This document shows, piece after piece, positions 1 to 33,169 of a stretch of DNA of 33,169 nucleotides (within the stretch, counting starts at the first letter, position 1; every line of letters begins with the position of its first letter). The DNA is taken from the NCBI GenBank assembly GCA_003597945.1, contig QZJS01000063.1, positions 1 to 33,169 on the forward strand, read 5' to 3'. Below the pieces are notes generated by a model that was not told where the DNA came from, searched no databases, and saw nothing but the letters and a program-made list of their open reading frames with translations. This DNA comes from Desulfobacteraceae bacterium. GTDB lineage: Bacteria > Desulfobacterota > Desulfobacteria > Desulfobacterales > Desulfosalsimonadaceae. The translations under genes and the position numbers were made by a program.

Positions 1-123
1 ATTACGATATGCAATAAAATTGGGGATGGCAATGGCCGCCAGGATGCCGATGATGGCGATAACAATCATGAGTTCAATTAATGTAAACCCTCTTTTTTGA
101 AAAATCATATGATTAACTCCCAT
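1..123 (-). CDS. type IV prepilin, N-terminal part only (runs off the window)
   Basis: The 41 visible codons encode a short leader ending in KRG, followed by FTLIELMIVIAIIGILAAIA, the class III signal and transmembrane helix of a type IV pilin. PilD-type peptidase is expected to cut after the Gly and methylate the Phe; Glu5 of the mature helix is present. The rest of the gene lies beyond base 1. Two starts are possible, ATG at 123 (AGAGGAG about 8 nt upstream) and ATG at 108 (GGAG 8 nt upstream). The gene lies only 19 nt after the stop of the membrane glycosyltransferase, so the two are probably co-transcribed. Its N-terminus is nearly identical in protein to pilA at 2409-2819, but the codons differ at many synonymous sites, so it is an old paralogue. 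It could also be a minor pilin or a pseudopilin. Confidence 0.85.
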   Translation of the reverse strand, partial: MGVNHMIFQKRGFTLIELMIVIAIIGILAAIAIPNFIAYRN

Positions 124-142
124 TGTCAACTCCTCTTGACGA

Positions 143-2311
143 TTATGGAGCATAAATCCAGCTATTTTTGCAACCGGTATTTTCTGTTAACATGTCGGCA
201 ACCGCGTCGAAAACAACGGGACGAACAAGATCAACGTCAACCGGGACAGACTGATGTTGCGGCAGCGATCTTAATAGATCAATAATTGCGGATACGGGTA
301 TTTCTTCCGCCAATTGCCTGGCAATGCGCCCGGCTGTGTCAAAATCTTGTGCGCGAACGCGATTTTCGATCCGGGCAAGCTGTTGCATGGGATGGAGACC
401 TGAATGCTGAATTGCACGGCTTAAAAACCAATCCCCCCATTCCAGATAGCCTGCCCGGGTGAGGGCCGCTCCCAGATGAAACAACAAATTTCCATTAATT
501 TTCGGTTCAAATCGCATGGCCGCCTGAAAGCAAGCTGTCGCGGATTCATAATTTTCCTGCCAAAGCAGAACAATGCCAAGAATATTCAAATACTCAGGGT
601 TGCCCGGAAATTTGGTGACTAGAAATCTTGCCTGGTATTCTGCTTCATCAACTCGTCCAAGACGCATGAGCGGTGCAATCATATCCCTTCGGTTTTTATC
701 AAAATCTGGAAATTCCAAAATGGCTTGCTGAAAAGTGTCAACCGCTTTATCATCTTTTCTTTGAAAAAAATAGACCCACGCCATATTGCCGAGGGTTTTG
801 GCACGGTCCGTCTTCCGATGCATCTCAAGAGCAAGGCTATGCTTAAATAGTACCAGGGCGTGACGAAAATTCGACTCAGAGGCATGCTGTCGCCAGGCAA
901 GTTCCACACCTAAAAAGATATACGGTCGGCTGTTCTGTGGCGCTTTTACCACTGCATCCCGCCACAGGAGTTCCGGCGTGGCCCAGGCCTTGTTCCGTTC
1001 ATACGTAAAAACCCCCAGCCCAACGATAACACAAGTCATTAGTCCTATCCATGCGGTCTGGCCGGTTTTATTAAATTGTTGAAGCCGGGTGAGAACATGG
1101 TAAAATCCTGTTGCAACCGGTAAAAACAAAAATGCGGACGGCAGGTAATTGCGGTGCTCAAAAACCAGTTCCAGCGGCAAAATAGTGGACTCCACCATGT
1201 GGTTTAAAAAATAAAACAACACTGCAAAACATAAATAAGGATAGCGTCTTGCGTAAAAAACCGCACCGGTGATGGCTCCGAAAACAAGGATTATTGAGGG
1301 CAACGTTGTCCATGGATAGACCAAAGAAGACGACAAAGTGACATCGTGAACAATGGAAAGACGGTCCGGAAGTGGCAGAAAAATTAAAGACAGATATTCC
1401 AAAATGATCCGGGGCTGGGTCAGGGCGCGTTCCAGCATGGTAAAGGATCGAACATCATAACCGTTCAAAAAAAAGTCAAAAACCCTGCCATTGGAGAAAT
1501 AAAAAGTTAAAAAAACAGTCACCAGGCTTACAAAGAATACTCCAAGTAGAGTAATTAGGGTTTTGGGCTGGGTAAAAATACCTAATCTTGCTTTATGAAA
1601 AAATATCCACTCCACCAGACCGAGGGATACTGGCAGAAGAATCGCATTTTCCTTTGAACCGATTCCGCCCAGATAACAAAAAAGACATAACCCCGCAAAA
1701 GACGCTCGCCGAATCAATGGCCGAGATAACCGGGCTTTGACATAGGCATACATGCCCAGGAAATAGAAAAACGCCGCCATTATGGCCATGCGCTGGACGA
1801 TATAGGTAACTGCCTGTGTCTGGATGGGATTTGCCGCCCACAAAATGGCGGCAAGAAACGCCATGGATTCGGGTTCTGAGACAATATTGCCGCTGCTTTT
1901 TTTTCCTGATTCGGTCGCCGCCTTTGACATGGGGACTGATATCAACTGGAAAACCAGTTGATACAAAATCCAGGCCGTCAGAACATGTCCTGCAAGGTTC
2001 ACCACATGATAGCCGAACGGGTCATCCTTTCCCATGAACCAGTTCAGGGCAAAAGTCAGGTTTGGTAACGGCCGATAAAGGGCTTTCTCCTTTCCCTGGT
2101 TGGCAAAAAAAGTTCCCCACAGACTCCCAATGGTCAGATCTTCAATGCGCAATCCTGGATTGTCTGTAATGTTCGCCTCGTCGTCTAACTGCCAACTCCC
2201 ATGAAAACTGTTTCCATAGATGATGAGAAGTAAAACGGCAATCAGTACCAGGGCTAAAACATGACAATCATTTTGACGATCATTAATTGAAGAACGGTTC
2301 ATCCAATTCAC
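143..2311 (-). CDS. TMTC/GT-C-like membrane glycosyltransferase with C-terminal TPRs, probable pilin O-glycosyltransferase
   Basis: This 722-aa protein has about ten hydrophobic segments up to about residue 440, then a soluble region (about 470-700) of TPR-like helices (for example LGNMAWVYFFQRKDDKAVDTFQQAI). Just after the first membrane helix, the loop SWQLDDEANITDNP carries an acidic DDE cluster (residues 43-45), the position of the catalytic DD/DE motif of GT-C enzymes using lipid-linked sugars. The same layout, GT-C membrane domain plus TPRs, is found in eukaryotic TMTC O-mannosyltransferases and in bacterial TPR proteins beside pilin genes. It sits between two pilin genes, so pilin glycosylation is inferred. 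The start is uncertain: GTG at 2311 and ATG at 2302 are in frame and neither has a clear ribosome binding site. A strong terminator lies 20 nt upstream, so expression probably depends on readthrough from pilA. Confidence 0.75.
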   Translation of the reverse strand: MNWMNRSSINDRQNDCHVLALVLIAVLLLIIYGNSFHGSWQLDDEANITDNPGLRIEDLTIGSLWGTFFANQGKEKALYRPLPNLTFALNWFMGKDDPFGYHVVNLAGHVLTAWILYQLVFQLISVPMSKAATESGKKSSGNIVSEPESMAFLAAILWAANPIQTQAVTYIVQRMAIMAAFFYFLGMYAYVKARLSRPLIRRASFAGLCLFCYLGGIGSKENAILLPVSLGLVEWIFFHKARLGIFTQPKTLITLLGVFFVSLVTVFLTFYFSNGRVFDFFLNGYDVRSFTMLERALTQPRIILEYLSLIFLPLPDRLSIVHDVTLSSSLVYPWTTLPSIILVFGAITGAVFYARRYPYLCFAVLFYFLNHMVESTILPLELVFEHRNYLPSAFLFLPVATGFYHVLTRLQQFNKTGQTAWIGLMTCVIVGLGVFTYERNKAWATPELLWRDAVVKAPQNSRPYIFLGVELAWRQHASESNFRHALVLFKHSLALEMHRKTDRAKTLGNMAWVYFFQRKDDKAVDTFQQAILEFPDFDKNRRDMIAPLMRLGRVDEAEYQARFLVTKFPGNPEYLNILGIVLLWQENYESATACFQAAMRFEPKINGNLLFHLGAALTRAGYLEWGDWFLSRAIQHSGLHPMQQLARIENRVRAQDFDTAGRIARQLAEEIPVSAIIDLLRSLPQHQSVPVDVDLVRPVVFDAVADMLTENTGCKNSWIYAP

Positions 2312-2331
2312 GGCTTAAATTCAGGTGAGGT

Positions 2332-2364
2332 AAAAAAAAAGCGGAATGAAACCAATCATTCCGC
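2332..2364 (-). terminator. bidirectional intrinsic terminator after pilA
   Basis: GCGGAATGA (2341-2349) and TCATTCCGC (2356-2364) form a perfect 9-bp stem with a 6-nt loop. Read on the minus strand, the stem is followed by nine T (2332-2340). It sits 45 nt after the pilA stop and just before the glycosyltransferase gene, so it should end most pilA transcripts and let only readthrough into the downstream gene. Confidence 0.88.
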
Positions 2365-2408
2365 TTTTCAGCAAATACAGGTATTACCTGAAAGTTCAGA
2401 CTACCGGT

Positions 2409-2819
2409 TTAGTCGGCTATAACTTTTTGGAATTCAGTTGCGGATATCCATCCATTGCCATTTGCGTCTTCAGGATAGGCTGTCGTATAGTCTGCCGGGC
2501 AACGACCAGAAACGTCAGTTACGACAATGGTAATCGCGACGTTGGGATCAGTCGCGTCAAGAGTGTAGGTATTGACATTCGGTTCAAAAGACTGGTCGCC
2601 CTGGTTAATGGCTGTGCGAGTGCCGACGGCAAAATAATCGGAAACTGCTTTGGCAATGTTATTGGCATCGGATTCCACACCCGAGCAGAAGGATTTGTTA
2701 CGATAGGCGATGAAGTTGGGAATCGCGATGGCAGCCAGAATACCGATGATGGCGATAACGATCATGAGCTCGATCAGGGTAAAACCTTTAGAGTTATTTC
2801 CTCTGAGTTTCTGAAGCAT
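2409..2819 (-). CDS. pilA: type IV pilin PilA (major pilin candidate)
   Basis: This 136-aa prepilin has a 12-residue leader ending in KG, then mature FTLIELMIVIAIIGILAAIA with Glu5, which is diagnostic of type IV pilins. The mature chain is about 124 residues, long enough for a globular head, unlike the short Geobacter PilA-N. Two cysteines (45 and 107) could form the C-terminal disulfide loop. Near the C-terminus, DANGNGWISATE (118-129) fits an EF-hand-like calcium loop, with D118, N120, N122, S126 and E129 as ligands. The ATG at 2819 has AAGGAGG about 7 nt upstream. A sigma54 promoter lies about 225 nt upstream and an intrinsic terminator follows, as expected for an abundant, separately terminated transcript under a PilS/PilR-type system. 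Subunit role (major or minor) is inferred from promoter strength and position. Confidence 0.93.
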   Translation of the reverse strand: MLQKLRGNNSKGFTLIELMIVIAIIGILAAIAIPNFIAYRNKSFCSGVESDANNIAKAVSDYFAVGTRTAINQGDQSFEPNVNTYTLDATDPNVAITIVVTDVSGRCPADYTTAYPEDANGNGWISATEFQKVIAD

Positions 2820-3042
2820 GGTATTTCCTCCTTGATTAGTTTTGGGGTTTGTCTGTTTTGTTTGGTTTCATTCATATGGCGTGTTGCGTGATGGCCATTG
2901 ATTAATGGCGCCGTCTTCCTTTTACATTATTTTATGTTGCCCGTTCACCTCCTTTCTTATTGGTAATTGGCTGCGTTTTAAGTTTGACCGACGATTTTGG
3001 TTTTGTCGAATTACCGGTAAAAACAGTTTTGCATTTTCTACA
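2820..3042 (-). other. long 5' UTR of pilA (no gene seen)
   Basis: About 210 nt separate the predicted sigma54 transcription start from the pilA ATG. I see no convincing ORF here. The only clear element is the AAGGAGGAAA ribosome binding site next to the start codon. I found no strong hairpin by eye. The length leaves room for a regulatory RNA element, but none can be supported. Confidence 0.5.
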
Positions 3043-3058
3043 TGCAATGCACGTGCCA
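3043..3058 (-). promoter_or_regulatory. sigma54 (RpoN) -24/-12 promoter of pilA
   Basis: On the minus strand the sequence reads TGGCACGTGCATTGCA. It matches the sigma54 consensus TGGCAC-N5-TTGCA, with GG and GC exactly 10 nt apart. It points at pilA, with a predicted start near 3031, which leaves a 5' UTR of about 210 nt. Sigma54 control of pilA through the activator PilR is known in Pseudomonas, Myxococcus and Geobacter. PilR itself is not in this window. Confidence 0.88.
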
Positions 3059-3178
3059 GATAAGCCATAAAAAAATATTAACATGTTAAGGAGCTGTTTC
3101 TTATAATGAATTTAAAAAAACGGTTTTCTGATCCGGCCCATGGCGGCCAGTTTATCGTATGATAATTACAAAATTTTG

Positions 3179-3209
3179 CCGCCGGGTGACAATTTTTGTC
3201 ACCCGGCGG
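3179..3209. repeat. 31-bp perfect hairpin palindrome between pilA and ppdK
   Basis: CCGCCGGGTGACAA (3179-3192) and TTGTCACCCGGCGG (3196-3209) are exact reverse complements separated by TTT. Neither side has the T-run of an intrinsic terminator. It lies about 120 bp upstream of the sigma54 promoter, a distance typical of enhancer-binding-protein sites, and about 45 bp upstream of the ppdK -35 box. It may be an activator or operator site, or a transcript-insulating hairpin. Confidence 0.6.
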
Positions 3210-3254
3210 GTTCTGGTCCGGAAACGGGATTTGTCACAAACGCAATATTTTCCC

Positions 3255-3284
3255 TTGACCTCATCTTTAGATCTATTTTATAAA
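3255..3284 (+). promoter_or_regulatory. sigma70-type promoter of ppdK
   Basis: TTGACC (3255-3260) and TATAAA (3279-3284) are 18 nt apart in an AT-rich stretch. The predicted start near 3291 gives a leader of about 130 nt before the ppdK start. No other gene lies in between. Confidence 0.6.
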
Positions 3285-3422
3285 AATTTTTTATGATTTT
3301 TGATAGATACATGCCAGTCAACACGTTAACCCGTATATCAGGTGATGGTTTTAAAATCAAGCCAAATCCAACCGGATTTATATCATATGTTTAAGATCAA
3401 CAAAGAAAGGAACACGGTGAAA

Positions 3423-6152
3423 ATGACAAAATACGTATACGCATTCGGCAATGGAGCAGCAGAAGGCGACGGCGCGCGCAAGGATCTGCTGGGCGGCAAG
3501 GGAGCGGGCCTGGCGGAAATGGCCCGCCTGGGACTGCCGGTGCCCGCCGGTTTTACCATCACCACACAAGCCTGCACGGCGTATTTTAAATCCGGTGGGC
3601 ACTATCCGCCCACCCTTAAAGACGAAGTGGAGGAAGCTCTGGCCGGTGTGGAAGCCGTCATGGGCAAAACCTTCGGTGATCCAAAAAATCCGCTTCTGGT
3701 CTCCTGCCGGTCCGGGGCCCGGCGATCCATGCCCGGCATGATGGAAACCGTTCTCAATGTCGGCCTGACCACCGCCACCATTCCGGGAATGATCGCCAAA
3801 ACCGGCAATGCCCGGTTTGTGTATGACGCATATCGTCGCCTGATCATGATGTATTCGGACGTGGTCATGGAAAAGGCCGAGGGCATCGAGCCCGAAGAGG
3901 GAAAAGCCGTCCGGGAACAGCTCGAACATTTAATGGAAGCCATGAAACAGGAAAAAGGATATTCGGGAGATACGGATTTTACCGCCGATGATTTAAAGAC
4001 CCTGTCTGAACAGTTTAAGAAAAAAGTCAAAGAAGTTCTGGGCACGGCGTTTCCCGATGATCCCATGGCCCAGTTATGGGGGGCTGTCGGCGCGGTGTTT
4101 AAGAGCTGGAACGGCAAGCGGTCTGTTTCGTATCGCCGGATCGAAAATATTCCCGATGAATGGGGCACGGCCTGTAATGTTCAGAGCATGGTTTTCGGCA
4201 ATATGGGCAATACATCGGCCACGGGCGTGGGGTTCACCCGGAACCCGGCCACGGGTGAAAATACGTTTTACGGCGAGTGGCTGCCCAATGCCCAGGGCGA
4301 AGACGTGGTGGCCGGCATCCGGACCCCCAATCCCATCAACGACGCCACCAAGAACGATCAAAACGCCCACCTGCCCTCCCTTGAGGCGGCCATGCCCGAT
4401 GCCTACCGACAGCTTCTTGATGTTCGCCGCCGGCTTGAAACCCACTTTAAGGATATGCAGGATATTGAATTTACCATCGAAGAAAACCGTCTTTACATGC
4501 TCCAGACCCGGGAGGGCAAGCGCACCGGCCTGGCGGCCCTTAACATGGCCATGGACATGCTGGAAGAAGGCCTGATTAATGAAAAAACCGCGGTAACCCG
4601 GGTTTTACCGCATCAGCTTGATGAAATGCTCCACCCTCTCGTGGATCCGGAAGCCGAAAAAAACGTCCGTGCCATTGCCAAGGGCCTGCCCGCCGGACCG
4701 GGGGCCGCCTTCGGCCAGATCGTGTTTAATTCCATGGATGCGGTGGCCTGGAACAAGGCCGGCAAAAAGGTCATCCTGGTCCGGGAAGAAACCAACCCGG
4801 AAGATGTGGAAGGCATGCGGGCCGCCGAGGCCATTCTCACGGCCCGTGGCGGCATGACCAGCCACGCGGCCCTGGTGGCCAGGGGCTGGGGCAAATGCTG
4901 CGTGGTGGGCGCCGGCGCGCTGAAGCTCGATCCCCGGGAAAAAACACTGACCGTCGACGGCAAGGTTTACCATGAAGGCGATCAATTCACGTTAAACGGC
5001 ACCAGGGGTCTGGTTTATGAAGGGGAGCTTCCCATGATGGATGCAACGGAAAGCCCCCGGCTGAAGGAGTTTTTAACCATAGTGGATCAGTATCGGACCA
5101 TGAAGGTCCGCACCAATGCAGAAACCCCCAAAGACATCTGGATGGCAAAAGAATTCGGGGCCGAGGGTATCGGCCTGTTTCGCACGGAGCACATGTTTTA
5201 CGGCGAAGGGGCGGAAACCCCCCTGTTTCTGCTGCGGAAAGTTATCATGAGCAACACCACGGCCGAACGCCGGGCCGCCTTGGACGAGCTGGCGCCCTTT
5301 GTCAAGGATGACGTGGAAACCGCCCTTGAAATCATGGACGGCCTGCCCGTCACCATCCGGCTCCTGGACCCGCCGCTGCACGAATTTGTTCCCAAACGAC
5401 CGGAAACCAGAGCCAGACTGGCCCAGGCCCTGGGGATCGACGAAAACGAGATCACCAAACGCAGCGATGCCATTTCCGAGAACAATCCCATGATGGGTCA
5501 CCGGGGCGTGCGGCTGGGAATAACCTATCCGGAAATCGCTGAAATGCAGTTTCGCGCCATTCTCGAGGCCGCCGCCGAACTCATTATCTACGGCAAAAAC
5601 CCCATTCCCGAGATCATGGTGCCGGTCACCTGCGATGTGCGGGAGCTCGATGAAATCAAGATTATTTTCGATCGGGTTTACGCGGAAGTTATCGCCAAAT
5701 ACAAATTCGAATATATGGATTGTCAGTACGGCACCATGATTGAAATCCCCCGGGCGGCCCGCCTGTCCGATCAGATGGCCAAAACCGCGGAATTTTTTTC
5801 CTACGGCACCAACGACCTGACCCAGATGTTTTTCGGGTTCAGCCGGGATGATATCGGCGGGTTCATGGTGGACTATATCGATAAAAAGATCCTTAAAAAA
5901 GATCCCTTCCAGACCATCGATTTTGAAGGCGTCGGCCCCTTGATCCAGGAATCGGTGCAAAAAGGCCGCGCCACCCGGCCGAATCTTAAAATCGGCATCT
6001 GCGGCGAACACGGCGGGGACGCGGAATCGGTCAAATTCTGCTTTGACTGCGGATTCGATTACGTGAGCTGTTCACCCTACCGCCTGCCCATTGCCCGCCT
6101 GGCCGCGGCCCAGGCCGCCATTGAGGCGGAGGAAAAGGCAAAAAAAAGCTGA
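3423..6152 (+). CDS. ppdK: pyruvate, phosphate dikinase
   Basis: PpdK reversibly converts pyruvate, ATP and phosphate to PEP, AMP and pyrophosphate. In anaerobes it can serve gluconeogenesis or PPi-linked energy saving. From the ATG at 3423 the protein has 909 residues, close to the family length. The order is as expected: N-terminal ATP-grasp domain (KDLLGGKGAGLAEM, SCRSGARRSMPGMMETVLN), the central phosphohistidine domain with GGMTSHAAL (His481), and a C-terminal PEP/pyruvate barrel with GLFRTEHMF and the catalytic GICGEHGG (Cys860). An in-frame GTG at 3417 lies 5 nt after AAGGA and is an alternative start. ATG at 3423 fits the family N-terminus (MTKYVYAFG) better. The frame stays open upstream to 3342, but that part does not resemble the family. 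It is a single gene with its own promoter and has no regulatory protein (PDRP) next to it. Confidence 0.97.
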   Translation: MTKYVYAFGNGAAEGDGARKDLLGGKGAGLAEMARLGLPVPAGFTITTQACTAYFKSGGHYPPTLKDEVEEALAGVEAVMGKTFGDPKNPLLVSCRSGARRSMPGMMETVLNVGLTTATIPGMIAKTGNARFVYDAYRRLIMMYSDVVMEKAEGIEPEEGKAVREQLEHLMEAMKQEKGYSGDTDFTADDLKTLSEQFKKKVKEVLGTAFPDDPMAQLWGAVGAVFKSWNGKRSVSYRRIENIPDEWGTACNVQSMVFGNMGNTSATGVGFTRNPATGENTFYGEWLPNAQGEDVVAGIRTPNPINDATKNDQNAHLPSLEAAMPDAYRQLLDVRRRLETHFKDMQDIEFTIEENRLYMLQTREGKRTGLAALNMAMDMLEEGLINEKTAVTRVLPHQLDEMLHPLVDPEAEKNVRAIAKGLPAGPGAAFGQIVFNSMDAVAWNKAGKKVILVREETNPEDVEGMRAAEAILTARGGMTSHAALVARGWGKCCVVGAGALKLDPREKTLTVDGKVYHEGDQFTLNGTRGLVYEGELPMMDATESPRLKEFLTIVDQYRTMKVRTNAETPKDIWMAKEFGAEGIGLFRTEHMFYGEGAETPLFLLRKVIMSNTTAERRAALDELAPFVKDDVETALEIMDGLPVTIRLLDPPLHEFVPKRPETRARLAQALGIDENEITKRSDAISENNPMMGHRGVRLGITYPEIAEMQFRAILEAAAELIIYGKNPIPEIMVPVTCDVRELDEIKIIFDRVYAEVIAKYKFEYMDCQYGTMIEIPRAARLSDQMAKTAEFFSYGTNDLTQMFFGFSRDDIGGFMVDYIDKKILKKDPFQTIDFEGVGPLIQESVQKGRATRPNLKIGICGEHGGDAESVKFCFDCGFDYVSCSPYRLPIARLAAAQAAIEAEEKAKKS

Positions 6153-6179
6153 AAGAGTTGCAGGACGACGAAACGACGC

Positions 6180-6208
6180 GCCGGCGGAACACTGGATGTT
6201 CCGTCGGC
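6180..6208. terminator. hairpin between convergent ppdK and hicA (possible terminator)
   Basis: GCCGGCGGAACA and TGTTCCGTCGGC pair over 12 bp with one G-T pair and a 5-nt loop. It lies 27 nt after the ppdK stop and 18 nt after the hicA stop. There is no T-run on either side, so it is not a canonical intrinsic terminator. It may stabilise 3' ends or work with Rho. Confidence 0.4.
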
Positions 6209-6226
6209 TAAGATATCAAATCCTGA

Positions 6227-6421
6227 TCAAAACTTCTTGGACAATCCGGCCTGTTTCAATACAGCATTTGCAGTATGCCTTGATTTAATGACATTATCGA
6301 CAACAAAACGGATTTGAGTGATTGGACTGAACCAGATCTCATGATCCCCTTTCCCCTGGCGTTCAAAATTACAGCCAGCCTCTCGTAAGAACATTTTGAG
6401 TTTCCGAGTGTAATCAGACAT
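6227..6421 (-). CDS. hicA: HicA-family toxin (mRNA interferase)
   Basis: This 64-aa protein matches the HicA/YcfA double-stranded-RNA-binding fold: an N-terminal helix, then GCNFERQGKGDHEIW with the catalytic His of the GDH motif, then a central strand and RHTANAVLKQAGL. HicA toxins cut mRNA during stress and are neutralised by HicB. The ATG at 6421 shares one base with the TGA of the upstream antitoxin gene (TGATG), so translation is coupled. A GTG at 6424 is also in frame. HicA commonly comes first in hicAB operons; here the antitoxin gene comes first, which is also known. The key His is present and there is no truncation, so the toxin looks intact. Confidence 0.85.
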   Translation of the reverse strand: MSDYTRKLKMFLREAGCNFERQGKGDHEIWFSPITQIRFVVDNVIKSRHTANAVLKQAGLSKKF

Positions 6422-6657
6422 CACAATTCCGCCGTCCGCCTGGCAACTTCGAAACGTCGCGTCAACAGCTCAAAGGGGAGATCGTGACCGATATCATTTC
6501 CATTTGCTTCGAATAATTCTGGAATCATTATTTTTAATTTGGTTATTAAAGCCTCCATTGTGGCATCTTCAGTTGCCAGTCCGGGGACATCATCACTGGT
6601 CGCTACCCATACAGAGGCTTCTTCATCCCACTCCGCCCTGATAAATAATGGTTTCAT
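6421..6657 (-). CDS. hicB: HicB-like antitoxin, DUF1902 type
   Basis: From ATG 6657 this is a 78-aa protein beginning MKPLFIRAEWDEEASVWVAT, followed by SDDVPGLATED. This is the partial RNase-H-like fold of HicB/DUF1902 antitoxins. A C-terminal DNA-binding (RHH/HTH) segment is not evident, so self-repression may be weak or need another factor. The frame is open upstream to 6717, but ATG 6657 is preferred: it has GGGAG 10 nt upstream, starts at the conserved domain, and the predicted -10 box (6713-6718) overlaps the longer start. The gene is coupled to hicA. Confidence 0.82.
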   Translation of the reverse strand: MKPLFIRAEWDEEASVWVATSDDVPGLATEDATMEALITKLKIMIPELFEANGNDIGHDLPFELLTRRFEVARRTAEL

Positions 6658-6712
6658 CGTGTTTTTGCTCCCTGTTATTTTTCTATTATCGGCCATCCCA
6701 CATTTTTTATTC

Positions 6713-6742
6713 ATCATAGCAGGTTGACCCGCGTATCTTCAA
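6713..6742 (-). promoter_or_regulatory. promoter of the hicBA pair
   Basis: On the minus strand, TTGAAG (6742-6737) and TATGAT (6718-6713) are 18 nt apart. The predicted start near 6706 gives a leader of about 50 nt. This lets the toxin-antitoxin pair be expressed separately from aroC upstream. Confidence 0.6.
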
Positions 6743-6785
6743 GAGTCTTTCTTTACAGAAAACGTTCGCGGATTACCTGATATGT

Positions 6786-7841
6786 TTATTTGTTTATGGC
6801 CCGCTGACGGAGCAGGTGATCCGCCAGCACCAGGCAGACCATGGCCTCGCACACCACGTTGATCCGGGGGATGGCGGAAATGTCGTGGCGGCCGCCGATG
6901 GACATCTCTGTGGCCGTGTGGTCCGTTGTGATGGTTTGCTGTTCCAGGCGAATGGAGGGTATCGGCTTGACCGCGGCCCGGATGATAATGTTGTCGCCGT
7001 TGGAAATTCCCGCCAGAATGCCGCCGGCGTTGTTGGTTAAAAAACCATCGGGCGTGATGGGGTCGTTGTTTTCCGATCCTTTCATTCCGGCGGCGGCAAA
7101 ACCGGCCCCGATCTCAACGCCCTTGACCGCGCCGATGCTCATCAGTGCCCTGGCAAGGTCCGCGTCCAGCTTGTCGAATACCGGCTCTCCGAGACCGGCC
7201 GGTACGTTTTTCACCAGAACTTCCACAATCCCGCCCAAAGAATCCCCTTCCCTCCTTGCGTTTTCGGCGGTTTGAGCCATTATTTCCGCCGCATCCGGGT
7301 CTGCGCAATAAAAAAGATTTTGATCAATGACTTGGGGGTCAAAACGGTAAGCCCGGGTCTTTCCAAGGGCAACGGTATGGGCGATGATTTCGATTTTATG
7401 TTGTTTCAGCAATTCAAAGGCCACGGCTCCGGCCGCCACCCGCCCCACGGTCTCCCTGGCCGAGGCCCTGCCTCCGCCCCGCCAGTCCCGGATGCCGTAT
7501 TTGGCCTGGTAGGCAATATCCCCATGACCGGGACGGAACACATGGGCCAGTTCCTGGTATGCGTCGGAACGCGCATCCTTATTTTTCACCAGAATCATGA
7601 TGGGGGTTCCGGTGGTGCGGCCGTCAAAAACGCCGGAAAGGATTTGGGCCTGGTCCGGTTCCCTGCGGGAGGTGCTGGTGATTACTTTCCCCGGCCGGCG
7701 TCGGTTCAGCATGGCCTGGATGTCATCGGCTTCCAGTGGGATTTGGGGCGGGCACCCGTCAATAACCACGCCCACTGCCGGACCATGGGATTCGCCCCAG
7801 GTGGTGATGCGAAACAGTTTACCGAATGAATTTCCCGGCAT
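6786..7841 (-). CDS. aroC: chorismate synthase
   Basis: AroC makes chorismate from 5-enolpyruvylshikimate 3-phosphate by anti-elimination of phosphate, using reduced FMN. The 351-aa protein starts MPGNSFGKLFRITTWGESHG and contains RPGHGDIAYQAKYG, the DWRGGGRASARETVGRVAAGAVA block (phosphate and flavin binding) and C-terminal DHTATEMSIGGRHDISAIPR. The length is typical. It has no N-terminal flavin reductase domain, so it is monofunctional and uses reduced flavin supplied by the cell. ATG 7841 follows GAGGAA at good spacing and overlaps the end of aroK by 23 bp. It is the last gene of the aro operon. Confidence 0.97.
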   Translation of the reverse strand: MPGNSFGKLFRITTWGESHGPAVGVVIDGCPPQIPLEADDIQAMLNRRRPGKVITSTSRREPDQAQILSGVFDGRTTGTPIMILVKNKDARSDAYQELAHVFRPGHGDIAYQAKYGIRDWRGGGRASARETVGRVAAGAVAFELLKQHKIEIIAHTVALGKTRAYRFDPQVIDQNLFYCADPDAAEIMAQTAENARREGDSLGGIVEVLVKNVPAGLGEPVFDKLDADLARALMSIGAVKGVEIGAGFAAAGMKGSENNDPITPDGFLTNNAGGILAGISNGDNIIIRAAVKPIPSIRLEQQTITTDHTATEMSIGGRHDISAIPRINVVCEAMVCLVLADHLLRQRAINK

Positions 7842-8382
7842 AGGATTTCCTCAAGTGATTTAAAATTTTACAGCAGATTTGTTCCGCGCTGCAATGATCC
7901 GTCTCAATCCGCAAATTCATTGCCGACTGGTAAAGAGGGGTGCGCTGGGCCAGGGTTTCCACGATTTCGGTTTCTATAGGGCGATCGGTTAAGGCCGGAC
8001 GAAGTTTTTCATTCTCGGCGTCTTGTCCCATCCGGGCCATTATGGTTTCGATGTCCGCGGTCAGCCAGATCACCGCATGTCCGCTTTTTTTCATGCTGTC
8101 TACGTTGTCCGGGTCCAGAACCACACCGCCGCCCGTGGCCACGACGACCCCGTCCATTTCACCCAACTCGCGTATTACAATTTTTTCCCTGGACCGGAAT
8201 TCCTCCCACCCGAGCCGTGAAACCATGTCGGCAACGGTCATGCCGTGCTTGGCCATGAGAATAACATCGGAATCCATGAATTGCCACTCTAACTTGTGAG
8301 CCAGCCGTCGTCCGACAGTGGTCTTGCCCGTGCAGCGGTATCCGATCAGAAAAATATTCATCGGTCTTGATATCTTGTCCAT
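7819..8382 (-). CDS. aroK: shikimate kinase
   Basis: AroK phosphorylates shikimate at O3 with ATP. The 187-aa protein has Walker A GYRCTGKTT, the shikimate-binding Asp in MDSDVI, the FRSREK arginine, the ATGGGVV glycine loop and the LRPAL lid region. The start codon overlaps the aroA stop (TAATG at 8384-8380), so translation is probably coupled. An in-frame ATG at 8361 begins MNIFLIG, closer to the usual family N-terminus, and cannot be ruled out. The 3' end overlaps aroC by 23 bp. Confidence 0.95.
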   Translation of the reverse strand: MDKISRPMNIFLIGYRCTGKTTVGRRLAHKLEWQFMDSDVILMAKHGMTVADMVSRLGWEEFRSREKIVIRELGEMDGVVVATGGGVVLDPDNVDSMKKSGHAVIWLTADIETIMARMGQDAENEKLRPALTDRPIETEIVETLAQRTPLYQSAMNLRIETDHCSAEQICCKILNHLRKSYAGKFIR

Positions 8383-9638
8383 TAAGTCAGTGCATTGATA
8401 ACGTTGAAAAATCCGGGAAAGGATTTGGCCACGCAGCCTTCATTTTCAATCATGACGCCGGGAACCTTTAAGCCGGCCACGGAAAAGCACATGGCGATGC
8501 GGTGATCATCATAGGTTTTAATCCGGGCCCCATGCATGGGGCCGCCGGTCACGGAAATGCCGGAATCCCTCGTCCGGGCGTCGATCCCCATTTTGCATAG
8601 TTCGTTTTTGACGGCTTCAAGCCGGTCGCTTTCTTTTGCCCGGAGATGGGCCACATTTTCAATCACGGTGGCGCCATCGGCGAAAGCGGCAATCACCGCC
8701 AGGGTGGGAACAAGATCCGGCATGTCGGCCATATCAACGGTTACGGCGGACAGCGGCCCGCCGATAACGGTAATTCCGTCTTCATGGTATTCCACCTTAC
8801 ATCCCATGGCGGCCAGAACTTCGGCAAAACGCACATCTCCCTGCCGGGACGCTTTTGTAATTCCAAGCACCTTGACCCGGGAGCCGGTAACAGCGGCCGC
8901 GGCCCAGAAATATCCGGCCTGGGATGCATCCGGCTCCACGATATATTCACCCGATTGATACGTCTGGGCGCCCGGCACATGAAAGCCGGTATAACCGTTA
9001 CGGGCAAACGTGATCCCGAACCGGTCCATAATATCTAATGTCATGTCAATATAGGGCTTGGATACCGGCCCGCCGGTTACTTCGATATCCATGCCGCCCG
9101 GACTACAGGGCGCAATCAGCAGGAGGGCGGAAAGATACTGGCTGCTGGTGCTGCAATTAATGTGAGTCCGGGTTCCGGTAATGGTCCCGCCGGTGATGCA
9201 AACCGGCGGGCATCCGGTGTTGTTTACGGACACGGCGGAAACGCCGAGTTCCTGTAAAGCCGACAGCAGATCATTGATGGGCCGCTCCTGCATGCGGTCG
9301 GATCCGGTCAGGACATAATCGCCAATGCCAAGCGCCGCCAGCCCCGACAACAGGCGCATGGAGGTTCCGGAATTTCCCAGGTGGATCGGATGATCGCAGG
9401 GATCAAATCTTCCATTCTTGCCGCTGATGAAAATGGCGCCGGGTTCGCGGCCGACGGCAATGCCCATGCTTTCCAGGGCCGAAAGGGTCAGGCGGGTGTC
9501 ATCACTGTCTAATGAACCCAGTACGCGGCAAGGGCCGTTAGACAATGCCGCGGCCATGCAGACCCGATGGGTATAGCTTTTGGAACCGGGAACGCGGACC
9601 GTGTTATCGGTTAAATTTTTCGGAATGATTTCCATCAT
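8382..9638 (-). CDS. aroA: 3-phosphoshikimate 1-carboxyvinyltransferase (EPSP synthase)
   Basis: AroA joins PEP to shikimate 3-phosphate. The 418-aa protein has VPGSKSYTHR (substrate lysine), HLGNSGTSMRLLSGLAA (the motif around the glyphosate-binding loop), SSQYLSALLL, PDASQAGYF, the catalytic-region RAKESDRLEAV and YDDHRIAM. Length and motif order are standard. NSGTSMR has Ser where class I enzymes usually have Ala (NAGTAMR), which suggests a class II-like, Bacillus-type enzyme. The ATG at 9638 or 9635 follows AAAGGAGA. It is fourth in the aro operon and ends in a one-base overlap with aroK. Confidence 0.97.
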   Translation of the reverse strand: MMEIIPKNLTDNTVRVPGSKSYTHRVCMAAALSNGPCRVLGSLDSDDTRLTLSALESMGIAVGREPGAIFISGKNGRFDPCDHPIHLGNSGTSMRLLSGLAALGIGDYVLTGSDRMQERPINDLLSALQELGVSAVSVNNTGCPPVCITGGTITGTRTHINCSTSSQYLSALLLIAPCSPGGMDIEVTGGPVSKPYIDMTLDIMDRFGITFARNGYTGFHVPGAQTYQSGEYIVEPDASQAGYFWAAAAVTGSRVKVLGITKASRQGDVRFAEVLAAMGCKVEYHEDGITVIGGPLSAVTVDMADMPDLVPTLAVIAAFADGATVIENVAHLRAKESDRLEAVKNELCKMGIDARTRDSGISVTGGPMHGARIKTYDDHRIAMCFSVAGLKVPGVMIENEGCVAKSFPGFFNVINALT

Positions 9639-9706
9639 GACGCCCCGGTCTCCTTTATTTCTTCATTTTTTCATAATGATGCGTTTTCATATCGTTATAC
9701 GTATCC

Positions 9707-10525
9707 TTATTTATTTTGCAACGCGGCGTAAACGGCCTGTTTCATCTGCTCCAGCGGGGCCTGGATTTTAGTCCACCATTCAAACTGCATGGCGCCCTGG
9801 TAAACAAACATGGAAACCCCGTCAACAATGCGGCAGCCCCGGGCGGCGGCTTCTTGGAGCAGCCGGGTCCGGACGGGATGATAGACAATGTCCATGACAA
9901 GCATATGGGGATGCAGCGCGTCAGCGGATATGGGCATAGCATTTATATCCGGATGCATGCCCACCGGCGTGGTGTTGATCAGGATATCGATGGATTCCCC
10001 GCTTACCTGATCAAGAGGGCAAAAATCAGCGCCAAGGGCCGAAGCCAGCGCTTCTCCGTTTTTCCGGGAGCGGCTGGCGATACAGACCCGGGCGCCCTGC
10101 CGGATCATGCCGAAAGCAACGGCTCGGGCCGCGCCGCCGGCGCCCAGGATCATAACATCTTGGTCAGTGAGAGGGGCGTGTTCGGCAATGGCCCGCACCG
10201 CGCCGTCGCAATCGGAATTGCGGCCCGTCAACCGGCCGTCCGTATTGACAATGGTGTTGACCGCGCCGATTTTTTCGGCAATTTCATCAACCGCGTCAAG
10301 ATGTTTTATAATGCTGACCTTGTGGGGGATGGTCACGCTCACACCGGCGATATTTAATGCCATGATGCCGGATACGGCGGCCTTGACATCTTTTACCCGA
10401 AAGGCCGCGTACACGCCCGGATATCCGGTGATGTCAAAAGCCCGGTTGTGCATGACCGGCCCCAGACTGTGGGATACGGGATCACCGATCACGCCGTAAA
10501 TCCTGGTTGCGGCGGTCAGGTTCAT
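9707..10525 (-). CDS. aroE: shikimate 5-dehydrogenase
   Basis: AroE reduces 3-dehydroshikimate to shikimate with NADPH. The 272-aa protein has the N-terminal substrate domain (GDPVSHSLGPVMHN, VTIPHK with the catalytic lysine, NSDCDGAVRAI with the catalytic Asp) and a Rossmann domain with GAGGAARAVAFG. Asn-Ser-Asp replaces the more common Asn-Thr-Asp, a mild change. SRSRKN after the second strand fits NADPH 2'-phosphate binding. The ATG follows GAGGAAAA. Many bacteria fuse AroD to AroE. Here AroE stands alone and no aroD is present, so 3-dehydroquinate dehydratase must be encoded elsewhere. Confidence 0.96.
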   Translation of the reverse strand: MNLTAATRIYGVIGDPVSHSLGPVMHNRAFDITGYPGVYAAFRVKDVKAAVSGIMALNIAGVSVTIPHKVSIIKHLDAVDEIAEKIGAVNTIVNTDGRLTGRNSDCDGAVRAIAEHAPLTDQDVMILGAGGAARAVAFGMIRQGARVCIASRSRKNGEALASALGADFCPLDQVSGESIDILINTTPVGMHPDINAMPISADALHPHMLVMDIVYHPVRTRLLQEAAARGCRIVDGVSMFVYQGAMQFEWWTKIQAPLEQMKQAVYAALQNK

Positions 10526-10575
10526 TGGGTTTTCCTCACTTCAACAAAGAATCAATTTGCATTTTTGCTCAATGA

Positions 10576-11568
10576 TCATCGTTCCATGATGGTCTCATCA
10601 ATCTGCATGCCGAAATGCCGGCCGACAGCCTCCATTGCCACCAGGACCTTGTCGCCGGGTTTCAACGTCACCACGGAAACCGGGTTCCCCTCCGGATCGG
10701 TCAATCGAATGGTCTCGGCGTTCTGGAGAATGGTGGCGATCTCCTGCCCGCCTGTTTTTGCCCGAACCAGCAGCAGGGGGCGTTTCTCGATCTTGACCCG
10801 GCCCACTGTTCCCATACTGGATCTGCCGGTGTAATCGGTGATCAATACCGGATCACCCGCAACAAGTTCCGAAAGATAACGGGTTTTGTTTCCCGGCACC
10901 CGGGTATAGGCATGCACCGGACCGGCATTGACCCGAAACGGACGCGGCGAAACATATGGATTGACCACGCTTTCGGCATGCACCAGAAACAGGGCGCCGC
11001 TGCTGTTGCCCACCAGCAGCCCCTCTCCTTTTTCCATGTGGGTGCAGGTATCCACGCAGACCCGGTCCCCCATGCCCGCGGGCCGGATCTCGGTGATTTC
11101 GGCGGTTTCCAATGCAATGGTTTCAACATCGGACTTGAGCCGATCAAGAGTTCTTTTGACTTCCAGGGGATCACGGGTGCAGAGCAGAATCCGGTTCACC
11201 CCTTTTTCAAGGGTGCCGAAAGCGGTCTGGGCCTCATCGAGTGAATGGACCCGTGCGATGATATCAGCGCCCCGGGCAATGAGATTTTCAAGAGGGATCA
11301 CCGACCAATCCGTACATTCCAAAATCACCGGCGTGCTTTTTGATATCTGCGCAATCTCATCTTCATCCTGGCCGCTTTTGATGGTGCGGGTGACCACATC
11401 CACCCCGAGCCGGATATCCCCGTCTTCAGCAATGGTGTCGATGCGTCCCAGTGCCTTGACCTTTTCCGAATAGCCGGCGGGAACCAGCACGCCGTCGGCC
11501 CCGCCTTCCAGAGCCGTGGTTACCAATTCCTTATCCCATGGATCAATGTTAATCCAGATTTTCCGCAT
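10576..11568 (-). CDS. aroB': 3-dehydroquinate synthase II (archaeal type)
   Basis: The product belongs to the DHQS II family (Methanocaldococcus MJ1249). These enzymes oxidatively deaminate and cyclise 2-amino-3,7-dideoxy-D-threo-hept-6-ulosonate to 3-dehydroquinate with NAD+. It replaces classical AroB. From ATG 11568 the protein has 330 residues and begins MRKIWINIDPWDKELVTTAL. Family features include the C-terminal block VNAGPVHAYTRVPGNKTRYLSEL and GDPVLITDYTGRSSMGTVGR. The frame is open upstream to 11607, but ATG 11568 has GGGAGA 6 nt upstream and matches the family start. It lies directly after the ADTH synthase gene, its partner in the same bypass. Confidence 0.95.
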   Translation of the reverse strand: MRKIWINIDPWDKELVTTALEGGADGVLVPAGYSEKVKALGRIDTIAEDGDIRLGVDVVTRTIKSGQDEDEIAQISKSTPVILECTDWSVIPLENLIARGADIIARVHSLDEAQTAFGTLEKGVNRILLCTRDPLEVKRTLDRLKSDVETIALETAEITEIRPAGMGDRVCVDTCTHMEKGEGLLVGNSSGALFLVHAESVVNPYVSPRPFRVNAGPVHAYTRVPGNKTRYLSELVAGDPVLITDYTGRSSMGTVGRVKIEKRPLLLVRAKTGGQEIATILQNAETIRLTDPEGNPVSVVTLKPGDKVLVAMEAVGRHFGMQIDETIMER

Positions 11569-11626
11569 GCCTGTTCTCCCTGATAAATAAAAAAAGGATG
11601 AATTCAAAAAACTTCAATATTTCTCC

Positions 11627-12424
11627 TTATGCCAGTAATTTCAGGGCAGCGTCAACTGTGTCGTTTTCAAAAATAATTTTGGCCATGGCCCTTACCATGG
11701 CGGGCGGATTGACATGCTGGAAGACGTTGCGGCCGATGGATGCGCCTGCCGCGCCCGCATCCATGGCACCCCTGACCATCTCAAGAATGTCGCGATCCGA
11801 ATCCATCTTGGCGCCGCCGGCAATCACCACCGGAACGGTGCTGCCCTCCACCACCTGCCGGAAGGTTTCCGGAGAACCGGTATAGGAGACCTTGACGATA
11901 TCCGCACCCATCTCGCATCCCACCCGGGCCGCGTGTTTGACCACTTCCACATCATATTCATCCCTGATATTCTGGCCCCTCGGATACATCATGGCCAATA
12001 GCGGCATGCCCCAGTTGCGCGCCTCGTAGCTGACCCTGCCGAAATCGTGGAGCATCTCCCGTTCCTGTTCATCACCGATGTTGATATGAATGGAGACCGC
12101 GTCCGCGCCCAGTTTTATGGCTTCTTCCACCGAGCTGACCAGTGTTTTGGAGTGGGGGTGCGGCGACAGGGACGTGGACGCGGACAGATGGATGATCAGC
12201 CCGATATCCGAGCCGCTGCGCCGATGCCCGGCTCCCACAAGCCCCTTGTGCTCCACAATGGCTTTGGCGCCGCCTTCGGCCACAAGGGCCACGGTTTCCC
12301 GTATGTCGCAGATGCCTTCAATGGGTCCCACGGAAACCCCGTGATCCAGCGGCACGATGATGGTATGCCCGGTGTTGCGGTCCATGATGCGTTCCATGCG
12401 AATCTGCTTGCCGATGATGGTCAT
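11627..12424 (-). CDS. aroA': 2-amino-3,7-dideoxy-D-threo-hept-6-ulosonate (ADTH) synthase
   Basis: This class I aldolase condenses a 6-deoxy-5-ketofructose 1-phosphate derivative with L-aspartate semialdehyde, the first step of the archaeal-type route to dehydroquinate (MJ0400 family). The 265-aa protein has [11 protein letters not shown] (Asp27), MMYPRG (Tyr147) and [13 protein letters not shown], where Lys178 is in the Schiff-base position, followed by [11 protein letters not shown] and [13 protein letters not shown] for phosphate binding. The family resembles archaeal fructose-bisphosphate aldolases, but its place next to DHQS II and aroE/A/K/C fixes the role. ATG 12424 follows AAGGAG. 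It is the first gene of the operon and lies 40 nt after the attenuator T-run, so attenuation gates the whole pathway. Confidence 0.95.
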
Positions 12425-12463
12425 GGTCTTCTCCTTTTGATGATGGTGACAGTGGCGTTTAAC

Positions 12464-12499
12464 AAAAAAAAGCCGCAGGCTTTTTTGCCTGCGGCTTTT
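12464..12499 (-). terminator. attenuator terminator of the aro operon
   Basis: On the minus strand, AAAAGCCGCAGGC (12499-12487) and GCCTGCGGCTTTT (12480-12468) form up to 13 bp around a six-A loop and run into eight T (12471-12464). It sits between the leader peptide and aroA', so it is an attenuator and not an end-of-operon terminator. The A-rich 5' flank would also let it end plus-strand transcripts. Confidence 0.93.
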
Positions 12500-12538
12500 G
12501 GGTCTCGTGTCTTTTTTTTTCTTCAGTATGTCTTCATC

Positions 12539-12628
12539 TCATACCGGAGGGGAGCCCTTTCCGCAGGCGCAGCAATAGCTATAATACCAGTAGTAATAAA
12601 AGCTGCGTATGCTTGAGGAGGTTCCCAT
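12539..12628 (-). CDS. aromatic-rich attenuator leader peptide (29 aa)
   Basis: A 29-codon frame begins ATG GGA ACC and ends in TGA at 12541-12539. Residues 10-18 are FYYYWYYSY, so eight of nine codons specify an aromatic amino acid (six Tyr, one Phe, one Trp). The next residues, CCACG, are encoded by the bases that form RNA segment 2, so they are probably set by the RNA pairing. The nearest Shine-Dalgarno-like sequence, AAGGTGAG, ends about 13 nt before the ATG, which is long. An in-frame GTG at 12646 is a weaker alternative. The peptide itself probably has no function; its role is to report charging of tRNA-Tyr and, less strongly, tRNA-Phe and tRNA-Trp. Confidence 0.88.
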   Translation of the reverse strand: MGTSSSIRSFYYYWYYSYCCACGKGSPPV

Positions 12629-12684
12629 TACCGGATGTTTTCTCACCTTTTTCTTCTGGTTGTCTATTTTTAATTCAACGCTTA

Positions 12685-12712
12685 TTTATAACTTTTTGAC
12701 TATCTGACCCAA
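12685..12712 (-). promoter_or_regulatory. promoter of the aro operon
   Basis: TTGGGT (12712-12707) and TATAAA (12690-12685) are 16 nt apart on the minus strand, 24 nt after the stop of the PHP gene. The predicted start near 12678 would place the leader peptide start about 50 nt into the transcript, as in known attenuated leaders. The -35 match is weak. Confidence 0.5.
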
Positions 12713-12735
12713 CTCCTTGCGGATGTCAAGCTTTT

Positions 12736-13383
12736 TTACCGTTTTTTTTCAATCAGCAGGGCCGCGTTGCGCTGCATGTCGACAAAAACGCTGCGGTCCA
12801 GACCGGCGCCGCGCACGATGCGTTCGGCAATCCCGGCATCGATAAGATCCCCGGGGCCGTGTGAATCCGTGTTGATAACAAGTTTTGCGCCGCATTGTTG
12901 AGCCAGCCGGGCCACATGGCCGTTGGTCAGACTGTGACCTTTCCGTGCGGTGATTTCAAGAAGGACCCCGCCATCCCGAGCGGCCATGACATCTTCTTCA
13001 CTGATCAGTCCGGGATGGGCCAGGATATCGGCGCCTGCCGCAATGGCGGCCGCGTTGGTGCCGGGGGCCACGGGTTCGGCAATGGTTTCTCCGTGAACAA
13101 TGACGATGGATGCGCCAAGGTCGCGCGCTTTGGTGACCGTGTCCTTTATAAGTCCGGGGGGCACATGGGTGATCTCGATGCCCGGTATGATGCGGATGGA
13201 CAGCACCGGATTTAATTGTTTGGCAACCGCCACGATTCTTGGGATAATAAAATCAAGATTGGAAAGATCCCCGTGATCCGTGATGCCGATGACGCTTAAT
13301 CCCCGGGCCTCGGCCCTTCGCGCCAGTTCAGAGGGGATCAGCTCACCGTCGCTGAAAATAGAATGGCTATGCAGATCGATCAT
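12736..13383 (-). CDS. PHP-domain metal-dependent phosphoesterase
   Basis: The 215-aa protein is a complete PHP domain: MIDLHSHSIFSDG (His5, His7), GITDHGDL (Asp36, His37), GIEITHV, IVHGE, ILAHPG and NTDSHG, together the metal ligands of this trinuclear hydrolase fold. Members include histidinol phosphatase HisK, YcdX-type phosphatases and the DNA polymerase PHP domain. The substrate cannot be read from the sequence. It is a stand-alone protein of usual length and the last gene of the DUF4911-miaB operon, starting 6 nt after the preceding stop. It lies next to the aro operon but has a separate promoter, so a role in aromatic synthesis should not be assumed. Confidence 0.88.
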   Translation of the reverse strand: MIDLHSHSIFSDGELIPSELARRAEARGLSVIGITDHGDLSNLDFIIPRIVAVAKQLNPVLSIRIIPGIEITHVPPGLIKDTVTKARDLGASIVIVHGETIAEPVAPGTNAAAIAAGADILAHPGLISEEDVMAARDGGVLLEITARKGHSLTNGHVARLAQQCGAKLVINTDSHGPGDLIDAGIAERIVRGAGLDRSVFVDMQRNAALLIEKKR

Positions 13384-13389
13384 GTTCTG

Positions 13390-13899
13390 TTAAACTTTGT
13401 ATTTGCCGAAATCGTCTGAAGAAAGATTCTTTAAATAATCCTCCCACTGCTTGCCCTGCTCACTGTCGTCAACGCTTTCATATTCGCCGTTGACCTGGCC
13501 GTCCTTGACTTTTAAATTATCGATGACCTTGTCATCCACGTATATGGCGGCATTGACCCGCAGAGCCAGGGCAATGGCGTCGCTGGGCCGGGCATCCATG
13601 ATAAAGGTCCCTTCCGGCGACTGGCAATGGATCTTTGCATAAAACGTATTGTTTTTCAGATCGCAGACCTCGATGCGCGGGATATGGATATTGGCCTTTG
13701 CGATAAAATTTTTAAAAAGGTCATGGGTCATGGGCCGGTCAAAGGTGATGTTCTGCAATACAGAGGCAATGGCCGCGGCTTCCAGCAAACCGATCCATAT
13801 GGGAATGGAAAATTCTTCATCCAGTGAATTTAAAATCAGAATCGGCGCGTTGGTGGATGGATCCATGGCCAGTCCACCGATTTTCATTTCATGCAACAT
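13390..13899 (-). CDS. bifunctional nuclease family protein (DUF151)
   Basis: From ATG 13899 the protein has 169 residues starting MLHEMKIGGLAMDPSTNAPI. It matches the DUF151/BFN family: LILNSLDEEFSIPIWIGLLEAAAI, RPMTHDLFKNFI and the signature MDARPSDAIALALRVNAAIYV. Plant members have been reported to have nuclease activity; in bacteria the function is poorly known. The frame is open upstream to 13983 inside miaB, but ATG 13899 follows GGAGGAG closely. Its start overlaps the miaB 3' end by 11 bp, so translation is probably coupled. Confidence 0.9.
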   Translation of the reverse strand: MLHEMKIGGLAMDPSTNAPILILNSLDEEFSIPIWIGLLEAAAIASVLQNITFDRPMTHDLFKNFIAKANIHIPRIEVCDLKNNTFYAKIHCQSPEGTFIMDARPSDAIALALRVNAAIYVDDKVIDNLKVKDGQVNGEYESVDDSEQGKQWEDYLKNLSSDDFGKYKV

Positions 13900-15313
13900 A
13901 AGCCTCTCCTCCTTTCGGGGCGATAATAAGATCACCTGGGTCAACAGCTGTTCCCCACAGGGAGTTTTCGCATGCGCGTTCAATTTTTACATTTTGAATG
14001 CGACCGCTTGAAAAATCAATATCAGTCACCGGACCTTGGGCAAGCGCGTGAAAGTTGACGATCCGGTTTTCGGGAGTCCTTCCTGACAGCTCAATATAAT
14101 GCAGTTGCTTGACTCCGCCTGATTTGATCTGATTTTTGCTGTATCCTTCCACCATGACCGGAAAAACTTGTCCGATCAAACGGTCGTATGCCTGCCGGGT
14201 GATCCCTTCCTGAGTTTCCAATGCCCGGCGCAGCCGCTCTCCCTTGACCGGATCAGGCACTTTTTCCGGAAACCGGGATGCCGGGGTTTCGGGCCGATCG
14301 GAATAAGCAAAAGCAAAAATATGGTCAAACCCGACGGTGGTCATCAAATCGATGGTTTGCTCAAAGTCGTCATCGGTTTCCCCCGGAAAACCGGCAATGA
14401 TATCGGTGGTCACCGCAATGCCGGGGGATATGGCGCGCAGTTTTTCAACCTTATCCATGTATATTTCCCGGTTGTATTTCCGGTTCATTTTCGCCAGAAT
14501 CCGATTTGAACCGGATTGAACCGGCAGATGTATATGATTGCATAATTTATCGAGCCTGGCAAACGAATTCATCAGGTCTTCCGAAAGGTCCTTGGGATGG
14601 GAAGTCACAAACCGGATTCTTTCAAGACCGATAAGGTCATTGACCTGCCGCAGCAGCCGCGGAAAGGAAACCAGACCTTCCTTTATCCCGTAACTATTGA
14701 CGTTCTGGCCAAGAAGGGTGACTTCTTTGACGCCGGAACCTACCAGCATTTTTATTTCGCAAATGATATCTTCCGGCCGGCGGCTGACTTCCCGGCCCCT
14801 GACGTAAGGAACCACGCAATAAGTACAGAAATTATCACATCCCCGCATGATGGTAACATGCCGGGAAACGGTGTTTTGCGGGAGTACGGGCATGTCGGCC
14901 GGAAATTCGGGTATATCGGCCGTCATTTCCGTATCAATGACGGGGCCGCCGTCACGGTCAAGGCGTTTAAGATATTCGGGCAGTCGATGCACCGCGTGGG
15001 TTCCCAGAACGATATCGATAAAGGGAAACCGTTGGATAAGATGGCTTCCCATCTGCTGGGCAACGCAACCGGCCACGATGACACGGACTTCGGGTCGTTT
15101 TCGCTTGATGGCGGTCAGCCTCCCAAGGAAGCTGTAGACCTTCTGAACGGCTTTTTCACGGATGGCGCAGGTGTTTATAATAATTACATCGGCATCGTCC
15201 ATGACGTCGGTTGCAAAAACCGAAAGGACATACATCTGCTGCAGCATCCTCTCGGAATCATAAACGTTCATCTGGCATCCGATGGTATGTACAAAGACTT
15301 TAGAAGAAGTCAT
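13889..15313 (-). CDS. miaB: tRNA-2-methylthio-N6-dimethylallyladenosine synthase
   Basis: MiaB adds the 2-methylthio group to i6A37 of tRNAs reading UNN codons. These include tRNA-Tyr, tRNA-Phe, tRNA-Trp and tRNA-Cys. The 474-aa protein has the N-terminal UPF0004 domain with three cluster cysteines (Cys13, Cys49, Cys83), the radical SAM motif CDNFCTYC (Cys159, 163, 166), the HLPVQSGSNRIL strand, and a C-terminal TRAM domain. The length is normal for the family. ATG 15313 lies 20 nt after the DUF4911 stop. MiaB modifies the very tRNAs whose codons fill the neighbouring aro leader peptide; a link is only speculative. Confidence 0.97.
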   Translation of the reverse strand: MTSSKVFVHTIGCQMNVYDSERMLQQMYVLSVFATDVMDDADVIIINTCAIREKAVQKVYSFLGRLTAIKRKRPEVRVIVAGCVAQQMGSHLIQRFPFIDIVLGTHAVHRLPEYLKRLDRDGGPVIDTEMTADIPEFPADMPVLPQNTVSRHVTIMRGCDNFCTYCVVPYVRGREVSRRPEDIICEIKMLVGSGVKEVTLLGQNVNSYGIKEGLVSFPRLLRQVNDLIGLERIRFVTSHPKDLSEDLMNSFARLDKLCNHIHLPVQSGSNRILAKMNRKYNREIYMDKVEKLRAISPGIAVTTDIIAGFPGETDDDFEQTIDLMTTVGFDHIFAFAYSDRPETPASRFPEKVPDPVKGERLRRALETQEGITRQAYDRLIGQVFPVMVEGYSKNQIKSGGVKQLHYIELSGRTPENRIVNFHALAQGPVTDIDFSSGRIQNVKIERACENSLWGTAVDPGDLIIAPKGGEAYVA

Positions 15314-15333
15314 TATTTATGGGTATACCTTTT

Positions 15334-15555
15334 TCAATTACTTGAATTTATTGGTTCGATGATCATATCACGTCCAAGATCCATGATCAGATCATCCACG
15401 TCCGCCTCGCATCCCGGCGGGATCCCCAATTCCACCTCAGCCGCGTAAGGATTTGTGGTGGAAACCATGGCAATGCCGTCATAGGCCTCAAAGATAAACT
15501 TGAGCCGGCAGACCGATTTCCGGTCAATCCGGTATCGTTTTCGTATGGATAACAT
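15334..15555 (-). CDS. DUF4911 family small protein
   Basis: From ATG 15555 the product has 73 residues: an N-terminal basic stretch, then RLKFIFEAYDGIAMVSTTNP and an acidic C-terminal half (DVDDLIMDLGRDM). It resembles DUF4911, a small family found upstream of miaB in Desulfobacterota. Its function is unknown. The frame opens at 15579, but ATG 15555 has AAGGAAA 6 nt upstream. It is the first gene of the operon, 20 nt before miaB. The fold looks like a compact alpha/beta domain that may bind RNA or a partner protein, which is inference only. Confidence 0.75.
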   Translation of the reverse strand: MLSIRKRYRIDRKSVCRLKFIFEAYDGIAMVSTTNPYAAEVELGIPPGCEADVDDLIMDLGRDMIIEPINSSN

Positions 15556-15594
15556 GTGTTTCCTTCCAAGTGACTTCATTAGAAACTGTTATGT

Positions 15595-15623
15595 TTTATA
15601 TCGGCGGATCATCATTTTATCAA
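15595..15623 (-). promoter_or_regulatory. promoter of the DUF4911-miaB-DUF151-PHP operon
   Basis: TTGATA (15623-15618) and TATAAA (15600-15595) are 17 nt apart on the minus strand, with a predicted start near 15588. The box match and spacing are good and the leader is about 33 nt. Confidence 0.72.
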
Positions 15624-15636
15624 CTAAAATTCGGGG

Positions 15637-15650
15637 CATCAATATTGATG
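15637..15650. repeat. 14-bp perfect palindrome in the DUF4911/recJ divergent region
   Basis: CATCAATATTGATG is a perfect palindrome located between the minus-strand promoter (15595-15623) and recJ. It could be an operator for a dimeric regulator. A chance AT-rich palindrome is also possible. Confidence 0.4.
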
Positions 15651-15743
15651 AAACCATAAAAAGTCCGATTTTTCGCTTCAAGAGTCTTTCGGGGCGCGAT
15701 TTTTGATTGTGCCGTTATACCGGTTTACGTTATAGGCAAGGCT

Positions 15744-17474
15744 ATGAAAAGACGATGGCAGGTAAAACCTTCAGACCCACTTCTTGTGGATCGGATATGC
15801 CGTGAATCCGGATGTCATCGGGTCATCGCGGCCATCATGGCCAACCGCGGCATTGCCTCCGGCGCCGCGCTGGAAGCATTTTTGAATCCCTCCTGGTCGC
15901 GGGTCCGATCCATTGACCGGCTGATTGATATGGACAAAGCCGTGGGCCGGATTGCCGATGCCCTTTTTCGCAAGGAAAAAATCCTGATATTCGGCGATTA
16001 TGATGTTGACGGCATCACCGCGACCACCATCCTGCTTGAATTTCTTCTTCATGCCGGTGCTGATGCCACCTATTATATTCCGGATCGCATGACCGAGGGT
16101 TATGGTCTGGCGGCAGGCCATATCGACGATGTGGCCCGTGTCCGGGGCGCCACGCTGCTGATCACGGTGGATTGCGGGTCCGACAGCCATGATGCCGTAA
16201 AACGTGCGGGCCAATATGGAATCGATGTCATTGTTACCGATCATCACAGGGTTTCCACTTCCATGCCGGAAGCTTGCGCACTGGTTAATCCCTGCCGGAA
16301 CGACTGCCCTTCAAAAGCGACCTGTCTGGCCGGCGCCGGCGTTGCTTTTTTTCTTATCATCCGCCTGCGGGCTTATCTGCGGGATAAGGGCTTCTGGCAT
16401 GAGGGCCGGCCCCAGCCGAACCTGAAGGATTACTGCGACCTGGCCGCCCTGGGCTCTATTTCGGATGTGGTGCCGATGGTTTCAGATACCCGGCTGATTA
16501 CCCGAGTCGGCCTGGAAGTATTAAATACCCGCCCCCGCCCGGGCATCCAGGCACTGTTAAACATCAGCGGAAACAAAAAACAGACAATTGACGAAGAAGA
16601 TATCGGATTCCGCATCGGTCCGCGTCTTAACGCCACCGGCCGCATGGAACGCGCTGATCTGGGCGTGGAGATTCTGCGGACCCGGGACCCGGCCGAGGCC
16701 GTAACTCTGGCGGAAAGAATAAATCTCCTCAATCAGGACCGTCAGGCCATTGAAAAAAGTATCCATCACCGGATCCGGATGTATTTTGAGGAATCGCCGG
16801 AGCTGCTCACCAGAAAAACCATTGTACTGTGCCAAACCAACTGGCACGAAGGGGTTTTGGGCATTGTGGCCTCCCGGCTGGTGGAACGGTTTTACCGGCC
16901 GGTGGTACTGATCTCGTTCAGAGATGGTCTGGGCAAAGGCTCGGCCCGGAGTGTACCCGGCGTCGACATGCATGCAGCCATTGCCGCCTGCGCCGCTTAT
17001 CTGGATGGCTACGGGGGGCATCCCATGGCTGCCGGCATACGACTCCGTCCGGAAAATTATGATCCTTTTAAAAAGGCATTTGAAGATATCATCACAAAAA
17101 TGACCGCCGGACTGGATTTAACCCCGACCTTTGACATCGACTGCGCTCTTGACATCGATTTGATCTCGGATTCGCTTATGGATGAACTCGCGGCCCTGCA
17201 ACCCTTCGGTCCCGATCATCTTGAACCGGTTTTTCTGGCAAGAAACGTAAGCGTCGGGTTTGCAAAGGAAGTCGGCGCAGGACACATACGGTTTGCACTG
17301 ACCAACGCCAGGCGTAAAAACGCCCCGCCGGTTACGGCCATCTGGTTTAACGCGGACCTGGATGCGGCCCGGCAGCGGTTCTTTCCTCAAATGGTCTATC
17401 GTTTGCGGCATAATCACTGGAAAGGGAAAACAAGTGTTCAGATCATGATTGACGATGTCGTATTGCAGCCATGA
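15744..17474 (+). CDS. recJ: single-stranded-DNA-specific 5'-3' exonuclease RecJ
   Basis: RecJ degrades single-stranded DNA 5' to 3' in RecF-pathway recombination, mismatch repair and fork processing. The 576-aa protein has the DHH phosphoesterase core: LIFGDYDVDGITAT (Asp85, Asp87, Asp89), ITVDCGSDSHDAV (Asp143) and VTDHHRV (Asp166, His167, His168), then the DHHA1 domain with NATGRMERADLGVE and GIVASRLVERFYRPVV, the GHPMAAGI motif, and an OB-type C-terminus. The length is typical. ATG 15744 has only a weak AAGG 5 nt upstream. It leads a plus-strand set with the 141-aa protein and the RNase Z-like gene, though the 109-nt gap leaves co-transcription open. Confidence 0.96.
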   Translation: MKRRWQVKPSDPLLVDRICRESGCHRVIAAIMANRGIASGAALEAFLNPSWSRVRSIDRLIDMDKAVGRIADALFRKEKILIFGDYDVDGITATTILLEFLLHAGADATYYIPDRMTEGYGLAAGHIDDVARVRGATLLITVDCGSDSHDAVKRAGQYGIDVIVTDHHRVSTSMPEACALVNPCRNDCPSKATCLAGAGVAFFLIIRLRAYLRDKGFWHEGRPQPNLKDYCDLAALGSISDVVPMVSDTRLITRVGLEVLNTRPRPGIQALLNISGNKKQTIDEEDIGFRIGPRLNATGRMERADLGVEILRTRDPAEAVTLAERINLLNQDRQAIEKSIHHRIRMYFEESPELLTRKTIVLCQTNWHEGVLGIVASRLVERFYRPVVLISFRDGLGKGSARSVPGVDMHAAIAACAAYLDGYGGHPMAAGIRLRPENYDPFKKAFEDIITKMTAGLDLTPTFDIDCALDIDLISDSLMDELAALQPFGPDHLEPVFLARNVSVGFAKEVGAGHIRFALTNARRKNAPPVTAIWFNADLDAARQRFFPQMVYRLRHNHWKGKTSVQIMIDDVVLQP

Positions 17475-17583
17475 CGGCTAAACTTTTTTTTAATGACTTT
17501 TTTCTTGAAATCAGGCCGCATTAAATTTATAAAGATATGTTTTATACATATTTTATAACAATTATGGAAAAAAGGTAATATCC

Positions 17584-18009
17584 ATGTCAAAACGATTCCG
17601 TCCGGGCAATCTTGGTGAATCACGGTTGATTTCAAAAATCGCTTCCACCTCGGAGCATGAACGCAGGCGCGCCATCATCTCAGTTTCCGATCATTTAGAG
17701 CCCCTGAGCAACGCCATTGCCATGAAACTTATTGAAAGCGAACTAGTTGAAACCAATAATAAACGCACCCTTCAGGAACAGATTGAATACTGCCTGGAAA
17801 AGTTGGCCCGGGCTGAAGATTTCGATATCGACTATCAGATCGCGCCGATCCGCATGCTTGTCCCCAATCCGCATATCGTCAGCCTGTACGTAACAGCCTT
17901 TGTCATTGAGCACCTGGTCAAACATAAAGATATTATTGATGTTTACGGATCGGATGAAGAGATTTACGCCTGCGTTAACCGACCGGTCATCGACCATCTA
18001 TCCCGGTAA
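17584..18009 (+). CDS. conserved-looking protein of unknown function (141 aa)
   Basis: I do not recognise a family. The protein begins MSKRFRPGNLGESRLISKIAS, is soluble and mostly helical, and has a charged N-terminal half rich in Arg, Glu and Leu. A C-terminal part (about 78-141) contains DIDYQIAPIRMLVPNPHIVS and ends DEEIYACVNRPVIDHLSR. There is no signal peptide, membrane segment or Cys motif. It is probably a real gene: AAAAAAGG precedes the ATG at good spacing, codon use resembles its neighbours, and its TAA overlaps the next start as TAATG. Coupling to an RNase Z-like hydrolase suggests the two act together, possibly as a partner or regulator. Confidence 0.7.
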   Translation: MSKRFRPGNLGESRLISKIASTSEHERRRAIISVSDHLEPLSNAIAMKLIESELVETNNKRTLQEQIEYCLEKLARAEDFDIDYQIAPIRMLVPNPHIVSLYVTAFVIEHLVKHKDIIDVYGSDEEIYACVNRPVIDHLSR

Positions 18010-19013
18010 TGCCTCCCGCGTTTTATCCTGTTCTGGTCAATTTGCCGACCGGTGATCCGGGTTTGTTTATTCCCCTGTTGTTTCAGCGGCGGGCCGTCAT
18101 GATGGATCTTGGCGACATCGCCGCCCTTTCCCCCAAAGATATCTTAAAGATCAGTCACGTCTTTATCACACACACCCATATGGATCATTTTATCGGATTT
18201 GACCGCCTGCTGCGCGTTTTTCTCGGACGGGAAAAAGAGGTCGTCCTTTACGGTCCCGAGGGTTTTCTCGCCAACCTGGAGGGGAAACTGACGGGATACA
18301 CATGGAATCTCGTGGATAATTACAAAAGCTGCCTGACGTTAACAGCCGTGGAAGTAGGAAAAGATACACTGATCCGGCGGCAATATTTGAGTCGGGAAAA
18401 GTTTTCGCCCGGCCCCATAGAGATTAGTGGCCGTCAGCAGAAAACGCTCCTCCACGAGGAGCCGGCGTTTCTGGTTTCCGGCGCGGTACTGGATCATGGC
18501 ATCCCCGTGCTGGGATTTTCCCTTAAGGAGAAATTTACCATCAATATCCGCAAAGACGCCATGAACAGGCTGGGGCTTTGCCCCGGACCCTGGCTGCAGG
18601 AATTTAAAAAGGCCCTGTACGACGGCGCAGACCCTGAATGCGTGGTCCGCGCGCCCCGGGAAAAATCAGGACCGGCTTCAACATGGCGTCTCGGCGATCT
18701 CACGGATGAACTGGCGATGATCACCAAAGGTCAGAAGATCGCCTATATCTGCGACGTGGGATACAGCCGATCCAATCGTGAAAAAATCATTGATCTGGTC
18801 CATGGCGCGGATCATCTGTTTATTGAAGCGGCTTTTCTTGAAAACGAGCACCGGCATGCCGTTCAAAAACATCACCTGACCGCCCGCCAGGCCGGAGAAA
18901 TCGCGGCTTCGGCAGGGGTCAGAAGATATACGCTGTTCCATTTCTCTCCCAGATACGAAGGCGCATCCGAAAAATTTTATAAAGAGGCCGCCGAAAGATT
19001 AAGCCTTGTCTAA
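18009..19013 (+). CDS. RNase Z-like metallo-beta-lactamase-fold hydrolase
   Basis: The 334-aa protein has the MBL signature THTHMDH (His55, His57, Asp59, His60). Further ligand motifs are VLDHGIPVLGFSL, a downstream Asp in YICDVGYS, and a C-terminal HFSPRY resembling the HFSQRY of RNase Z and elaC-type enzymes. These point to a two-zinc phosphodiesterase of the RNase Z group (tRNA 3' end or other RNA or nucleotide processing). The N-terminal GTG/GxxxP start usual in RNase Z is replaced by an unusual stretch (FYPVLVNLPTGDPGLFIPL), and there is no clear exosite arm, so it may be a divergent paralogue with a different substrate. Its start overlaps the preceding stop by one base. Its 3' end overlaps the convergent tetR gene by 15 bp. 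Confidence 0.8.
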   Translation: MPPAFYPVLVNLPTGDPGLFIPLLFQRRAVMMDLGDIAALSPKDILKISHVFITHTHMDHFIGFDRLLRVFLGREKEVVLYGPEGFLANLEGKLTGYTWNLVDNYKSCLTLTAVEVGKDTLIRRQYLSREKFSPGPIEISGRQQKTLLHEEPAFLVSGAVLDHGIPVLGFSLKEKFTINIRKDAMNRLGLCPGPWLQEFKKALYDGADPECVVRAPREKSGPASTWRLGDLTDELAMITKGQKIAYICDVGYSRSNREKIIDLVHGADHLFIEAAFLENEHRHAVQKHHLTARQAGEIAASAGVRRYTLFHFSPRYEGASEKFYKEAAERLSLV

Positions 19014-19610
19014 GGCATCGGTGCCCTGGCGCATGATGATCAGCGCCAGCTTGTGAATGGCTTTGCGCTTTTCCTCGGCGGTCCGGCCGGGGTAGTTTCT
19101 GAAGGTCAGTACGATTCCGGCCAGGGAAGCAAAAAAGGCCTGGGTATTGAGGCGGAGCTTGCCCGAGCCTTCGGTGCCCTTCACCAGTTTGTCGAACATG
19201 TTTAAAAAGTAACGCTGAACCCCGTTGAATTTTTTTAATGCCTGGGGATTAAGCTCGCCGCGGATCATGAAATGGCACATCATCTGGAAGGTGGCTTCAT
19301 TGTCGATCATGTAGTCCACCACGGCCAGCGTGATGTCTTCAATGGTATCCCGATGTTCTAAACGCTGCTGGAAGCGTTCTTCAATTTCGTTTATATCCTG
19401 AATAAGGGCTTCCACAAAGAGATCGTCCCGGCTTGGAAAATAACGGTAAATGGAGGCGGCCGACACGCCGGCCTTGACGGCGATGTCGCGCATACCGATT
19501 TCATGAAACGATTTTTCCTCAAAGAGTTCCTTGGCCGCCTTGATGATCAACCGTTTCCGGACCTCCCGTTCATCTTCCCGCAATTGTTTAAAAGTGGATT
19601 TATCCCCCAC
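18999..19610 (-). CDS. TetR/AcrR family transcriptional regulator
   Basis: From GTG 19610 the 203-aa protein has an N-terminal TetR helix-turn-helix: IIKAAKELFEEKSFHEIGMRDIAVKAGVSAASIYRYFPSRDDLF (about 22-65), then an all-helical ligand and dimerisation domain. The frame is open upstream to 19655, but GTG 19610 is preceded by GGAGG with 8-nt spacing, whereas the ATG at 19631 has no ribosome binding site and falls within a putative -10 box. No effector or target can be read. No transporter or acyl-CoA gene lies next to it, so its regulon is elsewhere or is itself. Confidence 0.9.
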   Translation of the reverse strand: MGDKSTFKQLREDEREVRKRLIIKAAKELFEEKSFHEIGMRDIAVKAGVSAASIYRYFPSRDDLFVEALIQDINEIEERFQQRLEHRDTIEDITLAVVDYMIDNEATFQMMCHFMIRGELNPQALKKFNGVQRYFLNMFDKLVKGTEGSGKLRLNTQAFFASLAGIVLTFRNYPGRTAEEKRKAIHKLALIIMRQGTDALDKA

Positions 19611-19631
19611 TGTTTCTTCCTCCTGATTCAT

Positions 19632-19660
19632 AATGAGTAATGTAATAATGATCAAAACTT
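19632..19660 (-). promoter_or_regulatory. possible tetR promoter
   Basis: TTGATC and TATGAA lie 17 nt apart on the minus strand just before the tetR ribosome binding site. The predicted start would fall close to the ribosome binding site, so the call is weak. The region 19661-19863 between tetR and the HD-GYP gene shows nothing else I can name. Confidence 0.35.
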
Positions 19661-19863
19661 CAGCCAGACGCAGCGACGTCGGATCAGGCTTTGTCCGGAA
19701 ATAAGGATTATCGTTATCTCCGACAAACCCTTAGTAAAGAGCCGCTGAAAACTTAATCATAAATAATATCAAAGTTCATGGAAATAAACAATGTTTTTTT
19801 ATCACGGAAAAAATTAGTACCGATAGAAATCACAATGGGCGGAATTACAAGCAACAACAGAAA

Positions 19864-21429
19864 TCAATCGGGGTATTGTTCATTGATTTTGATGAATTCG
19901 TCAAGATTTTCCATGAAAATATCCACCAGCCGGGGATCAAAACGCAGGCCCCGTTCTTTGGTTATAAAAGCCACAACCTGGTCCATGGGCCATTTTTCTT
20001 TATATATCCGGGCGTGCGAAAGAGAATCAAACACATCGGCCAATGAGGTGACCCTGCCGTAAATATGGATGTCTTCACCTTTTAATCCCCTGGGATATCC
20101 GTTGCCGTCCCAGCGTTCATGATGCTGGTGAGCGACAATGGCGGCGGCATTCATTATCGATCGTTTGGAGCATTTGAAAAGCTCGTTCCCGATGGTGGTA
20201 TGGGGTTTTACCAGTTCAAACTCCTCCGGTGTCAGGCGCGCGGGTTTAAGAAGAATCGCATCCGGAATGGCCACCTTTCCCACATCATGCATGGGCGCCA
20301 CCATGCGCAGCAGATCCGCTTCCTCCTGGCTCAGCCCCGCCTTAAGCGCCAGCAGATGGCAGAACAGGGATACCCGGTAGGCGTGTTTGCCCACTTCAAT
20401 GGAACGGCTTTCCACCACCTCGCCCAGGGTCATCAGCATCTCTTTGTGGGTATCGACGATTTCACTGTTTAATAAAAGATTTTCAAACGCAGCAGCGACA
20501 TTGTTTGAAAATATTTTGATAAGATCCTGGTCGAGCTTACCCAAGTGCCCGCAGCATTTGAGATAGAGCAGGTTCTTTTTTTTGCTGCGGGTCACGAAGT
20601 ACCCCACGTAAATATCGTCGATGAAAAGACTGCGTTCTTCGCGTACGGCCTGCTGCAGGTAAGAGATGACATCATCGGGAAAAATATCGGACACATAGTG
20701 ATCAACCGCGTTTTCATAGATCCCGGTGGCGGCGAGAATAATGAATTCTTCCCCGTCGCTTTTGTCATTAATGGCGCTGAAACCGGACAATTGCAGATAA
20801 ACGGAATTTTCATCGAGCTTTAAAATGGATATGAGCTGGGTCAGAACGCCTTTTGCAAAATTCTTAAGCGGCTGGTGTTCGAAAAGATGGGCTGATGACT
20901 TAATGATCTGCTCCAGGCCGATGCGGCTTTTTTCAATGATCCGCAGGTCCCGGTAGGAACGGAGCGCGGATGTGATGGTGGTAAAAAGCTTTTGTACGGT
21001 CAGCTCGGTTTTTTCCTTGTATTCGTTGATATCATAATCGATGATCACACGCTTTTCAGGCGCCTTGCCCGGCTGGCCGGTGCGAAGGACGATACGGACA
21101 AACGTGTTTTGAAGGTCCTGGCGTATCCATTGGGCCAGCTTCAGGCCGGCGTCATCGGTTTCCATGACCACATCCAGCAGAATAATGGCCGTGTCCGGAT
21201 GTTTTTCCAGCAACGTCATCGTCTCCCGGGCGGAATAAGCACTCAGAAACTCTAAAGCCCGGCCTTCGAAAACATAATCACCCAAAACCATCCGCGTGAC
21301 GCTGTGCACTTCGGATTCATCATCGGCGATAATGATTTTCCATGTTTTCTTCTTTATTGCTGTTTTTTCAGGCTGGGCTTGATCCAGGACGGATTTTTTT
21401 TCACCGGGTTGGTTTTCAGATAATTCCAT
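19864..21429 (-). CDS. REC-DUF3369-HD-GYP response regulator (probable c-di-GMP phosphodiesterase)
   Basis: The 521-aa protein begins with a receiver domain (IIIADDESEV with Asp36/37; phospho-acceptor Asp86 in ILLDVVM; Lys in NEYKEKTE). A middle GAF-like DUF3369 domain spans about 170-325. The C-terminal HD-GYP domain carries HDVGKVAIPD (His381, Asp382), HQHHERWDGNGYPRGL and the GYP triad at 444-446. Metal ligands are present, so c-di-GMP hydrolysis is likely and would be controlled by phosphorylation. The cognate histidine kinase is not adjacent. A GGAGG element lies about 20 nt upstream of the ATG and a nearer GGAG about 13 nt upstream; both are rather distant. Output on motility, pili or biofilm is an inference, supported only loosely by the pilin locus in the same window. 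Confidence 0.93.
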   Translation of the reverse strand: MELSENQPGEKKSVLDQAQPEKTAIKKKTWKIIIADDESEVHSVTRMVLGDYVFEGRALEFLSAYSARETMTLLEKHPDTAIILLDVVMETDDAGLKLAQWIRQDLQNTFVRIVLRTGQPGKAPEKRVIIDYDINEYKEKTELTVQKLFTTITSALRSYRDLRIIEKSRIGLEQIIKSSAHLFEHQPLKNFAKGVLTQLISILKLDENSVYLQLSGFSAINDKSDGEEFIILAATGIYENAVDHYVSDIFPDDVISYLQQAVREERSLFIDDIYVGYFVTRSKKKNLLYLKCCGHLGKLDQDLIKIFSNNVAAAFENLLLNSEIVDTHKEMLMTLGEVVESRSIEVGKHAYRVSLFCHLLALKAGLSQEEADLLRMVAPMHDVGKVAIPDAILLKPARLTPEEFELVKPHTTIGNELFKCSKRSIMNAAAIVAHQHHERWDGNGYPRGLKGEDIHIYGRVTSLADVFDSLSHARIYKEKWPMDQVVAFITKERGLRFDPRLVDIFMENLDEFIKINEQYPD

Positions 21430-21474
21430 ATGGGCCTAATTCTCCGCCTCCAGGGTGCAGTATATTTTGAGATC

Positions 21475-21504
21475 ACCATAACATTATTTTCTATATTATT
21501 GCAA
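21475..21504 (-). promoter_or_regulatory. promoter of the HD-GYP regulator gene
   Basis: TTGCAA (21504-21499) and TATGGT (21480-21475) are 18 nt apart on the minus strand in an AT-rich region, about 45 nt upstream of the ATG at 21429. Confidence 0.55.
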
Positions 21505-21583
21505 GAATTCACTGACAGGATTTATTGACAAAAAATTAATTTCAATGTCATCGGGAGCCCCGTATATGCTCAATATCGAACAT

Positions 21584-24500
21584 TTACCAGTCAACGGGTA
21601 CGCGGACGGCCTGTCCGGCTTTGTTGTGAAACAGCACGTAGCCGTTATTTTGTCCAAACCGGTATATGGCTAAGGTAATTTCAACATCTTTTTTACAATA
21701 TGTCACCAGATCCGAGATATTGCCCTCCTGCCACCAGCGCAGGGCTTGGAGACCGTCCGCGGTCTTTTTTTCCCCCAGACTGGCAATGGCCAGATTGTCC
21801 AATGAAACACGGTATCCGAGATGCCTGTGAACCGATTCGATCAGATCAAGGGTGGGAAAATCAGCCATGTCCTCAGTTGTATATGCGCTGAGCACCCGGT
21901 AATCAAAACGCCGGATATTAAATCCCACGATCAGATCTAACTGTTTAAGGGTATCGATTAATCGGCCGATCTGATCCTCGAGAAAAGAAATATATGCATC
22001 TGTTTTCGAATCATAGAGAACCGCGCAACTGATTCCCATTTTATGCGCATTATGCCACCCGCCGACCTCTTGTGCCGACCGGCGGGTTTCAATATCGAGT
22101 ACTCCATATTTTATCAGGTTGTTGCCGGAATATGATAACGCGGATTCCAGGACTGGCGGCGACGGGGATAATATCATCGCAGAAGCAGTATCTGCAGCGG
22201 TTGTTGTTATAGACGGCACGGGATGCGTTGAGGATGCCGTTGTTTTGGAAGAATTTATCATTTTCGAAAAGGCAACGCCTTTGAGGGGAACCGCGACTGG
22301 TGAACGGGTTTTGACCAGCCGCTTTTTTTTTGCTGTGAGTTGGTCGAGGATGAATACGGCGGCGGCTTTATCTATGGGACGGTTGCCGGAACCGCATTTG
22401 GGAGAATGCACGCATGACGGGCATCCGGTCTCACACGGACATGACGCGATCAACTCACTGGTTTGGATGATGAGACTATCGGCCATCTTAAATGCAAGGC
22501 GCGTCAACCCGATCCCTCCCGGGATGCTGTCGTACACAAATACGGCAGCGGCGCCTACTTGTGCATGAAACGGAATGGAAATGCCGCCAAAGTCATTACG
22601 GTCCGTAAGCACAAACAGGGGACAGATTCCGATTAAGGCATGTTCTACAGCATGGATGCCGCCCATAAAATGCAGTCGTTTATCAACAACACCATCGGCA
22701 ATCTGTTGGGGTATCGCAAACCAGATGCCTTCCGTTTCAAACACCAGCGGCGGAAGGTCTAATGGAATCGTGCTGATATGACGCCTGCCGTAAATATGGC
22801 GTTTTTCATATCCGGTCACCTGGTCGGTGACCTTGAGGCGACCGAATCCCACACGGGTGCCCAGGACTTCGCGTTCCTGAAAGGTTTCTAAAATTTCGGT
22901 TTCTTTATGGCCCTGCACACGGGTGTAGTAGACGGGCCGGGCCGGCGATACCGTGATGGTGCGGGTGCCCGTATCGAGACGCTCGACCTGGAATGTTCTG
23001 CCGTGATGCAGATAAATCGCGCCGGGGTGCGTTTCTTTAAAGGCTCGGAAGCCGTCGATTTCACCGAGATGCTCGTTGGATTGCGCGGATATGATAACAT
23101 ATCGATCGCCGCTTCCCCGCAAATCCACATGCCGGTGCGGCGACATGGAAGAGGAAAACCATTGGCTTCCATCGCCGCTTCTCAGCAGTGCGCCGGATTT
23201 TTCCAATTCAGCCATGGCCGTTGATGCCGACTCCCTGGCTATATATGGTTCATCGCTCCGCAAAGGCAATTCCGCGGCGGCGCACACCAGGTGTTTTTTT
23301 AAAATATTGGGGTTGTCGGGGTTGATCACGGCGGTTTCCGGTCCCCTGGAAAAAAACATGTGGGGATGGCGCATGAAATACTGATCCAGGGCATCTTCAC
23401 CCGCGATCATGATAACGGCCGAAGCCTGACCGCCCCGTCCCACACGTCCTCCCCGCTGCCAGGTGGACATTACGGTCCCGGGATATCCCACCAGGATGCA
23501 CAGATCAAGATTGCCGATATCAATCCCGAGTTCAAGGGCACTGGTGGAAATCACTGCCAGCAGTTCGCCTGAAACAAGTTTTCTTTCGATCTCCCTGCGT
23601 TCCTCGGGAAGATACCCCGCGCGATAGGCGCTGATCCGGCCGGCAAATTTTCCTTTCTGGCTGCCGGCCCATACGGCGATCAGTTCCGTCATTTTTCGGG
23701 ACTGGGTATAAATAATGGTTCTGAGTTCACGATGCAAAGCGGCCTTGAGCAGCAGGATGGCGGCATGGGACGCGCTCTGCTCGGGATTAATAAACAAAAA
23801 ATAGCGCCGGCCCCGGGGAGCCCCGCTGTCGTCTTCGGTTTCAACGTCGAGACCGGTCAGATCCCGGGTCAATTCCGCCGGATTGGCAATAGTGGCGGAG
23901 CTGAACACAAATGTCGGATCAGCGCCGTAATGTTCGCAGATCCGTCGAAAGCGCCGGAAGATCTGCGCCATGTGAGATCCCAGCACTCCCCGGTAGGTAT
24001 GGACTTCATCGATAACCACAATGGAAAGATGGGAAAAAAAGTGTTCCCATTTCTGATGATGCGCCAGAAACGACAAATGGATCATTTCCGGGTTGGTTAA
24101 AATCACATTGGGCGGAGATCGGCGGATTTTTTTCCTGTGCCAGTCAGTGGTATCGCCGTCATAGATACCCGCCGATAAACCGGGGGTTTGACAGGCGGCG
24201 ACCATCTGCTCAAATGTACGCATCTGGTCCTGGGCCAGTGCTTTAAGGGGAAACACATACAAGGCGCGCGCATCCGGTGATATGAACATTTTCTCCATCA
24301 CGGGCAGATTGTATATCAACGTTTTTCCACTGGCTGTGGGAGTGGCCACCACAACATGCCTGCCGGACCGAATTAAACCAATGGCGCGCATCTGATGGGA
24401 ATAAAGAGAATGGATATGGTTGGATTTCAATATTTGCTTGATGTGTTTGGAACGCAGTTTCCCGATGGCGGATAAGGATTCAGGTTTTTCCGGAAACATC

Positions 24501-24631
24501 TGTTGATAGACGATCCGTTGACCCAGCACCTTTGAGGCCGCCAGTGCTTCCACATATTCTTTTACCCGGCCGGATCGATCATTTTCATTCAATGTGTCAA
24601 ATACGCTTTTTTTTAGTTCTGGATGCCGCAA
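21584..24631 (-). CDS. MrfA-type DEAD/DEAH helicase fused to an MrfB-like DEDD exonuclease
   Basis: The 1015-aa protein has two parts. Residues 1-770 are an SF2 helicase of the YprA/MrfA (Hrq1-like) family: ATPTASGKT (96-104), DEVH (208-211), SAT (245-247), ISTSALELGIDIG and QRGGRVGRGG (392-401). A DUF1998 region follows with the cysteine cluster at 731, 733, 737, 740 and 746. A Ser/Thr/Pro linker (about 775-835) leads to a DnaQ/RNase H-like exonuclease: DIET (Asp846, Glu848), VGFNIRRFDYR (Asp910) and YCKKD (Tyr978, Asp982), a DEDDy-like set resembling YprB/MrfB. In Bacillus subtilis, mrfA and mrfB are adjacent separate genes for repair of mitomycin C damage. Here they form one chain, so DNA crosslink or adduct repair is inferred. 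The start overlaps the end of holA by 19 bp. Confidence 0.9.
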   Translation of the reverse strand: MRHPELKKSVFDTLNENDRSGRVKEYVEALAASKVLGQRIVYQQMFPEKPESLSAIGKLRSKHIKQILKSNHIHSLYSHQMRAIGLIRSGRHVVVATPTASGKTLIYNLPVMEKMFISPDARALYVFPLKALAQDQMRTFEQMVAACQTPGLSAGIYDGDTTDWHRKKIRRSPPNVILTNPEMIHLSFLAHHQKWEHFFSHLSIVVIDEVHTYRGVLGSHMAQIFRRFRRICEHYGADPTFVFSSATIANPAELTRDLTGLDVETEDDSGAPRGRRYFLFINPEQSASHAAILLLKAALHRELRTIIYTQSRKMTELIAVWAGSQKGKFAGRISAYRAGYLPEERREIERKLVSGELLAVISTSALELGIDIGNLDLCILVGYPGTVMSTWQRGGRVGRGGQASAVIMIAGEDALDQYFMRHPHMFFSRGPETAVINPDNPNILKKHLVCAAAELPLRSDEPYIARESASTAMAELEKSGALLRSGDGSQWFSSSMSPHRHVDLRGSGDRYVIISAQSNEHLGEIDGFRAFKETHPGAIYLHHGRTFQVERLDTGTRTITVSPARPVYYTRVQGHKETEILETFQEREVLGTRVGFGRLKVTDQVTGYEKRHIYGRRHISTIPLDLPPLVFETEGIWFAIPQQIADGVVDKRLHFMGGIHAVEHALIGICPLFVLTDRNDFGGISIPFHAQVGAAAVFVYDSIPGGIGLTRLAFKMADSLIIQTSELIASCPCETGCPSCVHSPKCGSGNRPIDKAAAVFILDQLTAKKKRLVKTRSPVAVPLKGVAFSKMINSSKTTASSTHPVPSITTTAADTASAMILSPSPPVLESALSYSGNNLIKYGVLDIETRRSAQEVGGWHNAHKMGISCAVLYDSKTDAYISFLEDQIGRLIDTLKQLDLIVGFNIRRFDYRVLSAYTTEDMADFPTLDLIESVHRHLGYRVSLDNLAIASLGEKKTADGLQALRWWQEGNISDLVTYCKKDVEITLAIYRFGQNNGYVLFHNKAGQAVRVPVDW

Positions 24632-26136
24632 ATGCCGATGATAAGGGATTCAAGAACCGCCAGTGACGATTGGCCGGAGGTTTTTAACGCCACATCCGCC
24701 CGGTTGAGTTCAAAAAACGCTGCTGTCAGTTCGCGGGTTTTAAAATTAGCGGCCCGGGAAAATAATGAATAGGCCGCATAGGGATGCTCTTTTTTCCTTA
24801 TAACGCAAAGCTCATCCGGCAATTGGCCAAGGCTTTTGCCGGCAGATGTTTTTCTCATAGCGGTTTTACCGCTATGATCTTCGTTTATTTCATCGTCTGT
24901 TTCATCATTTTTTTCATCCGCATCGTCTTCCCTGCCCGGCTGTGCCAAAGCACCCCGCGTTGTCGCGAGTTGTTCATCATATTGCCGGGCGGCCGGTATG
25001 ACACTTTTCTGAAACTGATCATACGATATCCCGGTATGCCAGGCATTGCCGGGGCCGCTTTCCAGAAAACTTCTGATAAGCAACAACCGGCGGACCTGAT
25101 TGGTGAGGGCCATGATGATCTGCAACTCATGCGTGCCGGAGGCCAGCAGCGAAAACAAAACGGAAAGGGCTTTGCCGATGTTACGGTCCGCAACGGCGCC
25201 GGTCATTTCATATACGGGATCTTCCCGCATCGAGTTGAGCACGGATCGGACATCGGCCACCGTTATGTTTTTGCGGTCTCTGGCGTAGTCGATGAGTTTG
25301 TGAAGATCGGAATTAAACAGACGCAGGTCAAATCCGGTCATATTGATGATGGCGTCAAACGCCGCGCTATCCATTGTTTTCCCATGCTCACGGGTAATGG
25401 CGCCGGCATGCTGCAAAAAAATACGCCGTTGTTCGTCCCGGTCGGCTTTGCGCGTTCCTTTTGGAATGGTGCAGTCCACAATCACGCCGGTTTTGCGAAT
25501 GGCCCGAAAAAGACCGGTGCGTTTATCGGTGGTATCAGTGACAATAAGCAGATGTTTGTTTTTAGGAAATCCCTTTTCAACGGCGCGTTGCATTATTTCC
25601 ATATCAGAAGACAATTCCGGCGCGGAAAGGCCGTTTCTGATGCAATCTTCGTTAATGCCCAAAAGCCAGGCGGGATCACCAAAAGATGAGGGATCAACGC
25701 CCAGTTTTTCGTGAATGGTTTTGCCGGTGATTTCTTCAGGATCGATCCGGAGACGGCCCAGCAGTTCCAGGTAGCGCCGCCGGGCCTGGGCCGCATCCGA
25801 TGTTTCATGTGCTTTTTGAATCCGCTGGACCATCTTCCCCGCGTCAAACCGGTTTGCAAAAAGCAGCGGATGCCGGAATTCGACCACCGTCTGACTTGAA
25901 AAAATCGAATAGGTGTTGAGATGCTCAATAACGTCTGCCAGGCCGCCGTCCTGGATATTATGGATTTCATGCTGAAACCGATGCTTGGAAGAATCTGGAA
26001 GGATGGCCGCGACAATGGCTTTGGCCGCCTGCTCATAGATAAAATCCTCACCGTAAACCAGGTAGACCGGCGCGAAACCATCTTTGGCGGATTCCTTGAA
26101 ATGCTGGTCCAGCTTTGTGTGACTGATTTCGGCCAT
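24613..26136 (-). CDS. holA: DNA polymerase III delta subunit, enlarged
   Basis: HolA opens the sliding clamp as part of the clamp loader. Matches include the N-terminal PVYLVYGEDFIYEQAAKAI, the LLIVTDTTDKRTGLFRAI strand, and the C-terminal region GALSVLF-like helices (DRNIGKALSVLFSLLASG, LQIIMALTNQVRRLLLIRSFL) that end in a collar-type domain. At 507 residues it is far longer than the usual 330-350. The extra length lies in an insertion at about 107-185 (charged helices) and an acidic linker at about 399-425 (DDADEKNDETDDEINED). The gene starts 5 nt after the lgt stop and overlaps the helicase start by 19 bp. Alternatively it is a divergent delta-like protein; the motifs and the usual one-per-genome pattern favour holA. 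Confidence 0.85.
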   Translation of the reverse strand: MAEISHTKLDQHFKESAKDGFAPVYLVYGEDFIYEQAAKAIVAAILPDSSKHRFQHEIHNIQDGGLADVIEHLNTYSIFSSQTVVEFRHPLLFANRFDAGKMVQRIQKAHETSDAAQARRRYLELLGRLRIDPEEITGKTIHEKLGVDPSSFGDPAWLLGINEDCIRNGLSAPELSSDMEIMQRAVEKGFPKNKHLLIVTDTTDKRTGLFRAIRKTGVIVDCTIPKGTRKADRDEQRRIFLQHAGAITREHGKTMDSAAFDAIINMTGFDLRLFNSDLHKLIDYARDRKNITVADVRSVLNSMREDPVYEMTGAVADRNIGKALSVLFSLLASGTHELQIIMALTNQVRRLLLIRSFLESGPGNAWHTGISYDQFQKSVIPAARQYDEQLATTRGALAQPGREDDADEKNDETDDEINEDHSGKTAMRKTSAGKSLGQLPDELCVIRKKEHPYAAYSLFSRAANFKTRELTAAFFELNRADVALKTSGQSSLAVLESLIIGICGIQN

Positions 26137-26141
26137 GCGAT

Positions 26142-26906
26142 TTATGACAGGGTTTTTTTTCTAAAAATAATCAGCATGACCACGGCCGCGAAGGACAAGC
26201 TGATGCCGATGGCCTGGGATACCGACAGAATTGATAACACCGATTCTCCCCGGAAATCTCCCCTGAAGATTTCAATCACCGAACGGACGCCGCCGTAAAG
26301 CATGACGTATATTAAAAACAACTGGCCGTGGTATTGCTTGCGGTGGCGGGAAAAGAAAAGAATCAGAAATATCATCAGGTTGGCCGAAGATTCATACAAC
26401 TGGGTCGGATGCAAAGGCATATGCAGGGGCGCCAGCGCCTCCGGATGTTTAAACGTGATCGCCCATAGACAGTCACACGTTTTCCCGTAACAGCAACCGG
26501 CGAAAAAGCATCCCATACGGCCGATAAAATGGCCCAGGGGGATGGAAAGGGCCGCAATATCGGCAACTTTCCCCAAAGGCAGGCGATAGATTTTCAAATA
26601 GATGAGGACCACCAACAGGGCGCCGGCAAATCCGCCGTAAAAGACCAGCCCCCCCTTCCAGATTTTGAACGCTTCAAAGGGTGCGGCCCTGAAGGTCTCG
26701 GGGTTTTGGATCACAAACAGCAGGCGGGAGCCAACAATGGCGGCGACAACAATATAAAAACACATATCGATGATCTTGTCGCCGTCGATATCAAGGCGCT
26801 TGGCCTCGCGTGCGGCAAGAAAAATTCCGGCCAGCAACCCCAGGGCCACAAAAAAACCGTATGTATGAATGGTAAGCGGTCCAAAATCAATCAGAACCGG
26901 AAACAT
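26142..26906 (-). CDS. lgt: prolipoprotein diacylglyceryl transferase
   Basis: Lgt transfers diacylglycerol from phosphatidylglycerol to the lipobox cysteine of prelipoproteins in the inner membrane. From ATG 26906 the protein has 254 residues and about seven membrane helices. It carries the Lgt signature GRMGCFFAGCCYG (129-141), GLVFYGGFAGA (about 87-96) and HPTQLYES near the C-terminus. The frame is open upstream to 27098, but that part overlaps lspA and is not Lgt-like. ATG 26906 follows a GGGGGG tract 6 nt upstream. It follows lspA by 40 nt and precedes holA by 5 nt, so lipidation (Lgt) and signal cleavage (LspA) are encoded together. Confidence 0.95.
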   Translation of the reverse strand: MFPVLIDFGPLTIHTYGFFVALGLLAGIFLAAREAKRLDIDGDKIIDMCFYIVVAAIVGSRLLFVIQNPETFRAAPFEAFKIWKGGLVFYGGFAGALLVVLIYLKIYRLPLGKVADIAALSIPLGHFIGRMGCFFAGCCYGKTCDCLWAITFKHPEALAPLHMPLHPTQLYESSANLMIFLILFFSRHRKQYHGQLFLIYVMLYGGVRSVIEIFRGDFRGESVLSILSVSQAIGISLSFAAVVMLIIFRKKTLS

Positions 26907-26946
26907 GGGAACCCCCCCTTGTCCATCAAAACGCGCGGGTAAACCG

Positions 26947-27438
26947 CTATATCGGGACCTTACGGAAAATAACGTAATAGGCGAAAACAACCATGCCCAC
27001 CGATATGGCGCTGTCGGCGACATTAAAGGCCGGCCAGTGAAAAGAACCGATATAAAGATCGAAAAAATCGACGACCTTCCCCCAACGGAGCCGATCAATC
27101 ATGTTGCCCGCGGCCCCGCCGAGAATCAGCGCAAATCCGGCCGACAGCAACGGATAGGTCGCCGGGGTCTGGTAAAACAGATACAAGATAACGCCCATGG
27201 CGATAACGGAAGCGCCGATCAGAACAATATTGCGGATCATCGGGGCCTGCTGGGCGAAAAGGCCGAAGGCGGCCCCGGGGTTTTGCACATGGACGATATT
27301 GAAAAATCCAGGTATCACGGTGATGCTTTCATATAATCCGACATGCGTGACAATGATATATTTACTCGCCTGATCGATGATGACAACCAGAGTAGCCACG
27401 GCCAGAAGCAGATAATATTTCCCGGTGGGTATGGACAT
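26947..27438 (-). CDS. lspA: lipoprotein signal peptidase (signal peptidase II)
   Basis: LspA removes the signal peptide from diacylated prelipoproteins. The 163-aa protein has four membrane helices and the conserved blocks DQASKYI, VQNPGAAFGLF, GNMIDRLRWGKVVDFFD and FNVADSAI. The aspartyl dyad is Asp124 and Asp142. The length is typical. The ATG lies 3 nt after the ileS stop and 40 nt before lgt, so the three are co-transcribed. The ileS-lspA pairing is widespread in bacteria. Confidence 0.97.
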   Translation of the reverse strand: MSIPTGKYYLLLAVATLVVIIDQASKYIIVTHVGLYESITVIPGFFNIVHVQNPGAAFGLFAQQAPMIRNIVLIGASVIAMGVILYLFYQTPATYPLLSAGFALILGGAAGNMIDRLRWGKVVDFFDLYIGSFHWPAFNVADSAISVGMVVFAYYVIFRKVPI

Positions 27439-27441
27439 GGG

Positions 27442-30234
27442 TCAACCCGCCAGGACCGCTCGGCAGCGATCACACATATCGGGATACCGGTCATCCGCGC
27501 CCACGCTGGGATGGATGACCCAGCACCGGTTGCATTTTTCCCCGGGCGCGGGTGCCACATGAATCGCCAGCCCTTCCATATCGGTAGGGCCGCAAGCATC
27601 CGTGCATGTTTTCGATGACGCCAGGCGGACTTCGGAAACTATAAAAATGGTTTTGAGTTCGTCGGCGTATGCGCTGAGTTGCTCATAAAGCGCGTCGCTG
27701 CAGCAAAGCGTGACCGCGGCATTGAGGGAATGCCCGATGGTTTTGGCGGCCCTGGCGGTTTCCAGTGCTCTGGTTGCTTCCTGTCGCACATCAAGAATCA
27801 CCTGCCATTTTGCGGCCAGCGCTTCATCCCTGCACTCCGGGTCAATGGGCGGAAAATCCGCCAGATGAATGCTGTCCGTCTTGTCCGACGTTTTTGGCAT
27901 GTGGGCCCAGATCTCTTCGGCGGTAAACGGAAGAATCGGCGCCATGATCCGGGCAACGGCATCCACCACGCGCCAGATGACCGTCTGGGCGCCGCGGCGT
28001 TGGAGTGATGTTGCCGGGGACGTGTAAAGCCGATCTTTTAAAATATCGAGATAAAACGCCGACAGATCCAGAGTGCAGAAATTGTGCAGGGCGTGATAAA
28101 CCGTATGGAATTCATATGCCGTATAAGCGGTGGTGGTTTTTGTGATCAGTCCGTCTAAACGGTGCAACAGAAAGCGGTCCATTTCCTGCATTTCAGCAGT
28201 ATTGACGGCATGCCGTTCCGGTTCAAAATCATAGAGATTGCTAAGGATAAACCGACAGGTATTGCGGATCCGGCGATAAGCATCGCTGAGCTGGGTCAGA
28301 ATTTTTTCGGAAATCCGGATATCGTCCCGGTAATCCGAGGCAGCCACCCAAAGCCTGAGAATTTCTGCGCCATAACGGTTAATGACTTTTTCCGGGGCAA
28401 TGACATTGCCCAGAGATTTAGACATTTTTTTGCCGTCGCCGTCCACGACAAATCCATGGGTCAGGACGGTGCGGTATGGCGCGGCGCCTTTAGCGCCCAC
28501 CGCAGTGAGCAGCGAACTGTGGAACCAGCCCCGATGCTGGTCGCTGCCTTCCAGGTAAAGATCGGCCGGCCACGACAGCTCAGGACGTTTTTCCAGGACC
28601 GCGGCATGGCTCACCCCGGAATCAAACCAGACATCTAAAATATCGTCTTCCTTTTCAAAATCGGCTGATCCGCAGCCATCGCACACAGTGCCTTCCGGCA
28701 GGAAGAACGCGGCTTCTTTTTCAAACCAGATGTCGGCGCCGTGTTCGGCGAAAAGGATATAAATCCGGTCGGCAATCTCGGGCGTGATAAGCATCCGGGA
28801 ACATTTTTGACAATAGAAGACCGTGATGGGAACCCCCCAGGATCGCTGGCGGGACACGCACCAGTCCGGCCGCTTTTCAATCATTCCGTAAATCCTGTCC
28901 CTGCCCCAGGCCGGAATCCAGGTGACCGTGTCAATGGCGGCCAGGGCGTTTTTGCGTAAACCCGTCTTGTCCATTGAAATGAACCACTGGGGCGTAGCCC
29001 GGAAAATAACCGGTTTTTTGCAACGCCAGCAGTGCGGATAGGAGTGGGAAATGGAGGCGGAAGCCAGCAGCGCACCTTTTTCCCTGAGATGTTCGATAAT
29101 GCCGGCATCCGCATCAAACACGAAACGCCCCGCAAAATCTTTCACCTCTTCGGTGAAGCAGCCGTTATCATCCACAGGCGAATAGGTTTCAAGGCCGTAT
29201 GCCGTGCCGATCTCGAAATCCTCCCTGCCGTGTCCCGGGGCCGTATGCACGCACCCGGTGCCGGTTTCCAGAGTGACATGGTCGCCGAGAATGATCACGG
29301 AATCCCTATTATAAAGAGGATGACGGCAGGTCTTTTTTTCCAGCATTTTGGGGTCCACGTCGGCGATAATGCGATAAGAGGCGATATCAAAGGCCTTCAT
29401 GCATTCCGTGATCCGCTCGCGGGCCAGGATAAGGACATCACCGGCTTGGGTTTCAACCGCCGAATAGACGAAATCCGGATGGAGCGAAACGGCCAGATTG
29501 GCCGGAAGCGTCCAGGGCGTGGTGGTCCAGATAACCATAAAGGCGGGCTTTTCCGCCAGTTCCGGATGCAGAATGCCCATGTCCGTGTTTAACGGAAATT
29601 TTACGTAAATCGACGGTGATTTTTCATTACCGTATTCAATTTCAGCTTCGGCCAGGGCGGTTTTGCAGGAGGGGCACCAGTAAATCGGCTTTTTGCTCCG
29701 GTACAGGCTCTGGTTTAAGGCAAACTGCGCGCATTGTCTAGCGATGACGGCTTCGTAGCCGAATGCCATGGTCAGATATGGATCATCCCACTGGGCCATG
29801 ACCCCGAGTCGTCTGAATTCGGAACGCTGGATGTCGATAAATTTTTCAGCATAGGCCCGGCAGGCCTTTCGGATTTCAACGGTCGACATCTGCTTTTTCT
29901 TTTGCCCCAGTTGTTTATCCACATTGTGCTCGATGGGCAGGCCATGGCAGTCCCAGCCGGGAACAAAGGCGGCATCATAACCGTTCATCTGCCGGGAACG
30001 GACCACCATGTCCTTTAAAATCTTGTTAAGGGCCGTGCCGATGTGGATATTGCCGTTGGCATAGGGAGGGCCGTCGTGCAGGATAAAGGTCCGGCGACCT
30101 TTGGAGGCTTTCCTGACCTGGGCGTAAAGCTTTTTCTCATCCCATTGTTCAAGCTGCAGGGGTTCACGGTTGGCCAGGTTCGCCTTCATGGGAAACTGGG
30201 TCGACGGCAGGTTCAGGGTATCCTTGTAATCCAT
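27442..30234 (-). CDS. ileS: isoleucyl-tRNA synthetase
   Basis: IleRS charges tRNA-Ile. From ATG 30234 the protein has 930 residues, the bacterial-type length. It has the HIGH motif [12 protein letters not shown] (55-66), the editing CP1 region ([23 protein letters not shown]), KKMSKSLGN before the anticodon-binding helices, and a C-terminal zinc motif (CNRCW and CDRC). The frame is open upstream to 30312, but ATG 30234 has GGAGGAGATA directly upstream. It leads the ileS-lspA-lgt-holA-mrfAB operon. The 88-nt leader shows no T-box, as expected outside Firmicutes. The zinc C-terminus fits a standard bacterial enzyme and not the mupirocin-resistant eukaryotic type. Confidence 0.98.
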
Positions 30235-30328
30235 TATCTCCTCCGAAAACGGGTATATATCGCTTAATGGGGCTTGCAAGCAACGTTGGGATACGGCGTG
30301 TTGGAGCACCACATATGAAAAATTTATT

Positions 30329-30357
30329 ATTTAAGGCACAATCTCTAAATGTGTCAA
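30329..30357 (-). promoter_or_regulatory. promoter of the ileS operon
   Basis: TTGACA (30357-30352) and TTAAAT (30334-30329) are 17 nt apart on the minus strand, with a predicted start near 30322. It lies back to back with the dtd promoter, with 40 bp between the two -35 boxes. Confidence 0.65.
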
Positions 30358-30397
30358 GGAAATAAGCGGAAAATCGCAGGGTAACCAGAGCGGTTTC

Positions 30398-30427
30398 TTG
30401 ACAACGCGTGTGCTGTCGGCATATAAC
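30398..30427 (+). promoter_or_regulatory. promoter of dtd, implying a leaderless transcript
   Basis: TTGACA (30398-30403, perfect) and TATAAC (30422-30427) are 18 nt apart on the plus strand. Only 7 nt separate the -10 box from the ATG at 30435, so transcription should start at or next to the A of the start codon. No ribosome binding site is present. Confidence 0.72.
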
Positions 30428-30434
30428 CCCAACC

Positions 30435-30878
30435 ATGCGTGCCGTAATTCAAAGAGTTAAGCAGAGCGCCGTGACCGTTGACGGCCGGCTTGTCAGCAAT
30501 ATCGGTATGGGCCTGCTGGTCCTGCTGGGGGTCGCTGATGTTGATGGGCCCCAGGACGTAAAATTTCTGGCCGACAAGATCATCGGACTGCGCATTTTTG
30601 AAGATACGGCGGGCAAGATGAACCTGTCTTTAATGGATTTGGGCGGTGAAATGCTGGTGGTCTCCCAGTTCACCCTTTTCGGGGATTGCCGCAAAGGCCG
30701 CCGCCCATCTTTTATTTCGGCGGCGCCTCCGGATCGGGCTGAATTTTTGTATGAAACATTTATCGATCATGTGCGTCAGTCCGGTGTCATTGTCAAGACC
30801 GGCGTATTTGGCGCCATGATGGATGTTTCCCTGATCAACAACGGCCCGGTGACCCTTATCCTTGACACAAGAGCATAA
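30435..30878 (+). CDS. dtd: D-aminoacyl-tRNA deacylase
   Basis: Dtd hydrolyses D-aminoacyl-tRNA (and glycyl-tRNA-Ala) to protect translation. The 147-aa protein begins [17 protein letters not shown] and has the catalytic motif SQFTLFGD (77-84) and the cross-subunit NGPVT (136-140) with the Gly-cis-Pro of the active site. The length is standard. An in-frame GTG at 30408 lies inside the promoter spacer and is excluded. The ATG has no Shine-Dalgarno and sits at the predicted transcription start. The gene is divergent from ileS, and the next gene is a D-Ala-D-Ala carboxypeptidase, which may release free D-alanine. Confidence 0.96.
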
Positions 30879-30914
30879 ACCGACTGGTAATAAAAAAATA
30901 AAAAAAATGAAGAG

Positions 30915-32138
30915 ATGAAAAAAATCAGCTTATTGTTCATTTGTCGCGTTTTAACGGCGCTCGTCTTGAGCCTGCTGCCGGCCGGCAGTTTCTGTCTCCA
31001 TGCCGAAGCCCGTGATCCGTTTGGAATCGAAAAGTTGATCGGCAACACGGATGCGGTGCTCGTGGCCGGCCCGGACGGCAAAATCATCTACAGCAGAAAC
31101 ATGGATCAACAAATGGTTCCGGCTTCGGCCTTAAAGGTCTTTACGGCCCTGACCGCCCTGCATTATCTGGGTCCGGATTATCGCTTCCCCACGGAATTTT
31201 ATATAGACGGCAACAACAACCTCATCATCAAGGGCTATGGCGATCCCCTGCTGATTTCAGAAACCGTTGAACAAATCGCGGTACAGGTCGCCCGACATTT
31301 ACCGGTGGTCGCAGACATTGTGCTCGATGACGTTTTTTTTGCCAAACCCATCGATATTCCTGGCGCATCCACCTTGTCTCGCAATCCCTACAACGCCCCC
31401 AACGGGGCCTTGTGCGTAAATTTTAACACCGTTCATTTTACGCGTGACAAAGGGATTTTGGTCAGCGCCGAACCCCAGACCCCGCTGCTTCCCCTGGCAT
31501 TAAAACGCATCCGTGGAAGCAATCCTGATGCCGGAAGAATCACCTTCTCCTTTGACGGCGATGAAATCACCACCTATGCCGGGGAGCTGTTTATCCATTT
31601 TTTCCGGGATGCGGGCATGACCGTCACGGGAGGGTTGCGGCTCGGCAGGGTCGATCCCGCAAAAGACCGGCTGATATACCGGCATGCGTCGGAATATTGC
31701 GTCACCGATATCATCGAACGGCTTTTAAAATATTCAAATAATTATATCGCCAATCAGTTGCTGATTTCCATTGGAGCCTCGGTTTACGGACCGCCGGGCA
31801 CACTTGAAAAAGGTGTGGCCGCCGCCAATGGGTATGCGAATAAAGTCCTGGGAATCAGGGAAATCGTCATCGCCGAAGGCTCCGGCCTGTCCAGAATGAA
31901 CCGGGCATCAGCGGCCATGTTTTTCAAAATGCTGGACGTCTTTGCCCCGTATCACGCGCTGATGCCCACCGAAGGCAGCGACTTTTTTAAGACCGGGACC
32001 CTTTCCGGAATCCGAACCCGTGTGGGTTATATCCGCTGTGGAGGCGACGACCTTTACCGGTATGTGATCCTGTTAAATACACCTGATAAAACCGTTGATC
32101 CCATTATCAGACGAATTATTTCATACCTGCAGCAATAA
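30915..32138 (+). CDS. D-alanyl-D-alanine carboxypeptidase/endopeptidase, PBP4 (peptidase S13) family
   Basis: The 407-aa protein has a signal peptide (helix 5-25, cleavage near Ala30) and the three penicillin-binding motifs of family S13: SALK (Ser71, Lys74), SNN (274-276) and KTG (359-361). It trims peptidoglycan stem peptides in the periplasm, removing terminal D-Ala. It is shorter than E. coli DacB (477 aa); domain II between SxxK and SxN seems reduced. The start has only a weak GAAGAG nearby, 36 nt after dtd, so it probably shares the dtd transcript. Other PBP4-type enzymes also have endopeptidase activity, which cannot be judged here. Confidence 0.92.
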   Translation: MKKISLLFICRVLTALVLSLLPAGSFCLHAEARDPFGIEKLIGNTDAVLVAGPDGKIIYSRNMDQQMVPASALKVFTALTALHYLGPDYRFPTEFYIDGNNNLIIKGYGDPLLISETVEQIAVQVARHLPVVADIVLDDVFFAKPIDIPGASTLSRNPYNAPNGALCVNFNTVHFTRDKGILVSAEPQTPLLPLALKRIRGSNPDAGRITFSFDGDEITTYAGELFIHFFRDAGMTVTGGLRLGRVDPAKDRLIYRHASEYCVTDIIERLLKYSNNYIANQLLISIGASVYGPPGTLEKGVAAANGYANKVLGIREIVIAEGSGLSRMNRASAAMFFKMLDVFAPYHALMPTEGSDFFKTGTLSGIRTRVGYIRCGGDDLYRYVILLNTPDKTVDPIIRRIISYLQQ

Positions 32139-32214
32139 TAAACTCCGCCGGCAAGATCGGAAATAACTTTTCCGGCCTTGCGCCCAACACTCTGAGATTA
32201 TATGGCGTGCGCAA

Positions 32215-33027
32215 TCAGGGCTTTTGTCCGCGGGTGATGGAGGCGTATGCGTTGTGATTATGGATGGATTCGAAGTTTTCAACTTCCACGGAAAACCAGG
32301 TAATGTTTTTGTCCGTATTGAGAACAACGGCGATATCCCGGACAATGTCTTCAACAAATTTCGGGTTGGAAAATCCCTTTTCCGTGATGTGCTTTTCATC
32401 GGATCGTTTCAGGACCGAATAGACCTCGCAGGAAGCGGCATTTTCCACCAGAGCGATCATATCTTCGATCCAGATGAATTTTTTAAATCGCGTTTTCAAA
32501 TGAACCATACCACGCTGGTTATGTGCGCCTTCATCGCTGATCTCCTTTGAACAAGGGCAGACCGAGGATATGGGCACGACGACCTCTGACATCAGATCGA
32601 TCCGGCTTTCGGAGTTAATGCTGCCGATCAGTCGGCAGGTATAATCCATGAGCCCGACGGATTGGGATACGGGGGCGCATTTTTCGATAAAATAAGGGAA
32701 AGTGACCTCAATGTGCGCGGACGCCGCGTTGAGATGCTGTTTCATCCGGGTGAGAATGTCAGAAAACGTCTTAAGGGAAATTTTTAGCCGAAAAAGGTGG
32801 AGCAGTTCCACAAACCGGCTCATGTGGGTTCCCTTGCATTCATGGGGAAGATCCACGTACATGTTGATGGACGCAATGGTATGCTGCTCGCCCCGATTAC
32901 GGTCCAGCACGGTGATGGGATATCGCAATCCCTTGATACCGACTTTATCGATGCCGATATTCCGGTAATCCGGTTCGTTCTGTATATCCTTCATAACCTG
33001 GCCGCAGCCCGGTTCAGACGATTTCAT
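32215..33027 (-). CDS. folE2: GTP cyclohydrolase FolE2 (type IB)
   Basis: FolE2 converts GTP to 7,8-dihydroneopterin triphosphate for folate, and in some organisms for queuosine, using Zn or Mn without FolE homology. From ATG 33027 the protein has 270 residues with LPHECKGTHMSRFVELL, the active-site block SSVCPCSKEISDEGAHNQRG (Cys157, Cys159, His169), and C-terminal VVLNTDKNITWFSVEVENFESIHNHNAYA. ATG 33027 has GGGAG 6 nt upstream. The TTG at 33045 and ATG at 32994 are alternatives with poorer sites. It converges with the dacB-type gene. No other folate gene is adjacent. Confidence 0.95.
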   Translation of the reverse strand: MKSSEPGCGQVMKDIQNEPDYRNIGIDKVGIKGLRYPITVLDRNRGEQHTIASINMYVDLPHECKGTHMSRFVELLHLFRLKISLKTFSDILTRMKQHLNAASAHIEVTFPYFIEKCAPVSQSVGLMDYTCRLIGSINSESRIDLMSEVVVPISSVCPCSKEISDEGAHNQRGMVHLKTRFKKFIWIEDMIALVENAASCEVYSVLKRSDEKHITEKGFSNPKFVEDIVRDIAVVLNTDKNITWFSVEVENFESIHNHNAYASITRGQKP

Positions 33028-33072
33028 GCATGACTCCCGTTCCAACCATGCCCCGTCACGCGGCCAATGGTT

Positions 33073-33169
33073 GACGGCCTTGTAAAAAGTCCAATATCTG
33101 CGTTACGCGCAATCTCTCAGAATTTCACGTACGCTAAGTACTCTGCATTCTTCGATATTGCGCAAGCCT
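33073..33169. repeat. partial palindromic intergenic repeat (resembles a Desulfobacteraceae repeat family)
   Basis: From GACGGCCTTGTAAAAAGTCC at 33073 the sequence continues to an imperfect hairpin. Arms 33107-33132 and 33138-33163 match at 18 of 26 positions around the loop GCTAA, with GTAC on each side of the loop and GCGCAAT at the outer ends. The sequence resembles, from memory, a high-copy intergenic repeat in Desulfobacteraceae genomes. The right part lies outside the window. It is probably a non-coding, REP or MITE-like element. Confidence 0.55.

Follow-up and report, generated by a model that had tools for sequence, protein, structure and literature searches.

The closest described counterparts of the locus reported here are the attenuators of the trp and phe operons of Proteobacteria, which likewise combine a product-rich leader peptide, competition among 1:2, 2:3 and 3:4 pairings, and a U-run terminator before the first gene. 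In other species, Phe is described in the portion of PMC1262725 available as attenuator-controlled and Tyr as T-box-controlled; the latter arrangement also reads tRNA charging, whereas at the present locus the sensing would be done by the translating ribosome instead. The attenuator families in Rfam at the time of PMC3766115 were His, Leu, Thr and Trp, according to the part of that article available. At the gene considered here, a putative attenuator before aroA'>aroB'>aroQ-pheA>aroF>tyrA>[trp operon] of Desulfovibrio vulgaris appears in Table 7 of PMC1173090 (2005), an entry which that article's accessible text attributes to a website of predicted attenuators.

The present locus lies in a stretch of 33,169 nucleotides from a Desulfobacteraceae bacterium (contig QZJS01000063.1), called the window below. 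In this window, an operon of the order aroA'-aroB'-aroE-aroA-shikimate kinase-aroC follows a short aromatic-rich frame on the minus strand (Table 1). The upstream neighbour of the leader is a PHP-domain gene (12736-13383) of the same direction, and past aroC two small adjoining frames (6227-6657, minus strand) resemble a HicA/HicB toxin-antitoxin pair.

Table 1. Features of the aro leader and operon; positions refer to the window unless another contig is named.
Feature	Position	Strand	Remark
Leader ORF MGTSSSIRSFYYYWYYSYCCACGKGSPPV	12539..12628	-	Frame read in window; counterparts in 84/115 relatives' upstream regions, the window's own counted
Aromatic codon run FYYYWYYSY (1 Phe, 6 Tyr, 1 Trp)	12575..12601	-	
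Segment 1 core CGCAGC (1:2 helix, upstream arm)	12602..12607	-	Predicted stem extends further up
1:2 helix, downstream arm GCTGCG	12568..12573	-	
Segment 2 GCCTGCGG (antiterminator arm)	12561..12568	-	Letters also present in segment 4
Segment 3, 5' terminator arm	12487..12499	-	Its CCGCAGGC (12494-12487) also pairs with segment 2
Segment 4, 3' terminator arm: GCCTGCGG (12480-12473) + CTTTT	12468..12480	-	
Eight-T run of intrinsic terminator	12464..12471	-	First four T also close the stem
AAGGAG, aroA' ribosome-binding site	12431..12436	-	By eye
aroA', ADTH synthase	11627..12424	-	TIGR01949, 364.6 bits, cut-off 299.45
aroB', 3-dehydroquinate synthase II	10576..11607	-	NF002627, 491 bits, cut-off 392
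aroE, shikimate dehydrogenase	9707..10525	-	TIGR00507, 260.7 bits, cut-off 200.2
aroA, EPSP synthase	8382..9638	-	TIGR01356, 447.2 bits, cut-off 287.25
Shikimate kinase-like gene	7819..8382	-	Best NF002988, 155.8 bits, slightly below cut-off 161
aroC, chorismate synthase	6786..7841	-	TIGR00033, 422.8 bits, cut-off 212.2
Classical DAHP synthase gene next to an AroB gene	L318 980-3146		Contig C98 of the same genome

The leader frame comprises 29 codons, from ATG 12628 to TGA 12541-12539; GTG at 12646 offers an in-frame alternative start, and ATG 12628 is favoured because many relatives start about nine codons ahead of the aromatic run. Eight of the nine codons of the run are aromatic (Phe 12601; Tyr 12598, 12595 and 12592; Trp 12589; Tyr 12586, 12583 and 12577), with chorismate genes downstream, and they sit inside the loop of the 1:2 hairpin formed by CGCAGC and GCTGCG. 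The 2:3 helix joins GCCTGCGG to CCGCAGGC over 8 bp, and the 3:4 terminator stem measures 13 bp. Segments 2 and 4 both read GCCTGCGG, and the 1:2, 2:3 and 3:4 pairings are mutually exclusive. Thus the original prediction of a 29-codon aromatic leader, a hairpin looping out its aromatic codons, an 8-bp antiterminator, an eight-T terminator ahead of aroA' and an explicit competition for segment 3 through the shared letters is borne out part by part in the window. The leader region folds with a z-score of -2.76, a value as good being reached in 0 of 100 shuffles, and the six-codon core pattern occurs at two places in the 3.7-Mb genome, compared with one for the reversed control pattern. A consensus promoter scan found 0 (0.4 expected by chance); a TTGACA is present at 12729-12724.

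Relatives of aroA' were gathered by one scan of genome contigs (77 loci) and by whole-genome searches of the family and the phylum, which gave matches in 26 of 36 and 123 of 395 genomes, respectively. Upstream regions were taken from the returned loci and from 40 places picked for family spread, a subset of all matches, leaving out six bacterial loci with less than 250 nt upstream (L012, L026, L027, L029, L076 and L095). The distinct set comprises 115 regions with 84 leaders, and some tests used 118 regions with 87 leaders, including the duplicates L126, L188 and L198. The proposed search for aromatic frames ahead of aroA' homologues in Desulfobacterota was successful: at least six Phe, Tyr or Trp codons in ten occur in 84/115 regions, compared with 8/115 reverse complements and 30/1150 shuffles, and the corresponding counts are 76, 3 and 3 for at least seven and 57, 1 and 0 for at least eight, counts which are not probabilities, the relatives' sequences not being independent. 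The frame is absent from 31/115 regions. Among the 32 families sampled with at least one region, 18 contribute leaders, by a hand count in which contig-scan loci bear no family labels. A terminator-like hairpin with a T run comes after every leader (84/84), while any such hairpin is present in the last 180 nt of 10/31 leaderless relatives and 10/87 shuffled stretches of leader loci. A second hairpin of this kind occurs in 49/84 leaders and was not found in the window. Synonymous versus non-synonymous change was set aside as support for coding, showing no clear purifying signal (72 synonymous to 231 not in the Desulfobacterota core).

Two further groups of loci were met in this survey. In Phycisphaerae, two regions before ADTH synthase (L057, the same as L144, and L065, the same as L175) hold an aromatic frame with a terminator-like hairpin further on, and the other regions of this group (L135, the same as L184; L136; L176-L183) reach at most five aromatic codons, L180 being only 107 nt long. 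In the window's own family, a second ADTH synthase-like gene (L104-L107), 56-58% identical, comes without an aromatic leader; it groups with Methanomicrobia rows in the tree, which suggests transfer.

The pairings were examined across the relatives in alignment A1, which consists of 42 leaders hand-picked from the 71 non-redundant among 80 stretches. In A1, 93.1% of cells are paired for 3:4, 92.9% for 2:3 and 85.3% for 1:2, versus at most 58.6, 46.6 and 40.1% in slid versions. None of 500 shuffles reaches the covariation score of 3:4 or of 1:2, while 2:3 covariation is weak (score 0.200, shuffles 0.191, 71/500 as high). Segment 3 is held by two partners, and therefore a swap between leader types was used besides covariation. 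Sorting of the peptide ends by hand gave 67 leaders of type A, 15 of type B and 5 of type C out of 87. Type B has different letters in segments 2 and 3, and its segment 2 pairs at -21.8 with the segment 3 of its own type and at -13.4 with that of type A; when, conversely, type A segment 2 is set against type B segment 3, the cost is small (-19.6 vs. -21.7). Over 84 leaders, the mean 2:3 energy is -21.9 kcal/mol for the own pairing, -18.4 kcal/mol with segment 3 swapped between loci and -12.7 kcal/mol with segment 2 shuffled, the own pairing beating its mean swap in 69/84. For 1:2, the means are -25.0 (own), -18.3 (swapped) and -17.6 kcal/mol (shuffled), and the own pairing beats the mean swap in 80/84.

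In order to follow the switch, the RNA made before segment 4 was folded with a ribosome placed at each codon in turn; its footprint, counted from the first base of the codon in the A site, was assumed to cover the 18 nt upstream of this base and 14 nt from it on. Placing the A site anywhere in codons 0-15, a range that takes in seven of the eight aromatic codons, leaves segment 3 paired with segment 2 at 8/8 positions, and at codon 16 (Ser 12580) 6/8 are so paired. From Tyr 12577 onward, the ribosome covers segment 2 and segment 3 can pair with segment 4 instead, and therefore the three Cys codons that follow would not antiterminate. However, in the complete RNA at equilibrium, 3:4 is preferred at every stall position except Tyr 12583, so that the model needs co-transcriptional folding, i.e., the order of synthesis, as in trp. 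The same simulation was run for the family on 87 rows, and the counts below are for the 84 leaders left after dropping the three duplicates, which do not figure among the exceptions listed. With a stall in the first half of the run, segment 3 is engaged upstream in 84/84 leaders, compared with 13/84 with the ribosome at the stop codon; the full switch pattern is seen in 71/84 and is incomplete in 13/84.

In the proposed mechanism, a ribosome would follow the polymerase into the leader frame. When charged tRNA runs short for any aromatic amino acid, this ribosome would stall on the run, covering segment 1 and leaving segment 2 free; segment 2 would pair with segment 3 before segment 4 exists, no terminator would form, and the aro operon would be transcribed. 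When charging is sufficient, the ribosome would reach the end of the frame and cover segment 2, 3:4 would form, and transcription would stop before aroA'. Without translation, 1:2 would form and termination would be the default. The parts, their conservation, the exclusive pairings and the switch in simulated folds are results of computation, whereas transcription and translation of the leader, the dependence of stalling on tRNA charging, and the sign and size of the effect are inferred. With a probability of about 0.88, the leader is judged to act by classical ribosome-mediated transcription attenuation and to sense Phe, Tyr and Trp together through a mixed leader peptide. The predicted ribosome-stalling attenuator with 2:3 vs. 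3:4 competition is thus supported by the anatomy and by the simulated switch, and is conserved though the letters change; the folding of the three helices that had been suggested as a check gave the switch in simulated folds of the RNA made before segment 4, and 3:4 at equilibrium at all stall positions but one.

The leader had originally been called tyrosine-dominated, and the first alternative is that it is a tyrosine-specific or tyrosine-led attenuator, which would respond to the charging of Tyr-tRNA and contain Phe and Trp only incidentally. The description holds for the window, where six of the eight aromatic codons are Tyr, and Tyr is also the commonest codon overall in the runs of the 84 leaders (384 Tyr, 289 Phe and 77 Trp, out of 750). 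However, it does not hold as the signal of the family, as all three aromatic amino acids are present in 65/84 leaders. Tyr outnumbers Phe in 46/84 leaders, equals it in 21 and is outnumbered in 17, i.e., Phe is at least as frequent as Tyr in 38/84. In 47 related leader pairs, the aromatic sites comprise 339 identical, 34 synonymous, 47 aromatic-to-aromatic and 75 aromatic-to-other cases, and F-Y swaps make up 43 of the 122 amino-acid differences. What the family keeps is the aromatic class and not tyrosine as such, as would suit a gate on the common pathway, and a signal led by tyrosine is considered improbable, roughly a one-in-eight prospect, though Tyr may weigh most in this one species.

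A second alternative is an arrest by the nascent peptide, as in TnaC, in which the peptide, perhaps through a Gly-Leu-Pro end, would halt the ribosome in response to a free aromatic compound. A Gly-Leu-Pro motif does come after the run in many leaders. However, the letters that encode it, GGTCTGCC, are those of segment 2, the partner of segment 3, and both the type B leaders and the window have lost the motif while keeping the pairing. In the window, segment 2 is shifted: the letters aligned with the relatives' GGTCTGCCTG are changed, and the pairing uses GCCTGCGG slightly upstream. The frequent interchange of F and Y is also unlike an arrest motif, and peptide-mediated arrest is therefore very unlikely.

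Less likely still, with nothing found in its favour, is a region that senses by binding a protein or ligand (TRAP-like, T-box or riboswitch) and to which the peptide would be irrelevant, since the conserved item is a frame that reads aromatic. Rfam at gathering score gave no match in the window and none at the leaders of 18 related loci, where the lone match is a tmRNA elsewhere in L044; this absence speaks weakly against such a sensor, as Rfam at the same score misses the WWWW leader of a trpE-like gene of this genome. The permissive Rfam list for the window holds Thr_leader as its only leader family (17.4 bits, threshold 55), and the T-box model has no match in the window, including in that list. 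Finally, the hairpin could simply terminate the PHP gene upstream, the aromatic frame being there by chance, as that gene is codirectional and stops some 235 nt ahead of the terminator, but this is scarcely credible, since the frame is found in 84/115 relatives' regions, always before a terminator-like hairpin, and since the upstream gene diverges in 17/66 rows, where the terminator cannot therefore belong to it. By the longest-frame rule, the upstream gene has the same direction in 47 of these 66 rows and is missing in 2 (one duplicate included), and read-in from upstream is therefore possible at those 47 loci and in the window.

The genome also encodes two DAHP synthases, one of which adjoins an AroB gene; a third PF00793 match was rejected as a DAHP synthase, being KDO-8-phosphate synthase. 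With these genes in addition to aroA' and aroB', there are two entries to dehydroquinate in this organism. The original label of a 'bypass' is therefore apt insofar as the archaeal-type route through ADTH synthase and DHQS II is present, but this is one of two routes. No short frame with at least six aromatic codons in ten was found in 5.7 kb around the DAHP synthase-AroB pair or in 3.5 kb around the other DAHP synthase, and thus, of the two entries, the aromatic leader was found only at the archaeal-type one. Elsewhere in the genome, a trpE-like gene has a YWWWW leader frame (L321 1402-1289, minus strand, contig C58), followed by two terminator-like hairpins. The contig ends within this gene, whose best matches, to anthranilate synthase component I, are below cut-offs.

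The contig scan also brought methanogens with an aromatic-rich frame ahead of ADTH synthase. In the class of Methanoculleus, which we take to be Methanomicrobia, ADTH synthase is matched in 205/232 genomes, and regions were taken from 30 returned loci, 40 hand-chosen ones and others, leaving out L165 with 1 nt upstream. All 79 distinct regions of the class reach at least five aromatic codons in ten and 57 reach at least six. By eye, an aromatic-rich short frame lies before the orthologous gene in 78/79, the best frame of L228 being a different one far from the gene. Archaeal loci with a frame are L061-L064, L067, L073, L075, L146-L174, L225-L264 and L269-L283. Among 89 archaeal regions of several groups, 56 reach six, compared with 0/89 reverse complements and 13/890 shuffles. 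In other classes of the same archaeal phylum, none of 25 distinct hand-picked regions (L284-L308; L309 repeats L286, which is only 153 nt long) reaches six, the best having five.

The archaeal frames often end at a hairpin that lies over the ribosome-binding site of the gene and adjoins the stop codon. The hairpin set comprises 65 leaders (63 distinct) out of 72 candidates, seven being left out for a gap outside 15-90 nt or for want of a start codon. The gap from frame to gene folds with a mean z of -1.83 in these 65 leaders, compared with -0.29 in 20 leaderless controls, and z is below -1.5 in 41/65 and 2/20, respectively. A ribosome-binding site was found in 63/65 leaders, half or more of it being paired in 51, the controls giving 8 and 4 out of 20. 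The hairpin starts 0-5 nt from the stop codon in 63/65, which is partly by construction, as only the gap was folded, and the frame has its last aromatic codon in final or penultimate position in 61/65. A swap test of this hairpin gave -13.9 for own, -11.7 for swapped and -9.8 for shuffled pairings, with 34% of swaps as good, a result that is only moderate because the binding sites are alike. In Methanoculleus, the one operon examined has two genes above the ADTH synthase cut-off, then DHQ synthase II, together with prephenate dehydrogenase-like and prephenate dehydratase-like genes, both below cut-offs.

An archaeal ribosome slowed on the last Phe, Tyr or Trp codons would sit on the 5' arm of the hairpin and hold the binding site open; stalls earlier in the run would not open the hairpin, and the model would suit mild limitation best. 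It is considered slightly more likely than not that, in archaea of this class, an aromatic-rich leader peptide controls the aromatic pathway via translation and arose apart from the terminator-type switch of Desulfobacterota. A supported group (99/98) in the ADTH synthase tree unites 22 Methanomicrobia rows and is separate from the Desulfobacterota rows with leaders; over the tree, the leader label needs 8 changes, 7 of them forced by supported branches. This disfavours a single origin of the bacterial and archaeal leaders and makes separate origins appear likelier. The label was cut at five aromatic codons, and the doubtful rows L078 and L049 (both five) thus count as leader; twelve archaeal rows (L267-L269, L271, L272, L274, L275, L277, L279-L281 and L283) were labelled 'leader' ahead of measuring, and these rows or their copies, later measured, all have at least five.

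The last 14 codons of the archaeal frames show 63 synonymous to 126 non-synonymous changes, i.e., no clear purifying signal. At the frame start (GTG AAT GTT TTT TCG CCG GTG and neighbours), the DNA is conserved at third codon positions too, and a conserved N-terminal peptide motif VNVFSPV was set aside for this reason; the conserved DNA may instead be an RNA or DNA element. The frame start is overlapped by a second frame from an ATG slightly upstream. At L061, L063, L247, L249 and L258, GTACCA-like letters in the loop of the binding-site hairpin offer a pairing partner to the two final codons, TGGTAC, and by eye this is an H-type pseudoknot layout.

If the attenuator reading is right, the archaeal-type shikimate entry of these bacteria has a concrete control that reads all three aromatic end products together, and one genome combines the aro leader with a Trp-rich one ahead of a trpE-like gene. 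The archaeal counterpart would be the more surprising lead: if true, there are amino-acid-sensing leader peptides in archaea, two domains use the same sensor at one gene with two switches, and archaeal ribosomes as charging sensors become a testable idea. Among the matches listed in searches of the open literature, judged by title or abstract start, there is no aromatic or tyrosine leader attenuator in this bacterial group and no case of an archaeal amino-acid-sensing leader peptide. The portions available of PMC5764234, PMC11124144 and PMC4833913 contain nothing on this aro leader. Small frames in 5'-UTRs of Methanosarcina are described in the accessible part of PMC11456600, and a passage of PMC10219788 states in general terms that regulatory upstream frames occur in archaea.

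Compared with known systems, the archaeal frames resemble the ermC-type translational attenuation outlined in that passage (PMC10219788) in having a short frame beside a hairpin masking the gene's ribosome-binding site, but differ in that the signal would be amino-acid charging, the host is an archaeon, and an alternative antisequester helix was not seen as a general feature. For the bacterial leader, the nearest precedent is the D. vulgaris attenuator of PMC1173090, which concerns the same gene and position; five leaders with aromatic runs (L213, L215, L217, L220 and L224) come from a family, f49, that appears to be Desulfovibrio-like. The original prediction knew of no such attenuator as described, which stands insofar as the text consulted on the 2005 table entry gives no leader peptide, amino-acid sensor or relatives, but not for an aroA' attenuator as such, which that entry lists. 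The attenuator mechanism is thus a known one, here confirmed and conserved, while the sensor mix and the target are new, though partly anticipated by the 2005 listing. In contrast to the trp and phe attenuators of Proteobacteria, the sensor is a mixed Phe/Tyr/Trp peptide, the hosts are Desulfobacterota, the operon is that of the common pathway and starts with ADTH synthase and DHQ synthase II, and 49/84 loci carry a second terminator-like hairpin.
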